NCBI RefSeq assembly: GCF_030540835.1
Contig: NZ_JAUOEK010000140.1
Span: 1-64,000 of the forward strand
Source: Flavivirga aquimarina
Lineage (GTDB): Bacteria; Bacteroidota; Bacteroidia; Flavobacteriales; Flavobacteriaceae
Direction of reading: 5' to 3'
Length of the DNA stretch: 64,000 bases
The notes below the pieces were generated by a model. The model worked only from the letters and a program-made list of their open reading frames with translations. It was not told where the DNA came from and made no database searches. The position numbers and the translations under genes were made by a program. Each line of letters opens with the position of its first letter. Position 1 is the first letter of the stretch. This document shows, piece after piece, positions 1 to 64,000 of this stretch.

Positions 1-22
1 TAGAGGTATTTCGCTGGTTTCA

Positions 23-121
23 TTTTGACCTAAAAAGGTCAAAAACCGAAATTCTGTATTTAGATTCCCGTTTTCACGGGAATGACAATTTCAACGGAAA
101 CCCCGAGGCAGAGCCTCGAGG
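23..121. repeat. Cluster of three short palindromes downstream of the outer-membrane gene
   Basis: Three inverted repeats lie head to tail beyond the stop of the minus-strand gene ending at 134. They are TTTTGACC/GGTCAAAA (23-44), ATTCCCG/CGGGAAT (64-83) and CGAGGC/GCCTCG (104-118). The middle one has the form of a dispersed palindromic repeat (ATTCCCG...CGGGAATGACA) related to repeats seen elsewhere in the window. The one at 104-118 is closest to the stop codon and could end transcription of the long minus-strand gene run. No T-tract follows on the minus strand, so the terminator role is inference. Confidence 0.5.
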
Positions 122-133
122 AATTCTTTTCGA

Positions 134-994
134 TTAAATTCGAAAAATCCCTCCAACTGCAATAATGCGTTCTAGAAATAGAAAATTCTGAGATGCTCTG
201 TCTTCGATAGATTCTGTTGTTCTTATATCTTTCATATTAATATAACCTCCTTTAAGTTCTGCTTGTACAAAAAAATATTTCAAAAAAGTTAAATTCAAAC
301 CTCCTTTTAATGATAAGCCATAACCTGAAATATGGAAATCATCATGTCTCTTTTTCCCTAATAGAGTTGCGTTTGTTTTTGGGTAAAGTAAGCCCCCAGA
401 TATTCCTTCGGTTAAATTAATCTGTATAATGTCTGTATTCCGAATTCTAAATATCTTTGAAAGGTCATCCATTCTGGCAATTTCAATGTTTATGTAATTA
501 AGCCCATCGGTATGTTCAAATTCCAAAAAGTTTTCTGTTAAAAAGATGGGGACATCATTGTACACGCCATTAAAAGTTGCTCCTGTTTCAGTATCTGGTA
601 AATTTATTGAACCTGAAATGTTTGCCCTCTGATTTTTGGTTACTACATATTTCATGTGGTCAACTCCAATAGATACATTATAATGATTCGTAAAAAAATA
701 GCCCAACCTAAAATTAGTTTGAGGAATTGTCATTCGGAATGGATTAATATAATCTATATGATACCCTTTAGGTTTGTCGTGGGCAACCATATTATTTAAT
801 GTGAAGTTATAATCTTTACCCTTAAATGTTATGTCTGTCTTAGAAAAATAACCTCGGTTCCCTCCCCAATAAAGAAATATCTTTCCTTTATTGGTAGATG
901 TATATTTAACTTGATCTAAATTCGTTTGCTGACCGTAGGTTTGATTTAAAAAGAGACTTATATATAGTGTTACTAAAATTAATTTTTTAATCAT
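134..994 (-). CDS. Predicted outer-membrane beta-barrel protein, function unknown
   Basis: A 286-residue protein with an N-terminal signal peptide (about residues 1-21, ending near TYG). The rest is alternating hydrophobic and polar residues rich in aromatic and Gly residues, as in small outer-membrane barrels. Near residue 97 there is an RLGYFFTNHYNVSIGVDH stretch that resembles strands of flavobacterial porin-like proteins. The final residues (VGGIFRI) could be a last strand. It is the last gene of the long minus-strand run, 44 bases after the antiporter gene. I do not recognise a named family. Location in the outer membrane is inferred from the signal peptide and composition. Confidence 0.7.
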   Translation of the reverse strand: MIKKLILVTLYISLFLNQTYGQQTNLDQVKYTSTNKGKIFLYWGGNRGYFSKTDITFKGKDYNFTLNNMVAHDKPKGYHIDYINPFRMTIPQTNFRLGYFFTNHYNVSIGVDHMKYVVTKNQRANISGSINLPDTETGATFNGVYNDVPIFLTENFLEFEHTDGLNYINIEIARMDDLSKIFRIRNTDIIQINLTEGISGGLLYPKTNATLLGKKRHDDFHISGYGLSLKGGLNLTFLKYFFVQAELKGGYINMKDIRTTESIEDRASQNFLFLERIIAVGGIFRI

Positions 995-1038
995 AAATAG
1001 TTTATTCGAGGTATTGGTATTTCTGCTATTAGGGTCTT

Positions 1039-2280
1039 TTATTTATAGAGTTTTTTTACAAACGTTCCTATACTTAAACCTTGTACAATAATTGAAAATA
1101 TTACAATGATATATGTTATGTGTAGTATTAATTCTCCAGAAAGAGCTTTGTTCAAACTTAAGGCTAGCGCAATGGAAATGCCTCCACGTAATCCTCCCCA
1201 AGTTAAAATAGCAACAGTCTTAATAGGCTTTTTCTCTTCGTGCTTTAATAATGAATACGGTAAAAACACAGAAATAAACCGTGCTAGCATCACAATTAAA
1301 ATAGCTAGTAGACCTAACAAAATATAAGTTGAATTAAAATTTAATAAGTGAATGGCAAGTCCTATAAGGACAAATAAAATGCCGTTAAAAATATCATCTA
1401 AAATTTCCCAAAAAGAATTGATGGCTTTTTGTACAGGGTTTTCATCTTTATTGATGTGTACTTTATTTCCAATTAACAAGCCTGCAACAACCATCGCTAA
1501 TGGTGCCGATATATGCAACATAAATGCGCCTGCTGTTCCACCCATAACTACAGCAAGGCTTATCATTACTGCTAATTGTGGGTTTTCTTTTAATGACTGA
1601 ATACATTTTAATCCTAGAAATCCAATGGCTAACCCATAGAGTAATCCGCCTATAGCTTCTTCTAAAAATAACATGCCTATTTCTGCTCCAATCTCTGCGG
1701 TACTATGTTCTCCTGTTGCAGTTGCAATTAATAAAACTCCTGAAAAAACAACAACTCCAATACCATCGTTAAATAAGGATTCACCTTCAATTTTAATACC
1801 TAAGCTTTTAGAAATATTTGCTTCTTTTAAAATGGCCATAACAGCAATTGGATCTGTTGGTGATATTAAAGCACCAAATAAAAGTGCATGTAGAAAGGGT
1901 AATTCTAAACCAATCAATTGTGCTGCAAAAAAGACTAGCCCACCAACCAAGAATGTAGATATTAGGACACCTAAGGTCGCAAATAATAGAATTGACTTCT
2001 TCTCTTTTGCTAGTGCTGCCAGATTAACGTGCAATGCTCCTGCAAAAAGTAGAAAACTTAAAATACCATCTAGTAATAGTGTTTTAAAATCTGCGTTAAT
2101 TATAATATCACAAAAGAAGGTGTAAAATTCTGGAAATACTGTCTTACTTAGTGTAATAGGAATAATCAAGATTAAACTTAAAATCATTAAACCAATGGTA
2201 GTTGGTAATTTTAACCACTTATAATTGACATAATTAAAAAGAGCCGCAATGGTAAATATGATACTGAAAGATTCGAACAT
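1039..2280 (-). CDS. Cation:proton antiporter, CPA1/NhaP type
   Basis: A 413-residue inner-membrane protein with about 12 hydrophobic segments, of normal length for the short CPA1 family without a cytoplasmic tail. Conserved membrane-core motifs are visible: [11 protein letters not shown] at about 140-150, [16 protein letters not shown] at about 166, and [15 protein letters not shown] at about 360. These surround the ion-binding aspartates of Na+(K+)/H+ exchangers. The start directly abuts the stop of the K+ channel gene (2281), so the two are probably translated together. The pairing suggests a joint role in monovalent cation and pH balance. Na+ versus K+ preference cannot be read from the sequence. 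Confidence 0.92.
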
Positions 2281-2946
2281 TTATTTAGATTTAACGTTAA
2301 TATACTTGCCTACAAATACACCAATAACAATGGCTAGATAAAATTGACCTATAATATTCATAACAAGGGTAAGGGATTGTGCTGAAGTTGTTACTGGAGT
2401 AATATCTCCATAACCAACAGTTGTAATACTTATAAAACTGAAATAATAGAAACTATAACCAGAGAAACCTTCTATTAATTGAAATGAATTTGAATCGAAG
2501 TAATGAATAGCTTCAAATAGAATACCTCCAATAATTCCCAAGTAAAGAAAACCTAATAAGGGACCTAGGATAAACTGGAGGTTAACCTTTTTTATTTTTA
2601 ATAACTGCCTAATAAGAATGATACAAAAACAAGCAAACAGTAAAAAAGAAAATACTAATCTGCAAATTAAGATTGATCGAGAATTCGTGTTAGAAAATTC
2701 TAACCAAATAGCTAATAATGTTAGAAAACCTATGATATATGTAATAAGTTTTGCTCTTTTTTTAGAAGCAATTAATGCGCTACTTAAAATAACCAAAGTA
2801 TAATTTATAACTATAATATAAGCAGGGTTAGAACTATTTATGGCTATATGAATTGGTGTCAATAAAAAATTGAACGTAGCCGTTAGCGCTATTAAATACT
2901 TATATTTAGTAACTTTTTTCCAATTACTTATTAATTGTAATCCCAT
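2281..2946 (-). CDS. Potassium channel protein of the two-TM pore type
   Basis: A 221-residue membrane protein. Four hydrophobic helices fill the N-terminal half. A canonical pore unit follows: outer helix (about 125-147), pore helix, selectivity filter TTVGYGD at 175-181, and inner helix (about 188-213). The TVGYGD filter is diagnostic for K+ selectivity. No RCK/TrkA nucleotide-binding domain follows, unlike many bacterial K+ channels. The gene lies back to back with the protease gene upstream and the antiporter gene downstream with no spacer, which suggests one transcript and a shared role in ion balance. Confidence 0.92.
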   Translation of the reverse strand: MGLQLISNWKKVTKYKYLIALTATFNFLLTPIHIAINSSNPAYIIVINYTLVILSSALIASKKRAKLITYIIGFLTLLAIWLEFSNTNSRSILICRLVFSFLLFACFCIILIRQLLKIKKVNLQFILGPLLGFLYLGIIGGILFEAIHYFDSNSFQLIEGFSGYSFYYFSFISITTVGYGDITPVTTSAQSLTLVMNIIGQFYLAIVIGVFVGKYINVKSK

Positions 2947-3966
2947 TTATTTTGAAAAATTGGCTTCAAGAGCTATTACCTTCCCTTTTCTTAAAACTTC
3001 AATAAGTACTTTGTCACCAACTTTGAGACTTTCTATCTGTTTTTTAATAGTACCCAAATCGTGAGGTGCGTTACAGCTTAAACCTTGAATGCTTAATATA
3101 ATATCGCCTCCTAGCCATATTTTTTGACCTAATATTTCTCCTTGAATAACTCCAGGTTTTATACCTATTTTATCAGCAAATGAATTAGGAGTTACACGTT
3201 GTATTAAAACTCCAGATTTTTGGGGTGTATTAAAAACCCCTGCTAACCCTTCACTTAAAAAAACACCGTCAAATCCTGTCCAAAAACTGTTTACGTCAAA
3301 CAAAACTTTTTTTGTGGTATCAATATCTACTGCAAATCCTAAACCTTCAAACCCTCCGCTATTCGATAAAATAAAACTCACGATACCAATAAGTTCTCCA
3401 TGCATATTAAACATGGGTCCTCCAGAATTTCCTTGGTTTATAGAAGCATCTGTTTGTAAAAAACCTGCCATTTCACCATTAGAAATAACATTTTTTTTCA
3501 TCTTACGACTTATATATCCCACAGACAATGAGTGTTCAAGTCCCAGAGGTGCGCCAATAATAAGTATCTGCTCTCCAATTTTTGAAGTACTAGAATTTCC
3601 TATTGTTGCAGGTTTTAAACTTATTGGTACTGTCCTTAATTTAAGAAGTGCTACGTCTGCAACCGTAGAACTTGATAATACATCTGCTGTGAATGTTGCT
3701 CCACTTTGAAGTTTTACAGAAACTTCATTTGCAGATTCGACAACGTGAGCTGCTGTAAGAATAAATCCTTCTTTATTAATGATAACACCTGAGCCTAAGC
3801 CACCAGAAGTTGTTAGTTTTTGGTCTTTAACCTTATATTCTATAACTTCTATGGTTACAACTGATGGATCAAGTTGTTTAAATAAAGTCGACATGTCTTG
3901 TGCATTAAAAGCTGTAGTAACACACAACAACAATAAATACCCTATGTTTTTAATTTTATTTATCAT
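2947..3966 (-). CDS. Periplasmic trypsin-like serine protease with PDZ domain (HtrA/DegP-like)
   Basis: A 339-residue protein with a signal peptide at 1-22. The trypsin-like domain shows the full triad: His74 in TAAHVV, Asp104 in ADVALL and Ser181 in GNSGGP. One PDZ domain occupies about 235-338, including GLSCNAPHDLGTIKKQIESL. One PDZ domain makes it DegS-like in layout, but it has a signal peptide rather than a clear anchor. The likely role is envelope protein quality control. The start overlaps the end of the malic enzyme gene by 11 bases, which supports co-translation. Nothing suggests loss of activity. Confidence 0.92.
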   Translation of the reverse strand: MINKIKNIGYLLLLCVTTAFNAQDMSTLFKQLDPSVVTIEVIEYKVKDQKLTTSGGLGSGVIINKEGFILTAAHVVESANEVSVKLQSGATFTADVLSSSTVADVALLKLRTVPISLKPATIGNSSTSKIGEQILIIGAPLGLEHSLSVGYISRKMKKNVISNGEMAGFLQTDASINQGNSGGPMFNMHGELIGIVSFILSNSGGFEGLGFAVDIDTTKKVLFDVNSFWTGFDGVFLSEGLAGVFNTPQKSGVLIQRVTPNSFADKIGIKPGVIQGEILGQKIWLGGDIILSIQGLSCNAPHDLGTIKKQIESLKVGDKVLIEVLRKGKVIALEANFSK

Positions 3967-5143
3967 AATTCTTATATGCTTGCTTTACAGCATCTGCAAC
4001 CTTTGAAGCAATTTCTTTGTTTAAACTTTTTGGTATAATATGTTCCCTGTCTGGCTGCATCACACAATCTGCAATAGCATAAGCCGCTGCAATTTTCATT
4101 TTAGGTGTTATACGTTTCGCTCTGCAATCTAGTGCACCTCTAAAAATACCAGGAAAAGCTAATACATTGTTTACTTGATTAGGATAATCGCTACGTCCTG
4201 TTGCAATAATTGCGGCACCTCCTTTTAAGGCTTCTTCTGGCATAATTTCAGGGTCAGGGTTTGCTAATGCAAAAATAACGGGGTTTTCAGCCATCGTTTC
4301 AATATCTTCTGCCGTTAAAATATTAGCAACGCTTACACCGATAAAGACATCTGCGCCTTTAATAGCATCCTTAAGGGTTCCTTCAACATTTTCTGGATTC
4401 GAATAGTTAAGCAATTCAATTTTGACCGGATTTAAATTGGTTCTGTTTTTATGAATAATACCTTTGCTATCGCATACTAATACTTGCTTTACAGGAATAC
4501 AAACATTAGGGTCTATACTTATACAACGCAATAAACGCGATATCGCAATTCCTGCTGCACCAGCACCGTTAATGACTACTTTTAAATCTGAAAGATTTTT
4601 TCCTAATACTTTACAACTATTTAAAATTCCAGCTAGAGCAACTATTGCTGTTCCGTGTTGGTCGTCATGAAATACAGGGATTCCAATATCTTGCAAAGCA
4701 GTTTCAACTTCAAAACTACGAGGTGCCGAAATATCTTCTAAATTTACTCCTCCAAATACTGGTGCAATCCGTTTTACCGTTTCAATAATTTCTGAAGCAA
4801 CTGTAGTATTTAAACAAATAGGAAATGCATCAACATTTGCAAATTTCTTAAATAACATGGCTTTTCCTTCCATAACTGGAATAGCTGCCTCTGGGCCAAT
4901 ATTTCCTAGACCTAACACTGCGGTTCCATCTGAAACCACAGCGATTGTATTACCTTTTATAGTAAGGTCGTAGGCTAGAGTAACGTCGTCGGCAATTGCT
5001 AAGCAAGGTGCGGCAACTCCCGGCGAATATACACGAGAAAGATCGTCTGTAGTATGTACCTCTATCTTAGATACTACTTCAATTTTTCCTTTATGTTTTT
5101 TATGAAGTTCTAGGGATTCTTTATTAAAATCGTGCTGAGCCAT
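3956..5143 (-). CDS. Malic enzyme (NAD(P)-dependent, decarboxylating)
   Basis: A 395-residue protein that converts malate to pyruvate, CO2 and NAD(P)H in the cytoplasm. It matches the malic domain of bacterial MaeB-type enzymes but ends before the phosphotransacetylase-like domain of the long (about 750-residue) form. Key segments are SPGVAAPCLAIA (about 38), FHDDQHGTAIVALAG (about 158), the dinucleotide-binding VINGAGAAGIAI (about 190) and FALANPDPEI (about 292). Its start shares one base with the YHS gene stop (TAATG). A Rieske-TPP enzyme lies two genes upstream, so pyruvate made here could feed that enzyme. That link is inference. Confidence 0.93.
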   Translation of the reverse strand: MAQHDFNKESLELHKKHKGKIEVVSKIEVHTTDDLSRVYSPGVAAPCLAIADDVTLAYDLTIKGNTIAVVSDGTAVLGLGNIGPEAAIPVMEGKAMLFKKFANVDAFPICLNTTVASEIIETVKRIAPVFGGVNLEDISAPRSFEVETALQDIGIPVFHDDQHGTAIVALAGILNSCKVLGKNLSDLKVVINGAGAAGIAISRLLRCISIDPNVCIPVKQVLVCDSKGIIHKNRTNLNPVKIELLNYSNPENVEGTLKDAIKGADVFIGVSVANILTAEDIETMAENPVIFALANPDPEIMPEEALKGGAAIIATGRSDYPNQVNNVLAFPGIFRGALDCRAKRITPKMKIAAAYAIADCVMQPDREHIIPKSLNKEIASKVADAVKQAYKNYDK

Positions 5144-5526
5144 TATGCATTCATTTTAGCCCAAGCTGTATCTGCTAAAGCTCTTAATTCTTCTGGTTTT
5201 TTAACCCATTGCCTTTTAGCATCAATAATTCCGAAAAGCATTCTAGTGAAAAAGTATAATTTCCCATCACGAACTTCCCAACTTTTAGGATTTGGATTAA
5301 CTTCTTTCTCTTCAGACATCGCTATGGCGCAAAAACCTCCATATTGTGGTGTATAGGCTTCTGGAGATTTTTCAAACTCTTCTTTATCTTCTAGTGAAGC
5401 AAAAAGATACTTTGCATCATTGTATGTTGAAGTGTACGCTTCGTTTCCTTTTTTAGGGCTTCCGTTGAAAAAGGATACAACATCATATCCTTGTGCTGCT
5501 ATTCCGTTTTTTAAATTTTGTTTCAT
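5143..5526 (-). CDS. YHS-domain protein, probably metal-binding
   Basis: A 127-residue protein with one YHS domain covering most of its length: GYDVVSFFNGSPKKGNEAY at about 14-32 and TPQYGGFCAIAMSEE at about 78-92, with the typical PQYGGxCA signature. YHS domains occur next to heavy-metal ATPases and in metal-sensing proteins. No signal peptide is visible, so it should be cytoplasmic. It lies 19 bases from the Rieske-TPP enzyme and overlaps the malic enzyme gene by one base. It may be a metal-binding partner of the redox enzymes in this run. The family is clear, the job is not. Confidence 0.85.
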   Translation of the reverse strand: MKQNLKNGIAAQGYDVVSFFNGSPKKGNEAYTSTYNDAKYLFASLEDKEEFEKSPEAYTPQYGGFCAIAMSEEKEVNPNPKSWEVRDGKLYFFTRMLFGIIDAKRQWVKKPEELRALADTAWAKMNA

Positions 5527-5545
5527 TAGGTTTTATTTTTAAGTG

Positions 5546-7495
5546 TTATATTAAATTTACATCTGTAATGACCTCTAAAAGTGCAGGTCCATTATGTTCG
5601 CTAAGTTTTTGCATAGCTGGGATTAAGTCTTCCAACTTTTCTACACGAATGCCTAGTGCACCACAGTTTTCTGCATATTTAGCGAAGCTTGGATTTGTTA
5701 ATGAAGTTTGCCATACGTCTACTTCTGCTGCACGTTGTTCTTTTGATATTTTTCCGAGTTCAGAATTGTTTAAGACAATATGTTTAATATTCATATTGTA
5801 TTTAACTAGCGTATTTATTTCGGCCAAATACTGCCCCAATCCAGCATCTCCAGATACAGACCAAATAGGTCTTTTATCGCCTTCTGCTGCCCAAGCTCCC
5901 ATGGCCGCTGGTAAAGCAAAACCAATGGACCCTAGATAACCAGACATCAATACTGCCTGATTTTTTGGCTCAAAATACCTTCCAAAAGAATAGGTGTTAT
6001 TACCCACATCTACAGCTATTACTGCATTTTCTGGCGTAACCTTATTCATGGCATCAAAAACAGCGATTGAACTCAAAGCACTTCCACAATCTTTAAGACG
6101 GCTTTCTTTTTCTTCTTTCCAATATTGCCATCTATCTGCTATTTCTTTTCGTTGACTTGTCGTATTTGTGTTTCCTTTTGTTTGTTCTGTTAATAGCACC
6201 AAAGTTTCTGATATTTCTCCCCAAAGAGCCACATCAACTTTGTGATGCTTACTCAATGCCATGGGGTCAAAATCTACTTGAATAATTGGTTTTTTAGGTG
6301 TTATACCAGTATGGTTAGAAAAAGAAGCTCCAAATACTAGCAATAAATCACATTCATTCATAAACCAAGAAGCTATTGGTGTACCACTTCTTCCTAGTAC
6401 ACCACAGCCTAATGGGTGATTATCTGCTATTAATCCTTTTCCTTTAAAGGTTGTAATTACCGGGCAATCTAAAGTTTCTGCATAAGCGATAATCGCATCC
6501 ATTTGAAAACGTGCACCATGACCTACAATAATAACGGGTCTTTTTGAAGCTTTAAGCAAATCAACTGCTTTTTGCGTCATCTCTTTTGGTGGTGAAATAT
6601 TGAAAGGTGTAATTCTATTCTCAGGTGTTTGAGGTTTAGAGTTTTCAGGCTTTTTTGTGAAAGCAACTTCGTCTGGAAATGTTAGGTGAACAACATCTCT
6701 TTTTATCAAAGCTGTCTTTACAGCAAGTGACATAAGTTCACTATGATTAGAATTTAAATGCACCGCATGATTGAATTCTGAAACGCTATCAAAGGCATTG
6801 ACTAAATCTACTTCTTGGAATGCTCCAGTACCAATAACTTGGGTGTTTACTTGTCCTGAAAGTGCTAACAAAGGTGCTCTATCTACCTTGGCATCCCACA
6901 TGCCTGTATACATATTAGTAGCACCTGGACCTGCTATACCAAAACAGGCTGCGGGTTTACCTGTTAATTTTGCATAGCCCGATGCAGCAAACGCAGCAGC
7001 ACCTTCGTGTCTAATTCCAAAAAACTGTAGTTTTCCTTTTTCTTCTTGTCTTCTCATAGCATCTGCAACAGCAAGATTACTATGACCTACCATTCCAAAA
7101 ACAGTATTTACACCCCAATTTACCATGGTTTCAATCATAACATCTGAAATGGTATCTTCATGAGGTGCTTCTTCTGTAAGTCCAACATATATCGCATCCC
7201 CTTCTTCTTTTACTTCAAATGTTTTGATACTATCGTCGTGGTCTCCTGGTGATTGTCCATTGCATGGGTCAAAATCCCAACCGTGCCATGGGCAACGCAG
7301 CATGCCATTTTCAATAGACCCTTCGCCTAGTGGCCCACCTTGATGTGGACACGCATTATCTAATGCCGAGAATTTTCCTTTATAATGTGTTAGGCAAATA
7401 CCTTGGTGACCAGCGGTTACCGTTTTTACACGTCCTTCTGGTAACGTTTTTCTATTATCTAAAACTTTATACCACTTTTTATTTTCTGAGCTCAT
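5546..7495 (-). CDS. Rieske domain fused to a TPP-dependent pyruvate-oxidase/acetolactate-synthase-like enzyme
   Basis: A 649-residue fusion. Residues 1-105 are a Rieske [2Fe-2S] domain with ligands in ACPHQG (about 48) and CPWHGW (about 68). Residues about 112-649 are a complete TPP enzyme. It has the catalytic Glu in GIRHEGAAAFAASGYA, the segment GIAGPGATN, the central domain (VIIVGHGARFQ), and the TPP/Mg2+ motif beginning SGDAGLGQ with its downstream NN. The layout resembles pyruvate oxidase and acetolactate synthase; the substrate is not fixed by sequence. The Rieske domain could pass electrons from the TPP adduct or a flavin. It sits 7 bases after the TauE gene in the same run. Confidence 0.9.
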   Translation of the reverse strand: MSSENKKWYKVLDNRKTLPEGRVKTVTAGHQGICLTHYKGKFSALDNACPHQGGPLGEGSIENGMLRCPWHGWDFDPCNGQSPGDHDDSIKTFEVKEEGDAIYVGLTEEAPHEDTISDVMIETMVNWGVNTVFGMVGHSNLAVADAMRRQEEKGKLQFFGIRHEGAAAFAASGYAKLTGKPAACFGIAGPGATNMYTGMWDAKVDRAPLLALSGQVNTQVIGTGAFQEVDLVNAFDSVSEFNHAVHLNSNHSELMSLAVKTALIKRDVVHLTFPDEVAFTKKPENSKPQTPENRITPFNISPPKEMTQKAVDLLKASKRPVIIVGHGARFQMDAIIAYAETLDCPVITTFKGKGLIADNHPLGCGVLGRSGTPIASWFMNECDLLLVFGASFSNHTGITPKKPIIQVDFDPMALSKHHKVDVALWGEISETLVLLTEQTKGNTNTTSQRKEIADRWQYWKEEKESRLKDCGSALSSIAVFDAMNKVTPENAVIAVDVGNNTYSFGRYFEPKNQAVLMSGYLGSIGFALPAAMGAWAAEGDKRPIWSVSGDAGLGQYLAEINTLVKYNMNIKHIVLNNSELGKISKEQRAAEVDVWQTSLTNPSFAKYAENCGALGIRVEKLEDLIPAMQKLSEHNGPALLEVITDVNLI

Positions 7496-7502
7496 AATCT
7501 TT

Positions 7503-8360
7503 TTAAATTAATGTGTATAACATAAAAGCACCAACTACTATAAATAGGATAGAAATACCTACTTTCATCTTATCTGCTGGTATCACTTTTTGTAATTTAG
7601 GGCCTACTTGACCACCTATAATAACTCCCGGAATTGTAAATATGATTAAATTAAGAACTTGGTTCATGACTTCGCCGCCTTCTTGAGCAAACTCATAAAA
7701 ATGACCTACAGAAGCAACTAAAACTGTAATAACCACCACAAAAATGGATGTTGCTACTGCTACTCGCGTTGGTACTTTGCATTTTGCTACTAAATGATAT
7801 TCTTGTAATTCTGCAAGTCCAACGGAAATCATACCTAAAAAAGCACCACCAATGGCTGCAAACATTCTCCCCATATTTTTATTACATACGGTGTAGTTAT
7901 AGACATTACCATCTGAGTCTGTTAAAGTGCTTTCATAGGTGGTTTCAAACTCCTTTTTATGAGCTGCTTCTAATTTTTCTTTTTCTTCTTCGCGCCAAGA
8001 CACATAGAGTTGGTAGCCTATAAATATAATTCCAATACCAAATATGGCTTTGAGTATTAAAGGCGGCACCAGATCTCCATATACAGTTCCTAAAATGGCA
8101 AAGGGGACGGAAATGAGTAACAAGTTTAACCCCAATTTAAAGTCAATTAACTTGGCTTTCCAATACGCCATTAAACCAGAGCTAAAGCCAAATAACTCGG
8201 TAGCTAATGCTGTACCTATCGCAATTTTAGGGTCAAGTCCTAAACCTATCATAAACAAAGGTGAAAAAAATACAGCGCCACCTATTCCTGATGACATAGC
8301 TATTGTCGCAATTGCTATTGATATTGGTAATAAGTACCAAAACTCCATTGTTAATTCCAT
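7503..8360 (-). CDS. TauE/SafE family membrane exporter
   Basis: A 285-residue inner-membrane protein with about eight hydrophobic helices in two halves. It has the family's N-terminal SSGIGGAVFFSPLFMIGLG and later GGAFLGMISVGLAELQEY and IPGVIIGGQVGPKLQ. A hydrophilic loop of about 45 residues (about 120-165) sits in the middle. The family exports sulfite, sulfoacetate or other organic anions. Context between a Grx-TrxR fusion and a Rieske-TPP enzyme favours a sulfur-containing or carboxylate substrate, but this is inference. Met1 and Met5 are both possible starts. Confidence 0.85.
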   Translation of the reverse strand: MELTMEFWYLLPISIAIATIAMSSGIGGAVFFSPLFMIGLGLDPKIAIGTALATELFGFSSGLMAYWKAKLIDFKLGLNLLLISVPFAILGTVYGDLVPPLILKAIFGIGIIFIGYQLYVSWREEEKEKLEAAHKKEFETTYESTLTDSDGNVYNYTVCNKNMGRMFAAIGGAFLGMISVGLAELQEYHLVAKCKVPTRVAVATSIFVVVITVLVASVGHFYEFAQEGGEVMNQVLNLIIFTIPGVIIGGQVGPKLQKVIPADKMKVGISILFIVVGAFMLYTLI

Positions 8361-8375
8361 AATATTTATGTTTAA

Positions 8376-9788
8376 TTATTTAAAAAACTGACGTACGCCG
8401 TAGCTTGCTAATACACCTTCTCCTGTTGCTGCTGCTACTTGTGCTATGGCTCCTTCTCTACAATCTCCTGCTGCGAAAACACCTTTTATGTTCGTTTCTC
8501 CTAAACCTGTTGTCGTTATAAAACCTCGTTCGTTTAGGTCTATTAAGCCTTTTACGTTGTCTGTATTTGGGATAAGACCTATAAAAATGAATGACCCATC
8601 GGCATATAGTTCTGTTTCTTCATTTGTAATACTGTCTTTTAGTTGTAAGCCTTTAAAATTATCGTTCTCATCTTTTATAAAGGCTACGGACTCTTTATTC
8701 ATATGCACTTCAATATTTTTAATTGAAGGCAGTTTTTCTATATAAGTTTCTGAAGCACTAAAGGCATCTCCACGGTTTACTATGATTACTTTTTTACAAA
8801 AGGAAGCCAGAAAAATACCTTCTTCTAATGCACTATTTCCTCCACCAACTACAATAACTTCTCTGTCTCTATAAAATGCACCATCACAGGTAGCGCAAAA
8901 ATGAATTCCTGCACCTATTAATGCTTCTTCATTAGGGATTCCTAATTTTCTATAGGTAGAACCTAAAGCTAAAACCACCGTTTTACTTTGATATGCTCCC
9001 ATATTAGTATCTACAGAAAAAATACCACCTTCTTTTTTAAGTGATTTTACACTAACGCCTGTTTCTATTTTTGCTCCATACGTTTTTGCTTGTTCTGCCA
9101 TTCTTTGGGTAAGCTCTGGACCGGATATGGTTGTAAAACCAGGGTAATTTTCTATCTTTTCTGTTAAGAACGCATTACCGCCTATGTTCTTTTTTTCGAG
9201 AATAAGCGAATTAAACCGGTCTCGTTGGATATAAATTGATGCTGTTAATCCAGCTGCTCCTGCACCTACTACTATGGAATCGTAAACTGTTTTTTTGGAT
9301 TCTTGACCTATGTTTAAAACAGTTTTTAAAATGGCATTATCTGGGTTTGTATAACTTTTATCTCCAATAAAAATGGTCGGAATAATACGTTTTCCATTAT
9401 TAATTTCTTCTACTTTTTGAGCAGCCCAAGAGTGTTTGTCAACTTCTATATATTGAAAGTTAATATGATTATCTTGTAGATAGCTTTTTGCGCGCTGACA
9501 ATCTGGACACCAATCTGCGCCATATAAAATCACTCTTCCTTGAGCATTAATCCCTAGTATGTTTGCTAATTCATTATTATCTGGATTAGTTAATGGTTTT
9601 TCACCAATAATAATGGTTGGTATGATACGTTTACCATTATTGATACTTTCTACACGAGCTGTTGCATCTTTATCTAAATCGACATCAATAAAATTGAAAT
9701 CAATGTCGTTCTCTTTTAAATATGCTTTAGCTCTTTGACAATCTGGACACCAATCGGCACCATATAAATCTATTGTATTCATGGTCAT
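8376..9788 (-). CDS. Glutaredoxin-glutaredoxin-thioredoxin reductase fusion
   Basis: A 470-residue three-part redox protein. Two consecutive glutaredoxin-like domains (about 5-78 and 85-160) each start with YGADWCPDCQRAK, and each ends in a near-identical IIPTIxIGxK block, so they arose by internal duplication. A thioredoxin-reductase-like flavoprotein follows from about 170, with an FAD site (VGAGAAGLTASIY), the redox pair CATC in HFCATCDGAFYRD, and an NADPH site (VVGGGNSALEEG). Electrons from NADPH could pass through FAD and CATC to the tethered CPDC sites. It abuts the Rieske-GltB-like gene with no gap. Confidence 0.93.
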   Translation of the reverse strand: MTMNTIDLYGADWCPDCQRAKAYLKENDIDFNFIDVDLDKDATARVESINNGKRIIPTIIIGEKPLTNPDNNELANILGINAQGRVILYGADWCPDCQRAKSYLQDNHINFQYIEVDKHSWAAQKVEEINNGKRIIPTIFIGDKSYTNPDNAILKTVLNIGQESKKTVYDSIVVGAGAAGLTASIYIQRDRFNSLILEKKNIGGNAFLTEKIENYPGFTTISGPELTQRMAEQAKTYGAKIETGVSVKSLKKEGGIFSVDTNMGAYQSKTVVLALGSTYRKLGIPNEEALIGAGIHFCATCDGAFYRDREVIVVGGGNSALEEGIFLASFCKKVIIVNRGDAFSASETYIEKLPSIKNIEVHMNKESVAFIKDENDNFKGLQLKDSITNEETELYADGSFIFIGLIPNTDNVKGLIDLNERGFITTTGLGETNIKGVFAAGDCREGAIAQVAAATGEGVLASYGVRQFFK

Positions 9789-11399
9789 CTATTTTAATCC
9801 TGCGTAATTAATTCCTGTTAGATAATGTATATCTCTGTTATATGTTGAAAGGTCGTCGTGATTAAATTTCGTTACATCGTCATAACCACAAGAACGTGCT
9901 ACAACTCGTATTAAATCGTTTGTGGCTTCAAAGTAATTTTGTAATTGTTTTGCGGAAGTATCTATAATTATTCTACTTCGTAAAGATTCCTTTTGCGTTG
10001 CTATACCTACTGGGCAGTTGTTGGTTCCACAAGCACGCATACCTAAACAACCTATAGCTTGTAATGCAGAATTAGAAACTGCAATAGCATCTGCGCCTAA
10101 CATCATAGCTTTTGCAAAATCTTCGGCAACACGTAAACCTCCTGTAATTACTAGGGTTACATTTGTAGCTCCTACTTTATCCATATATTTTCTAGCTCTG
10201 GCTAATGCAGGAATTGTTGGTACATTAATATGGTCTCTTAAAATGGTAGGCGCAGAACCTGTTCCGCCACCACGACCATCTAGAATAATATAATCTACGC
10301 CTACATCTAACGCAAACTGAATATCTTTTTCAATATGACTTGCTGCTATCTTAAATCCTATTGGAATTCCTCCTGTACGGTCTCTTACTTTATCAGCAAA
10401 TATTTTAAAGTCTTCAACGGTATGAAAATTTGGATTTGCTGCCGGTGAAATAGCTGTTTCTCCTTCTTTTAATCCTCTTACTTCTGCTATTTCTTTACTT
10501 ACTTTATTTCCTGGTAAGTGGCCTCCTGTTCCTGTTTTTGCGCCTTGACCTCCTTTAAAATGAAAGGCTTGTACGTTATCTAATTTGTCCCAAGAGAAAC
10601 CAAATTGAGCCGAAGCTAACTCATAAAAATATTTTGAATTATTAGCTTGTTCTTCTGGTAGCATGCCCCCTTCGCCTGAACAAATTCCTGTGCCTGCTAA
10701 TTGTGCGCCTTTTGATAAAGCTATTTTTGCTTCACGCGATAATGCACCAAAACTCATATCACTTACAAACAAAGGCATATCTAATTCTAATGGCTTTTTT
10801 GCATTTGGTCCAATAACAACTTTGGTAGCCACTTCTTCGTTATCTAATAAAGGTCTTGATGCTAATTGCGCTGGTAAAAATTGAATATCATTCCATTTTG
10901 GAAGTGTATTTCTATCGACTCCCATTGATGCTGAAAACCCATGGTGTCCTATGTTTTTCAGTCCATTTTGTGCTAATTCTTTTATATAACCGGTATAAGG
11001 TTCTGTCTCTTCTGGATGTGTATCTGCATAGGCTCCTAAATACGCATCGCGATTAAATGGTTGTGGATGGTTTTCTAAATATGCGTCTATTTCAAAAGCA
11101 TCAACCAGTAAATTATCGCCTTCTATCTTGGTAGAAAATTTATGTAAAACCTCTTTATTGTTGTATTCTGAAACTCCGGAATCTACTCTATAATCCCATC
11201 CATGTACGCCACAAATAAGGTTATGACCATCTACATGTCCATCAGACATTAATGCACCTCTGTGAAGGCATCTTCCGTACAGCACAGATATATCATCGTC
11301 AAATTTTACGATAACTAAATCCAATCCATTTACCAGTGCGTGTTCTGGTTGTTTGTTTTTTAATGTACTTACTTGCGCAATTACTGTTGGTTTTTTCAT
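9789..11399 (-). CDS. Rieske domain fused to a glutamate-synthase FMN-binding domain
   Basis: A 536-residue fusion. The N-terminal about 105 residues are Rieske-like with ligands in RCLHRGA and CGVHGW. The rest matches the FMN-binding domain of glutamate synthase large subunit: GEGGMLPEEQ, KGGQGAKTGTGGHLPG, LDGRGGGTGSAP, and three cysteines in the CxxxxxCxxxxC pattern (CLGMRACGTNNC) that bind [3Fe-4S]. No glutaminase domain is present, so it resembles the archaeal-type GltB-like oxidoreductases. Actual glutamate synthesis would need a separate ammonia source and electron donor. The adjacent Grx-TrxR fusion is a candidate redox partner. Confidence 0.9.
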   Translation of the reverse strand: MKKPTVIAQVSTLKNKQPEHALVNGLDLVIVKFDDDISVLYGRCLHRGALMSDGHVDGHNLICGVHGWDYRVDSGVSEYNNKEVLHKFSTKIEGDNLLVDAFEIDAYLENHPQPFNRDAYLGAYADTHPEETEPYTGYIKELAQNGLKNIGHHGFSASMGVDRNTLPKWNDIQFLPAQLASRPLLDNEEVATKVVIGPNAKKPLELDMPLFVSDMSFGALSREAKIALSKGAQLAGTGICSGEGGMLPEEQANNSKYFYELASAQFGFSWDKLDNVQAFHFKGGQGAKTGTGGHLPGNKVSKEIAEVRGLKEGETAISPAANPNFHTVEDFKIFADKVRDRTGGIPIGFKIAASHIEKDIQFALDVGVDYIILDGRGGGTGSAPTILRDHINVPTIPALARARKYMDKVGATNVTLVITGGLRVAEDFAKAMMLGADAIAVSNSALQAIGCLGMRACGTNNCPVGIATQKESLRSRIIIDTSAKQLQNYFEATNDLIRVVARSCGYDDVTKFNHDDLSTYNRDIHYLTGINYAGLK

Positions 11400-11426
11400 G
11401 ATTTATTTCAATTTCTTGTTTTATAT

Positions 11427-14400
11427 TTAAAAGGAGAAACCAAGTATAAAGGAGATTATGCCTCCATCTGCACTTGAATAATATCCTGCATTTAAAGTGA
11501 ATGTTTCCAAACCACTAATCCAAAAGGAACCTCCTATACTATTATGCCACTTATCTGATGCATCGTTTTCTAACCATACTCTTCCATAATCAAAACCTCC
11601 AGTTATACCATATTTTGTTGGAATAATACCGCTATTAAAATCACCTATTTTAAGTCTTATATCTGTACTCTGAAATGTTGAATATTTACCAATAAAACGT
11701 TCTTTTCTATATCCTCGAAGATTTTTACCTCCTCCTAATTGTGCAGCGTGATATAACTCAAAATCATTTCCAAGAATGGCTTCTCCTCCTATTTTTGTAG
11801 CAAATACAAGGCTAGCACTTTTATTTAATTTATGGTTTATAGCTATATGCGGTTTTATATAACCAAAGGCATTGTTTTTATTAGCTCCATCTATGGCTGC
11901 TTTATACCCAACGGTAATACCAGCATCTAAGCCCATTGTTGGATAGGCAATATCATTTTTATTTTTAAAAGTGTAATTTATTTCACTGCCTAAATACGTT
12001 TGCTTATCGAAGAGTGTTGCATCTGCAGGTAACGTATTTATGAACCTATCTGATGCGTTTTCAACTTCAAAAGATTCTATTAAAGGCTTAAAATAAAAAG
12101 AACCTCCATGTCTTCCATTCCATATTAATGAAATGGCAGCACTCAATTCTCTTATACTTACTCTATTAAAATCAAGGTCTACATCGTCTTTATTATAGGT
12201 GGTTTCATTACCAAAACCAAAGAAATTTTGTGCAAAATTCGGACTGGTATATTTAGCTTCTACTCCAAAATTCCAATGGTGAAAAATATTCGAAAACTCT
12301 CCTGCATAAGACAAGTCATAACCAGAATTACCCGTATAATATGCGGCACTAATGCTATGTTTATATGTAAATTCATTTCGTTGAAGTCCGAAGTATGAAA
12401 AATTATTTAGGGCTCCAATTTTCACGCCATCATCGGGGTTTAGTCCCAATAAAGGCAGTACTTGACTAAAACTATGTTTTACCTTTTTATGGTCGTAATT
12501 GTTAATGCCATAATCATCTACCAACCACTTTTTAGATTTTTTATTTACGATTGTATTTTCTTTACTCTTATAATCATAGAGTTTTACTTTTTTAGTGTTT
12601 TTAAAATCGTACGTATCGTTTTTCTTTCCACCAACTATTCTAATTTTAATAAGGTCATTTCCTTCACCGTCTACAACAAAAGTATCTTTTCCATCCAAAC
12701 CATAAACCCATATTTCTTTGGTAATATCATGAGAAAATGTTCTATTTAAAAGCCCAATATCTTTGCGGTCTATTTTTATTGAAGTCTCGCCATTGGGAAG
12801 ACGTGTTATAGTGAATTTATCAGATTTTTGAGTCCCTACAACTACTTCGAATTTATTTAAATATTCATAATACTCTTTTGCTATTTTTATTAAATTAGCA
12901 CGTCTTCCTTTGAGCTTTTCTTTTATATCTGTAATTACCTCTCCTCTTATTTCTGGAGGAAAAGCTTCAAAAGCTTTTTCTATAACTGAATCCTTCAGGT
13001 TATCTTGGATATATTGCGCTTGTTTTTCCCATTCATCCCAACCAGAGGCATTAACTAGCATTAAATCTAAATGATATGGTGAGGAAGCTAACCACTTAAC
13101 ACTCCTAATGTCTTCATCGTAGGACTGCATTTTACGTAGCGCTGGTACGGCACGTGTTAAAAAGGAAATTAGAGCTCCATCATATTTCGAAAATGCCTGG
13201 TCTCTATCTCTAGGGATAGGTTTGCAATATGATGTTCCGTTTTCATCATCAAAAAAGGCCCAACGCCATTGGTCTTCGTGTCTGTCCCAATCTCCCAAAA
13301 GCATATCAAAAAGTCTTGCTTTGATATATGAAGGTTCATCGACAACTGATTTTCCTGTTTTATGAATTTCCTGCAACACGTCTGCGGTACTAAGTATTTT
13401 TGTTGGGTTTCCAAAACTATTTAAACCAACCTGTGTACTTCCTACATGTTCTTCAATCATATATAATTCGTCTCCAAAATCTTCATTAAATACGCCTAAT
13501 GTTTTTTGCTTAGGAATATAATATAATACAGGATTCGTGTGATTAACTCCTACTGCGCTTGATAGTGTACCAATTGCAAATGGACCGTAAGGGTTGGATG
13601 TTGTATAAAAATCGGATAAAAACTTATCAATAGCTGTATCGTCAAGTGAGTTTGCTATATAAGCATGAGGAAAAACATTTGCTTGAAGAAATTTAGTAGT
13701 ACTCTTTTTTATAGCTCGCATTACAAATTGCTTTCCGTTCTTATCTTCTAACCTAAGTGATTTTGATTGTTGACCACCTCCTCTTTTTATAGGAGAAAGC
13801 CCTCCCATTAATGTGTCTAATAAAACTACTGGGGCTTCTACATCTGTTCCATAAAACGGTCTATAATGTTTTCCCCAAAGTGTTTTGTAAAAACCACTTT
13901 TATTGATGGCTTCTTTTGTATAGACTGAAGCTGATTGTGTTTTTGGGAATTCATCTTTAAAGGTATAGTTTGTTCCTTTATTATTTTCTTGTCCTTTTAG
14001 AATATTGGACTTAAAAACCTCATTAGATATGCCATTTTTCACAGTATAATATTTTACATGTACTGCTCCTGTATTATTAATTTCTAACTTTGCAAACCCT
14101 CTTTCTGCCAACCCAAAATCTACTTCACTAACATTAGTAACATTTCTAGTTTCTCCAACAGCACCACTTATAATTTGTGGCACTCCATTATTTATGTATT
14201 GTAAATTTTTATCTTTCCCCGATATAAAAATGATATTATCTGCGGCTTGACCAATCGTTTTTAATCTGTTTCTAAGTTTTCTATATTTCTTATTTTGAAA
14301 ATCTTGTGGATTAATTCCTCCAACGTTACTTAACAAACCTTGTTTCGTATTTGTTTCAACTGGATGGTGTAATGCTACTAGAATTATTTTACCATGTGCT

Positions 14401-14957
14401 TTCTTAATTCTATTTTCAAATTCTAAAAAGAATAAGGTTCTGTTTTTAATATCACTATCATCATTTATATAAGTATCGGTATCCCAATCTTCTAAAAACC
14501 ATTGTGTATCTACAGTAATAAGGACTATGTTTTCTGATATGTCTTTATGTTTTATGGCTTCGCCATCATCTGGATAAAATTTTGAATCACTATTTTTTTG
14601 AATATATTTTTCAATAGATTGAACGCCTTTATGCCCATTAATTATCCATTCATTTTTTCCTGGCATAAAGAATGTCTCACCAGCAAATGAAGATAGCTTA
14701 TCAAGTTGATGCGTTATGCTTTTTTCGAAATCTTTGTTTTGAGCTTCTGTATTAACTGAGTTACCTAACAATAATAATATTGGATTATCAGCTTTTTTAG
14801 AATCATTGATAATTTCTAACAACACATCCGTTTTATCTGTTGTACCTGTATTACCAATTAAATAAATTGTTTTATCAATTTTCTGCCCTAAAACAATGGA
14901 ACTCATTAACAAGAAAAAACATATAATATTCTTTTTAAAGCTTTTTAAAATATTCAT
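11427..14957 (-). CDS. Degenerate metallophosphoesterase-like domain fused to outer-membrane surface-antigen barrel
   Basis: A 1176-residue secreted protein with a signal peptide at about 1-24. Residues about 28-320 have the fold order of calcineurin-like phosphoesterases, but the expected ligands are replaced: IGNTG for GDxG, LGNSV for GDN, PGKNEW for GNHDW, and SGKDKN for GHxH. Only ALHHP remains. A middle region (about 330-800) follows, and residues about 830-1176 look like an Omp85/D15 type barrel ending IISFILGFSF. It probably sits in the outer membrane with the inactive domain in the periplasm or outside. It overlaps the preceding gene by 4 bases (ATGA). Confidence 0.8.
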   Translation of the reverse strand: MNILKSFKKNIICFFLLMSSIVLGQKIDKTIYLIGNTGTTDKTDVLLEIINDSKKADNPILLLLGNSVNTEAQNKDFEKSITHQLDKLSSFAGETFFMPGKNEWIINGHKGVQSIEKYIQKNSDSKFYPDDGEAIKHKDISENIVLITVDTQWFLEDWDTDTYINDDSDIKNRTLFFLEFENRIKKAHGKIILVALHHPVETNTKQGLLSNVGGINPQDFQNKKYRKLRNRLKTIGQAADNIIFISGKDKNLQYINNGVPQIISGAVGETRNVTNVSEVDFGLAERGFAKLEINNTGAVHVKYYTVKNGISNEVFKSNILKGQENNKGTNYTFKDEFPKTQSASVYTKEAINKSGFYKTLWGKHYRPFYGTDVEAPVVLLDTLMGGLSPIKRGGGQQSKSLRLEDKNGKQFVMRAIKKSTTKFLQANVFPHAYIANSLDDTAIDKFLSDFYTTSNPYGPFAIGTLSSAVGVNHTNPVLYYIPKQKTLGVFNEDFGDELYMIEEHVGSTQVGLNSFGNPTKILSTADVLQEIHKTGKSVVDEPSYIKARLFDMLLGDWDRHEDQWRWAFFDDENGTSYCKPIPRDRDQAFSKYDGALISFLTRAVPALRKMQSYDEDIRSVKWLASSPYHLDLMLVNASGWDEWEKQAQYIQDNLKDSVIEKAFEAFPPEIRGEVITDIKEKLKGRRANLIKIAKEYYEYLNKFEVVVGTQKSDKFTITRLPNGETSIKIDRKDIGLLNRTFSHDITKEIWVYGLDGKDTFVVDGEGNDLIKIRIVGGKKNDTYDFKNTKKVKLYDYKSKENTIVNKKSKKWLVDDYGINNYDHKKVKHSFSQVLPLLGLNPDDGVKIGALNNFSYFGLQRNEFTYKHSISAAYYTGNSGYDLSYAGEFSNIFHHWNFGVEAKYTSPNFAQNFFGFGNETTYNKDDVDLDFNRVSIRELSAAISLIWNGRHGGSFYFKPLIESFEVENASDRFINTLPADATLFDKQTYLGSEINYTFKNKNDIAYPTMGLDAGITVGYKAAIDGANKNNAFGYIKPHIAINHKLNKSASLVFATKIGGEAILGNDFELYHAAQLGGGKNLRGYRKERFIGKYSTFQSTDIRLKIGDFNSGIIPTKYGITGGFDYGRVWLENDASDKWHNSIGGSFWISGLETFTLNAGYYSSADGGIISFILGFSF

Positions 14958-15331
14958 AATTTGGTTGGTTTTTGGTGGTATATTTTTAGTAGAATTAAGC
15001 TACTAAACAGTATTAAAGAATAGTAACACATTGGTGTGCCTGAAGTGGTTTTTGGGCATTCAGCATGTCCAGTAAATTGCATAATAGAAGCTACTAATGC
15101 TATACTGCTTGCTAATCCTGTAAATAAAAAATATAAGATATTCCATTTCTTAAAAAGGTGTGCTATGAATGGTATAAGAAAACAGATTAGAATAACTAGA
15201 CACATTGGTATATGCATTATTTTGGGGCAACCTTCGCCTGTCTTAAATTCTTCGGTTACTAAACCTCCTGCTCCAAATAACCCTATAATTAGGATAATAA
15301 GAATGACATAATATGTGAATGTTTTAAGCAT
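14954..15331 (-). CDS. Small membrane protein, unknown
   Basis: A 125-residue protein with about four hydrophobic helices and four cysteines: EGCPK, PMCLV, AECPK and PMCYY. The cysteines and methionines beside the membrane ends hint at a metal or disulfide site, but I do not recognise the family. I place the start at 15331, not at the longer open frame reaching 15364. At 15331 the ATG overlaps the stop of the preceding gene as TAATG, and the protein then begins MLKTFTYYVILIILIIG, a good first helix. The 3' end overlaps the barrel gene by 4 bases. Confidence 0.65.
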   Translation of the reverse strand: MLKTFTYYVILIILIIGLFGAGGLVTEEFKTGEGCPKIMHIPMCLVILICFLIPFIAHLFKKWNILYFLFTGLASSIALVASIMQFTGHAECPKTTSGTPMCYYSLILFSSLILLKIYHQKPTKL

Positions 15332-15600
15332 TATTTTTTGTTTACAATGACGCAAGTAGGACATTCTGTTCCTGTAACTGTACTCTTAAGTTTAATACCC
15401 TTGAGGTGTGTTACTATAAAATCCTGTACAAATGCATAATTAGCACTGTGATTGTTAACACTTATTTGCGCGTCTTTATGTTTTTCTCTTATTAGGTTAT
15501 CGTATTCTTGGTGTCCCCAACAATTTGGACAATAGCCTTTAGATAATTCCTTAATTTCTTCTTGCTTATTCTGTCCGAATAATTGTTTAATAAAATTCAT
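15331..15600 (-). CDS. Small protein with two CxxC motifs, unknown
   Basis: An 89-residue soluble protein with two CxxC pairs, CPNC at about 23 and CPTC near the C-terminus (TECPTCVIVNKK). The pattern suits a zinc-ribbon or thiol site. It is the first gene of the minus-strand run that continues to 134, and its stop codon overlaps the next start. The function is unknown. Heading an operon rich in Grx, TrxR and Rieske proteins makes a redox role plausible, but that is inference only. Confidence 0.65.
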   Translation of the reverse strand: MNFIKQLFGQNKQEEIKELSKGYCPNCWGHQEYDNLIREKHKDAQISVNNHSANYAFVQDFIVTHLKGIKLKSTVTGTECPTCVIVNKK

Positions 15601-15893
15601 TCTTTTAGTTGTTTTTAATTCTTTGGTTTCTATATCAGTTTCTGAAATAATCTTTGTTTTTTCAGTATATTTTATTTTAAATAAAGGCGAAATAATTCCC
15701 CCATCACATAATATAAATACTATGTAATTTCATTACCAACAGGCAAGTTACTGTCTAATCTTAATTGGGGAAAGCTTTATTTTTTCAATACTTACTTTAG
15801 ACGACAATCTAAAGCGATTCTTATACTATTACTTATTAAAAATATAACATAAAATGAAGGTCTATACCTCCTCATCTTTATAAATTATAATCT
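15601..15893. other. Intergenic region upstream of the long minus-strand run
   Basis: This 293-base gap separates the CRTAC1-like gene end from the first gene of the 15.6-kb run. It must hold the terminator of one and the promoter of the other. On the minus strand the closest match to the Bacteroidota -7 element is TAGATTG near 15803-15809, one base short of TAnnTTTG. I see no convincing hairpin and no ORF. The promoter remains unassigned. Confidence 0.35.
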
Positions 15894-17588
15894 TTAGTCT
15901 TGTTGCACATCTTCAATAGTTGTTTCTAAAGTTGTGCTGTGTTTTTCAACTTCTGCTTTTAAATCAACAATGCTATTGATTTTTGGATTATCAATACTAA
16001 TTTCTTTATTATTCGCCAAGTGAACTTTAAGGTTCAAAATGCTAGACTCTTTACCTAGTCCAAATTGAAGCAATGCTGTTTGGTCGCTTGCTAAACCTTC
16101 TCCTGTTACCATCCATTCGGTGAGCGTTTTTGTAGGTGTTGTAATAGTAACTTTTGCTCCTTGTACGTTTACAGATTCTCCTAAATCTACTTGCAAATAA
16201 TTGTTGGTGCCTCCCTTATTTATATAAGCTAAAGAGGGTGTATTAATATTTACCCAAATCATATCAAGGTAGCCGTCTTGATTAAAGTCACTAACTAAAG
16301 AAGTAATCGCAAAATGCGGATTAACGACACCGCTTTTTTCTTCGGTTGGCGCAAAAGTGCCATCTTCTTTTTGAACTAAGAATCTACTTTTTAATCTAAA
16401 TAATTTATTAGGTGCTAAATCCACATAATTTTCGGCAACCATTAAATCTTGTAATCCATCATTATTCATGTCTGCAAAAGTGCAACCCCAAGAAAATTCG
16501 TAATCTGCTATTTTAGTTTCTTCGGCTGTATCTGTGAATTTAAAGTCGCCATCGTTTCTAAAGAGAATCCATTTTTCATTGAATAAAGAGGCGTCTTTTA
16601 TATCTCCTTTTGCTAACGCTCTTGGTAGGGTACTTCCTGTATTAGAGAACATAAAATCTACCAAACCATCATTATTATAATCACCAACAGCTAATCCCAT
16701 GGGATAGGCAAATTTTTTGGTTAATGGGTTTGGTTTCATTGTATATGTTAAATCACCATTATTTTTATAGGTTCTAGCTTCACCTGTATCATGAACCACT
16801 ACTAAATCTAACCAGGAGTCATTATCGATATCAACTAGCACACCTTGAAATGTATTGTGTACATAATCTAATCCAGCAGATTTAGTGATGCTTTTAAATG
16901 TATCGTCTCCATTATTGAGTAATAATTCGCTTGTAGAACCATAGGTGTAATCTTCAAAAATGGTTTGCCCTTCCATTAATTCTTTTTTAAGATAAGTGGC
17001 GAGGAAAATATCTAAGTCTCCATCTTTGTCTATATCTCCAACGGTAATCCCAGCTGGGTTAGATTTCTCATTCATTGGTGTATCGATAATTTTTTCTGTA
17101 AACGTTCCGTTTGTATTATAATAAATACGTAAACCGTCTTCTCTTCCTAAAATAATATCAGAAAAACCATTGTTATCGAAATCGGCTGATACTATACCAA
17201 CTGTTGTTGTTGTATTTCCTTTTTTAGGCAAATTGACTTCGGAAGATATATCAACAAATTCATTATTTCGGTATGCAAAAATGGCATCTTCTTGATTCAT
17301 GCCTCCTCCAAAGAACACTTCATCCACATTGTCGTTGTCAATATCTATTAATGCTGCAGGTGCAATTGGTAATGATTTTTCACTATTATATTGATGGTTA
17401 AAATTAAGTGTTACTTGTTCAAACAACGGTATTTTATTATCATCTATAGTAATATCATATTTCTCTGAAGCAGCGTCGTTCCAGAAAAACCAAAGAACAA
17501 CTGCTATTAATGCTACTAAAATTAAACCTATTACGATAAAGGTTTTCTTAAATATACTTAAGAGGTTTCTTGTGTTTTTACTTAACAT
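15894..17588 (-). CDS. Membrane-anchored FG-GAP/VCBS-repeat protein (CRTAC1-like)
   Basis: A 564-residue protein with an N-terminal membrane segment (about 14-33) followed by an extracytoplasmic beta-propeller. At least seven calcium-binding Asp loops mark the repeats, including DIDNDNVDEV, DFDNNGFSDI, DIDKDGDLDI, DYNNDGLVDF, DMNNDGLQDL and DFNQDGYLDM. The C-terminal about 90 residues resemble the ASPIC/UnbV module that ends CRTAC1-type proteins. The helix probably tethers it to the inner membrane. It is the last gene of the Crp-led operon and overlaps the preceding gene by one base. Confidence 0.88.
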   Translation of the reverse strand: MLSKNTRNLLSIFKKTFIVIGLILVALIAVVLWFFWNDAASEKYDITIDDNKIPLFEQVTLNFNHQYNSEKSLPIAPAALIDIDNDNVDEVFFGGGMNQEDAIFAYRNNEFVDISSEVNLPKKGNTTTTVGIVSADFDNNGFSDIILGREDGLRIYYNTNGTFTEKIIDTPMNEKSNPAGITVGDIDKDGDLDIFLATYLKKELMEGQTIFEDYTYGSTSELLLNNGDDTFKSITKSAGLDYVHNTFQGVLVDIDNDSWLDLVVVHDTGEARTYKNNGDLTYTMKPNPLTKKFAYPMGLAVGDYNNDGLVDFMFSNTGSTLPRALAKGDIKDASLFNEKWILFRNDGDFKFTDTAEETKIADYEFSWGCTFADMNNDGLQDLMVAENYVDLAPNKLFRLKSRFLVQKEDGTFAPTEEKSGVVNPHFAITSLVSDFNQDGYLDMIWVNINTPSLAYINKGGTNNYLQVDLGESVNVQGAKVTITTPTKTLTEWMVTGEGLASDQTALLQFGLGKESSILNLKVHLANNKEISIDNPKINSIVDLKAEVEKHSTTLETTIEDVQQD

Positions 17589-18247
17589 TATTGTTGGCTT
17601 TTTGTTAGTTTACTTAGTTGGTATAATGATAATGTGAAAAGAATAAAATGAGTAACATTCATTAGGATAGGCAGCATATGCTTGCCTATTGATGGTAATA
17701 GTTTGCCAATAACTACTAGCAAAATAAGTATAACAATGGGATTGAAAACAGCCATCCATTTTTTGTAATACGTACCTCCTTTTAAAATGGTGATTGCAAA
17801 GACAACAGATAGTGTCGCTATTACTATGCGAAGGGCTTGCACTAATACTTCCATATGGTTTGTGTAATGTGCTAATAGGTTTTGATATGTAGAGGCATCC
17901 ATTGTATCTTTTAAATGAACGACATTACCTATTGAAGCTCGGGAACCAATCCAAACACCGCCTACTGCAAAGGCTACAAAACCAATTGCTAGAACAATTC
18001 TTGCCAAGTTTTCGTTGCCAGATTTTAGCATTCTATAAATATGAATGTATCCTGCAAAATAAAAGGGCAACCCTATAACTGCTAAAAAATGTCCTGTAGT
18101 AAGATTATCTAATGATACAAATTTGAAAAACTCATAATCTTTAGAATGTTCTAAAATATCTGAAGAATAATGTAATAGGTATTCGCCTAATCCTACAAGA
18201 ATAGACGCAACAATGCCTAAACACCCTAATATTTTAGTTAGTTTCAT
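17588..18247 (-). CDS. Polytopic membrane protein, unknown
   Basis: A 219-residue protein with about six hydrophobic helices (roughly 7-25, 53-72, 84-103, 133-151, 164-181, 188-207). The segment between helices one and two is polar and contains two His-rich spots (LLHYSSDILEHSKD). No catalytic motif is recognised. It overlaps the DUF2062 gene by 4 bases and the FG-GAP gene by one, so the three are translationally coupled. The role is unknown. Confidence 0.7.
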   Translation of the reverse strand: MKLTKILGCLGIVASILVGLGEYLLHYSSDILEHSKDYEFFKFVSLDNLTTGHFLAVIGLPFYFAGYIHIYRMLKSGNENLARIVLAIGFVAFAVGGVWIGSRASIGNVVHLKDTMDASTYQNLLAHYTNHMEVLVQALRIVIATLSVVFAITILKGGTYYKKWMAVFNPIVILILLVVIGKLLPSIGKHMLPILMNVTHFILFTLSLYQLSKLTKSQQ

Positions 18248-18723
18248 TTTGTGGTTAATTGGTTAGTTTTAAGTTTGTCGAAATATGTTAAAATTACTTT
18301 CAGAAAAAAGAAAAATATTATACCTGAGGGGATTGCGGTTAGCGTCCACCCGACAAAACCACATAATAATTCATAGGATAAGGTTTTAATTGTATTAAAA
18401 AAACTAAGCTCGTAGCTTGCTTTAATAGCTTCAAAAGTAAGTAGTGTGTGTTCTGTACCAAACACCATGGCTCCTAAGTTTATAAATGGAATAAGAACTA
18501 AAAACTTTAAAGGTTCAATAATATAGCTAAATGCAATCATTATTGGTAGGTTGAGTCTAAACGGCAAAGCTATACAGGTTAATACTATGGTACTGACACC
18601 AAACATTGGAAAAATAGAAACCAACGTAGAAATCACTAAACTCATGGCCAATTGTTTTGGTGCTAAACCTTGTTTAAGTAATGTCTTAAATGTATTCCAA
18701 AGCTTAACTAGTTTGGATTTCAT
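18244..18723 (-). CDS. DUF2062 membrane protein
   Basis: A 159-residue protein with three hydrophobic helices and the typical start of DUF2062 proteins: a short amphipathic stretch (LKQGLAPKQLAMSLVISTLVS) leading into a first helix with a VSIFPMFGVST loop. The family is membrane-bound and poorly characterised; in some bacteria it adjoins envelope or glycosyltransferase genes. It starts 4 bases after the Crp/Fnr gene, so it is probably co-transcribed with it. Confidence 0.8.
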   Translation of the reverse strand: MKSKLVKLWNTFKTLLKQGLAPKQLAMSLVISTLVSIFPMFGVSTIVLTCIALPFRLNLPIMIAFSYIIEPLKFLVLIPFINLGAMVFGTEHTLLTFEAIKASYELSFFNTIKTLSYELLCGFVGWTLTAIPSGIIFFFFLKVILTYFDKLKTNQLTTK

Positions 18724-18727
18724 CTAA

Positions 18728-19387
18728 CTATTTGGTGTTAGAAATAAATTGAACGTTATAATCTATAACTCCTTCTTTTCGCATTTTGCTTAATACATTA
18801 CTAACTGTTTGTCTTGACGTATTAGTAAGGTTTGCAATCTCTTTATGGGACAATAAATTTTTAGCAATTGATATGCCTCCATCATTTTTTTCACCAAACT
18901 CTTCTAAATAATCTAAAATAAATTCTCTTATTCTTGTTGTACTATCTTTATATAATAAATCGTGAAGTCTTCTTTCTAATTTTTGAATGCGTAGACCATA
19001 AATTTTAAGTACGCCATTTTTTAGTGACTTATGTTTTTCCATAAGTTTTTCCATCTGTTCAGATTCTATGTAACAGATTACACAGTCCTCCAGGGCATAA
19101 GCTACTTCTTCGGTTGCAGCTTCTTTGTTATAAAGAGAAAGTTCTCCAAAGATATTACCGCGCTTTACAACATATTTTACGGTATTATTTGTCGTGTTTA
19201 CAATTTTAACACTGCCTCTTTTTAGAAAGAAAACACTATCCTTATGTTTATCATTAAGCTCAATAGATTTGCCTTTTTCAATATTATCCATTTCCAGAAT
19301 CTCACAGATTTTCATCATGTTGAGCATTCCGAGTTTTCTAAAAAGATTAAAGCCTTCTAAAAACCAATATTTTGTAATTGCTTTCAA
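18728..19387 (-). CDS. Crp/Fnr family transcriptional regulator
   Basis: A 219-residue regulator. An N-terminal cyclic-nucleotide-binding-like beta-roll (about 25-125) contains FFLKRGSVKIV and GNIFGELSLYN. A long dimer helix (about 128-155) follows, then a C-terminal winged helix with recognition helix TSRQTVSNVLSKMRKEG. No N-terminal cysteine cluster is present, so it is not an Fe-S Fnr. The effector is unknown. It heads a four-gene minus-strand operon (DUF2062, membrane protein, FG-GAP protein). The long redox run lies directly downstream and is a possible target. Confidence 0.92.
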   Translation of the reverse strand: MKAITKYWFLEGFNLFRKLGMLNMMKICEILEMDNIEKGKSIELNDKHKDSVFFLKRGSVKIVNTTNNTVKYVVKRGNIFGELSLYNKEAATEEVAYALEDCVICYIESEQMEKLMEKHKSLKNGVLKIYGLRIQKLERRLHDLLYKDSTTRIREFILDYLEEFGEKNDGGISIAKNLLSHKEIANLTNTSRQTVSNVLSKMRKEGVIDYNVQFISNTK

Positions 19388-19740
19388 GTATAATATCGTA
19401 ATAGTTACAAAATCAAAGATATAAATTTAAGGTTTGAATAATTATATTAAATTTTTGATAGTTACTTTGGGCGACACATTGGTGTATTTTTGTTTTAAAA
19501 TTGAGTAAAAAAGAGCATTTTGCAACCAATTGAAAAAAAGTTTAAACAACTTCGATTTCTTCTTTGGAGATTGGTATTATTTAGATTCGATTATTTTATA
19601 TTTCCAATAACCAATTTATAATATCCTTTCTAGAAAATGTTAATGGCCTTCGTTTGAATATGACAGGAACTTCGAAGTGACATACTTTCGAGTAGATAGT
19701 TGATTTTTATTAGCTTAAATTATATTTTTCTGGTAAGTAA
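19388..19740. other. Intergenic region between mnmE and the Crp/Fnr gene
   Basis: A 353-base AT-rich gap that carries the 3' end of the mnmE transcript and the promoter of the Crp/Fnr operon, both on the minus strand. No ORF stands out. Near 19651-19684 is a weak remnant of the dispersed CGAAnTGACA-type repeat (CCTTCGTTTGAATATGACAG and CTTCGAAGTGACAT). No RNA gene is seen. Confidence 0.4.
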
Positions 19741-21165
19741 TTATTTACCGATACAAAAATTAGCAAAAATATTTCCTAATAAATCATCATTAGTAATTTC
19801 TCCTGTAATTTCACCAAAATGGTATAATGCTTGACGAATATCTATAGCCAATAAATCGCCTGATAAACCAGAATCTAATCCAGATTTAACTTTATCAATT
19901 TCTTCAAATGCTTTTAAGAGAGAATCATAATGACGTGAATTAGTTACTATGGTATCATTATTCCTTAAAGCGCCTGTATTTACAAAACTTAATAAGTGCT
20001 CTTTAAGTTCCTCGACTCCTACCCCCTGCTTTGCTGATAGTAACAGACTATGGGATTTCTCGCTAGCGCTCGAAATGACAGAGAGCTCCTTATTTAAAAC
20101 AGCAACTGCATTTTCTGAAAGTTTATCAATTTTATTGGCAATAACAATTAAGGGTTTTTGTGGATATTTATTTTTAATCTTTTCTATCTCTATCTTAATA
20201 CTTTGAGATTTCTCACTAGCGTTCGAAATGACATCCGATTCAAAAAGATAAACAACAACTTGCGCTTGTTCTATCTTTTCAAAGGTCTTTTTAATCCCTA
20301 TACTTTCTACCACATCTTTGGTATCTCTTATTCCGGCCGTGTCTATAAATCTGAAACCGATTCCTCCTATAGATATTTCATCTTCAATAGTATCTCTGGT
20401 AGTCCCTGCTACATCACTTACTATAGCACGTTCTTCATTTAAAAGTGCATTTAAAAGCGTCGATTTCCCAACATTAGGTTCTCCCACTATAGCAACCGGA
20501 ATACCATTTTTAATAACATTACCTACGGCAAATGAATCTATCAGGCGTTTAAGTACAAACGTAATACGTTCTATTAAATCTTTAAACTGGGTTCTATCGG
20601 CAAACTCAACATCTTCTTCGGCAAAATCAAGTTCTAATTCTATTAAAGATGCAAAATTTAAAAGTTCTTCGCGAAGCTTAGCAATTTCAGACGAAAAACC
20701 ACCACGCATTTGTTGCATAGCTATTTGATGGGATGCTTCATTATCACTAGAAATTAAATCTGCTACAGCTTCTGCCTGGCTTAAATCCAGTTTGCCATTT
20801 AAAAATGCTCTTAACGTAAACTCACCAGCTGTTGCCATTCTGCATCCCTGACGCAAAAATAATTGAATAATTTCTTGCTGAATATAATTTGATCCGTGAC
20901 ACGAAATCTCAACCACATTTTCGCCGGTATATGAGTTAGGGTTTTTAAAAACCGATACCAATACTTCGTCTATAGTTTTGTTTCCATGTATAATATGCCC
21001 TAAATGAATAGTATGTGTGGCTTGTTTACTTAGCTTTTTTCCTGAAATTGATTTAAATTGACTTTCTACAAAATCTATGGCATTTTTTCCAGATAATCTT
21101 ATAATAGCTATAGCTCCAGCTCCTGATGGTGTTGCTAAAGCTACTATGGTTTCTTGATTAATCAT
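19741..21165 (-). CDS. mnmE: tRNA uridine-5-carboxymethylaminomethyl(34) synthesis GTPase MnmE
   Basis: A 474-residue GTPase that, with MnmG, modifies wobble U34 of tRNAs. It has the N-terminal folate-binding domain (DTIVALATPSGAGAIAI-like start; NPNSYTGENVVEISCHGS) and a helical domain with an inserted G domain: G1 GEPNVGKS (about 229), G2 TTRD, G3 DTAG, G4 NKID and G5 SAK. The C-terminal FCIGK carries the catalytic Cys. The G domain contains two extra, nearly identical in-frame segments (residues about 311-320 and 362-371, consensus VISxASEKSxS) encoded by a dispersed DNA repeat, described separately. All catalytic motifs are intact. Confidence 0.96.
   Translation of the reverse strand: MINQETIVALATPSGAGAIAIIRLSGKNAIDFVESQFKSISGKKLSKQATHTIHLGHIIHGNKTIDEVLVSVFKNPNSYTGENVVEISCHGSNYIQQEIIQLFLRQGCRMATAGEFTLRAFLNGKLDLSQAEAVADLISSDNEASHQIAMQQMRGGFSSEIAKLREELLNFASLIELELDFAEEDVEFADRTQFKDLIERITFVLKRLIDSFAVGNVIKNGIPVAIVGEPNVGKSTLLNALLNEERAIVSDVAGTTRDTIEDEISIGGIGFRFIDTAGIRDTKDVVESIGIKKTFEKIEQAQVVVYLFESDVISNASEKSQSIKIEIEKIKNKYPQKPLIVIANKIDKLSENAVAVLNKELSVISSASEKSHSLLLSAKQGVGVEELKEHLLSFVNTGALRNNDTIVTNSRHYDSLLKAFEEIDKVKSGLDSGLSGDLLAIDIRQALYHFGEITGEITNDDLLGNIFANFCIGK
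20051..20080 (-). repeat. Dispersed palindromic repeat, copy 2, inside mnmE
   Basis: A 30-base copy of the repeat whose core is GATTTCTCGCTAGCGCTCGA followed by AATGACA. It lies in the mnmE G domain between the G4 (NKID) and G5 (SAK) motifs and reads VISSASEKSHS. It matches the copy at 20204-20233 at 27 of 30 positions and in the same reading frame. Confidence 0.85.
20204..20233 (-). repeat. Dispersed palindromic repeat, copy 1, inside mnmE
   Basis: A 30-base copy of the same repeat, 153 bases from the other. It falls between G3 (DTAG) and G4 (NKID) and encodes VISNASEKSQS. Both copies are in the same orientation and frame, and neither adds a stop or a frameshift. Confidence 0.85.
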
Positions 21166-21355
21166 CTGGCAAAAATACTAAATTTGAAACGCTAATTCCT
21201 ACAACTTAAACTACAAAAAGTATTTTTTATAAAATAGTTCAACCTTATATATAATAAATATTTTTTAATATTTTAACATAAAAATTAAAAAAAATATAAC
21301 CAATTTTACATTACAGTAAATTATCCGCAATAATATAACCAACTGATATTTTATC

Positions 21356-21386
21356 TTGAATATATAATGTGTTCATATTATATTTG
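21356..21386 (+). promoter_or_regulatory. Bacteroidota-type promoter for the 21469 gene
   Basis: TTG at 21356-21358, a 20-base spacer, and TATATTTG at 21379-21386, matching the -33/-7 consensus of this phylum. Transcription would start near 21392, leaving a leader of about 77 bases. The rest of the 21166-21468 gap is AT-rich with no ORF. Confidence 0.65.
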
Positions 21387-21468
21387 TTACTTGTCGATCT
21401 ATTTATATTAGATTAACAAAAATTATAACTTCCAGTCTCTCAATCTCTAACAAAAGAAGTATAATTAT

Positions 21469-21897
21469 ATGAAAATTGCTGAATCTGATTTTTCAAATCA
21501 TATTGTGAAATCTACACAAAAGGAATTAGGTAATATATTCTTTTTTAACCACATTGCCGTTATAGAATTTAACGAAGGCGTACATATCGATATTAATAAT
21601 TCCAATGAAATTTTTGAAGAACTAATAAACTTTTTTGGTAATTCAAGACCATTTGGAATAGTTGCTAATAGAATAAACTCTTATTCTATAAATCTATTGG
21701 ATGCAGACTTATTTAAAAAAAAGATTTCGAATCTATGCCATTATGCAGTGGTTGGACATAATAGGGCCAGTAAAATGAATGCAGAAATAGAGAATAGCTT
21801 CTGTAATTTTAATAAAATTAATTATGACTGTATTCATGAAGCTATGACTCATACTTATGGCAAAGTAAAAAAAGACATTTTACTTTCTTTACACTGA
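21469..21897 (+). CDS. Unknown protein, paralogue of the 22485 product
   Basis: A 142-residue soluble protein with no signal or membrane segment. It shares a core with the protein encoded at 22485-22916: IEFNEG-HIDINNSN, SRPFG and NRINSYS, and later VVGHN-ASKMNA. The alternating beta-alpha pattern and size recall single-domain STAS/SpoIIAA-like folds, but I cannot assign a family. Its stop codon lies inside the left arm of a 162-base inverted-repeat element. The protein is as long as its paralogue, so that element has not visibly truncated it. Confidence 0.75.
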   Translation: MKIAESDFSNHIVKSTQKELGNIFFFNHIAVIEFNEGVHIDINNSNEIFEELINFFGNSRPFGIVANRINSYSINLLDADLFKKKISNLCHYAVVGHNRASKMNAEIENSFCNFNKINYDCIHEAMTHTYGKVKKDILLSLH

Positions 21898-22056
21898 ACT
21901 CATCTTGACTTTTTGTTTTTAACCGAAAATGAGATAAAATTTGTTCAGATGAGACACTTTTTGAAAAGCATAGCATAGCTAAGCATAAAAAAAGTAACGA
22001 AATATGGGCGAATTTTAGCCGTTTTTTAGGAAATAGAAAAAGTCAAGATGAGTTCA
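21895..22056. mobile_element. Element with 20-base perfect terminal inverted repeats (MITE-like)
   Basis: The ends are perfect inverted repeats: TGAACTCATCTTGACTTTTT at 21895-21914 and its complement at 22037-22056. The 122-base interior is AT-rich with no ORF. No clear target duplication flanks it (ACAC on the left, CTAA on the right), so transposition is not proven. It could also act as a large hairpin ending transcription of the 21469 gene. Its left end supplies that gene's TGA stop. I saw no second copy in the window. Confidence 0.6.
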
Positions 22057-22363
22057 CTAAATAAAACACTCACTTATAATATTTAATTTGCTAAATAATA
22101 GCACTGCTATATTTTTATTTATTTATAAAAATTCCTTCCTATACTTCTGGTATTTAAACACATGCAAATATTAAAATCCTATACAATAAGCATTTCTCTT
22201 GTAAGATTAGTAAATAAATTCATACTATTTTGTTTTTGTTTAAATAAGTAATTGTCAATATTTATTAATAAAACCGTGTTTTTTTTAAAAAAAACATTAG
22301 TTATTTAAACTTTTTAAAACAAACCCAATAAATTATTGAATTTTAAATAATAATAAAAAACAC

Positions 22364-22398
22364 TACAAATATATTATGCAAGCATAGTATATTTGTAG
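22364..22398 (+). promoter_or_regulatory. Promoter element nested in a long palindrome, upstream of the 22485 gene
   Basis: CTACAAATATA and TATATTTGTAG are perfect inverted arms around an inner ATGCAAGCAT palindrome. The right arm includes a TATATTTG -7 element (22388-22395). No TTTG/TTG lies 19-21 bases upstream, so an activator may be needed. The inner part, TATTATGCAAGCATAGTA (22372-22389), recurs with one change at 35080-35097. The rest of 22061-22484 is AT-rich without ORFs. Confidence 0.6.
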
Positions 22399-22484
22399 GC
22401 TGAAAAATTAAATAACAAAACTAACTGTACCACAACAATTTAAACCATAAAAAATTTAAAAAAAAGCATCTATAAATTAAGAAC

Positions 22485-22916
22485 ATGAAAACAATTGAGT
22501 CTGAAATCTCTAACCATATTTTAAAAACTAAAAAAAAGGATTTGGGTACGATATTCTTTTTTAATCATATGGCTATTATTGAATTTAATGAAGGAGCACA
22601 TATAGATATTAATAATTCTAATGTTTTTTTTGATGAATTTAAATCATATTTTGGTGAATCAAGACCATTTGGTGTTGTTACAAATAGAATAAACTCTTAT
22701 TCTGTAAAATTGATGGATATAGATTTATTTAGAAATAAAGCAAAAAACTTATGTGCTTACGGCGTTGTAGGACACAATCTTGCCAGTAAAATGAATGCAA
22801 AGATTGAAAGTGATTTTTGCATATCTGATGATAAAATTGATTATGACACTTTATATGAAGCTATGGACAGTGTTTATAGCAAAGTAAAACAAAAACTTAT
22901 TACTACATTAAACTAA
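22485..22916 (+). CDS. Unknown protein, paralogue of the 21469 product
   Basis: A 143-residue soluble protein, roughly 60% identical by eye to the 21469 product over its whole length. The shared blocks are FFFNH, IEFNEG-HIDINNSN, SRPFG, NRINSYS, DLF and VGHN-ASKMNA. No catalytic residues are evident. The two genes share orientation but not their upstream regions: one has a complete TTG/TATATTTG promoter, the other a -7 element inside a long palindrome. This suggests duplicates with separate control. It ends convergently with the next gene, overlapping it by 9 bases. Confidence 0.75.
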   Translation: MKTIESEISNHILKTKKKDLGTIFFFNHMAIIEFNEGAHIDINNSNVFFDEFKSYFGESRPFGVVTNRINSYSVKLMDIDLFRNKAKNLCAYGVVGHNLASKMNAKIESDFCISDDKIDYDTLYEAMDSVYSKVKQKLITTLN

Positions 22917-23738
22917 ATAAATACCATCAGGTTTTATTTCCAAAAGTTTTTGTTTGTATAAGGTACCAACTGCTTTTTTAAAACTTTTCTTGCTCATTTG
23001 GAGCATATCTTTTATAACTTCAGGATTCGATTTATCTGTAAGGTTTAAATACCCGCTGTTATCATGAAGCTCATTCATAATACGTTCTGCATTAGGTTCT
23101 ATATTTCTATAGCCTATTTTCCCTAAGACAATATCTAGTTTATTTCCGGGACGTACTTTCTTAACAACACCTTTTAATTTATCGCCTACGCTTAGGTCTG
23201 AAAATATAACATTCTTATAAATGAGTCCAGAATGTATTTTGTTTACTATAACATTCATTCCTATGTCTGAAGGATGCGATACAATTAAATCAACTTCATC
23301 AAATTCATTTACCGTGAGTTCTTTGTTATCTAAAAACCTATTTGTTTTGCTTGAAGCTACTAACCTATTGGTTTTTTCATCCAAATAACAATGTACCAAA
23401 TACCAGCCTCCTGGTTTCATTTTAAAAGCTTGTTCTTTAAACGGACAAAATAGTTCTTTAACCAACCCCCAATCTAAAAAGGCACCATAATCGGTAACTT
23501 GATTACAACGTAACAATGCAAAATCATCACGTTTAATATATGGCATATCTGTGGTAGCAACTGGGCGTTCCTCATTATCTAAATACACAAAAACTTCTAG
23601 TTTGTCCCAAATTTTAAAAGACTCAGGCACATACCTATTAGGTAATAACACTTCATTATCTTCTTCATCAATTAAATACACACCATGATCTGTTTCACGA
23701 AATATATCTAATGTATTTATCTGTCCTAAATGTATCAT
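22908..23738 (-). CDS. S1-like RNA-binding protein (CvfB family)
   Basis: A 276-residue cytoplasmic protein with tandem S1-like beta-barrels in its first about 210 residues (GVYLIDEEDNEVLLPNRYVP; CNQVTDYGAFLDWGL; KLKGVVKKVRPGNKLDIVL). A C-terminal winged-helix-like domain ends KKSFKKAVGTLYKQKLLEI. This matches the CvfB/YitL architecture of RNA-binding virulence-associated regulators. The gene has a TACCTTTG -7 element immediately upstream, so its leader must be very short. Confidence 0.88.
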   Translation of the reverse strand: MIHLGQINTLDIFRETDHGVYLIDEEDNEVLLPNRYVPESFKIWDKLEVFVYLDNEERPVATTDMPYIKRDDFALLRCNQVTDYGAFLDWGLVKELFCPFKEQAFKMKPGGWYLVHCYLDEKTNRLVASSKTNRFLDNKELTVNEFDEVDLIVSHPSDIGMNVIVNKIHSGLIYKNVIFSDLSVGDKLKGVVKKVRPGNKLDIVLGKIGYRNIEPNAERIMNELHDNSGYLNLTDKSNPEVIKDMLQMSKKSFKKAVGTLYKQKLLEIKPDGIYLV

Positions 23739-23742
23739 GGGG

Positions 23743-23750
23743 CAAAGGTA
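23743..23750 (-). promoter_or_regulatory. -7 promoter element of the S1-like gene
   Basis: TACCTTTG on the minus strand, 4 bases upstream of the start codon, matching the TAnnTTTG element. If used, the mRNA would be leaderless or nearly so. No good -33 element is seen. Confidence 0.45.
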
Positions 23751-23889
23751 ATGATATTAGATTGAGTTTTTTTGCTTGAAAATAAAGAATTTCTTGAAAT
23801 GAAATACTCTTACTTTAGAATTGTAAAGACACAAGATATTTCGTTGGTTACAACTTAATAAATGAAACCCAGAACTCAATTCATGGTAC

Positions 23890-23919
23890 AAAAAAAGCAC
23901 TACAATAATTGTAATGCTT
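23890..23919 (-). terminator. Intrinsic terminator of the DUF2853 gene
   Basis: On the minus strand AAGCATTACAAT pairs with ATTGTAGTGCTT and is followed by a run of T. The stem has one wobble pair. It lies 27 bases beyond the DUF2853 stop codon. Confidence 0.75.
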
Positions 23920-23945
23920 AAATTAAATATCTATATGAAAATTGA

Positions 23946-24284
23946 CTAATAAACAGATTCTTTTTTGAAATGTTTAGTCAGTAAATAATATACAACTGCT
24001 CTGTATTTATTACGATTAGATTGTCCATATTTGTCCATTACAGCAGCAATACCTTTATCTAAATCAGCACTGTCTTTTAATCCTAATTTTTTAATTAAAA
24101 AGTTATTTTTTACTGTAGCAAGTTCAGATTCGTCTGAACCGGAAACTGTTGAGGAATCTGCATTATAAATTGATGGACCACAACCAATAGTAACTTTAGT
24201 TAATAAATCCATGTCTGCATTAACGCCGCATTTATCTTTTAAATCTGCAGCATACTTTGCAATAAGTTCATCTCTTTTACTCAT
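23946..24284 (-). CDS. DUF2853 family protein
   Basis: A 112-residue soluble protein that matches DUF2853 across its length: the N-terminal KRDELIAKYAADL, the central CGPSIYNADSSTVSGSDESEL and the C-terminal YRAVVYYLLTKHF. The function of the family is unknown. The gene stands alone between the S1-like gene and menD, with its own terminator. Confidence 0.88.
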   Translation of the reverse strand: MSKRDELIAKYAADLKDKCGVNADMDLLTKVTIGCGPSIYNADSSTVSGSDESELATVKNNFLIKKLGLKDSADLDKGIAAVMDKYGQSNRNKYRAVVYYLLTKHFKKESVY

Positions 24285-24389
24285 AATAAATAATGTGTTA
24301 AGTGTGTTTGTAAAATAATTATATTAATAACTGTTTTAAAGATAACTGTTTTTTAGACACAACAAATTAGAGAAAGTCACATAATTATA

Positions 24390-26147
24390 TTAATCTATAT
24401 ATTTAAAGTACTCTAAAAGGATCTCGTCATTAAGATCTTTTGGCGTAAAAACCTCTAATAATTTAGGTTGGTTATCTTCTGAATAAAATGATTTTAACAT
24501 CATTTTCAAAGCCATGTCATCTGAAGCCGATTCATATTTTAAACCATACATGTTACACAAATGCTCTGCTGTTAACTGGTGATTCGTTTCAAAATAGGTG
24601 TCAAAATTTTCGGTGTTTTTATGACCTGGAAGAATTCTAAAAATCCCTCCTCCTTGGTTATTAATAACAATGATTCTAAAATTATCAGGAATGTAATTAT
24701 TCCATAAGGCATTGCTATCGTATAAAAAACTTAAATCGCCCGTAATTAAAGTCGTTTGTTTATTGTTTGCAACTGCGCAGCCAATAGCTGTAGATGTGCA
24801 TCCATCAATACCACTGGTACCACGATTACAAAACACCTGTAATGTTTTATTTAAATCAAATAATTGTGCATAGCGTACGGTAGAACTGTTTCCTAATTGT
24901 AAAATAGTATTGTTTGGTATTGAATCTAATATAACATCGAAGGCTTTTAAATCACAAAATTCTATATTATTTAAGTAATTATCGTGTTTTATAAGTCTCG
25001 ATGCTTTTATACCATCCCAGTAAAGCCTGTAATTACTTTTAACTGGTTTTGTTTCTGGTAAAAATTTAGAAAAAAAGTGATTCGGTGTGGTTTCTATAAA
25101 ATTACTTAAACTAAAAAAAGTGTCGTTCGCTTTCTTTAAATCGACATGCCAATGGTGTTGTGGTTTATATTTTCTTAAAAAAGCTTTTATTTTTTTAGAA
25201 ACTATTAAACCTCCAAAAGTTAGTAAAATATCCGGTTGAAGCATGTTAAACCCTTCATCGTCTAAAGGAGCTATTAACTTATCTATACTTGGGAAAAAAT
25301 CATTATGATAAATATTAGATGTCGTTTCTGTAAATACAATAACACTGTTATCCGTTGCCAGCATATCTAACCAGCGTTGTTCTATTTGATTAGGATAATT
25401 AACACCAACAACGACCATTTTTTTCGAAACTGCATTCCAATCTTTTATACAAGCAGTCAAAACAGCATCATCAACTTGTAACGGTTCATTTTCTGGAGTA
25501 GTTGATTTAGGACTTACAGATAATTCATCTACCATATCATATAAAGGCTCTTCAAATGGCGCATTAATATGAACAGGCCCCTTTTTAAGAAGGGTCATAT
25601 TTATAGCCTTACCGATTTCCTCTTCATTATATTCTTGAATGGTTTTCTTTAACCCGAGTAGCGTTTCAACCTTATCTTCCAGGTTTTTAAAAATGGGTAA
25701 CTCTTCTACTACATCATTGGTATTTTCTTCTTTTAAATCTAGTTTTAAATTAGCCGAATATAAAATATGGGTTTCAAATACATTTTTTTGGTTAATAGTT
25801 TGTCCGTCGCCAACCCCTATTAAATGCTTGGGTCTGTCTGCCGAAAGTACAATTAAAGGAATATCACTATAAAACGCTTCGGCAACAGCAGGATAGTAAT
25901 TTAACAATGCACTACCAGAAGTACAAACAACTGCTGTAGGTTCTTGGAGTTGCTGAGCGATTCCTAAAGCAAAAAACGCAGCACAACGCTCATCTACAAC
26001 ACTATAGCATTTAAAATAATTATCGTTAGAAAAGCCTATGGTTAACGGGGCATTTCTACTACCCGGAGAAATAACAATATGTTTAACACCCTTTTTTTTA
26101 TATAGCTGTATAACAGTTTGGGCTAGTGGGATTTTTGGATAAATCAT
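24390..26147 (-). CDS. menD: MenD, SEPHCHC synthase of menaquinone synthesis
   Basis: A 585-residue TPP enzyme that joins 2-oxoglutarate to isochorismate, giving SEPHCHC, the first committed step to menaquinone. Visible features are SPGSRNAPLTIGFSND (about 28), the catalytic Glu in VDERCAAFFALG (about 52), TSGSALLNYYPAVAEA (about 81), and the TPP/Mg2+ region GDLSFLYDSNALWN with NNQGGGIFR near 470-500. The length is normal. The isochorismate synthase gene lies upstream on the same strand, separated by a 513-base gap that holds a small opposing ORF. Confidence 0.96.
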   Translation of the reverse strand: MIYPKIPLAQTVIQLYKKKGVKHIVISPGSRNAPLTIGFSNDNYFKCYSVVDERCAAFFALGIAQQLQEPTAVVCTSGSALLNYYPAVAEAFYSDIPLIVLSADRPKHLIGVGDGQTINQKNVFETHILYSANLKLDLKEENTNDVVEELPIFKNLEDKVETLLGLKKTIQEYNEEEIGKAINMTLLKKGPVHINAPFEEPLYDMVDELSVSPKSTTPENEPLQVDDAVLTACIKDWNAVSKKMVVVGVNYPNQIEQRWLDMLATDNSVIVFTETTSNIYHNDFFPSIDKLIAPLDDEGFNMLQPDILLTFGGLIVSKKIKAFLRKYKPQHHWHVDLKKANDTFFSLSNFIETTPNHFFSKFLPETKPVKSNYRLYWDGIKASRLIKHDNYLNNIEFCDLKAFDVILDSIPNNTILQLGNSSTVRYAQLFDLNKTLQVFCNRGTSGIDGCTSTAIGCAVANNKQTTLITGDLSFLYDSNALWNNYIPDNFRIIVINNQGGGIFRILPGHKNTENFDTYFETNHQLTAEHLCNMYGLKYESASDDMALKMMLKSFYSEDNQPKLLEVFTPKDLNDEILLEYFKYID

Positions 26148-26477
26148 GTAGTAATAATCTAGGCGCTAAAATAACAAATAGGCAGAAATACTTAGCAACA
26201 AAACGTTTTTAATTATTATTGTTTTTGCCTTTTACTGTCTCTCAAGGTAAAGTCTCGCCAGAATATTCAAGCTAGTTTCAATATTAAGAATTCATATAAA
26301 AACATATAAAGCAAGATTGGAAAAGTCTATAATTTATATGGTGGATACATTTGTTTTATCATTTAGATACTTAAAACATTGCTTTTAGTAACAGAAAAGT
26401 TTGAAAAATCATTTTTGTAGTATTTCTAAAGGCATACATACTTAAAAACAAATTATTAATAATTAAAAACGAATATT
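26148..26477. other. Gap upstream of menD
   Basis: This AT-rich stretch upstream of menD probably holds the menD promoter on the minus strand. On the plus strand TACATTTG at 26346-26353 is a possible -7 element for the small ORF at 26478, but the nearest TTG is 26 bases upstream, which is too far for a good match. Confidence 0.35.
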
Positions 26478-26651
26478 ATGAGAATAACATCTGGCACAGA
26501 ACACAATAAAACACCAAAAGACATAGGTTTTAATAACAAAAAATATAATTATGTCCACCGACAAAGAACATATCGATTTCATCCTCATTATATTCCGGGG
26601 TGGTTTTCTTTAATTCAGGTGTGGTTTCAATTTTATTTTCCGGATTTTTGA
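26478..26651 (+). CDS. Small ORF (57 aa), unknown, possibly a gene remnant
   Basis: An open frame in the 513-base gap between menD and the isochorismate synthase gene. It begins MRITSGTEHNKTPKDI and ends in an aromatic tail (GWFSLIQVWFQFYFPDF). About 55 bases around its start resemble the stretch around an internal ATG of the AraC-type gene near 29490-29545 (METTSSAKHNKN). It may therefore be a fragment copied from that region or a relative of it. The aromatic, basic middle (VHRQRTYRFHPHYIP) does not look random, but I cannot assign a function. Confidence 0.4.
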   Translation: MRITSGTEHNKTPKDIGFNNKKYNYVHRQRTYRFHPHYIPGWFSLIQVWFQFYFPDF

Positions 26652-26660
26652 AATACAAAA

Positions 26661-27788
26661 TCACAAAACATTTTTAATTATCAAAGATTTAGATACTGTT
26701 TCCTGCCATTCTTTTTCCGGAACAGAATATTTTGTAATACCGCCACCAACATAAATAATAGCCTCTTTATTCTTTAGTTGCATACACCTTAAGTTTACAT
26801 ACAATCGGGTACTCTTTTTATTGATGGTGTACGCTCTGTTTTCAATATTGCGTTTTGCAGATCTTGACTCTAATTTGGTTGCCATATTAAGTTCTCCTAA
26901 AAAACCGGTATAAAATGCCCTGTTATAAGATTCATTTTTTAAAATAAATTGTTTTGCATCATGTTTTGGCAAACCACAAACAGCAGGTGTTGGATGCAAT
27001 ACAGAAACAACCTCTTTTAAGTTTGATTCTGGTTTTAAACGGGCAGAAATCATCGTTTTTAAATGCAGTAAATTACCAGCCTTGACTGTTTCGACATCAG
27101 ATACTTTAAAACTCTCGACCGAAGGCTTTAAATTGTCGATAATAAAATCAGTAACAAATTGCTGCTCTTCTTTTTCTTTATCCTCCCAAACCACATCTAA
27201 AGTACCTTTATAATCTTGCGTACCTGCCAACGCCATAATTGAAAATCGATTTCCTTCAATTTTTATTAGTGTTTCTGGCGTAGCTCCTAGCCACAACCCT
27301 ACTTGTGGATGATACCAGCAATACACAAATGCCGATGTATAAGCGCACAACAGACTTTTAAAAACAGATATGGGATTAGGGTCTGCAATGGTAACGGTTT
27401 CCTGTCTGGAAAGCACTACTTTTTTTAATTGATTATTAGCAATAGCATCAACACCTTTTTTAATTAAATTGATATGTTGCTGCTTTTCTTTTGAATCTTC
27501 GGTAGTACTTCCTTCTTTTTTATCTGTAAGTTCGATATGACTCTCAATATCTGTAACGTCGGCAAATATGTTCTCAGAGTCTCTTAAAGGTATTAAAACT
27601 GTTTTTTTAGTATCATCGAAGGGAGAAAACACAAAGCCTTCTTCTACAAAATCGTTTGTGGTATGTAAATCGTTTGTCTGTTGTAACAACACACTTACCC
27701 GGTTCTCATTTGGTTTTCTATAAGCTACAAAAGGTAATTTACTATTGTATTGCGTTTCTAAACGTTTAAAAAAAGATGTCAACGTCAT
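26661..27788 (-). CDS. menF: Isochorismate synthase
   Basis: A 375-residue chorismate-binding enzyme that isomerises chorismate to isochorismate for MenD. It shows the family's KKVVLSRQE (about 120), LKTMISARL, PAVCGLPKHDA (about 273), YNRAFYTGFLGEL and the C-terminal IYVGGGITKYSVPEKEWQET. It is shorter than many menF products (about 430) at the N-terminus, as is common in this phylum. It shares one base with the end of the thioesterase gene, so the two are coupled. Confidence 0.92.
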   Translation of the reverse strand: MTLTSFFKRLETQYNSKLPFVAYRKPNENRVSVLLQQTNDLHTTNDFVEEGFVFSPFDDTKKTVLIPLRDSENIFADVTDIESHIELTDKKEGSTTEDSKEKQQHINLIKKGVDAIANNQLKKVVLSRQETVTIADPNPISVFKSLLCAYTSAFVYCWYHPQVGLWLGATPETLIKIEGNRFSIMALAGTQDYKGTLDVVWEDKEKEEQQFVTDFIIDNLKPSVESFKVSDVETVKAGNLLHLKTMISARLKPESNLKEVVSVLHPTPAVCGLPKHDAKQFILKNESYNRAFYTGFLGELNMATKLESRSAKRNIENRAYTINKKSTRLYVNLRCMQLKNKEAIIYVGGGITKYSVPEKEWQETVSKSLIIKNVL

Positions 27789-28216
27789 TAACGGTCTCTT
27801 TTTGGTAAAGCAATAGTCGATAATTTACAAATTGAAATTAAATTATCGGCCTCGTCTGTAACTCGTATATCTAATAATTGTGTTGTTCTGCCTTTATGTA
27901 AAAAAGTTGCTTTGGCATAAACAAACCCTTCTTTTATACTTTTTATATGATTTGCTGTAATTTCTATACCTCTCACAAAGAATTTTTCGGTATCTATAAA
28001 AATATGCGATGCAAAACTGCCAACACTTTCAGCCAAAGCTACAGTAGCACCTCCATGTAATACGCCATCTGGTTGGTGTACTCTTGAGTTTACAGGCATT
28101 TTAGCTATTAAAAAGTTATCTCCGTAATCTATAACTTCAATACTCAAGGTTTCCATTAAAGTATTTTTACAAGCGGCATTTGCCTGGGCCAAAACTTTTT
28201 CCTTAGATAATTGCAT
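27788..28216 (-). CDS. Hotdog-fold thioesterase (PaaI-like), possible DHNA-CoA thioesterase
   Basis: A 142-residue PaaI-type thioesterase with the HGGATVALAESVGSFAS active-site helix (about 55-71) and the usual FVRGIEITANHIKSIKEG strand. It is directly coupled to isochorismate synthase (TAATG overlap). Because menaquinone synthesis needs a thioesterase for 1,4-dihydroxy-2-naphthoyl-CoA, this protein is a good candidate. The role is inferred from context, not from a unique residue. Confidence 0.88.
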   Translation of the reverse strand: MQLSKEKVLAQANAACKNTLMETLSIEVIDYGDNFLIAKMPVNSRVHQPDGVLHGGATVALAESVGSFASHIFIDTEKFFVRGIEITANHIKSIKEGFVYAKATFLHKGRTTQLLDIRVTDEADNLISICKLSTIALPKRDR

Positions 28217-28235
28217 AGAATAATTTATTTTTAAG

Positions 28236-28253
28236 AACTTGTTTTAACAAGTT
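28236..28253. promoter_or_regulatory. Palindrome between divergent thioesterase and esterase genes
   Basis: AACTTGTT-TT-AACAAGTT, 8-base perfect arms, lying 20 bases upstream of the thioesterase start and 38 upstream of the esterase start. It could be an operator shared by both, or a chance repeat in AT-rich DNA. Confidence 0.35.
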
Positions 28254-28290
28254 AAATATCCGAAACAAAAGTACAAAACCTGTTTAAGAA

Positions 28291-28935
28291 ATGAATTCCA
28301 GTGAAAAAGAAATATCATACCAAACTACAAATACTTATTCTACTTTAAATATATTAACCGATAAAACAAAGTATGTTTGGTTGGTGTGCCATGGTATGGG
28401 GTATTTAAGCAGGTATTTCTTAAAATATTTTAAGCAACTTAATGCTGAAGAAAATTATATTATCGCCCCACAGGCAAGTAGCAAATATTATTTGCATTCA
28501 AAATTTAAACATGTTGGGGCCAGCTGGTTGACTAAAGAAAATACACTAAGGGAGACCGAAAACGTGATGCGTTATCTGGATGCTGTTTTAGAATCCGAAA
28601 ATATTTCTAAAGATAAAAAACTAATCATTTTTGGATATTCGCAAGGCGTGAGCATTGCAACTCGTTATGTAGCAAAAAGGAAATTACAATGCAGTCAATT
28701 GGTATTACATTCGGGAGGTATTCCTAAAGAATTAGTTGTCGAGGATTTAAAATTCTTAAAAGCTAAAGTATCATTGATTTACGGCAAAGATGATGACTAT
28801 ATAAATAAAGAACGTATAATGCTTGAAACTAAACGAGCTTCTGAATTATTTGGAAACCACGTAAGTATTATACCATTTGATGGTGTACATGAAGTTAATG
28901 TGGAGCTGATTAATAATATTACTTATCATTCTTGA
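28291..28935 (+). CDS. Alpha/beta hydrolase (phospholipase/carboxylesterase family)
   Basis: A 214-residue serine hydrolase without a signal peptide. The nucleophile elbow is GYSQGVS (about 113), the likely acid lies in YGKDDDYIN (about 168), and the histidine is in FDGVHEVN (about 200). It resembles small cytoplasmic carboxylesterases. The substrate is not predictable. It is transcribed away from the menaquinone genes. A hairpin-like GCAGGAAT/ATTCCTGTC pair follows at 29010-29050. Confidence 0.85.
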   Translation: MNSSEKEISYQTTNTYSTLNILTDKTKYVWLVCHGMGYLSRYFLKYFKQLNAEENYIIAPQASSKYYLHSKFKHVGASWLTKENTLRETENVMRYLDAVLESENISKDKKLIIFGYSQGVSIATRYVAKRKLQCSQLVLHSGGIPKELVVEDLKFLKAKVSLIYGKDDDYINKERIMLETKRASELFGNHVSIIPFDGVHEVNVELINNITYHS

Positions 28936-29037
28936 CCTACCTCTATAAATCAAATCAAAAAAGTTAAAACATTAATTTTTGGTTTCTTATATGTGTATTC
29001 TTAAGAAGGCAGGAATTTATAATTTAGTTTCAATTTA

Positions 29038-29065
29038 AAAGATTCCTGTCTGCGAAGGAATGAAC
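29038..29065. repeat. Degenerate dispersed palindromic repeat
   Basis: AGATTCCTG...GAAGGAATGAAC, a decayed form of the ATTCCnG/CnGGAATGACA palindrome also present at 64-86. It overlaps the first possible ATG (29060) of the AraC-type frame. Confidence 0.45.
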
Positions 29066-29134
29066 ACATTCAGCAAGTTTGGAAAAGTTTATACTAGTAT
29101 TAGTGAATACATTTGTCACATCAATACGATAAAA

Positions 29135-30019
29135 ATGACACTGAAACAAAACAACAAAGCGTTTTATAATCAAAAACTAAATGTAATTATAGAGTATATA
29201 CATAATCATTTAGACAGCAAAATAGATATTAAGACGTTGGCTGAGATCTCACATTTTTCGCCGTTTCATTTTCATCGTATTAGTAGAGCGTTATTAGGAG
29301 AACCCATAGGGGCATACATTTCTAGAACACGTGTAGAAACTGCTGCAAAAATGATTCGTTATACTTCTTTGGACATTGAAAGCATTGCTTATAATGTTGG
29401 TTTTGAAACACCATCGTCATTATCTAAAAAGTTTAAAAATCATTTTGGGGTGTCTCCTACCGCGTATCGCAAAAACAAATTATTTACAATTAAAAAAACG
29501 AATACCATGGAAACGACATCCAGTGCTAAACACAATAAAAATTTAAATATTAAAAAACCCAAAATCTTAGATATAGAAGACAAAAAATGTATGTACATCC
29601 GTATGCAAGGTGCTTATCAATCTTTAGATTATCCTTCGGCTTGGAAAAAACTTTGGGAGCAGGTAAAAGAACAAAAGTTATTTACAGCTGGGATTGAACA
29701 TATAGGGCTAGCACACGACGATCCGAAAGTAACCGACGAAGATAAAATTAGATACGATTCTTGCCTAATAATACGTAAAGATGCAAAAGCCACTGGAGAT
29801 ATTGGAGTTAAAACACTTAAAGGCGGTAAGTTTGCAACGTTCTTATACCAGGGAAATTATGAATGTTTTTCAGATGTTTACGACTATATTTTTAACGAAT
29901 GGTTATTAAACAACGACTACGAATTGCGCGATGAAGTTGTTAGGGAAAAATACATTAGTAACCCAGAACGGGTAGAGCCTCATAAACTTAAAACGGAATT
30001 TTATATCCCGATAAAATAG
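29135..30019 (+). CDS. AraC-type regulator with GyrI-like ligand-binding domain
   Basis: A 294-residue transcription factor from the start I prefer. An AraC DNA-binding domain (two helix-turn-helix motifs) comes first: IDIKTLAEISHFSPFHFHRI and SIAYNVGFETPSSLSKKFK. A GyrI/SOUL-like effector domain fills the C-terminal half. The open frame extends 25 codons upstream to an ATG at 29060. That ATG lies inside a dispersed repeat, and the added residues have no family counterpart, so I start at 29135. An internal ATG near 29507 begins the effector domain, and its flanks resemble the small ORF at 26478. Confidence 0.9.
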   Translation: MTLKQNNKAFYNQKLNVIIEYIHNHLDSKIDIKTLAEISHFSPFHFHRISRALLGEPIGAYISRTRVETAAKMIRYTSLDIESIAYNVGFETPSSLSKKFKNHFGVSPTAYRKNKLFTIKKTNTMETTSSAKHNKNLNIKKPKILDIEDKKCMYIRMQGAYQSLDYPSAWKKLWEQVKEQKLFTAGIEHIGLAHDDPKVTDEDKIRYDSCLIIRKDAKATGDIGVKTLKGGKFATFLYQGNYECFSDVYDYIFNEWLLNNDYELRDEVVREKYISNPERVEPHKLKTEFYIPIK

Positions 30020-30027
30020 AGATGATT

Positions 30028-30519
30028 TTAAAGTCTAACTTCTTTTTCTAAAGCTAAAAGGTGTGTTGTAGCATTTGTAGCATCTTTAAGAGGGTAGATT
30101 TCAATATTACAATAATACATCTCTCCATTTTTTCTATAATTAGCAATGGTTTCTTTAAAATGAATATCCTCTTTTAAATAACCGCGTATATTGTTTAAAG
30201 TTTTGGGAGATGTATCTTTACCCTGTAAAAAATTAGGTTTTTTTCCTTTTGCATATTTAGCAGAATATCCTGTCATTTTTGTAAACCCCTTATTTACCCA
30301 CTGAATTTCTTGTTTGAAATCGGTTAAAACTAAAGCTTGAAACTCTTTATTGGTTATTATAGTTTCAACATCAAAAGACCAATCAAATTTGTTTTTGAAA
30401 CTATTTAAAACCTCAATTTCTTCATGCTTCATAAAATCAGTAGCTTGTTCTACTAAATGCATTGAAAAAATATCCCAACATTTTAAAGGACCTCGAAGTA
30501 GATGTGGTTTCTTTTTCAT
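30028..30519 (-). CDS. PAS/LOV-like sensor protein lacking the photoactive cysteine
   Basis: A 163-residue single-domain protein. Residues about 60-160 align with LOV-type PAS domains: NKGFTKMTGYSAKYAKGKK, then NFLQGKDTSP, then FKETIANYRKNGEMYYCNIE. In flavin-photoreceptor LOV domains the core is GRNCRFLQ; here it is GKKPNFLQ, so the adduct-forming Cys is Pro. There is no output domain. It may bind flavin or another ligand without photochemistry, or act through a partner. It ends convergently, 9 bases from the AraC-type gene. Confidence 0.85.
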   Translation of the reverse strand: MKKKPHLLRGPLKCWDIFSMHLVEQATDFMKHEEIEVLNSFKNKFDWSFDVETIITNKEFQALVLTDFKQEIQWVNKGFTKMTGYSAKYAKGKKPNFLQGKDTSPKTLNNIRGYLKEDIHFKETIANYRKNGEMYYCNIEIYPLKDATNATTHLLALEKEVRL

Positions 30520-30925
30520 TGCTTCTGTATTTTGTGCAGGGATAAAAGGAGCTAGACACCAACTAAGTAAAATAACTTAAGTTGAACATTACGTTTGTCT
30601 TGATTTGCCTTGAATCACAAAAGCACTATTATCAACTTTAAAGGAAAGTGTCTGGCTTGCAATGAATTACTATTACTTACAGTTGCGCGGCAGCTTGTAA
30701 TTTTAACACAACCCTTTAGTAATTTAGTGTTTAACTAAACCTTTAAAAGAATACTCAAATATATGGCTTTTTTAGAATTAAAAGACACTCAACATATATT
30801 TAACCAGACTTTGTTGGCAAACCATTTTTTGAGCTAATGAATTTAATTCTTTGCAATATTTATCATATAAAGTTTGTGAGTAAATAACAAACAATTACAT
30901 TTACATAGGTAAAATTTCACAGTTT
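30520..30925. other. Intergenic region between PAS and DUF3857 genes
   Basis: A 406-base gap holding divergent promoters for the PAS protein (minus) and the DUF3857 protein (plus). No TAnnTTTG element with a good -33 partner was found, and no ORF stands out. AGACAC (near 30555) and GTGTCT (near 30649) form a weak inverted pair. Confidence 0.35.
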
Positions 30926-32998
30926 ATGAGACACATTTTTATTGGCTTATTTGTTAGTTTTAGTTTTTTTTCAAAAACGTATTCTCAAGTAACAAAAGAA
31001 ATTGAGCCTTCTTGGATAGATGAGATAAGTTATTCAACATCTGAAATAGATAAAAGTGAGGTAGCTGCTGGAACGTATATTCTACTTTTTGATACTCAAA
31101 TAAATATACCAAAACAGACATTATTTAACAGACTAACAACTAAAATCACTGATAATGTTGGTATTCAAAATGCCTCTACTATTAATATTAGTTATGATCC
31201 GAGCTATCAAAAGTTAAAATTTCATAAAATAAATATTATTAGAAACGGTAAAGTTATAAACAAACTAAATGTTTCTAATATTCAAGTTATGAGGCGTGAA
31301 CTGAATGCCGAAAACTATTTGTATGATGGCTCCTTATCTGCAGTAATGAACATTTCTGATGTTAGAACAGATGACATCATAGATTATTCATACTCAATTG
31401 TTGGTTTTAATCCAATCCACAAAAACATCTTCTCAAGCAATTTTTATTTAAATAATTTTGAATCTGCTGGAAAAATAAATGTTACTCTTTTATCAAAAAA
31501 TAAGTTAGAATATAAATCTTTTAATACATCTATTAAACCTATAATTTCTAAAATAAATAACCTACATAAATATCATTGGGAAACTACCAATACCAAAAAG
31601 TTAGATTACGAAGAAAACACTCCCTCTTGGAAACTCATTTATGAATCTGTTTTTGTTAGTGAAATTAATTCATGGAAAGATGTAGTAAGTTGGGGTGTAG
31701 ATGTTTACACAATAAGTAAAAATGTTGACTCTGATCTACAAGCTAAGATTGATGAGATTAATTCCAGCGATAAAACAACTGGGGAAAAAATAAAATCTAC
31801 TTTAAACTTTGTACAAAATGAAATAAGATATTTAGGTTTAGAATCTGGGATTGGAAGTTATAAACCATTTTCTCCGAATCAAGTTTTTAATCAACGATTT
31901 GGAGATTGTAAAGATAAGAGCTTATTAATGGTTACTATGCTAAATAAAATGAATATCGAAGCATATCCTATGTTTGTAAATACGTCTTTAAAGCAAACCA
32001 TAAAAGATTTACTACCATCTCCTAAATTTTTTGATCATTGTGTTGTAAAAGTAATACACCAAAAAAGTAGCTTTTACTATGATCCTACAATTTCTAATCA
32101 GGGAGGAGATTATGATAGCACTTATTTTCCAGACTATAGGTTTGGTTTAGTAATAAAAGAAGGAAACGACGATTTTGACGAAATCGCTCCTTATTCAGAA
32201 AATAAGGTAGAAACACAAGAAGAATATACTATTAAAGAAGTTGGCAAAGGAGCTCGTTTAAAAGTAGTAACTACTTATTATGATTCTGAAGCTGATAATA
32301 TGCGTAATTATTATAAAAATAATAGTATGAATTCTATTCAGAAAGAATATGAAAAATTCTATTCTAGCTATTATTATAATGTATCATCTGTAGAGAAGCC
32401 AAAATTTAAAGATGAATTATATAGTAATATTTTTAGAGTATTTGAAGAATATCAAATAGATAGTATTTGGCAACCAATGTTAGAAAAGGAAAATTATATT
32501 TCTGTATCCTTTACTCCTAGTAGCCTTTTAAATACTTTATATATGCCAACGAAAGATAAAAGAACTACAGAGTTATTTATGGCATATCCATTAATTAGAG
32601 AACATAAAATTAAAATTAACCTACCAACACATTGGGGTATTGAAAATGAGAAACTATATGTAAACTCACCGGGTTTTTATTATGAATGGAAAGTCGACTA
32701 TGACGAAAAACAAAAAGTAGTTGATCTTTATTATTATTTAAAAACTCAAAAAGACTATATCACTAAGAAAGAATATAAACAATATATTCAAGATATAAAA
32801 AAAATAGACCGAACTACCGGTTATTCAATTTATATTCCTGAAAATTTTTCAGTATCTAATTTTTCATCAAATAACAATGGCTTTTTTGACGGTATAATTG
32901 TTATAGTAAAGTTTCTAATTTTACTTGGTGTACTTGTAGTTATAGGGTTATTTATATTTTGGTATTTAGGGAAGAAAAAGGAAAATCAAAAATTATAA
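30926..32998 (+). CDS. Periplasmic DUF3857/transglutaminase-like protein with C-terminal membrane helix
   Basis: A 690-residue protein with a signal peptide at 1-20. A DUF3857 domain (about 60-230) comes first, then a transglutaminase-like domain with a plausible triad: Cys in RFGDCKDKS (about 327), His in FFDHCVVKV (about 372) and Asp in YYDPTI (about 388). A beta-rich segment and a C-terminal membrane helix (about 657-680) follow. It should sit in the periplasm anchored at the inner membrane. The substrate is unknown. Its 3' end overlaps the opposing PPOX gene by 6 bases. Confidence 0.88.
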   Translation: MRHIFIGLFVSFSFFSKTYSQVTKEIEPSWIDEISYSTSEIDKSEVAAGTYILLFDTQINIPKQTLFNRLTTKITDNVGIQNASTINISYDPSYQKLKFHKINIIRNGKVINKLNVSNIQVMRRELNAENYLYDGSLSAVMNISDVRTDDIIDYSYSIVGFNPIHKNIFSSNFYLNNFESAGKINVTLLSKNKLEYKSFNTSIKPIISKINNLHKYHWETTNTKKLDYEENTPSWKLIYESVFVSEINSWKDVVSWGVDVYTISKNVDSDLQAKIDEINSSDKTTGEKIKSTLNFVQNEIRYLGLESGIGSYKPFSPNQVFNQRFGDCKDKSLLMVTMLNKMNIEAYPMFVNTSLKQTIKDLLPSPKFFDHCVVKVIHQKSSFYYDPTISNQGGDYDSTYFPDYRFGLVIKEGNDDFDEIAPYSENKVETQEEYTIKEVGKGARLKVVTTYYDSEADNMRNYYKNNSMNSIQKEYEKFYSSYYYNVSSVEKPKFKDELYSNIFRVFEEYQIDSIWQPMLEKENYISVSFTPSSLLNTLYMPTKDKRTTELFMAYPLIREHKIKINLPTHWGIENEKLYVNSPGFYYEWKVDYDEKQKVVDLYYYLKTQKDYITKKEYKQYIQDIKKIDRTTGYSIYIPENFSVSNFSSNNNGFFDGIIVIVKFLILLGVLVVIGLFIFWYLGKKKENQKL

Positions 32999-33598
32999 AT
33001 CCTTTTCGTACCGCTTAATCATATCTTCTCTGGATTCAGGAACTTCACTAGCCCCTAATTGGTCCTTTAACATTTGCCCCATAGTTGGAAACGATTTTCT
33101 ATCAATCTTCGCCCCTTCATCCCATAATTTAGAACGCATAAAGGCCTTGGCACAATGCAAAAACAATTCTTCAATCGTAACAACAACACATGCTTTAGGC
33201 TGATTTTTATCTGAAGCAAACAATTCTAAATATCGATCATCTTTACTAATAAAAGCGCGACCATTAACACGTAGTGTTTCGTCTATTCCTGGTATTAAAA
33301 ATAATAAACCAACTGTACCGGTTTCCAAAATATTACTTAAGCTATCTGTAATATTATTTCCTTTAGCATCAGGAATTACGATTTCATTCTTATTTAATAC
33401 TTTAACAAACCCAGGGGTTCCACCTCTAGGTGAAGCATCTAGTTTATTCTCAATATTGCATGTAGACATAACTAAAAAAGAAGACTTTTCTATAAAATGA
33501 ATAGCATGTTTTTCTAAGGTAGTAAGTACTTTATTTTTAGATCTTCCACTAGGAAAACCATATAAATCACGCAGTTGAGCTTCTGTTTTTATTTGCAT
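32993..33598 (-). CDS. Pyridoxamine 5'-phosphate oxidase-like FMN protein
   Basis: A 201-residue split-barrel protein of the PPOX superfamily. It shows LDASPRGGTPGFVKVLN, DAKGNNITDSLSNIL, TVGLLFLIPGIDETLRVNGRA and a C-terminal FLHCAKAFMRSKLW. This is the MSMEG_1061-like flavoprotein type, which binds FMN or F420 for redox reactions of unknown substrate; it is not the vitamin B6 enzyme. A possible -7 element, TATTTTTG, lies at 33624-33631 on the minus strand. Confidence 0.88.
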   Translation of the reverse strand: MQIKTEAQLRDLYGFPSGRSKNKVLTTLEKHAIHFIEKSSFLVMSTCNIENKLDASPRGGTPGFVKVLNKNEIVIPDAKGNNITDSLSNILETGTVGLLFLIPGIDETLRVNGRAFISKDDRYLELFASDKNQPKACVVVTIEELFLHCAKAFMRSKLWDEGAKIDRKSFPTMGQMLKDQLGASEVPESREDMIKRYEKDL

Positions 33599-33749
33599 TA
33601 ATTGTGATCAAGAATTTGATAATCAAAAATAGTTATTATAACATTAAAAAGCTCCTGCTATCAAATAAAATTGTATTTCAACAAGTTTTTGTTAGTCTGG
33701 TCGTAAAAATTATATAAACTTATACCATAAAGACTAAACATAACATTTA

Positions 33750-34109
33750 ATGAAAACTATTATTATAACTTTAGTATTATCCTTTACAGGTTTATGTCAT
33801 GCACAATTTATATCAACTGATGATAAACTACACTTTGGAGCAGGTGCCTTAATATCGGCAACAACATATACGGTTGTTTATACTACAACAAAAGACAAGA
33901 AAAAAGCTTTTTGGTTTAGCTTAGGAGCTTCTGCACTGGCTGGTTTAGCTAAAGAGGTTTACGATAGTAATAAAGAACTTAACCGTTTTGATACCGGCGA
34001 ACTAGTAGCTACTTCCTTAGGAGGTTTAACTGCCAGTACTACTATTAGCTTATTTGTTGGCAAAAACAAAAACAAGAAAAAAAGAAGAAATGTAGCCTTG
34101 GTCAATTAA
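33750..34109 (+). CDS. Small envelope protein, YfiM/DUF2279-like
   Basis: A 119-residue protein with a signal peptide (1-18, ending CHA). It has DDKLHFGAGALISA (about 24), a central helix (FWFSLGASALAGLAKEVYD) and a second helix (GELVATSLGGLTAST), ending in a basic tail. The DKxxHFxxG plus GxxKExxD pattern is that of YfiM-type putative periplasmic lipoproteins, here without a lipobox. The function is unknown. It ends 8 bases into the opposing nitronate monooxygenase gene. Confidence 0.65.
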   Translation: MKTIIITLVLSFTGLCHAQFISTDDKLHFGAGALISATTYTVVYTTTKDKKKAFWFSLGASALAGLAKEVYDSNKELNRFDTGELVATSLGGLTASTTISLFVGKNKNKKKRRNVALVN

Positions 34110-35049
34110 CCAAACGATCAATAATACTCTTTGTTGGGAGAATTTTTTTGGTATGCTCAATGCTAGGTCCAGCTACCCAAACCGTTTTATAAGTTGCTTT
34201 AGTAGCCGCATTTTTTGTGGCGTTCATACCTATAGAAAACCGAATCATTTTAACCCATTTTTTAAGTTTTCTATTTTTATTCAATACGGACTCTAACCAA
34301 GTTTGTTTAGTACCTATTTTTTGAACGTAAGGTGTATTAATAACAGTACACGGTGTTCCAGAAATACGTTCAGTCATAACAATATCTTTAGCGCCATAAT
34401 CAACACAAGCTTGCTTGTATTCATCTGTAACATAAGCTTCTACAGAGGCTATAAAAGGGCTTCCCACCGATACTCCTGCGGCTCCATACCCTAACATTCT
34501 ATCAATATCTACCTTACTACCAACACCACCAGCAGAAATTATAGGTATATTACAACTAGAACTTAATTCTTTAATTAAGTCTTCTGGTGATTTATCGCCT
34601 CGGTGACCTCCTGCCTGATTGTTTACAGCTATAATGGCATCTGCTCCAAGTTGTTCTACTTTTTTTGCAAATTTCAAATCTACCACATCACAAAACACTT
34701 TAATACCAACTTTATGTGCTTGATTAATCGTTTCTTCCGGACTTCCTAAAGATGTGATAATAAAATCACACCCCTCTTCACAAATTACTTCTAACTGTCC
34801 TTTATATTTAACATTGGATTTATTAACAATTAAGTTAAACCCGAAAGAACCACCTTCTACCCTATTTGCTTTTAATTCTTTTATGGCCGAGCGTAATTCT
34901 TCAAGTGTTCTATAATTAAGAGCAGGAATACAACCAGCAATACCACCTTTCATTGCTTCTGTAACCATGGCTACATTAGACACTAAAAACATGGGGGCTT
35001 GAATTATTGGATGCTTAATGCCAAGAAGTTCTGTAAGCTTTGCTTCCAT
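34102..35049 (-). CDS. Nitronate monooxygenase family FMN enzyme
   Basis: A 315-residue TIM-barrel flavoprotein of the 2-nitropropane dioxygenase/nitronate monooxygenase family. It begins TELLGIKHPIIQAPMFLVSN, and has IIAVNNQAGGHRGD (about 136, with the catalytic-type His in GHRG), IPIISAGGVGSKVDIDRML and GYGAAGVSVGSPFIAS. It oxidises nitronates using FMN and O2, although many members have other substrates. Its promoter holds a palindrome shared with the 22485 gene. Confidence 0.9.
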   Translation of the reverse strand: MEAKLTELLGIKHPIIQAPMFLVSNVAMVTEAMKGGIAGCIPALNYRTLEELRSAIKELKANRVEGGSFGFNLIVNKSNVKYKGQLEVICEEGCDFIITSLGSPEETINQAHKVGIKVFCDVVDLKFAKKVEQLGADAIIAVNNQAGGHRGDKSPEDLIKELSSSCNIPIISAGGVGSKVDIDRMLGYGAAGVSVGSPFIASVEAYVTDEYKQACVDYGAKDIVMTERISGTPCTVINTPYVQKIGTKQTWLESVLNKNRKLKKWVKMIRFSIGMNATKNAATKATYKTVWVAGPSIEHTKKILPTKSIIDRLVN

Positions 35050-35066
35050 TTTAAAAATAATTTAAA

Positions 35067-35097
35067 CAAATATAATAAATATTATGCATGCATAGTA
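35067..35097 (-). promoter_or_regulatory. Promoter and palindromic operator of the nitronate monooxygenase gene
   Basis: On the minus strand TATATTTG (35067-35074) is a consensus -7 element. Directly upstream lies the palindrome seen on the plus strand as TATTATGCATGCATAGTA (35080-35097). It differs at one base from 22372-22389. No -33 element is visible, as at the other site. Confidence 0.6.
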
Positions 35098-35221
35098 ATT
35101 AATGTTTATTTAAATTATTTTTTGGAAACCTTTTAAATTACATTAACAAACAATCTGAATAACATACAGAACATACCAAAATTTGCCTATAAATTAAATT
35201 CTAGTAAGATGGGATCAATTA

Positions 35222-36448
35222 CTACTTAAATTGATAATACCCACATTTTAAATAAGCGCCTTCAGGAAAACTAACTGGATGGTCAATATCATGAAACGTA
35301 TTTAAAGTATTAGTAAACGGTCTTGTCTGATTGTTTAATACCTGTAAATTAATATCAAAAAAGGATTGTGCTAAGACTCTAGAGGAACAAGATGCTAAAA
35401 CTAAAAGCCCTTTACCAGCAGTTAATTTAACACCTAATTCTGCTAATTGTGTGTATTTTCTTTTTGCAAGATCTATTTCAGATTGTTGCTTTGCAAAACT
35501 TGGTGGATCAATAACTACCACATCAAAAGTTTGTTTGTTTTTAATTAATTTTTTTAGCTCAACAAAAGCATCACCGGCAATAGTAACATGTTTTCCTTTA
35601 TAAGCATTAAGTTTACCATTTTGGTAAGCAATTTCTAATGCTTGTTTACTTATATCTAAACTTGTAACCGATTTTGCTCCATGAAATAAAGCATGTACAG
35701 AAAACCCACCGGCATAAGAGAACACATCTAAAACAGTTTTATTTTTGCTAAGTTCTCCAACACGCTTTCTATTATACCTATGATCTAAAAAATAACCCGT
35801 TTTATGCCCTTTAATAACGTTTGCTGAAAATTGTACACCGTGCTCTATAAATTGTACTACTTCATTTTCTAAGATTCCGAAAACGACGTCACCATCTTTT
35901 AATTGATGGTTTTTAGATTGTTGTAACCCACGACTTAAACGAATAACAACTGTGTCTGCATTAGAAACTTCTTGTAAACTTTTTAAAATAGGTTCTAAAT
36001 ATGGTAACCAAATCTCGGAATATATTTTTACAACTAAAACTTTGTTATAAACATCTGCTATTAAACCAGGGAATCCATCGTTCTCCCCAAACAACAAGCG
36101 ATAACTTGTTGTATTTGTTTTTAATAAATCGGAGCGCTTATGATAGGCTTCTTCTATTTTATGGTGAAAAAAATCGGCATTAATTTCAGCTTTTTCCAAA
36201 CTACTATGCAACATTTTAATACGAATAGGGGAATTCGCATCATACAAGCCCAAACCAATAACTCTGTTTTTGTTTTTACTAAAAACAATTGCTAAATCTC
36301 CGGTTTTTGCACCATCATTAATCTTAACAATATTATTTGAAAACACCCATGGATGTTCTTTAATTACAAACTGCTCGCCTTTGGCATTTAACTTAACTGC
36401 TAAGCGTTTGGGCTTATAATTTGAATTGATTTTAGATAAAAATGACAT
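35222..36448 (-). CDS. Class I rRNA methyltransferase with PUA domain (RlmI-like)
   Basis: A 408-residue SAM-dependent methyltransferase. An N-terminal PUA domain (VIKEHPWVFSNNIVKINDGA) comes first, then a linker domain, then a Rossmann fold with motif I in LDVFSYAGGFSVHAL (about 238), the acidic end VTSLDISKQAL, and motif IV DPPSFAK (about 313). A conserved Cys (LASCSSR) sits where the m5C enzymes keep their catalytic residue. This matches RlmI/RlmK-type large-subunit rRNA methyltransferases. The exact target base is not decided by sequence. Confidence 0.9.
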   Translation of the reverse strand: MSFLSKINSNYKPKRLAVKLNAKGEQFVIKEHPWVFSNNIVKINDGAKTGDLAIVFSKNKNRVIGLGLYDANSPIRIKMLHSSLEKAEINADFFHHKIEEAYHKRSDLLKTNTTSYRLLFGENDGFPGLIADVYNKVLVVKIYSEIWLPYLEPILKSLQEVSNADTVVIRLSRGLQQSKNHQLKDGDVVFGILENEVVQFIEHGVQFSANVIKGHKTGYFLDHRYNRKRVGELSKNKTVLDVFSYAGGFSVHALFHGAKSVTSLDISKQALEIAYQNGKLNAYKGKHVTIAGDAFVELKKLIKNKQTFDVVVIDPPSFAKQQSEIDLAKRKYTQLAELGVKLTAGKGLLVLASCSSRVLAQSFFDINLQVLNNQTRPFTNTLNTFHDIDHPVSFPEGAYLKCGYYQFK

Positions 36449-36467
36449 ATTGTGATTTACTAGCGTT

Positions 36468-36475
36468 CAAAAGTA
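36468..36475 (-). promoter_or_regulatory. -7 element of the RlmI-like gene
   Basis: TACTTTTG on the minus strand, 20 bases upstream of the start codon, fits TAnnTTTG. No -33 element is seen at the right distance. Confidence 0.45.
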
Positions 36476-36508
36476 TGGGTTTTAAAAGCGATTAAAAAAC
36501 TAACAAAG

Positions 36509-36540
36509 TAAAAACGCAACTAAAAATAGTTGCGTTTTTA
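36509..36540 (-). terminator. Strong intrinsic terminator after dnaK
   Basis: TAAAAACGCAACTA and TAGTTGCGTTTTTA form a 14-base perfect stem with a 4-base loop. It has A and T runs at its ends, so it can act in either direction. It lies about 90 bases past the dnaK stop. Confidence 0.8.
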
Positions 36541-36561
36541 CTTTTAAATTCTAACTTTTTT

Positions 36562-36590
36562 AAGATCCTTCGGCTTCGCTCAGGATAAGT
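36562..36590. repeat. Dispersed short palindromic repeat
   Basis: GATCCTTCGGCTTCGCTCAG followed by GATAAG, a palindrome of the TTCGGCTTCGCTCA type. A relative (TTTCGGCTCCGCTCAAGACA) lies in the mobile element near 40224. It sits between the dnaK stop and its terminator. Confidence 0.5.
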
Positions 36591-36628
36591 GATTCACTCA
36601 ATTTTGTTTAACAAAATTGGTTCTCTAC

Positions 36629-38545
36629 TTACTTTACTTCCTCGAAGTCTACGTCTTCTACATCACTTCCTTCAGCTGATCCATTTTGACTAGCATCAGG
36701 TCCTGCTCCTGCATCTGGTCCTGGAGCTCCTCCTTGAGCTTCTGCCTGTGCTTTATACATTTCTTCACTAGCAACTTTCCAAGCTTCGTTTATTTTCTCT
36801 AAAGCAGGCTCAATAACAGCAAGATCTTTAGTTTCGTAAGCTTTTTTAAGTTCTTCTAAAGCTTCTTCTATTGGTTTCTTTTTATCATCAGATAATTTAT
36901 CACCAAACTCTTCCAATTGTTTTTCCGTTTGGAAAATCATTGAATCTGCTTCGTTTAATTTCTTAGCACTTTCAGCTGCTTTAGCATCAGCTTCCGCATT
37001 TGCTTCTGCATCTGCTTTCATTTTTTCGATTTCCTCCTCTGTTAAACCAGAAGATGCTTCTATACGAATATCTTGTGTTTTATTTGTTGCTTTATCTGTA
37101 GCTGTTACATGAATAATTCCATTCGCATCAATATCGAAAGTCACTTCAATTTGTGGCGTACCACGTCTTGCTGGTGGAATACCATCTAAGTGAAAACGAC
37201 CAATCGTTTTATTGTCGGCAGCCATGGCTCTTTCTCCCTGTAACACATGAATTTCAACTGATGGTTGATTATCTGCTGCAGTAGAGAATACTTGCGATTT
37301 CTTAGTAGGAATCGTAGTGTTAGCCTCAATAAGCTTCGTCATAACATTACCCATAGTTTCAATTCCTAATGATAAAGGTGTTACATCTAAAAGTAATACA
37401 TCTTTAACATCTCCAGTTAAAACACCACCTTGAATTCCTGCTCCTAACGATACTACTTCATCTGGATTTACTCCTTTACTTGGTGTTTTTCCAAAGAATT
37501 TTTCAACAGCCGTTTGAACCGCTGGAATACGCGTAGAACCACCTACCAAGATAACTTCATCAATATCATTTTTTGATAAACCAGCAGCTTTTAATGCTGA
37601 TTGACAAGGCTCGATAGTACGTTTTACTAAATCGTCGATTAACTGCTCAAATTTAGAACGTGTTAATGTACGTACCAAGTGTTTTGGTCCGCTTGCAGTA
37701 GCCGTAATATATGGTAAGTTGATTTCTGTTTGCTCAGAAGATGATAATTCAATCTTAGCTTTTTCCGCAGCTTCCTTTAAACGTTGTAAAGACATAGGAT
37801 CTTCTCTCAAATCCATAGACTCCTCTGCTTTAAACTCATCTGCCAACCAGTTAATGATTTTTTCATCTACATCATCACCACCTAAATGCGTATCACCATC
37901 TGTAGATAATACTTCAAATACACCATCACCTAATTCTAGGATAGATACATCATGTGTTCCTCCACCAAAATCAAAAACAACTATTTTTTGGTCTGTCCCT
38001 TTTTTGTCCATACCATAAGCCAAAGCTGCTGCTGTAGGTTCGTTTATAATTCTACGAACTTTTAAACCTGCAATCTCTCCAGCTTCTTTAGTTGCCTGAC
38101 GTTGTGCATCATTAAAATAAGCAGGTACAGTAATAACTGCCTCGCTTACATCGGCTCCTAAATAATCTTCAGCCGTTTTCTTCATTTTTTGAAGAATCAT
38201 AGCCGATAATTCTTGTGGCGTATATAAACGACCATCAATATCTACTCGAGGTGTATCATTATCGCCTTTTACAACTGTATAAGGTACACGCTCTGCTTCT
38301 TTCTTAGATTCAGAATATTTATTCCCCATAAAACGCTTAATAGAATAAACCGTTTTTGTTGGGTTAGTAACTGCTTGACGTTTAGCCGGGTCACCAACTT
38401 TAATTTCGCCACCTTCTACAAATGCGATAACCGATGGCGTAGTACGCTTTCCTTCTGCGTTTGGAATTACAACAGGCTCATTACCCTCCATTACAGAAAC
38501 GCAAGAGTTAGTTGTTCCTAAATCGATTCCAATAATTTTGCTCAT
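36629..38545 (-). CDS. dnaK: Chaperone DnaK (Hsp70)
   Basis: A 638-residue Hsp70. The ATPase domain (1 to about 385) has [14 protein letters not shown] at the N-terminus, [14 protein letters not shown] (about 192) and [13 protein letters not shown] (about 333). The [16 protein letters not shown] linker (about 385) follows, then the substrate domain, and a lid ending in a Gly/Asp-rich tail with EDVDFEEVK. One detail differs from the common DLGGGTFDVS pattern: GGGTHDVS. Full length and intact. It stands alone with its own terminator; neither grpE nor dnaJ is adjacent. Confidence 0.97.
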
Positions 38546-38690
38546 AATATTTTATACTTTAAATATGTTGAATGTTCTTTTTAAACTCGATTTGTAATAG
38601 TCAATCACTATGCCATTTGAAAAATACTGACAAGCTGTCATTTGTAGATACATTATTTTAAAGAATCTTATTAGATCTGGTAAAACAATC

Positions 38691-38698
38691 TATATTTG
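38691..38698 (+). promoter_or_regulatory. -7 promoter element of the serine dehydratase gene
   Basis: TATATTTG, matching TAnnTTTG, 23 bases upstream of the ATG at 38722. No TTTG/TTG lies 19-21 bases upstream. The dnaK promoter on the other strand shares this 176-base gap but was not located. Confidence 0.5.
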
Positions 38699-38721
38699 CG
38701 TTACTAAAACGATATAGTTAC

Positions 38722-40143
38722 ATGGAGTGTATTTCTGTTTTTGACATGTTAAAAATTGGTGTAGGGCCATCAAGTTCGCATACATTAGGGCCTTGGAGAG
38801 CTGCTGAGAGGTGGATTAAAGAGTTAAAAGACGCCAATAATTTTGATAAGGTTGAAAAAATAACTGTGGATCTGTATGGCTCTTTATCATTAACAGGAAA
38901 AGGACATGCCACAGATCTTGCTGTAATGCTAGGATTAAGTGGTTCTGACCCAGAAACAATACCTACAGAGACTATTGCTTCTATTATTGCAGAAATTAAA
39001 AAGACCAAAACATTACGCTTTAATAATGAAAAGTCTGTAACTTTTAATATAGAAACCGATATTGTTTTTAATAAGAAGTTTTTGCCATTTCATTCAAACG
39101 GATTAGTCTTTACTGCTATTATAAATGGAAAAAGCACAACATCAACTTTTTATTCCATTGGTGGAGGTTTTGTAGTTAAAGAAGAACTCGAAAACTCTAA
39201 GAAAAATTTTGAAATTAAATGTTCTTTTCCCTACCCTATTGATAAGGGAACAGAACTTTTACAATTTTGCGAAACTTTAAATAAATCAATCTCTGAAGTT
39301 GTTTTAGAAAATGAAAAATCAATTCGTTCAGAAAAAGAAATAGACTTAGAGTTAAAACGCATTTGGGATACCATGCTTGAATGTATGTATATAGGTTGTC
39401 ATACAGAAGGCAATCTTCCCGGAGGATTAAATGTGAGACGTCGTGCTTTTGATACCCATCAAAGTTTAAAAGGAGAAAAGACTTATGCAACGCCAGTGGA
39501 ATGGGTTTATGCCATAAGAGATACCGAAGTTAAATTTCGACAAATTCTAAAATGGGTTAGCTGTTTTGCACTTGCAGTAAACGAAGTTAATGCCTCATTA
39601 GGAAGAGTTGTTACGGCTCCTACCAATGGAAGTGCCGGAGTAATCCCTGCTGTATTAATGTATTATTTAGTGATTGAAAATCATGATGCCAATTTTGAAG
39701 ATATTAAACGCTTTTTATTAGTTGCTGGCGAAATTGGTAGCATCTTTAAAAAAGGAGCAACAATAAGTGCAGCTATGGGAGGTTGTCAGGCAGAAATTGG
39801 AGTATCGTCAGCTATGGCTTCCGGGGCACTTTGTGAACTTCTAGGAGGTACACCAGACCAAGTACTTGTTGCTGCAGAAATCGCTATGGAACATCATTTA
39901 GGTTTAACCTGCGACCCAATTGGCGGATTGGTACAAATCCCCTGTATCGAACGTAATGCCATGGGTGCCATTAAAGCTATAAATGCGGCCGAAATGGCTT
40001 TAGATACAGATCCGAAAAACGTAAAAGTACCGTTAGACAAAGTCGTTTCAACCATGTGGGAAACCGCAAAAGACATGCATACAAAATATAAAGAAACTTC
40101 TGAAGGCGGTTTGGCTGTTGGAGTAAATATGGCAGATTGTTAG
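38722..40143 (+). CDS. sdaA: L-serine ammonia-lyase, iron-sulfur type
   Basis: A 473-residue single-chain L-serine dehydratase that converts serine to pyruvate and ammonia. The beta domain comes first ([20 protein letters not shown], about 10-29), then the alpha domain with [17 protein letters not shown] (about 299). Cysteines expected to hold the [4Fe-4S] cluster are in [17 protein letters not shown], the [14 protein letters not shown] segment and the C-terminal NMADC. The length and fused domain order match the SdaA type. It stands alone, followed by a mobile element. Confidence 0.95.
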
Positions 40144-40179
40144 ATTATTTTTTTTGAGGTATCCTTGTCGGGTCGAACT

Positions 40180-40341
40180 CAATCATTAAGTTAAAGATTT
40201 TAAGAGCTCAATTGTCCGGTTGAGCCTTTCGGCTCCGCTCAAGACAAGCTAAAGTCGAAACCTCTTTATTTATTAGAATGATGAGTTCTCGACTGCGCCT
40301 CGAACAGACATAAATAAATAGCCTTAACTTAATAACATTAG
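40180..40341. mobile_element. MITE-like palindromic element, copy 1
   Basis: A 162-base near-palindrome whose left end (CAATCATTAAGTTAAAG) and right end (CTTAACTTAATAACATTAG) are inverted repeats. It shares most of its sequence with the copy at 62013-62145, including AATTGTCCGGTTGAG, CTCTTTATTTATTAGAATGA and GAACAGACATAAATA. It is 29 bases longer because a second small palindrome (CTTTCGGCTCCGCTCAAGAC) sits inside. Flanks show only a weak TCGGG repeat, so insertion is older. It fills the gap 40144-40444, with no gene. Confidence 0.7.
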
Positions 40342-40444
40342 GATCGGGCTAGTAGTTTTTCTTGAACACAACGAATATATACAAGTTCTCACTCATTCCT
40401 AGCTCCTATTTTGTAGCTAAAGTAAATACATCAACTAAAACATC

Positions 40445-40903
40445 CTATTTATCACAAGTAGACTTCCTCCGAGTATCAATTAAGTAAATAATCTTCCATT
40501 GGACTCCATCTTTAAACAATTGAAACGAATTAACGCCACAATGACTAAACGCGTCATTAAACCAAAACTCATAAGGTGTCCAGGCATTGGCCATATTACC
40601 ATCTACTTGAATGCTATAACTTAATAAACGTTCATCCCATTTTTGATCCGAAGTTCTATCTGCAATGGCACGTATTAATTGTTCTGGCTTGTCTGTGACT
40701 AAAATATCTTTACCTTCCTTATTTCTATAAGCAGTCTGCAAAATTATTTTATCTGCCATAACAGATTTCATAAGTGTCGTGTCTCCTTTATGAAATCCTT
40801 CAAAAAAAGTATCAACAGTAGCTTTTACTTTTATTTTTTCTTCCTCTTGACCAAAAACAGTAGCAGTCATTAAAAGCACTAAATAGATTATAAAACGTAT
40901 CAT
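40445..40903 (-). CDS. Secreted NTF2/SnoaL-like protein
   Basis: A 152-residue protein with a signal peptide (about 1-18, ending VFGQ) and an NTF2-like fold: VDTFFEGFHKGDTTLMKSVM near the N-terminus, then the conserved AWTPYEFWF and HCGVNSFQLFKDGVQWKIIYLIDTRR. Members of this family in Bacteroidota are putative lumazine-binding or SnoaL-like proteins of unknown role. I chose the start at 40903, not 40936, because it gives a proper signal sequence. Confidence 0.8.
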   Translation of the reverse strand: MIRFIIYLVLLMTATVFGQEEEKIKVKATVDTFFEGFHKGDTTLMKSVMADKIILQTAYRNKEGKDILVTDKPEQLIRAIADRTSDQKWDERLLSYSIQVDGNMANAWTPYEFWFNDAFSHCGVNSFQLFKDGVQWKIIYLIDTRRKSTCDK

Positions 40904-41020
40904 AATTATAAGTTCTAAACTAAAATAATACAACATTTATAATAGTGATGCTACTTAAAGAAAAATTTAACAGTTAATTTATTACTTTTACGTGCTATCT
41001 TTAAAATTAAATAAGAAATT

Positions 41021-41839
41021 ATGTCTACAGTAAAGAAAGAATATAAACGCGTTACCGTAAAATCATTGGTTGACATGAAAGCCAATGGTGAAAAAATATC
41101 GATGCTTACTGCATACGATTATACGATGGCAAAAATTGTTGACGGTGCTGGTGTAGATGTTATTCTTGTCGGAGATTCTGCCAGTAACGTCATGGCAGGA
41201 CATGAAACAACTTTACCTATTACTTTAGATCAAATGATATACCATGCATCTTCTGTAATTCGTGCTATATATCGTGCTTTAGTGGTTGTAGATTTACCTT
41301 TTGGTAGCTACCAAAGCGACCCCAAAGAAGCCTTACGATCTGCTATTAGAATTATGAAAGAAAGCGGTGCTCATTCTGTTAAATTAGAAGGAGGAAAAGA
41401 AATTAAAGAATCTATTAAACGTATTTTAAATGCTGGTATTCCGGTTATGGGGCATTTGGGTTTAACACCACAATCTATTTATAAATTTGGAACGTACACG
41501 GTAAGAGCTAAAGAAGAAGAAGAAGCCGAAAGACTTATTGAAGATGCTAAAATGCTGGAACGTATTGGATGCTTTGCCATTGTTTTAGAAAAAATACCTG
41601 CTATGCTTGCACAAAAAGTAGCCGAAAGTGTAAAAATACCAATCATTGGTATCGGAGCAGGAAATGGTGTAGATGGTCAAGTATTAGTTTTACACGATAT
41701 GCTGGGGATGACTCATGAGTTTAATCCTAGATTCTTACGTAGGTATCTTAACCTATATGAAGATATGACCAAAGCGATGCAGCAATATGTGGCAGATGTT
41801 AAGAGTTTAGATTTCCCTAGCGCAGACGAACAATATTAG
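41021..41839 (+). CDS. panB: 3-methyl-2-oxobutanoate hydroxymethyltransferase PanB
   Basis: A 272-residue enzyme of pantothenate (CoA) synthesis: it transfers a hydroxymethyl group from methylene-THF to 2-oxoisovalerate, giving ketopantoate. Signature segments are [19 protein letters not shown] (about 28), [37 protein letters not shown], and [21 protein letters not shown]. Length and motifs are typical. It begins a three-gene plus-strand run: panB, 29 bases, rluA-type gene, 28 bases, aldehyde dehydrogenase. Confidence 0.96.
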
Positions 41840-41868
41840 TCTCAGTAAACAAAATTATTCGTGTATTA

Positions 41869-42570
41869 GTGGCTGAAAAAATCTTATCCAATAAAAATAA
41901 CCTTCAAGTATTATATGAAGATAATCACATTATTATAATTAATAAGCGTGTTGGAGACATCGTACAGGGTGATAAAACAGAAGATAAACCATTAAGTGAT
42001 GTCGTTAAAGAATATATTAAAGACAAATACAACAAACCGGGTAATGTGTTTTTAGGAACTGTACACAGGCTTGACAGACCTACTACAGGGCTGGTTATTT
42101 TTGCAAAGACTAGTAAAGCATTACCAAGACTTAACAAATTATTTGTTTCAAAAGACATTAGTAAATCTTATTGGGCAATCGTTAAAAATGAACCTCCTAA
42201 ACATCATGATACACTAATAAGTTGGTTAAAAAAGAATCCCAAAAACAACAAATCTTTTGCTTACTCTAAGGAAGTCTCCAACAGTAAAAGAGCTGTTCTT
42301 CATTATAAAACCATTAAGAAACTCAATAATTATTACTTACTGGAAGTAACTCTTGAAACTGGCAGGCACCACCAAATACGCACACAGTTATCAAGTATTG
42401 GTTGCCCTATTAAAGGGGATTTAAAATACGGTTTCGATAGAAGCAATAAAGATGCCGGTATCCATTTACATGCTAGACAGATACAATTCATACATCCTGT
42501 ATCTAAAGAAGTCATAAACATAACTGCACCACTGCCAAAAGATGCTATTTGGGATGCTTGTTTAGCATAA
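41869..42570 (+). CDS. RluA-family RNA pseudouridine synthase
   Basis: A 233-residue pseudouridine synthase with the catalytic Asp in GTVHRLDRPTTGLVIFAKT (about 63-81). The other family segments are present: YLLEVTLETGRHHQIRTQL (about 158) and CPIKGDLKYG. There is no S4 domain. The frame opens at a GTG (41869), and no in-frame ATG gives a better start. It lies in the panB operon. The target RNA position is unknown. Confidence 0.9.
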   Translation: MAEKILSNKNNLQVLYEDNHIIIINKRVGDIVQGDKTEDKPLSDVVKEYIKDKYNKPGNVFLGTVHRLDRPTTGLVIFAKTSKALPRLNKLFVSKDISKSYWAIVKNEPPKHHDTLISWLKKNPKNNKSFAYSKEVSNSKRAVLHYKTIKKLNNYYLLEVTLETGRHHQIRTQLSSIGCPIKGDLKYGFDRSNKDAGIHLHARQIQFIHPVSKEVINITAPLPKDAIWDACLA

Positions 42571-42598
42571 TTTTGAATATCTTTATAAAAAAGACTTT

Positions 42599-43978
42599 TT
42601 GGATACCATACCTAAAATACTTTCTAAACAAAAGACGTTTTTTAAATCTCAAAAAACGAAAGACATACCTTATAGATTATCACTTTTAAAAGCATTAAAG
42701 CAAGAAATAGTGTCTAACGAACAAGCTATCTATGATGCCTTAAAAAATGATTTTAAAAAACCAGCATTCGAAACGTTTATTAGTGAATTCGGATTGGTAA
42801 TTTCTGAGTTAGACTTAGTTATTAAAAACCTTAAAAAATGGGCTAAACCAAAACGGGTGAAAGCATCGATGCTCACATTTCCTTCTCAAGATTATATCTA
42901 CAAAGAACCTTACGGTAATGTCTTAATAATTGCACCTTGGAATTATCCGTTTTTATTAGCCATAGAGCCTTTAATCATGGCCATTGCTGCTGGAAATACG
43001 ATTGTTTTAAAACCCAGTGAATTAACTCAACATACATCGCAGATTATCACAGACATTGTTCAAAAAACATTCCCAGAAACTGTTGCAATATCTGTTGAAG
43101 GCGGTGTTGAAACTGCCACAGAGTTACTGGCTCAAAAGTGGGACTACATATTTTTTACTGGCAGTGTTCCCGTTGGAAAAATTGTGGCTAAAGCAGCTGC
43201 AAAACACCTAACTCCTGTTACTTTAGAACTGGGTGGAAAATCACCATGCATTATTGATGACACGGTTGATTTAAAACTGGCTGCACGACGTATTTCCTGG
43301 GGAAAGTTTTTAAACGCCGGACAAACATGTATTTCTGCCGATTACATTATTATAAAATCTAACATCAAAGAGGTTTTTATTGAAACTTTAAAAAACGAAA
43401 TCGTTAAAAGGTATGGTGTAAACCCAAAAGAATCTCCCGACTTACCTAGAATTATTAACAAAAAAAATGCGTTAAGAATAGCTAACATGCTAGAAGACTC
43501 TCATGTGGTTTTTGGTGGAGATATAGATGTTGAGGATTGTTATATCGCTCCTACATTAATTGACGTTCCAGATCTGGATAGTAGAATAATGAGTGATGAA
43601 ATTTTCGGACCTGTTTTACCTATTCTAACTTATAACACCGAGCAAGATATAGAAGATATTATATGGAATTACGAAAAACCATTAGCACTTTATGTATTTT
43701 CAAACAATAGCTCTTTTGTTGATCAAACTATTAAAAAATATAGTTTTGGTGGTGGTGCGGTAAACGATCTGTTAATTCATTTTGGAAATCACAGATTACC
43801 TTTTGGAGGTATTGGATCCAGTGGTATGGGGGCTTATCATGGAAAAACAGGTTTCGATACGTTTTCACACAATAAGTCCATATCCAAACGAGGAAATTGG
43901 ACCGACCCTAGTGTAAGATACGCGCCTTATAAAGGGAAATTAACACTTTTAAAAAAAATGTTTAAGTATTTCTCTTAG
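42599..43978 (+). CDS. Aldehyde dehydrogenase family protein
   Basis: A 459-residue NAD(P)+-dependent aldehyde dehydrogenase of the short, class-3-like type. It shows YGNVLIIAPWNYPFLLAIEP (about 99), FFTGSVPVGKIVAKAA, the general-base Glu in LELGGKSP and the nucleophilic Cys in NAGQTCISADYI (about 243). A C-terminal hydrophobic stretch (YKGKLTLLKKMFKYFS) could touch the membrane, as in fatty-aldehyde enzymes. The frame opens at TTG (42599), with no in-frame ATG nearby. Confidence 0.92.
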   Translation: MDTIPKILSKQKTFFKSQKTKDIPYRLSLLKALKQEIVSNEQAIYDALKNDFKKPAFETFISEFGLVISELDLVIKNLKKWAKPKRVKASMLTFPSQDYIYKEPYGNVLIIAPWNYPFLLAIEPLIMAIAAGNTIVLKPSELTQHTSQIITDIVQKTFPETVAISVEGGVETATELLAQKWDYIFFTGSVPVGKIVAKAAAKHLTPVTLELGGKSPCIIDDTVDLKLAARRISWGKFLNAGQTCISADYIIIKSNIKEVFIETLKNEIVKRYGVNPKESPDLPRIINKKNALRIANMLEDSHVVFGGDIDVEDCYIAPTLIDVPDLDSRIMSDEIFGPVLPILTYNTEQDIEDIIWNYEKPLALYVFSNNSSFVDQTIKKYSFGGGAVNDLLIHFGNHRLPFGGIGSSGMGAYHGKTGFDTFSHNKSISKRGNWTDPSVRYAPYKGKLTLLKKMFKYFS

Positions 43979-43981
43979 ATA

Positions 43982-44782
43982 TTAGGGAATAGGATAATTT
44001 ATCGTCAATTGTACTCCTTCATTAGGTTTGGATGACAAATCTAATTTTGCATTAATTAACGATGCCCGGCTTTTCATGTTTATTAATCCAGATCCTTTTT
44101 CTATTTCATTAATATCAAATCCTTTACCATCATCTATTGCAGTAATTTTCAAGTTTTCTATTTGATACTCAATTGTAATAGTCAGGTTTTCTGCTTTAGA
44201 ATATTTTACCGAATTAGACATAAACTCTTGTAATATTCTAAAAATAATAATTTCATGTTTTTGGTTAGTAAAATGAACCTTCTCTCCTATTGTTTTTAGT
44301 TCAGTAGAAGCGAACTTCATTTTTTTAAGTCTATTTAATTCATTAGTGATAGACTTTTCAAAACCAATATTTAAAACAACCTCATTATTTAATGTTTTAG
44401 AAAGTGCACGTACTTCAGACAAACTGTTTTTAAGAGCATCAGAGGTGTCTTTAAACTTCTCTTTTACATCATCTGCTACTTGCATTTTTAAAATGTTTAA
44501 CTGGATATTAGCAAACGATAATAATTGCCCTACATTATCATGCAATTCCCAACCCACATTTTTAAGCGTTTGCTCTTGTATTTCTGTTTGTGCTTGTGCT
44601 ATTTCCTCTTCAAAAGCTTGCTGTTGTTTTATTTTATCTAACAACAGTTTGTTTTTTCTTTTTTGAAATACCACAAAAAAGATAATTACCAATGAAGTTA
44701 CAATTACTAAAACAGTAATCATATACACCAGTAAATAGCGTTCTGAAGCGGTACTCGCTAATCGTTCTCCAGTTTGCACCAT
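43982..44782 (-). CDS. Sensor histidine kinase (HisKA_3/NarL type)
   Basis: A 266-residue kinase with one membrane helix (about 17-38), a short coiled coil, the phosphoacceptor site in WELHDNVGQLLS (about 78) and a HATPase domain. The kinase boxes are EFMSNSVKYSKAE (N-box), DDGKGFD (G1) and GSGLINMKSRAS (G2). No response regulator is adjacent. Its start overlaps the end of the 7-helix protein gene by 25 bases, which suggests that the membrane protein is its sensor partner. Confidence 0.92.
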   Translation of the reverse strand: MVQTGERLASTASERYLLVYMITVLVIVTSLVIIFFVVFQKRKNKLLLDKIKQQQAFEEEIAQAQTEIQEQTLKNVGWELHDNVGQLLSFANIQLNILKMQVADDVKEKFKDTSDALKNSLSEVRALSKTLNNEVVLNIGFEKSITNELNRLKKMKFASTELKTIGEKVHFTNQKHEIIIFRILQEFMSNSVKYSKAENLTITIEYQIENLKITAIDDGKGFDINEIEKGSGLINMKSRASLINAKLDLSSKPNEGVQLTINYPIP

Positions 44783-45480
44783 ATTAAAGCAAAGGTATAT
44801 GTTAAATACATAAACATGTTAGCAAATAAATAAATTTGTCCTCTTAATGCCACAAAATCCCAATCGCTAAAAGAGTTCTTAATATCATATACATAATATA
44901 TATCAAAAAATACTATTGGCGTTATAATCAACCACCAAATAAATATAGCCAAACTGATGTAAAAGTTTATAGACCTATAAAAGGTTAATATTTTATCGCT
45001 TTGTAATATTTCAATAAAATAAAACACAGTGCACATAAGTATAATAACGGCGCCTAGTATACTAATTATAGGGAAAAAGCGAACAAAAAAATCGTCCCAG
45101 TTTAAAATTATATATATTAATGAAAAAACAAGGAAAATAAAGCTACCTAATTTTATAATATTTCTAAAACGCTTTACTTTAAGAATTATATAATAATAAA
45201 AGCCGAAAAATAAAATAGCACCTATTTTCCAATACAGTGTAGACCACCAATGATTTTTTTCAAAAACAGTCCCTATAAAAAAACTTAAAAACCTGTCAGG
45301 TCTTACAAATCGTGTATAAAGGCTAATAAAATCACAAATAGTTAGATAAACCAAAAAATATATAAAATATTTGGCAGCAGTAAGTTTATATTTTTTATAA
45401 AACAACAAACCTGTTACAGCTGCCAGTATTTCTATACTGCTATTTATAAAGCGATAGTTTTGCCTTATAAACTCATCCAT
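44758..45480 (-). CDS. Seven-helix membrane protein, probable partner of the histidine kinase
   Basis: A 240-residue protein with about seven hydrophobic helices in tight succession and very short loops. No known ligand-binding or catalytic motif was recognised. It overlaps the kinase gene by 25 bases and starts 5 bases after the 176-residue protein gene. Together with the kinase's minimal sensor region this suggests it is a membrane receptor working with the kinase. That is inference from the overlap. Confidence 0.72.
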   Translation of the reverse strand: MDEFIRQNYRFINSSIEILAAVTGLLFYKKYKLTAAKYFIYFLVYLTICDFISLYTRFVRPDRFLSFFIGTVFEKNHWWSTLYWKIGAILFFGFYYYIILKVKRFRNIIKLGSFIFLVFSLIYIILNWDDFFVRFFPIISILGAVIILMCTVFYFIEILQSDKILTFYRSINFYISLAIFIWWLIITPIVFFDIYYVYDIKNSFSDWDFVALRGQIYLFANMFMYLTYTFALIWCKLEND

Positions 45481-45485
45481 ATAAT

Positions 45486-46016
45486 TTACTCATATCCACC
45501 TGAGCCTCCATTTCCATCATTAAGAGGATCAATAGGAAGATTTTTATTACGGTTTTGAAAACTAAAAGGGATCATACTAGCCGCTTCTTGTTTTTTCTTT
45601 CCTCTAGGTACTATAAACATGGTTGTTAAATTCTTTTTTTTAGGCCCTGAATCTTCTCCATAAACACCTAAATAAACACGAACTCCGTTCATTTTATAGC
45701 CTAAGAGATCTGCCATGCCTTGTGAGTAAACCAAGTATTCTTCAAGCTCTTCTAAAGACCATTCTGTCCAACGGTTATCTTTTTCCCTTCCTTGTCTTTG
45801 AGCTGCAGAATCTACTGCCGGTTCTCTATACTCAGTCCAATTTTTGTTTAATTTTTGAGCATAATCCTGTTCAATAGCTCCATCTGGTCTTACTAATTCT
45901 TCTGCAGTTTTCACTTTTGTTTCCATGGTTTCTGTGTCAATGCTTTTTGGACAAAAATAATACGTTAATACTGCCCCAATAATAAAGCCCAAAATAATAT
46001 AGCTTAATTTTTTCAT
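45486..46016 (-). CDS. Unknown protein with N-terminal membrane anchor
   Basis: A 176-residue protein with one hydrophobic segment (about 5-20), then a charged domain: AEELVRPDGAIEQDYA, WSLEELEEYLVYSQGMA, GVRVYLGVYGE, and a C-terminal Gly/Asn-rich tail (DGNGGSGGYE). The YCPKS after the helix could set the periplasmic boundary. No family recognised. It is the first gene of the minus-strand group with the 7-helix protein and the histidine kinase. Confidence 0.72.
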   Translation of the reverse strand: MKKLSYIILGFIIGAVLTYYFCPKSIDTETMETKVKTAEELVRPDGAIEQDYAQKLNKNWTEYREPAVDSAAQRQGREKDNRWTEWSLEELEEYLVYSQGMADLLGYKMNGVRVYLGVYGEDSGPKKKNLTTMFIVPRGKKKQEAASMIPFSFQNRNKNLPIDPLNDGNGGSGGYE

Positions 46017-46124
46017 GTTTTTAATGTTGTTAGTTAAATTAGTTAAAATTAAATAGCAGGCTAAAAATAAGAAAAAGATTTAATAATAGTAGTTTTTTTA
46101 CAAAGTTGTAAACTTATCGATGAA

Positions 46125-46751
46125 TTATGCAGGAAATCCAAGCATACTTCCCATTCCAACTGTGAATAGCCAACACCCATAAATGGTATGCTCTATAGAG
46201 ACTAATAGTGTAGATTCTGTCTTTTTATATGTTAAGGCAAACAGTAACCCTCCAAAAAAAGTTAATACAAGGACTAAACTATTCTTAAAAAAAATATGAC
46301 CTAAAGAAAATATAATAGCATTAACAAAAATAAACAGCAATTCACTTTTAAATAACCCCTTATAACGCTGAAAATAAAAAGTTCTATAAATGATTTCTTG
46401 TGGATATACCGAAAAAAAACTATAAATAAATAATATAAAAACCCACAATTTGGGTTTCTCTAATAGTACACTAAAAAGTGATTTACTATCGGTTAACCAA
46501 ACAAACAATGTCGTAATAATGGCAATAACGACTAATTTAAAAAAGGTTTGTCTCCAAAAAATACGCCATTTTAGATTGGGGCCTATTTTAATTTTTCTCT
46601 TTTCAACTTTCAATAGCACGTAAATAATATATAAAAATCCAATACCTCCAATACCCATTTTAAGTTTTATAGAATAATCAATAACAAAACTAACGGGTAG
46701 TAGAATGAAAATAATTAAAAACTCAACTATTTTATATCTAACAGTATTCAT
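46125..46751 (-). CDS. CPBP-family intramembrane protease-like protein with variant motif
   Basis: A 208-residue polytopic protein of the CPBP (Abi/CAAX-like) family. Motif 1 is PQEIIYRTFYFQRY at about 121, where the family usually has EExxxR; the first Glu is Gln here. The His motif FSLGHIFF follows (about 149), and IEHTIYG comes at about 186. Such proteins cleave prenylated or membrane substrates. With Gln in motif 1 its activity is uncertain. It starts one base after the Lrp-type gene stop. Confidence 0.8.
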   Translation of the reverse strand: MNTVRYKIVEFLIIFILLPVSFVIDYSIKLKMGIGGIGFLYIIYVLLKVEKRKIKIGPNLKWRIFWRQTFFKLVVIAIITTLFVWLTDSKSLFSVLLEKPKLWVFILFIYSFFSVYPQEIIYRTFYFQRYKGLFKSELLFIFVNAIIFSLGHIFFKNSLVLVLTFFGGLLFALTYKKTESTLLVSIEHTIYGCWLFTVGMGSMLGFPA

Positions 46752-46752
46752 A

Positions 46753-47238
46753 TTATATATTAATTGCTGTGGTGTGTTTTACTTCGTTTATTACAAACAT
46801 ACTATGGGTACTACCAATATGATCGATTGTAGTTAACTTTTTAACCATAAATTCACGAAAAGAGTGCATATCCTTTACTAAAACCTTTAATAAGTAGTCG
46901 TAATCACCACTAATATGATAACATTCTAGCACTTCTTTTATTTTAGCAACCTCTTTTTCAAACTTTACGACATATTCCTGACTGTGCTGCACCAATTTGA
47001 TATGACAAAATGCGACAAAAGCCCTATCCACTTGTTGTTTATTTACTAAGGCCACATATTTATTAATATAGCCTTCTCTTTCTAGTTTTTTAATACGTTC
47101 ATAAACCGCCGTTACAGAAAGGTTTAGTTTATTAGAAAGCTCTTTATTTGTTTGTTTACTATCTGCTTGTAAATAATCCAGTAATTTTCTGTCTATAGCA
47201 TCAAATATCATAATTGAAAAATTTTCATCAATATACAC
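46753..47238 (-). CDS. Lrp/AsnC family transcriptional regulator
   Basis: A 161-residue regulator. The N-terminal winged helix (DRKLLDYLQADSKQTNKELS; LSVTAVYERIKKLEREGYI) is followed by the RAM ligand-binding domain (CYHISGDYDYLLKVLVKDM). It is divergent from the trans-sulfuration enzyme gene, with 134 AT-rich bases between them. Lrp-type proteins often control an adjacent amino-acid gene, so this regulator probably controls that enzyme and itself. The effector may be methionine or a related amino acid, by context. Confidence 0.93.
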   Translation of the reverse strand: MYIDENFSIMIFDAIDRKLLDYLQADSKQTNKELSNKLNLSVTAVYERIKKLEREGYINKYVALVNKQQVDRAFVAFCHIKLVQHSQEYVVKFEKEVAKIKEVLECYHISGDYDYLLKVLVKDMHSFREFMVKKLTTIDHIGSTHSMFVINEVKHTTAINI

Positions 47239-47372
47239 AAAAATCAGTATATTATAAATATATAATCTACAATAAACAATATGGATAGTTTTATTTTCTC
47301 AATTTTTAAATATATATTGTTTTTTAATCTAAAAATAATGAATTTTGTAATACAAATAAAACTTTAAACATA
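47239..47372. promoter_or_regulatory. Divergent AT-rich control region between Lrp gene and trans-sulfuration gene
   Basis: This 134-base gap contains runs such as TATATTATAAATATATAAT and AAATATATATTG, typical of Lrp-binding DNA. No ORF is present. Specific Lrp sites were not resolved. Confidence 0.45.
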
Positions 47373-48605
47373 ATGGCTTTTAAACCTGCAAACAATATAC
47401 AAGACTTACAATATTTTGGTGAATTTGGAGGTGTAAACCCTTCTATTTCTGATGCTTCAACCTATACTTTTTTGTCTGCAAAAACCATGTTCGACACTTT
47501 TGAAGGCAATGCAGATGGTTGTTATTTGTATTCGAGACACTCCTCCCCTTCAAATTTATATTTAGGTGAAGCTCTAGCAGCTATGGAAGGTACAGAGACT
47601 GCTAATGTTTCTGCTTCGGGAATGGGAGCTATAACTCCTGTATTACTGCAATTATGTGGCACAGGAGATCATATTATTTCCAGTAGAACTATTTATGGAG
47701 GTACGTACGCGTTTTTAAAAAATTTCATACCCCGATTTAATATTGATACCTCTTTTGTAGATATTACAAATCTGGATATGGTCGAACATGCTATTACAAA
47801 AAACACGAAAGTGTTGTATTGTGAATCTGTAAGCAACCCGCTTTTAGAAGTAGCAGATATTAAAGGGTTAGCAGATATAGCAAAAAGGCATAACCTAAAA
47901 CTTGTTGTAGATAATACCTTTTCGCCATTATCAATATCTCCAGTAATATTAGGAGCCGATGTTGTTATTCATAGCTTAACAAAATTCATTAACGGTTCCA
48001 GCGATACCGTTGGAGGTGTTATCTGTGGTACTCAAGAACTTATAAATGATTTACGCAATGTAAACGATGGAGCCTCTATGCTATTAGGTGCTACAATGGA
48101 TAGTTTAAGAGCAGCATCTGTTTTAAAGAATTTAAGAACATTGCATATTAGAATGCAACAGCATAGCTATAATGCCATGTATTTAGCCAAAAAATTTGAG
48201 GCTGACGGTTTAAAAACCGTTTATCCCGGATTAGAATCTCATCCATCGCATAAGCTATTTAAAAGTATGATGAATGAAAAATACGGCTATGGAGGTATGC
48301 TAACTATCGATGTAGAATCTTTAGATAAAGCCAATGAACTTATGGAAATGATGCAAGGTGAAAACTTAGGGTATTTGGCTGTAAGCCTAGGGTTTTATAA
48401 AACACTTTTTAGCGCTCCGGGCAGTTCTACCTCCTCTGAAATTCCAGAAGAAGAACAAAAAGAAATGGGACTCAGTGATGGTCTAATTAGGTTTTCCATA
48501 GGGTTGGATGCAGATATTGAACGCACTTACCAAATGATGCGTTCATGTATGGAAACACTTAATATTTTAGATTCAAAAAGAGACAACAAATTTTCAAAAA
48601 TTTAA
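47373..48605 (+). CDS. PLP-dependent trans-sulfuration enzyme (methionine gamma-lyase-like)
   Basis: A 410-residue PLP enzyme of the Cys/Met metabolism family. It shows YSRHSSPSNLYLGEALAAMEGT (PLP phosphate site, about 50), VSASGMGAITPVLL, VDNTFSPLSISP and the PLP Lys in HSLTKFINGSSDTVGGV (about 206). Candidate activities are methionine gamma-lyase and homocysteine- or cystathionine-processing. The position next to an Lrp-type regulator fits methionine breakdown. The exact substrate needs biochemical evidence; sequence supports the family with confidence. Confidence 0.9.
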   Translation: MAFKPANNIQDLQYFGEFGGVNPSISDASTYTFLSAKTMFDTFEGNADGCYLYSRHSSPSNLYLGEALAAMEGTETANVSASGMGAITPVLLQLCGTGDHIISSRTIYGGTYAFLKNFIPRFNIDTSFVDITNLDMVEHAITKNTKVLYCESVSNPLLEVADIKGLADIAKRHNLKLVVDNTFSPLSISPVILGADVVIHSLTKFINGSSDTVGGVICGTQELINDLRNVNDGASMLLGATMDSLRAASVLKNLRTLHIRMQQHSYNAMYLAKKFEADGLKTVYPGLESHPSHKLFKSMMNEKYGYGGMLTIDVESLDKANELMEMMQGENLGYLAVSLGFYKTLFSAPGSSTSSEIPEEEQKEMGLSDGLIRFSIGLDADIERTYQMMRSCMETLNILDSKRDNKFSKI

Positions 48606-48720
48606 GCAAATCATTTCGTTTAGTTTAATTGAAAAAGAGTTTAGTAATTTTTAAGAGTCTAATAATCAAAGGGCTTTCTCGTTTTTCCTTTTTTGAAATT
48701 TAATATCTCCTCGAGGTCGC

Positions 48721-49743
48721 TTATTTTCCTTTAAGACGTTCCCACAATGCTTGAATGGCATCAGAAATATTATCTTCATTACGTCCAAAGGGTTTCATGT
48801 TTAGCTGATTATTTTCCTTATAAAGCAAGAACCTAAAAACTGAAGATTTAGAATCCTCACCGCTAATTATTGGATAACGCAGATCGTTGTATTCATATTC
48901 ATTATCATCAAGTTTATAAATACTATAAAAGTGATTACTAAACCAAGCTAATTTTTTTATTCGTTCAAACTTTTCAGCTGTAAGTGCCCTTTCTTTAGGT
49001 AATTCTTTAAAATCTATAAATTGATTTTTTTTATCTAACAACGAATAATATGCCACATAATATGAAACCTCCGTTTCAGCTATGCCATACCACAATATAT
49101 TATTGAAAATGGTTGGTTGTGTGTAATACCTATTAAAATCTATCTCTTTTGTTTTTAACGATTTTTTGAACAATGAATCCATATATAATTTATTCCCAAA
49201 TGTGAACAGCATATAAACAGAACTTATTCCTAACCCCAACTTTAGCCAAAGCTTTCTCCGATTCGATTTCCTATTAAAAAACATTAAAACAATCATACAG
49301 ATAAGAAACGGCAATGTATAAATGGGGTCAACTACTGCAATGTTGTTAAAAGCGACACGGTAATTGCTAAATGGCGCAAATAATTGGGTGCCATATGGTG
49401 TAAAGCAATCTAAAATGGGATGGGTAAATAACGACCAAAAGAATAGTTTAATCCAATCATTTTTAGTCGTAGTATGCAATCGTTTACCCGAATTGTATAA
49501 TTTATAAAAAAGCCATCCGAAAAGAAATGCTGCTAAAACCGAAAACAAAATAGAATGCATAAACCCTCTATGAAATAGCATGGCATCAATTTCATTATGA
49601 TATAACAAACTTCCCATATAAACATCTAAATCGGGAATTGTGCCACCTATAGCTCCAAATAACAAAGCTTTATTTCCTATTTTCTTACCTAAGACAGCTT
49701 CTCCACAAGCTGCTCCTAAAACAATTTGAGTTAATGAATCCAT
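48721..49743 (-). CDS. YdjM/DUF457-type membrane-bound hydrolase-like protein
   Basis: A 340-residue protein that begins MDSLTQIVLGAACGEAVLGKK, with an early PDLDVY and a FHRGFMHSIL motif whose Asp and His could be metal ligands (about 38-68). HPILDCFTPYG follows near 112. Four or so membrane helices lie in the N-terminal two thirds and a soluble C-terminal part ends the protein. This is the YdjM-like family annotated as metal-dependent hydrolase, with no known substrate. Confidence 0.85.
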   Translation of the reverse strand: MDSLTQIVLGAACGEAVLGKKIGNKALLFGAIGGTIPDLDVYMGSLLYHNEIDAMLFHRGFMHSILFSVLAAFLFGWLFYKLYNSGKRLHTTTKNDWIKLFFWSLFTHPILDCFTPYGTQLFAPFSNYRVAFNNIAVVDPIYTLPFLICMIVLMFFNRKSNRRKLWLKLGLGISSVYMLFTFGNKLYMDSLFKKSLKTKEIDFNRYYTQPTIFNNILWYGIAETEVSYYVAYYSLLDKKNQFIDFKELPKERALTAEKFERIKKLAWFSNHFYSIYKLDDNEYEYNDLRYPIISGEDSKSSVFRFLLYKENNQLNMKPFGRNEDNISDAIQALWERLKGK

Positions 49744-49946
49744 GTATGCTGATAAAAATACAATTTAAACCAGAATACACATTCGAAGTGGTTTAAACTT
49801 TTTTGATTGAAGTGAAAAATAGTCATTTTATTATCAAATAAAGACTTTTTTGAAATGCATAGTATTAGCTACGGAGAAATAAAAAGGTAAAATGCTATAT
49901 AAAAAGACATTTTGGATTACATAAATATATCATTGCTTAATTTATT

Positions 49947-50195
49947 TTACAATGACTTATAATAATTTATTTTTTGGGCAATCTTTATAATATGCTTTTG
50001 AATATTATTTTTGAATTTTAAAAGTTCTTTAAAACGTTTCGTTTCACATTTTTTCTCGTAATTAATTTCTAACATATAAATATATTCTAGAGTTTTTAAA
50101 TTTCTAGATAATTGCCGATTATAATTTTCAAGTTTTATCCTAACATCTTTTTTATTGAGAGAGATCCTTTTAGTTGGTACAACTGTGTTCTTCAT
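49947..50195 (-). CDS. Small charged protein, copy 1 of a tandem pair
   Basis: An 82-residue basic, helical protein closely similar to that at 50593-50874. Shared blocks are LSRNLKTLEYI-MLE-NY and KFKNNIQKH-IK--KINYYKS. It lacks a signal peptide and recognised domains. The heptad-like spacing of L/I suggests a helical hairpin or coiled coil. It arose with its neighbour by tandem duplication. Confidence 0.65.
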   Translation of the reverse strand: MKNTVVPTKRISLNKKDVRIKLENYNRQLSRNLKTLEYIYMLEINYEKKCETKRFKELLKFKNNIQKHIIKIAQKINYYKSL

Positions 50196-50592
50196 TGCTA
50201 TGAACTCTAATTAATTAAACTTAAGCCTTGGTGAGAGTTTTACTAATAAGTTAAATGGCAACTAACTTAAGAGGAGAAGGTTTTAATTGTAAAATAGTGG
50301 TGTTAAAAACAATAGGATTATAGTAAAACCCAAATTATAAATAACATCCTTTTATTATGAATAAAAATTTACAATGTACTGGTTATAAGACACACCTTTT
50401 GAAGAAAAGTCACACATTTTTTAACTTATCCATTAAAAATCGAAGTTCAGCAATTTACTAAAAAGGAATTATTTTAATATTACATAACTAAAATTTCTTT
50501 TAGTCGGATACCGTCGTTATGTAGTAATTAAAAATAAATGTAGGTATAAAAGAGTTATTAGTTGCCAATTATAAAAAGTTAAAAACACGTTA
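50196..50592. other. Gap upstream of copy 1, containing a duplicated segment
   Basis: This 397-base AT-rich region holds the promoter of the 82-residue gene. Its part 50435-50500 (beginning AAAAATCGAAGTTCAGCAAT) is a diverged copy of 51228-51295. It has no ORF of its own. Confidence 0.55.
50435..50500. repeat. Direct repeat, copy A
   Basis: About 65 bases matching 51228-51295 at roughly four of five positions by eye. Shared words include ATCGAAG-TCAG-AATTT-CTAAAAA and ATTACAT-ACTAAAA-TT. Confidence 0.65.
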
Positions 50593-50874
50593 TTATATTC
50601 CATAGGGTTTTAATTTATTTTGCATAGACTTATAATAATTTATTTTTTTTACAGTCTTTATTACATGTTTTTGAATATTATTTTTGAATTTTGAAAGCTC
50701 ACCAAAATGAGCCATTTTATGTTCTTTTCCATAATTCATTTCTAACATACTAATATATTCCAGTGTTTTTAAATTTCTAGATAAATACCGATTATACTTT
50801 TCTAGTTTTAGTGTAACATCTGTAATTTTACGAGATGTGTTTTTAATTGATATAACAGTGTGCTCCATAGTCAT
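50593..50874 (-). CDS. Small charged protein, copy 2 of a tandem pair
   Basis: A 93-residue protein similar to the 82-residue product 400 bases downstream, with a longer C-terminus (QNKLKPYGI). The shared central region (YLSRNLKTLEYISMLEMNYG) and C-terminal KINYYKS are conserved. No recognised family, no membrane segment. Conservation of both copies at the protein level suggests they are expressed. Confidence 0.65.
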   Translation of the reverse strand: MTMEHTVISIKNTSRKITDVTLKLEKYNRYLSRNLKTLEYISMLEMNYGKEHKMAHFGELSKFKNNIQKHVIKTVKKINYYKSMQNKLKPYGI

Positions 50875-51296
50875 TGGGTTTAATTTATTATATTCAAACT
50901 GGAATATTGAGTATGCGACATTAATAATGTATAAACTAGAAGAATAAAGTCAATTGTATTTTTTTTAATTCTTATCATTTATTGAAATTAAAGGCAAAAA
51001 CTGTATTTATTAAAAAATAATCATTTAAAAAATACTTGTACAAATTATTAAACTAAGTTAAATGAAATAAATATTTAAAGGCCACGCATTTATACCATTT
51101 TATGGGTAATTATGTATCTATTTTTTGCAGTTCATAGAAATCAGTAATCAGTTACTTACAAATTCAGCTCAATCTGTTTTTATTGAAATTAAATCAAGCA
51201 TTTATCTACTTAATATTTAGGTATTATAAAATCGAAGCTCAGTAATTTGCTAAAAAATAAGGATTATCGTAACATTACATGACTAAAACTTTCTAA
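50875..51296. other. Divergent gap between copy 2 and nhaC, containing a duplicated segment
   Basis: This 422-base AT-rich gap holds the promoter of the 93-residue gene (minus) and that of nhaC (plus). Its end (51228-51295) is the repeat copy that touches the nhaC start codon. No clear TAnnTTTG element with a partner was located. Confidence 0.45.
51228..51295. repeat. Direct repeat, copy B
   Basis: The second copy of the segment at 50435-50500, ending immediately before the nhaC ATG. It marks the boundary of the tandem duplication that made the two small genes. Confidence 0.65.
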
Positions 51297-52787
51297 ATGC
51301 AAGACGAAAATAATATCTCCGAAATTAAAATAGAAGATCAAAAAATAATAGAAAATAAAGAACTTAACATTTGGGAAGCACTTATTCCTGTGATAGCTTT
51401 AGTTGGTATGTTGGCATATAACATATATGTTTATGGCGACGATGCTTTAAGCGGCAGTAATCAATTTGTGTTATTATTGGGAGCTGCCGTTGCAGCAATT
51501 GTTGGTTTTAAAAATAAAGTGTCTTATAAAAGAATGCTTGAAGAAGTAGCAGAAAACATAAAATCTACCACTGGCGCTTTACTTATATTACTCATGGTAG
51601 GATCATTGGCAGGAACCTGGTTAATTAGCGGTATTATTCCAACCATGATTTATTATGGTTTACAAATATTAAACCCAACCATATTTTTAGCTGCTTGTGT
51701 CGTTATATGTTCTATTATTTCGATAGCTACCGGAAGTTCCTGGACGACTTCTGCCACTGTTGGTATTGCCCTTGTGGGCATTGGCGAAACATTAGGCATA
51801 TCTATTGGAATGACAGCTGGAGCCGTTTTATCTGGTGCCTATTTTGGAGATAAATTGTCCCCACTTAGCGATACTACCAATCTTGCACCTGCTATGGCTG
51901 GTGGTGAATTATTTAGCCATATTAAATACATGTCATTAACAACAGTACCAACCATAGTAATCACACTTATCATTTTTATAATAATAGGATTAAATCTCGA
52001 TATAACCGGTACACCACAAATAGATGATAAACTATCTGCAATTAAAAGTGCTTTTAACATAAGTCCATGGTTATTTATTGTTCCTGTTTTAGTTATTATT
52101 ATGATAGTAAAGAAAACGCCTCCTTTAATCGCTTTGTTAACAGGTGCTTTACTTGGAGGGGTAGCTGCACTGATAGCGCAACCGGATATCGTAATAAAAA
52201 TTGCTGGAGCAGAATCATTAACATTTCAATCCGCTTATCAAGGTATTATGAATGCTTTAACTGTAGATACTGCCGTTGAAACTTCAAGCCCAGAATTAAA
52301 CGATTTATTTACAGCTGGTGGTATGAAAGGTATGTTGGGTACCATTTGGCTTATAGTTTGCGCCATGGTTTTTGGAGGCGTTATGGATGCCATTGGAGCA
52401 TTATCCAGAATCACCAAATCTTTATTAAACCTAGCTACTACTACATTTGGCCTGTTTGCAAGTACTGTAGCTAGCTGTTTGGCTTTAAACCTTACCGCAT
52501 CCGATCAATATTTAGCTATCGTAGTTCCTGGAAAAATGTTTAAACAGGCCTACAAAGACAAAGGTTTAGCTCCCGAAAATTTAAGTAGAACACTTGAGGA
52601 TTCAGGTACCGTAACCTCCGTTTTAATTCCCTGGAATACTTGTGGTGCTTACCATTCAAAAGTTTTATTTGGCTATGCCGGAGCTACAGCATATATCCCA
52701 TATGTATTCTTTAGTATTCTTAGCCCGTTTGTTACATTATTATTCGCTGCTTTTTCAATTAAAATAAAACAATTGGCAACAAAATAA
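51297..52787 (+). CDS. nhaC: Na+/H+ antiporter of the NhaC family
   Basis: A 496-residue inner-membrane protein with about 12 helices. It has GSSWTTSATVGIALVGIGE (about 144), AYFGDKLSPLSDTTNLAP (about 181) and the late CLALNLTASDQYLAIVVPG (about 401) with LEDSGTVTSVLIPWNTCGAY (about 432), all typical of NhaC. A short N-terminal charged tail precedes the first helix. It exports Na+ in exchange for H+. It is the second cation/proton antiporter of the window. Its ATG directly follows a duplicated segment. Confidence 0.93.
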   Translation: MQDENNISEIKIEDQKIIENKELNIWEALIPVIALVGMLAYNIYVYGDDALSGSNQFVLLLGAAVAAIVGFKNKVSYKRMLEEVAENIKSTTGALLILLMVGSLAGTWLISGIIPTMIYYGLQILNPTIFLAACVVICSIISIATGSSWTTSATVGIALVGIGETLGISIGMTAGAVLSGAYFGDKLSPLSDTTNLAPAMAGGELFSHIKYMSLTTVPTIVITLIIFIIIGLNLDITGTPQIDDKLSAIKSAFNISPWLFIVPVLVIIMIVKKTPPLIALLTGALLGGVAALIAQPDIVIKIAGAESLTFQSAYQGIMNALTVDTAVETSSPELNDLFTAGGMKGMLGTIWLIVCAMVFGGVMDAIGALSRITKSLLNLATTTFGLFASTVASCLALNLTASDQYLAIVVPGKMFKQAYKDKGLAPENLSRTLEDSGTVTSVLIPWNTCGAYHSKVLFGYAGATAYIPYVFFSILSPFVTLLFAAFSIKIKQLATK

Positions 52788-52884
52788 AATCATAACAATC
52801 TCATTTTCAGACACCATAAACAAATACTATAATTCAATAGTTATTTAAAATTTTATCTTTATTTCATTTTCTCTAGTTATAACT

Positions 52885-52892
52885 TATTTTTG
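52885..52892 (+). promoter_or_regulatory. -7 promoter element of the peroxiredoxin gene
   Basis: TATTTTTG, fitting TAnnTTTG, 42 bases upstream of the ATG at 52935. A -33 element is not clear. Confidence 0.5.
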
Positions 52893-52934
52893 CACTCTTA
52901 AATAGAGATTATTAATTATAAAATTTAAATACAA

Positions 52935-53579
52935 ATGGCTTTAGTAGGAAAACAATTTCCAGATTTAAATGTGGATGCAATGAACGAAATGGGAGATACT
53001 TTCAAAGTAAACGTTCTTGAAGAAGCAAAAAACAACAACAAAAAAGTATTATTATTTTGGTATCCTAAAGATTTCACTTTTGTTTGTCCAACAGAATTAC
53101 ATGCATTTCAAGCTGCATTAGCAGAATTTGAAAAACGCAATACTATAGTTATAGGAGCATCTTGTGATACTCCCGAAGTCCATTTTGCATGGTTAAATAC
53201 AGCAAAAGACAATGGTGGTATAGAAGGTGTTACATATCCGCTTTTAGCAGATTCTAACAGAAATTTAGCATCTACTCTAGGTATTTTAGATATCACAAAT
53301 GAAGAATACGATAACGAAACTGGTGTTGTAATTGTAGAAGGTGACAACGTAACCTACAGAGCAACTTACGTAATAGATGAAAATGGTATTGTACAACACG
53401 AAGGGGTAAACAACATGCCTATAGGAAGAAATGTCAATGAGTTTTTACGTATCATAGATGCCTTAACACATGTACAAGAAAAAGGTGAAGTTTGTCCTGC
53501 TAACTGGGAAGAAGGCAAAGAAGCTATGGGTGCCAACAGAAATGCAACTGCTGAGTATTTATCTGCTCATGTGAATTAA
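52935..53579 (+). CDS. Peroxiredoxin (AhpC/Prx1 type)
   Basis: A 214-residue two-Cys peroxiredoxin that reduces H2O2 and organic peroxides. The peroxidatic Cys is in FTFVCPTELHAF (about 51), and the resolving Cys is in GEVCPANW (about 179). YVIDENGIVQH is the usual strand near 143. Downstream, beyond a hairpin, lie a thioredoxin-family gene and a DUF6952-type gene, which could supply its reductant. Confidence 0.93.
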   Translation: MALVGKQFPDLNVDAMNEMGDTFKVNVLEEAKNNNKKVLLFWYPKDFTFVCPTELHAFQAALAEFEKRNTIVIGASCDTPEVHFAWLNTAKDNGGIEGVTYPLLADSNRNLASTLGILDITNEEYDNETGVVIVEGDNVTYRATYVIDENGIVQHEGVNNMPIGRNVNEFLRIIDALTHVQEKGEVCPANWEEGKEAMGANRNATAEYLSAHVN

Positions 53580-53603
53580 TATAAAAAGTTCCAATAAATA
53601 AAA

Positions 53604-53639
53604 TACCAAATTCCAAGCCTTTTCTTTTGGAATTTGGTA
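53604..53639 (+). terminator. Hairpin between peroxiredoxin and thioredoxin genes
   Basis: TACCAAATTCCAA and TTGGAATTTGGTA form a 13-base perfect stem with a 10-base loop. It lacks a following T-tract, so it may only partly stop transcription or stabilise the upstream mRNA. Confidence 0.6.
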
Positions 53640-53668
53640 CTTGATTTACTTAAAATTCAAAAAATATT

Positions 53669-53983
53669 ATGGTACAAGAATTAAGTCAGGATAATTTAGG
53701 TGAATTGATTGCCAATAACAAGACTGTGGTAGTACAATACTCTGCATCATGGTGTGGTAACTGCCGTATAATGAAACCTAAAGTTAAAAAATTAGCTTCA
53801 GAGTTAGAACATGTAACTTTTGTTATCGCAGATGCAGAAAAGTTTCCAGAATCCAGACAATTGGCAACTGTAGATAATTTACCAACGTTTGCAACTTTTA
53901 AAGATGGTAATTTTGTGAATCAAGTTCAAACGAATAAGTTTGATGTACTAAAAGATCTAGTTAATGAAGTTACCAGTAATTAA
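53669..53983 (+). CDS. Thioredoxin-family protein
   Basis: A 104-residue protein with the thioredoxin fold and active site SASWCGNCRIMKPK (about 26-39), i.e. CGNC in place of the common CGPC. The cis-Pro is in VDNLPTFATFKDG (about 74-86). No signal peptide, so cytoplasmic. It overlaps the next gene by 20 bases. It probably reduces the peroxiredoxin or another thiol enzyme. Confidence 0.9.
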   Translation: MVQELSQDNLGELIANNKTVVVQYSASWCGNCRIMKPKVKKLASELEHVTFVIADAEKFPESRQLATVDNLPTFATFKDGNFVNQVQTNKFDVLKDLVNEVTSN

Positions 53984-54221
53984 ACACCTCACTCAATTTA
54001 TTGAAGACAACGATGAAGATTATATCGTTGAAACAATTGAAACATTAGAAGCCTTAACTGAAGTTTCTTCCCTTAAAGATGAAGAACTAGATGTTATTGG
54101 TGAACTTATTTCTAATATGTATGGGGCCATTGAAGTGAACAAAATGATAAAGGAAGGCAAACCGCAAAAAGATGCTTTAAATAGTTTTATGAAGCGTGTT
54201 ATGGGTGCTATAGACAGTTGA
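53964..54221 (+). CDS. DUF6952-like small protein
   Basis: An 85-residue acidic helical protein (KLPVIKHLTQFIEDNDEDYIVETIETLEALTEV...; ending SFMKRVMGAIDS). The order thioredoxin, this protein after a peroxiredoxin is one I associate with Bacteroidota DUF6952 proteins, from memory. Its start overlaps the thioredoxin gene by 20 bases, which implies coupled translation. The function is unknown. Confidence 0.75.
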   Translation: MKLPVIKHLTQFIEDNDEDYIVETIETLEALTEVSSLKDEELDVIGELISNMYGAIEVNKMIKEGKPQKDALNSFMKRVMGAIDS

Positions 54222-54244
54222 AAAGAAAAATTACCAATAAAAAG

Positions 54245-54268
54245 CACTTCTAACGAAGTGTTTTTTTT
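54245..54268 (+). terminator. Intrinsic terminator after the thioredoxin/DUF6952 genes
   Basis: CACTTC-TAAC-GAAGTG followed by eight T residues, 23 bases beyond the stop codon. Textbook form. Confidence 0.85.
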
Positions 54269-54389
54269 GTCTTAATCATAATTTGTAAGAAAAATTATCT
54301 AATTTAGTTGAGAAACCTATAAAGTTTTTGTGCTGAACTTATTTCTGTAATAAAAACAGAATTTAATCTTTATATCGTACTTAATTAAA

Positions 54390-55805
54390 ATGAAAATTTT
54401 ACTAACAGGAGCAACAGGCTATATTGGCAGAAGACTTTTACCGGTTTTAGTTAAGGAAGGATACGAACTTGTTTGCTGTGTGCGAGATTCAGATCGGTTT
54501 AAGGTGCCCGATTCTTTTCAAGGTAAAGTTCAGGTTATTGAAAATGATCTTTTAGATTACCAATCTTTAAATAATATTCCGCATGACATAGACGGTGCCT
54601 TTTATTTGGTACATTCCATGTCTTCATCAACTAAATACCAGAAACTTGAGAAGAAATGTGCCATTAATTTTAGAAAGGCATTGAATAAAACCAATGTTAA
54701 ACATGTTATTTATTTAAGCGGCATTGTAAATGAATCTGAATTATCCAATCATCTCGCATCACGAAAAACTGTAGAATTTGAACTTAGCAAAGGACAATAC
54801 AACTGTACCACATTAAGAGCAGGAATTATAATTGGATCTGGCAGTGCCTCTTTCGAGATTTTAAGAGATCTGGTTGAAAAACTTCCTATTATGGTTACCC
54901 CAAAATGGTTAAATACCAGATGCCAACCAATAGCTATTACAGATGTTATTTCCTTCTTATCTAAAAGCATCTTAAACAAGAAAACCTATAATGAAAATTT
55001 TGACATTGGTGGGCCAGACATACTCTCTTATAAAGAAATGCTCCTAAAGTTTAGTAAGGTAAGAGGTTTAAAGCGAAAAATTTACACGGTTCCTGTAATG
55101 ACTCCTCGCCTATCTTCTTATTGGCTTTACTTTGTAACTTCTACCTCATACAAACTTGCAGTAGCCCTTGTTAATAGTATGAAAGTTGAAGTTATTTGCA
55201 GGAATAACACAATCAATCAAATTTTAGACATAACTCCAATTACCTATCAAGAAGCTATTAACAATGCCTTTAAAAAAATAGAGACAAACGAAATCGTTTC
55301 GAGTTGGAAAGATGCTTATGCTAGCAGTGGAAACAATAAAAATATATCGGATAATATTCAGGTACCTACCTTTGGTTGCTTTAAAGATCAAAGAACAAAA
55401 AATTTCAAAAACAGAGAAACTTGCATTGAAAAAATATGGAGCATTGGTGGAGAATCGGGCTGGTATTATTGTAATTGGCTATGGAGAATAAGAGGTTTTG
55501 TAGATAAATTAGTTGGAGGAGTTGGTCTTAGAAGAGGTCGAACCAATAACAATTCATTAAAAGCAGGAGACGCCTTAGATTTTTGGAGGGTTTTATATGC
55601 CAATAAAAATGAAGGACGGTTATTACTATATGCAGAAATGAAACTACCCGGTGAAGCCTGGCTTGAGTTTAATATAATAAACAATGAACTGATACAAACA
55701 GCTACGTTCAGGCCTTTAGGAATATCAGGAAGGCTTTATTGGTATGCCGTATTACCGCTTCATGGTCTAATTTTTAAAGGGATGCTTAGAAAATTAACAA
55801 CGTAA
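54390..55805 (+). CDS. SDR/NmrA-type NAD(P)-binding protein with C-terminal DUF2867 domain
   Basis: A 471-residue protein. The N-terminal half is an atypical short-chain dehydrogenase fold with GATGYIGRRLLPVLV (about 7) and YLVHSMSSS (about 71). The C-terminal part, from about 315, matches DUF2867: WSIGGESGWYYCNWLWRIRG, DKLVGGVGLRRGR, DALDFWRVLYA, and a final LPLHGLIFKGMLRKL. This fused form is common in Bacteroidota and often sits by photolyase genes. A photolyase gene follows 39 bases later, so the two may be co-transcribed. No substrate is known. Confidence 0.88.
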   Translation: MKILLTGATGYIGRRLLPVLVKEGYELVCCVRDSDRFKVPDSFQGKVQVIENDLLDYQSLNNIPHDIDGAFYLVHSMSSSTKYQKLEKKCAINFRKALNKTNVKHVIYLSGIVNESELSNHLASRKTVEFELSKGQYNCTTLRAGIIIGSGSASFEILRDLVEKLPIMVTPKWLNTRCQPIAITDVISFLSKSILNKKTYNENFDIGGPDILSYKEMLLKFSKVRGLKRKIYTVPVMTPRLSSYWLYFVTSTSYKLAVALVNSMKVEVICRNNTINQILDITPITYQEAINNAFKKIETNEIVSSWKDAYASSGNNKNISDNIQVPTFGCFKDQRTKNFKNRETCIEKIWSIGGESGWYYCNWLWRIRGFVDKLVGGVGLRRGRTNNNSLKAGDALDFWRVLYANKNEGRLLLYAEMKLPGEAWLEFNIINNELIQTATFRPLGISGRLYWYAVLPLHGLIFKGMLRKLTT

Positions 55806-55844
55806 AATAGTTTGGTTATTTAAATTTTATCTTATTATTGATTC

Positions 55845-57122
55845 ATGAAGATTAATCTAATCTGGTTTAGAAGAGACTTAAGACTAGAAGACCATACGGC
55901 ATTGTATGCAGCCATGAATGGTAACAATAAAGTATTACCTCTTTTTATTTTCGACGAAAATATTCTAAACGAACTACCAGATGATGATCCCCGCGTAAAC
56001 TTTATATATGAATCGCTTAAGAAGTTGAATCAACAGTTAAAAGAGCACAATACTTCGATTGCTATCTTTAAAGGAAAACCCGAAGACGTTTTCAAAAACC
56101 TTATCGAAACTTATGCAATAGAACAGGTATATGTAAATAAGGATTATGAACCTTATGCCATAAAAAGGGATCAAAAAATAAAAGACTTATTATCTGAAAA
56201 TGGTATAAGCCTTATAAGCTTTAAAGATCAGGTTATTCATGAAGAGTCAGAAATTTTAAAGAATGATCGCACTCCTTATACCGTCTTTACACCTTATAAA
56301 AATAAATGGCTCCAATTTTATAAACCAAAAAACATGTTGCCTAAGGTAAACTTCGATAATTTTTTAAAAGGAAATCACCCCTTTCCAAGCTTACAGGATT
56401 TGAGACTGAAAAGCTCCAAAATCATTGTGAAACCATATAACCTAAACGTGATTGGTAATTATGCCAAAACCCGAAATTTTCCTTATCTGGATGCTACAAG
56501 CTATTTAAGTCCACATCTTCGCTTTGGTACCATTAGCATACGACAAATTATAGCTAAAATTCAGAATAAAGACGACGTATTTTTAAGTGAATTGATTTGG
56601 CGAGAATTTTTCATGCAAATTTTGTTTCATTTTCCAAAAGTAGTACACCAAAATTTTCGTTCTAAATACAACGGCATCCAGTGGTTAAATAATAAAACCG
56701 ATTTCGAACTTTGGTGCCATGGTAAAACAGGGTATCCACTTGTTGATGCAGGTATGAGAGAACTAAACGAAACAGGCTATATGCATAACAGGGTAAGAAT
56801 GGTAACTGCTAGTTTTTTATGTAAGCACCTTTTAATTGACTGGAGATGGGGTGAAGCATATTTCGCAAAAAAATTACTCGATTACGAATTGTCATCAAAT
56901 AACGGAAATTGGCAATGGGTAGCAGGTACAGGATGTGATGCTGCACCTTATTTTAGAATTTTCAATCCAATAGAACAACAGAAAAAGTTTGATCCCGATC
57001 TAACTTATATAAAGAAATGGATACCCGAATTCGGATCGACGGACTACCCCCTACCCATAATTGAGCATCGTTTTGCCAGAGTAAGGGCTTTAGAACGATA
57101 TAAGGCAGGGATAGGAAACTAA
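55845..57122 (+). CDS. phrB: Deoxyribodipyrimidine photolyase / cryptochrome
   Basis: A 425-residue class I photolyase-like flavoprotein. The N-terminal antenna domain (LIWFRRDLRLEDHTAL) is followed by the FAD domain: SELIWREFFMQILFHFP (about 246), GYPLVDAGMRELNETGYMHNR (about 296), LLIDWRWGEAYFAKKLLDYE and NNGNWQWVAGTGCDAAPYFR. These hold the FAD-binding and electron-transfer Trp residues of CPD photolyases. It repairs UV pyrimidine dimers using blue light. A cryptochrome role cannot be excluded. It is the last core-type gene before the accessory region. Confidence 0.95.
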   Translation: MKINLIWFRRDLRLEDHTALYAAMNGNNKVLPLFIFDENILNELPDDDPRVNFIYESLKKLNQQLKEHNTSIAIFKGKPEDVFKNLIETYAIEQVYVNKDYEPYAIKRDQKIKDLLSENGISLISFKDQVIHEESEILKNDRTPYTVFTPYKNKWLQFYKPKNMLPKVNFDNFLKGNHPFPSLQDLRLKSSKIIVKPYNLNVIGNYAKTRNFPYLDATSYLSPHLRFGTISIRQIIAKIQNKDDVFLSELIWREFFMQILFHFPKVVHQNFRSKYNGIQWLNNKTDFELWCHGKTGYPLVDAGMRELNETGYMHNRVRMVTASFLCKHLLIDWRWGEAYFAKKLLDYELSSNNGNWQWVAGTGCDAAPYFRIFNPIEQQKKFDPDLTYIKKWIPEFGSTDYPLPIIEHRFARVRALERYKAGIGN

Positions 57123-57448
57123 GTGTCTGTTGTTGCTTGTTTGTAAATGGTATTTAAAAATCAATATCAATGAGGTTTCCCATATTCTATCCACCCGTTT
57201 TTGCCTTATTATTGTATTAAATATAACGGAATCGTTTATCACAAAGATTAGCAAGTTTAATATACTTTTTTGCTTTAAAAATCACTAACCGTTTTCGTTT
57301 CTGTCTGTCGATAGGCAAGTAGCAGTCTATAAAATTGACTTATACTAAACTTATTTTCAGTATTAAAATGGAATTTTATCTTATAACACATATAGAAGAT
57401 ATATAGTTACTGATAACTATATATCTATGTTGAACAACATAAGAAGGA
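57123..57448. other. Gap between photolyase and RelA/SpoT genes; start of the accessory region
   Basis: A 326-base AT-rich gap with no ORF longer than a short leader-like frame (12 codons from 57427, overlapping the next start out of frame). Its notable feature is the palindrome at 57397-57426. Confidence 0.45.
57397..57426. promoter_or_regulatory. 13-base perfect palindrome upstream of the RelA/SpoT gene
   Basis: AGATATATAGTTA-CTGA-TAACTATATATCT, perfect arms with a 4-base centre, ending 22 bases before the start codon. It could be an operator or a 5' leader hairpin. Confidence 0.6.
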
Positions 57449-58507
57449 ATGGAATACGATTATAAAAAACATAAGAGCGATGCTATAAGTAGTTATTCAA
57501 AATTGAGACCTACTTATGAATTATTTGCATATACATTAAAAGAGATTTTGACTAAAACTCTCAAAGAAAAGAGAATCAATTATCATTCTATAGAAGCCAG
57601 AGCCAAAGAAATTGAAAGTTTTGGTAATAAAGCCTCAAAACCAAGCGAAACTAATCCAAACAAACCTAAATATTCTGTTCCGATAAAAGAGATAACCGAT
57701 TTATCCGGAGTTAGAATTATTGCATTTTTTCCAAAAACCATCAAGGAAATTGGAAAAGTTATAGAGAGTCAATTTGAAGTTATAGAAGTTAGTGACAAAA
57801 GTGAAATATTAGAAAAAGAAGAAAAATTGGGCTACCAAAGTGTACATTATTTGGTGAAACTTAAAGAGAATCGTCTGAATTTACCTGAATATCAAACTTT
57901 TGACAATATGGTTTCAGAAATTCAGGTACGAACAATTTTACAACATGCTTGGGCTGAAATTGAACACGATATTAAATATAAGTCTACAATAACTATTCCT
58001 TCCAATATAAAAAGAAGGTTTATAGCTCTTGCAGGTGTTTTAGAAATCGCAGATAGAGAATTCCAGTCAATACAGGATGAAGATAAAAAACTAAAAACTT
58101 CTGATAGAAAATCAGTAAAAGAAGGAAAACTTGATGAAGTACAAATTACACCTGACTCATTTAAAGCATATTTAGATAAGACATTAGGCTCTGATGGTAG
58201 AATCAGTAATTATTCGTATAATTCTGAAACAGAATATCTGATTAAAATGGGATTCAAAAATCTATCTGAAATTGATAACTGTATAAAACCATATATTGAT
58301 AAAGTAGTTGTCGATAATGCTGTCTGGGGAGCTAGACAGGGACAAATTTGGAGATTTAATGACTATTTATTAGCTGGAATGGGAGAAAAACTTCTTAAAA
58401 AACATCCAAGAGTATTAGGAAATCACTGGTTAAAAGAGCGTTACACCGATGGTTTAAAAAATATGGAAAAATCAGGTGTTAAAATTGGAACATTTGAACT
58501 AAAATAA
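57449..58507 (+). CDS. RelA/SpoT-type nucleotide synthetase without hydrolase domain
   Basis: A 352-residue protein. Residues about 70-185 are a RelA/SpoT synthetase domain: VPIKEITDLSGVRIIAFFP, GYQSVHYLV and VSEIQVRTILQHAWAEIEHD. No HD hydrolase, TGS or ACT domain is present. Residues about 220-352 are an unassigned domain. It is not the housekeeping (p)ppGpp enzyme. Stand-alone synthetases can make alarmones, pyrophosphorylate tRNA (toxic synthetases) or serve defence. A 13-base palindrome precedes it, and a CD-NTase operon follows in the same orientation. The start ATG has an AGAAGGA run directly in front. Confidence 0.85.
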   Translation: MEYDYKKHKSDAISSYSKLRPTYELFAYTLKEILTKTLKEKRINYHSIEARAKEIESFGNKASKPSETNPNKPKYSVPIKEITDLSGVRIIAFFPKTIKEIGKVIESQFEVIEVSDKSEILEKEEKLGYQSVHYLVKLKENRLNLPEYQTFDNMVSEIQVRTILQHAWAEIEHDIKYKSTITIPSNIKRRFIALAGVLEIADREFQSIQDEDKKLKTSDRKSVKEGKLDEVQITPDSFKAYLDKTLGSDGRISNYSYNSETEYLIKMGFKNLSEIDNCIKPYIDKVVVDNAVWGARQGQIWRFNDYLLAGMGEKLLKKHPRVLGNHWLKERYTDGLKNMEKSGVKIGTFELK

Positions 58508-58657
58508 ATTATGCTGCACAACCATGCTATAAGTAATTGCTTGTTCTCTCCTACTTCTGAAAACCCTCGTGGATTTTCAGTTTGGTATATACTTGCTAAG
58601 TTAAGTACTAAACCATGCAACTGCTTATTGAAAAGCAGAATCTAACAAATAAAAAAT
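58508..58657 (+). other. Structured 150-base spacer between synthetase and CD-NTase genes
   Basis: This spacer holds the hairpin CTGAAAA/TTTTCAG (58557-58580), the hairpin CTGCTT/AAGCAG (58621-58638) and two copies of AACCATGC (near 58520 and 58611), each followed by a GCTT. The organised repeats suggest a cassette boundary or a conserved leader, not random sequence. No ORF is present. Confidence 0.5.
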
Positions 58658-59647
58658 ATGACAAAAACAGTAAATGGAGCATTTACAGAATTTAATAAAG
58701 AATCAGTAAACCTAGACCCAGATAGAACAAAAAAGGCAATTAAGAGTAGAGACTGGTTAATTAATCAATTAAAAGGTTTGCCAAATAAAGTAGATAACTT
58801 TCCTGCACTCTATGAAGGTATGTCTATTAAATTTGGTTCATTTGCTCGCAAAACCAAAATACGCCCATTAGATGATATTGACTTAATTCTAACATTTAAA
58901 GCAACTGGTTCAACATACCGGACTCATACATACGGACAGAACTACTCTTTAATAGCTCCTAAGTCAGCAACAGATTTAAGAAAGTTATGTAACGATGACA
59001 GTACTATTAATTCGATAAAAGTTGTCAATAAAATTGTGTCATCTCTTGACCAAATAGAACATTATAAATCAGCTGAAACCCACCGTAGACAAGAAGCTGC
59101 AACCCTTCAATTAAATTCCTATGAATGGAATTTTGATATTGTCCCTGCTTTTTACACAGATACAGGTTACTATTTAATTCCTGATGGTAATGGAGAGTGG
59201 AAAGCAACCGACCCCAGAATTGACCAAAATAGAGCTACCTCAATTAATCAAAAACATGATGGTAAAATTCTACAACTAATAAGAACTATCAAATATTGGA
59301 ATGATTATGCAAAAATGCCGATAGTACCTTCTTATCTGTTAGAAAATATAGTTTTAAACTATTTTGACTCAAAGGATGAAATTGCGGGCTATATTGACTA
59401 TAACATCAAGTATTTTTGGAATCATTTAAAAACAGCCATCTACAAAAGTGTTAATGACCCGAAAGGGTTTCAATCTGATTTAAACTATTTGTCTTATGCA
59501 GATAGGGTCAAAATCTCAGAAAAAGCAGAAAACACATATGATAAAGCATGTGAAGCTTATGAAGCTGAAATGACTGAAGAAAATCAGGAAAAAGCAATTA
59601 ATAAATGGAGAACAATATTTGGAGACAGTTTTCCTAAATATGAATAA
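58658..59647 (+). CDS. CD-NTase-type nucleotidyltransferase (CBASS-like)
   Basis: A 329-residue Pol-beta-fold nucleotidyltransferase of the SMODS type. The catalytic GS is at 60-61 (KFGSFARKT), the metal aspartates are Asp73 and Asp75 in PLDDIDLILTF, and the third Asp is Asp160 in WNFDIVPAFY. All are intact, so cyclic oligonucleotide synthesis is expected. The next gene starts 2 bases later and encodes a small four-helix membrane protein, the arrangement of short CBASS operons. The nucleotide product cannot be predicted. Confidence 0.9.
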   Translation: MTKTVNGAFTEFNKESVNLDPDRTKKAIKSRDWLINQLKGLPNKVDNFPALYEGMSIKFGSFARKTKIRPLDDIDLILTFKATGSTYRTHTYGQNYSLIAPKSATDLRKLCNDDSTINSIKVVNKIVSSLDQIEHYKSAETHRRQEAATLQLNSYEWNFDIVPAFYTDTGYYLIPDGNGEWKATDPRIDQNRATSINQKHDGKILQLIRTIKYWNDYAKMPIVPSYLLENIVLNYFDSKDEIAGYIDYNIKYFWNHLKTAIYKSVNDPKGFQSDLNYLSYADRVKISEKAENTYDKACEAYEAEMTEENQEKAINKWRTIFGDSFPKYE

Positions 59648-59649
59648 CT

Positions 59650-60423
59650 ATGACAGGGTATACACCTTACAAAGGCTCTTTTGAGCAAGCAAAATCTATG
59701 AGCAAATATGCTAGTACAATCCTATTGATTTCTACTGGAATTCTAATAACTGCTTTTGCCCTCAAAACTTTTAATAGTTCACTGACTAATTTTAGCGATG
59801 TATTAACAAACATCAACTGTTTCTTTATTATTTCTTATGCAGTTCTAAGTTTTTTAAGTGAAACGTTTTTTTATCAAGCAAGTATTCAAAGACGAGAAGA
59901 TTTTATAGACAATTCATTTAATACAAGTATAGCAGAAAGTAGGTCAGTTGATTATTACACTAATGGAAATATAGCAACAGGTATTTACAAGATGGCAGTA
60001 AATGGTTTTGAAAATTCATTATTTACGTATAATATCGGGAAACGAATGACATTAAAAATTTGGTTAAAAAATTTAATCTTTGCCTTATTAATTCTTGTTT
60101 CCGCAATATTTGGATTTAATAATGCGTTCACTTTACTTATTCAGTTGACTTTACCTATTTTACTATTACAACAATCAATTAAACATACTTTATTTGTATA
60201 TAGGATTAATAGAGTGTTTGAGAACTATAGGAGACTGTTTAATGATTTAAAATCTCATGAAGATTCTAAACATAAAAGACCAGAAATAATATTAAATGTG
60301 TTAGACTATGAAACAACATTGACATATGGAGCAATTTTGCTTGATTCAAAATTGTATGAAAAGCTAAATCTTGAATTATCAGCAATTTGGTTAGAATTAA
60401 AAAGAGAGTATAACATTGAATAA
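59650..60423 (+). CDS. Four-helix membrane effector, S-4TM-like
   Basis: A 257-residue protein with two pairs of membrane helices (about 22-41 and 54-72; 140-156 and 160-178) separated by a cytoplasmic region of about 65 residues. The C-terminal part is soluble and helical. It follows the CD-NTase gene by 2 bases. The size, four-helix layout and gene pairing match the SMODS-associated S-4TM effectors, which are thought to damage the inner membrane when bound by a cyclic nucleotide. The pore-forming action is inference from this family. Confidence 0.82.
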   Translation: MTGYTPYKGSFEQAKSMSKYASTILLISTGILITAFALKTFNSSLTNFSDVLTNINCFFIISYAVLSFLSETFFYQASIQRREDFIDNSFNTSIAESRSVDYYTNGNIATGIYKMAVNGFENSLFTYNIGKRMTLKIWLKNLIFALLILVSAIFGFNNAFTLLIQLTLPILLLQQSIKHTLFVYRINRVFENYRRLFNDLKSHEDSKHKRPEIILNVLDYETTLTYGAILLDSKLYEKLNLELSAIWLELKREYNIE

Positions 60424-60431
60424 ACCCTGTT

Positions 60432-60448
60432 GGTGCCAGTTTGCAGCT
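60432..60448 (+). repeat. Short repeat GGTGCCAGTTTGCAGCT after the effector gene
   Basis: Seventeen bases matching 62146-62162 with one change. At the latter site the first eight bases pair with a later CTGGTACC as a hairpin; here the right arm is missing. Both follow gene ends. Confidence 0.5.
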
Positions 60449-60499
60449 ATTACTTAAATAAGAGTAAGTTAAAAAGTTATTCTATTTAAAGTTACCTTT

Positions 60500-60727
60500 C
60501 TATAATTCAAAATCAAATAATTCTTTGGGATGGATTTCTAAGCCTTCAGCTAAAGACAAGATTGTTTTCATAGAAGCTCCATGCTCTCCTTTTAGCACAC
60601 GATATACTTGCTTAGGTTCTATTTTACCTATTGAAGCAACTGTCATGACGTCTTTATTATACTTTTCAAGTAATAATTTCAGATGCTTTCCAAACGCCTT
60701 GTAATATGCTTTGTTCGTTTTCTTCAC
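60500..60727 (-). CDS. XRE-family helix-turn-helix regulator
   Basis: A 75-residue protein that is almost entirely one HTH_3 domain: LLLEKYNKDVMTVAS, KIEPKQVYRVLKGEHGASM and LSLAEGLEIHPKELFDFEL. The frame opens at GTG (60727), which lies in the inverted repeat CTTCAC-TTT-GTGAAG. The 18-base palindrome at 60760-60777 is just upstream and suits a dimeric regulator, so self-regulation and control of the divergent RNA are likely. It faces away from the RNA and sigma genes. Confidence 0.88.
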   Translation of the reverse strand: MKKTNKAYYKAFGKHLKLLLEKYNKDVMTVASIGKIEPKQVYRVLKGEHGASMKTILSLAEGLEIHPKELFDFEL

Positions 60728-60736
60728 TTTGTGAAG
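60722..60736 (-). promoter_or_regulatory. Inverted repeat covering the GTG start of the XRE gene
   Basis: CTTCAC-TTT-GTGAAG (plus strand). In the minus-strand mRNA the GTG start codon would sit in a 6-bp hairpin. This could limit translation, or be fortuitous. Confidence 0.4.
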
Positions 60737-60759
60737 TTGTGGTTTTTTTCAAAATAATA

Positions 60760-60799
60760 ATTGTCAAATTTGACAATATGATAATTATTTTTATATTTG
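60760..60799 (+). promoter_or_regulatory. Promoter overlapped by an 18-base perfect palindromic operator
   Basis: The palindrome ATTGTCAAA|TTTGACAAT (60760-60777) contains TTTG at 60769-60772. Nineteen bases later is TATATTTG (60792-60799). Together these form a close match to the Bacteroidota promoter, reading right toward the structured RNA. A bound regulator would cover the -33 box. A second TATATTTG at 60838-60845 has no good partner. CAGTTC/GAACTG (60809-60830) is a further inverted repeat. Confidence 0.75.
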
Positions 60800-60890
60800 T
60801 TTTTTAATCAGTTCTATTAGTATTGAACTGTAATTTTTATATTTGCGATTCTTCGTATAGAAAATATTTGAAGTCATCGCTTTGAATCTC

Positions 60891-61023
60891 GTATCAGAAA
60901 ACTAGTAATTTTTAAGCAACGAGAAGATAAGTAAGATGCTCACGTCTTTAGGCGTGGGCTCGCTTATTGTTGCTCGGTATACTAGTACCTCTGATGCGAT
61001 AAGTTGAGTTCCACGCCTTTTTT
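60891..61023 (+). ncRNA. Structured RNA or leader with two mutually exclusive folds
   Basis: A long irregular hairpin can form from five helices: GTATCAG/CTGATGC (60891-60897/60991-60997), ACTAGTA/TACTAGT (60901-60907/60980-60986), AGCAAC/GTTGCT (60915-60920/60969-60974), ATAAG/CTTAT (60927-60931/60963-60967) and GCTCACG/CGTGGGC (60938-60944/60953-60959). A competing stem pairs GGCGTGG (60951-60957) with CCACGCC (61011-61017) just before TTTTTT, like a terminator. It is either a free RNA ended there or a leader controlling the 110-aa and sigma genes. Flavo-1 and 6S RNA are named alternatives I could not test. Confidence 0.65.
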
Positions 61024-61143
61024 ATTTCCATATATAAAAGGGTTTATAAGGTATATACCTCATTTTTTAGGCAGAATTAACCTTCTGGTATTTTCAACTT
61101 ACATTTTTTAAGTATTACTAATTATAAAATAATGTAATTATTT

Positions 61144-61476
61144 ATGGAAAAAACAGTAGCCCTTGCATCCCCAGATTGTTTAAACATACCTAATCATTAT
61201 GCTATTATTGCTACATTGTTTGTGTTATTAGATAGGTCTGGGTTATCTAAAACTGTTATAAAACATTGCAAATTGGGGTTAAAAATTGTTGCAACTTTTT
61301 ACGATTACCCAGAAGGTAACTCACAATCCAAACCTTTATCCGCCAAAGAGTTTAATGCCTTTTTTTCTTTTTTCCCGGCTTCATTTGTCAACTCTAGAGA
61401 TTCTATTCCTATAGGTACGATTCTCGATGCGCTACTTTTATGTATAAAATCCAATAAGATTACCCATGTTAAATAA
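61144..61476 (+). CDS. Unknown 110-residue protein coupled to the sigma factor gene
   Basis: A soluble, mildly basic protein with no recognised domain. An early hydrophobic stretch (HYAIIATLFVLLDRSGLS, about 18-35) could be a buried helix. FYDYPEGNSQSKPLSAKEFN is a polar middle. Its stop overlaps the sigma factor start by 11 bases, so they are translated together. Such a partner could regulate the sigma factor, but it is not a recognised anti-sigma (no FecR domain, no membrane helix). Confidence 0.65.
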   Translation: MEKTVALASPDCLNIPNHYAIIATLFVLLDRSGLSKTVIKHCKLGLKIVATFYDYPEGNSQSKPLSAKEFNAFFSFFPASFVNSRDSIPIGTILDALLLCIKSNKITHVK

Positions 61477-61981
61477 TAGCCAGAAAGACGTTCCTTTTCA
61501 AGAGCTTTTTAAAAGCTTATATCCACAACTTTGCGTACTTGCTTATAGGTATGTTAACGATATGGAACTTGCCAAAGATCTGGTACAGGACGTGTTTCTT
61601 AATCTATGGAAGGATAACATCGCTTTTGTTAACCATAACCATGCTACGGGCTATTGTTACAATGCTATTAAAAATAAATGCCTGGATTTTATAGCATGCA
61701 AAGAAGATACAGGTACAGAACCTTTTTTGCTTGTAAATAAGGAAATTTACAAATTGGAATCCTTTTTTATGTCTCAAGCTGTGGTTATTGAAACAACTGC
61801 TATTATAAATAATGTTGTAGATGCCTTACCAGATAAAACATCTCAAGAAGTAATTAAATTGGGTATAAAAGATTATACCAATAATGAGATTGCCAATGAA
61901 TTATCTATTTCTGTTAATACCGTTAAGAAGCTTAAAAAAAAGGCATACCTCAAATTAAAAAAACTTTTTGGCTATAAATAA
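61466..61981 (+). CDS. ECF-type RNA polymerase sigma factor
   Basis: A 171-residue sigma-70 family protein. Region 2 is at about 10-75 (YPQLCVLAYRYVNDMELAKD with LVQDVFLNLWKD), and region 4 is at about 115-168 (ALPDKTSQEVIKLGIKDYTNNEIA; SVNTVKKLKKKAYLKLKKLF). It has no regions 1 or 3, as in ECF factors. Bacteroidota ECF genes are usually next to a FecR-type anti-sigma and a TonB receptor; here neither follows. Instead the unknown 110-aa gene precedes it. Confidence 0.9.
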   Translation: MLNNSQKDVPFQELFKSLYPQLCVLAYRYVNDMELAKDLVQDVFLNLWKDNIAFVNHNHATGYCYNAIKNKCLDFIACKEDTGTEPFLLVNKEIYKLESFFMSQAVVIETTAIINNVVDALPDKTSQEVIKLGIKDYTNNEIANELSISVNTVKKLKKKAYLKLKKLFGYK

Positions 61982-62002
61982 AAAAATAAAAACACTCCTA
62001 CT

Positions 62003-62155
62003 GGTGCCAGTTCAATGTCATTAAGTTAAGGGTTTTAACACCTCAATTGTCCGGTTGAGCGCAGTCGAAACCTCTTTATTTATTAGAATGATGAGTTCTC
62101 GACTGCGCTCGAACAGACATAAATAGCCTTAATTTAATGACATTGGGTGCCAGTT
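62003..62155. mobile_element. MITE-like palindromic element, copy 2, with 10-base target duplication
   Basis: The element spans 62013-62145 (133 bases). Ends CAATGTCATTAAGTTAAGG and CCTTAATTTAATGACATTG are inverted repeats with one mismatch, and the interior continues the palindrome (TTGAGCGCAGTCGA with TCGACTGCGCTCGA). GGTGCCAGTT is duplicated on both sides (62003-62012 and 62146-62155). It carries no ORF. It split a hairpin behind the sigma gene (GGTGCCAG/CTGGTACC, 62146-62168). It shares most of its sequence with the copy at 40180. Confidence 0.8.
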
Positions 62156-62270
62156 TGTAGCTGGTACCCACAAGTTGCTATGTCCTATATTTTTAAGGCT
62201 AAGACAAAAAATCACGGATTGTAAATCCACGCTTGCAAATAGAACAGAAATCCAAACTGTATAAATTGTA

Positions 62271-62741
62271 CTATTCCAAAAACCCAACAATATCTCCAAA
62301 TCCTTTTTCCTTAGCATAATCCAAAGCGATTTTACCCTCATTATCCTTAAGGCCCTTATCTGCCTTATGCTCTAACAGCAATGCAACCATATCTTGTTGA
62401 TTATACATAGATGCAAAAATTAAAGGTGTCGTTCCATTGGAGTTTTTAACATTCACATGTGCTCCGCTTCGTATTAAATATGCTGCTAAAGCTATATTCC
62501 CTTTAAATGATACACCAATTAAAGCCGTATTCCCCGAAGCATCAGTAGTATCAATAGGAGCATTATGTTCTATTAACGTTTTTACTATAGCTTCTTTATC
62601 AAAATAAGACGCAAAAATCAAGGGTGTAAAACCTCTGGCATCTTTAGCATTTACCAAATCTGGATTTGATTTGAGCAGCGTTTCAACCTGTTCTTTATTA
62701 CCTGACTGTATGGCGCCAAAAAAAGTATCTGTATTGTTCAT
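62271..62741 (-). CDS. Ankyrin-repeat protein downstream of katG
   Basis: A 156-residue protein made of about four ankyrin repeats (DARGFTPLIFASYFDKEAIV; DASGNTALIGVSFKGNIALA; NSNGTTPLIFASMYNQQDMV; DNEGKIALDYAKEKGFGDIV). I start it at 62741, not 62795, because the extra 18 residues have no repeat character. It lies 81 bases downstream of katG on the same strand. Catalase-linked ankyrin proteins (AnkB of pseudomonads) support catalase activity, so a similar role is likely here. Confidence 0.88.
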   Translation of the reverse strand: MNNTDTFFGAIQSGNKEQVETLLKSNPDLVNAKDARGFTPLIFASYFDKEAIVKTLIEHNAPIDTTDASGNTALIGVSFKGNIALAAYLIRSGAHVNVKNSNGTTPLIFASMYNQQDMVALLLEHKADKGLKDNEGKIALDYAKEKGFGDIVGFLE

Positions 62742-62822
62742 ATATAATTTAGTTGTATAAAAATTGGGATAAGCATAACTAAACACATACCCCAATTTAA
62801 CTATTATTAGTCACTTAAAATA

Positions 62823-64000
<1,178 letters not shown>

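Follow-up and report, generated by a model that had tools for sequence, protein, structure and literature searches.

In Flavivirga aquimarina, a conserved structured RNA or DNA element lies between a small divergent XRE-type gene and a gene for a 110-aa protein of unknown family; as judged from sequence matches, the element is present in multiple copies and in several classes of the Bacteroidota. That it stands beyond chance is confirmed by seven extra copies in the same genome and by compensatory changes well above those in shuffles: its rod-like fold shows strong compensatory change, and a competing terminator fold is also conserved but covaries less strongly. Hereafter, the window is the whole stretch of DNA that was analysed (64,000 nucleotides, positions 1 to 64,000 of contig NZ_JAUOEK010000140.1), in which the element occupies positions 60839–61030 of the + strand.

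The unit in F. aquimarina and its two folds

The unit opens on the − strand with a gene for a small, divergent HTH protein of the XRE type (75 aa; 60500–60727), probably specific to its cassette, which was recognised by near-identical copies in other loci and by weak matches to Pfam HTH_26 (E 0.0012, under the family cut-off) and to the PADLOC control-protein model (4e-4). The 113-base gap between this gene and the RNA holds a perfect palindrome of 18 bases, ATTGTCAAATTTGACAAT (60760–60777; direct reading), which is a putative XRE operator; when the gap was dinucleotide-shuffled 60 times, 2% of the shuffles reached this arm length, and 7% did so for the identical palindrome in L103, a locus of F. 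amylovorans. Of 52 Flavivirga copies, 19 have a gap palindrome with a shuffle p ≤ 0.05, against 2.6 expected, and these are not independent because copies of one XRE class share their palindrome; from one XRE class to another, its sequence varies. Overlapping the palindrome in the window is a candidate promoter of the Bacteroidota type, TTG-N19-TATATTTG (60770–60799, + strand; by direct reading, TTG is at 60770–60772 and TATATTTG at 60792–60799), recognised by consensus match only. TATATTTG occurs again at 60838–60845 on the + strand, at the start of the element, as a conserved −7-like box; TAnnTTTG stands at this position in 72 of 72 elements checked, most of the box belonging to the search model, and a TTG is found 17–23 bases 5′ of it in just 16 of the 72.

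On the same strand, folding and covariation predict a rod-like hairpin (60889–60999) made up of the stem V1 (60891–60898/60990–60997), the further stems CUAGUA/UACUAG, V2 and GAUAAG/CUUAUU, and an apical hairpin (60938–60944/60953–60959). The arm at 60951–60961 is common to the apical hairpin and to a terminator stem, the 3′ arm of which, GAGTTCCACGCC (61006–61017), is followed by TTTTTT (61018–61023); as the rod and the terminator fold both require 60951–60961, they are mutually exclusive. Beyond the element are the ORF for the 110-aa protein (61144–61476, + strand), labelled DUF110 here, and, overlapping it, that for an ECF sigma factor of 171 aa (61466–61981, + strand). An earlier note on this DNA had placed the palindrome, the overlapping promoter, the hairpin and the terminator arms with their T-run exactly where we find them, and the ORFs and a Sigma70_r2 match bear out its 110-aa frame with an overlapping ECF gene. 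On the other side of the unit, the upstream neighbour in the window is a CBASS pair detected with PADLOC (cyclase, 58658–59647; 4TM effector, 59650–60423); many other copies of the element adjoin variable accessory DNA, and a functional tie to CBASS or to accessory genes is putative at most.

The segment 60850–61025 has an MFE of −52.7 kcal/mol (z −4.0), and none of 200 dinucleotide shuffles was equally stable. The rod of the window (−54.6 kcal/mol) is better by 2.0 kcal/mol than the forced terminator fold (−52.6 kcal/mol), and most other copies likewise favour the rod, by a median of 3.8 kcal/mol over the 59 testable of 87 elements; in eight of these 59 the terminator fold is the MFE structure. 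Covariation was assessed in two sets, 87 distinct elements in a structure-blind alignment and 31 diverse elements from across the phylum, the counts in which are inflated by the relatedness of the sequences. In the 87 elements, V1 is 95% paired and has 203 double-change cells against 56.8 in shuffles; V2 has 114 against 38.5, the alternative helix UCUCG/CGAGA 19 against 2.8 and the terminator stem GGCGUGG/CCACGCC 10 against 2.4. For seven of eleven helices in this set the pairing was matched by none of 200 shuffles, for the apical hairpin by one and for GAUAAG/CUUAUU by five; two nearly invariant helices were matched by 42 and 33 of 200.

In the 31 diverse elements, double-change cells number 96 against 26.4 in shuffles for the rod and 36 against 11.5 for the alternative fold, values that 0 of 500 shuffles reached in either case; by the measure of further pair types, the rod was reached by two and the alternative fold by 83 of 500 shuffles. 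The terminator stem shows a double change at only one of its 10 pairs in this set, where it is near-invariant, so that covariation is uninformative there and the support comes mainly from invariance. A T4 run begins within 10 bases after the 3′ arm in 26 of the 31 elements and is lacking in five; the window has its T-run. The earlier note had claimed two mutually exclusive folds sharing 60951–60961 and had proposed covariation in homologues as a check; both folds proved to be conserved, in the 87 as in the 31 elements, with compensatory changes well above shuffles and weaker covariation in the terminator stem, and this check did not refute the claim. In having two conserved, mutually exclusive folds, the element resembles a leader of the attenuator/riboswitch type.

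The element has no Rfam entry: nothing in Rfam 15 matched it at gathering score, and E-value scans gave hits far below gathering scores, which leaves the claim of the earlier note unrefuted by any known RNA family. Within the window, the sole Rfam match at gathering score is a cobalamin riboswitch (30626–30759).

Distribution and exchange of the element

The seven further copies in the genome, found by DNA search, are 80–84% identical and bring the total to eight; each is flanked by a small divergent ORF and, at its other end, by a gene of the 110-aa family wherever the contig extends far enough. R1, a covariance model built on these eight copies, matches 12 of 12 Flavivirga genomes searched, with 1–11 hits per genome at E ≤ 0.001; among 148 genomes sampled from the order, it matches 32, the own genome counted. 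R2, a second covariance model made from the 31 diverse elements, matches 53 of 395 sampled genomes of the phylum, the own genome included, and 27 of 171 genera. What had been described as a single unit is, instead, one copy of a multi-copy element. A DNA pattern scan of named genomes gave 114 matching stretches, 80 of which are listed, in Flavivirga, Flavobacterium, Chryseobacterium, Maribacter, Muricauda, Mesonia, Aquimarina, Pedobacter, Mucilaginibacter, Dyadobacter, Niabella, Bacteroides, Parabacteroides and others. A small divergent ORF is found beside 58 of 63 element hits in loci from 12 Flavivirga genomes; these ORFs, which were chosen by place and size, form 28 clusters at 60% identity. 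An XRE-like ORF resembling those of Flavivirga lies upstream in 63 of the 80 named loci, and the 17 loci without it include five at less than 300 bases from the fetched edge and eight from Bacteroidales, in the copies of which no XRE-type ORF was found upstream.

In Flavivirga, the XRE gene and the RNA appear, from comparison of the copies, to behave largely as an exchangeable cassette, with exceptions. Among 52 full-length copies that have an XRE ORF, common downstream DNA is shared by 37 pairs, of which seven are also syntenic upstream and nine share the XRE. The XRE of the window recurs at 97–99% identity in three other genomes, in L091 (F. jejuensis), L103 and L083, the downstream DNA of which is common to each other and to L096, a copy in the own genome, and not to the window. 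The XRE found in L096 at the same place differs, being 30–33% identical to those of L091, L103 and L083, and the 110-aa proteins of these three loci are 44–48% identical to that of the window. From about the XRE stop to base 203–208 of the element, the three loci are 89–94% identical to the window, and beyond this point 64–76%; in the case of L091, it falls from 94% to 69% after base 208. Over 17 non-syntenic pairs with the same XRE, the RNAs are on average 87.3% identical (78–99), versus 80.7% in 1263 other pairs, and the downstream 110-aa protein is less than 50% identical in eight of the 12 pairs in which it could be measured; in the same-XRE group the downstream protein identity is somewhat higher (53.7 versus 45.8%; permutation 0.019, with pairs that are not independent). 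In L076 and L103, older cassettes persist upstream in a stack, their RNAs breaking off in the apical hairpin, and in L107 a transposase gene (IS110-like by eye) sits in the apical loop, at an offset that recurs in L133 and L134.

The simplest guess is that exchange takes place by homologous recombination within the conserved RNA. A strict rule by which XRE and RNA are always exchanged jointly would overstate the case: in L100, L113 and L117 the XREs are 99–100% identical and the RNAs 82–83%, and L113 and L117 are syntenic, with 96.5% identity over the surrounding 2.7 kb, despite this divergence of the RNA. An integron-like insertion strictly within the apical loop, prompted by L076, L103 and L107, was set aside because full-length RNAs keep their halves matched and the second stacked XRE of L076 has no RNA remnant.

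Downstream genes and the dCas12f-sigmaE link

The 110-aa protein had no credible match in Pfam, NCBIfam, PADLOC or the PDB; with a single-sequence query it was found in 12 of 12 genomes of the genus and in 0 of 48 others. Its AlphaFold2 model (mean pLDDT 72) has five helices, and no PDB fold matched the model at E ≤ 0.001, the best hit having an E of 2.3. In Chryseobacterium, a 187-aa protein occupies the corresponding position; kinship between the two proteins was rejected (profile comparison probability 1.4). A hit to the 110-aa family, in some cases fragmentary, lies downstream of 51 of the 52 full-length Flavivirga copies (there is none in L130), and contig C122 of the own genome carries two homologues without an R1 match to the element.

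The ECF protein of the window matches Sigma70_r2 (5.1e-10) and Sigma70_r4 of Pfam, and TIGR02985 under its cut-off. Its gene is full-length in some of the 52 Flavivirga copies, reduced to the sigma2 half (77–92 aa) in eleven and absent from the rest. When the 80 named loci were searched with seeds, SusC came first in 38; ECF-dCas12f was found in 10, the 110-aa gene in 12 (three with ECF), ECF alone in three, ECF then SusC in one, the 187-aa protein in one and no seed in 15, several of which are cut off by the fetched edge; in L210, L214, L218, L261, L263 and L275, all from Bacteroidales, the next gene is dihydrofolate-reductase/RibD-like by eye. The ECF gene is thus dispensable in the family, and serving a sigma gene is not the purpose of the element. 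The earlier note had proposed an XRE-gated RNA switch on a sigma operon; an XRE-linked palindrome and promoter before a conserved two-fold RNA remain of this proposal, and the sigma purpose does not, the ECF gene being often truncated or absent and SusC/SusD or sigmaE-dCas12f genes being found elsewhere in its stead.

In L163 and L164, the second gene past the element has a match to the PDB chain "Nuclease-deactivated Cas12f", at E 2.8e-160 and 1.2e-194, respectively. In L164, the gene next to the element matches "RpoE" of PDB 9n9q (E 7.2e-114), a structure that includes relatives of both proteins (dCas12f and sigmaE). On the 3′ side of dCas12f is a conserved Cas12f-type scaffold that ends in ...ACAAC or ...ACAACG and is followed by GCGTGGG(C/T)T..., a guide that is a same-sense copy of the shared arm of the element; in the element, a G precedes the target. 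The guide is present in 10 of 10 dCas12f loci from the genome search, nine of which also carry the element (L197 does not), and in eight of 10 named dCas12f loci, a set that may overlap with the former; no such guide was found in the other two named loci, L201 and L241. In Mesonia, the guide is about 670 bases farther on, judged by eye. Guide and element match at 15–17 of 17 nt over six elements of G011 (F. algicola) and G115, and at just 10–14 of 17 in the Chryseobacterium lineage; in G115, one element precedes the sigmaE-dCas12f operon and one a SusC-SusD operon (by eye). A dCas12f gene was found in eight of 35 genomes checked (34 with an element match), G011 of the same genus among them; a guide therefore does not explain why most elements are retained. 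That the RNA of the element is itself the dCas12f guide RNA was considered once sigmaE-dCas12f had been found next door, and was dropped because the separate scaffold 3′ of dCas12f carries the guide.

In the window genome, searches revealed no dCas12f, no PF07282 match and no exact CAACN{0,1}GCGTGGGYT guide junction, a pattern that a diverged scaffold could escape; for the ECF of the window (171 aa), unlike that of L164, the PDB gave no match at 1e-5. The window has the target site with its adjoining G, that is, G + GCGTGGGCTCGCTTATT (60951–60968, + strand), the equivalent of the guide sequence of its relatives by sequence comparison. The first T4 run lies at a median of 66 bases past the first target base, in the 66 of 72 elements with a recognisable target. 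A 5′-G motif, a fixed start-site distance and SusCD-gene targets are reportedly part of the dCas12f-sigmaE study, and the target part of the story may already be in print.

Possible function of the element and its place among known systems

The explanation that we favour, and hold to be slightly more likely than not, is a leader or attenuator gated by the XRE protein, which dCas12f-sigmaE, where present, can bypass. The parts on which it draws are evident from the sequence: a divergent XRE gene, a palindrome that is class-specific in many copies, the −7 box, the two-fold RNA and a downstream gene. The XRE protein would repress the divergent promoters and the transcribed leader would fold as a rod, allowing read-through, or as a terminator, causing a stop, so that two gates would act on the downstream gene (here, the 110-aa and ECF genes). 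In hosts of sigmaE-dCas12f, where the guide copies the shared arm, the complex would bind the DNA of the element and would initiate transcription at the terminator or past it, and both gates would be circumvented; we speak of a bypass because the start-site distance reported for dCas12f-sigmaE places initiation approximately at the terminator. In the species of the window, where searches did not reveal this third input, control of the 110-aa protein and the ECF would fall to the XRE and the leader only. A wider picture is possible, and we offer it only tentatively: a modular gate widespread in Bacteroidota, the hypervariable XRE and bistable leader of which would move as a cassette between nutrient-receptor and regulatory operons, and to the shared arm of which an exapted CRISPR system, dCas12f-sigmaE, would have evolved a fixed guide, one guide RNA opening all the gates of a genome by starting past the terminator.

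The element might instead be a free-standing structured ncRNA with its own promoter and terminator, acting as an RNP or sponge partner, the downstream gene having a promoter of its own. A compact RNA of about 180 nt, flanked by the −7 box and, in most copies, by a T-run, agrees with this, as do blocks such as AAAACTGGTAATTTT, the primary sequence of which is very highly conserved between orders, and the widely varying distance from the start of the element to the next gene (from about 150 to more than 1000 bases). However, a free RNA has no need for the alternative fold, which conflicts with the rod and is also conserved, and a same-strand gene lies within about 1 kb downstream in most loci listed; we regard this reading as somewhat unlikely. 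Cassette exchange, the stacked older cassettes broken in the apical hairpin (L076 and L103) and the transposase gene in the same loop of L107, with equal offset in L133 and L134, would all suit an element that is mainly a DNA site (a recombination or insertion target, attC- or REP-like), the structure of which serves single-stranded DNA. Such a role is improbable, as the −7 box and, mostly, the T-run are kept in one polarity, the 5′ and 3′ halves of full-length copies are matched through V1 and V2, viral contigs gave 0 matches to the exact pattern of the element and no constant recombinase gene was noticed alongside by eye, the constant side bearing the 110-aa gene.

The identity of the guide with the conserved arm and its adjoining G in several lineages could also mean that the element is conserved solely through recognition by the dCas12f-sigmaE guide, its RNA folding being incidental. 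This is largely refuted, and we consider it highly improbable: the own genome and G001–G010 are without dCas12f, yet G000–G008 retain the site, and V1 and V2, which are outside the site, covary strongly. Every part of the unit is common on its own in Bacteroidota, and the XRE gene, the ECF operon and, between them, a hairpin of the attenuator kind could be neighbours by chance; recurrence refutes this, with the XRE-element order in 58 of 63 and 63 of 80 loci and eight copies in a single genome, and its probability is negligible.

Riboswitch or attenuator leaders and XRE repressors with palindromic operators are established kinds of regulator, and dCas12f-sigmaE is likewise a known kind. Neither Rfam 15 nor searches of the open-access literature revealed this RNA family, its joint exchange with XRE genes or its identity with the guide target. 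The likeness to dCas12f-sigmaE (PDB 9n9c, 9n9m, 9n9o and 9n9q) is that genes for relatives of both proteins directly follow the element and that a nearby guide copies the arm beside the G, as seen in G115, in G011 and in Chryseobacterium, Maribacter and Mesonia loci; the differences are that the window genome is without dCas12f, PF07282, the guide junction and a PDB-related ECF, as searched, that the element is commoner than dCas12f and that it has its own folds and XRE gene. Like riboswitch and attenuator leaders, the element has two exclusive stems with a common arm, one of them ending in a T-run, before a gene; unlike them, it has no known ligand, forms a rod and not a compact aptamer, and is paired with an interchangeable divergent repressor. 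The C proteins of restriction-modification systems and phage-type repressors are also small XRE proteins with their own palindrome, in line with the weak PADLOC match, but restriction genes were not noticed by eye as a constant neighbour and here the repressor is separated from its target by a structured RNA. RNA-guided control of transcription is shared with TldR, the TnpB-like nuclease-dead repressors, for which, in the passages of the source consulted, guides of just 6 nt sufficed (PMC13418256), and the short guide matches of Chryseobacterium are therefore not absurd; TldR, however, are repressors from another protein lineage, and those passages mention neither an XRE protein nor a structured leader (PMC13418256).

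The dCas12f-sigmaE regulon, the separation of similar operons within each genome and the free swapping of the XRE have now become testable, and the covariance model and a clear target motif are at hand for finding more members. If the proposal is true, a large RNA family missing from Rfam would govern, with an interchangeable repressor, the SusC/SusD receptor operons, which are major nutrient gateways of the Bacteroidota, and an RNA-guided sigma factor would gain a defined set of natural target sites.

Genes on the XRE side of the element

In the window, the small divergent XRE gene that lies upstream of the structured RNA element is adjoined, on the side facing away from the RNA, by a CBASS-like set (57449-60423), formed by genes for a RelA/SpoT-domain protein, a SMODS cyclase and a 4TM effector; this set and the XRE gene are convergently oriented. 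At six other element loci (L078, L080, L108, L119, L125 and L126), in six Flavivirga genomes, a gene identified by eye as Cas9-like (1128-1293 aa) is found beyond XRE, with one more small gene between the two at L119; the XREs of these loci belong to several classes. Genes judged by eye to be tyrosine-recombinase-like are located immediately upstream of XRE at L093 and L131 (422 and 418 aa, respectively) and, as a 111-aa fragment, at L094, and are possibly linked to island turnover. Elsewhere in the window, a cobalamin riboswitch is present at 30626-30759 on the minus strand (34.6 bits).

Short ECF genes on the downstream side

Downstream of the gene for the 110-aa protein, the ECF gene stops after the sigma2 half in eleven copies (L080, L081, L082, L090, L095, L101, L105, L113, L117, L128 and L129); instead of being decay remnants, these 77-92 aa versions may be a short form that still functions.

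Insertion, possible transfer and Bacteroidales copies

At L107, the RNA is split in its apical loop by a gene for a 331-aa transposase, IS110-like by eye, and a transposase gene is found at the same offset at L133 and L134, which suggests that the apical loop is a preferred target. Contig C50 of the window's genome (L099) and F. jejuensis (L092) are 99.7% identical across 4.5 kb, whereas around the element in the window the identity to the matching F. jejuensis region is 94%; this points to either recent transfer or slight contamination. In Bacteroidales, six copies (L210, L214, L218, L261, L263 and L275), all without XRE, are followed by a gene that by eye is dihydrofolate-reductase/RibD-like. 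Because this gene is similar across different genera, the Bacteroidales element and its dihydrofolate-reductase/RibD-like neighbour may be carried on a mobile element.
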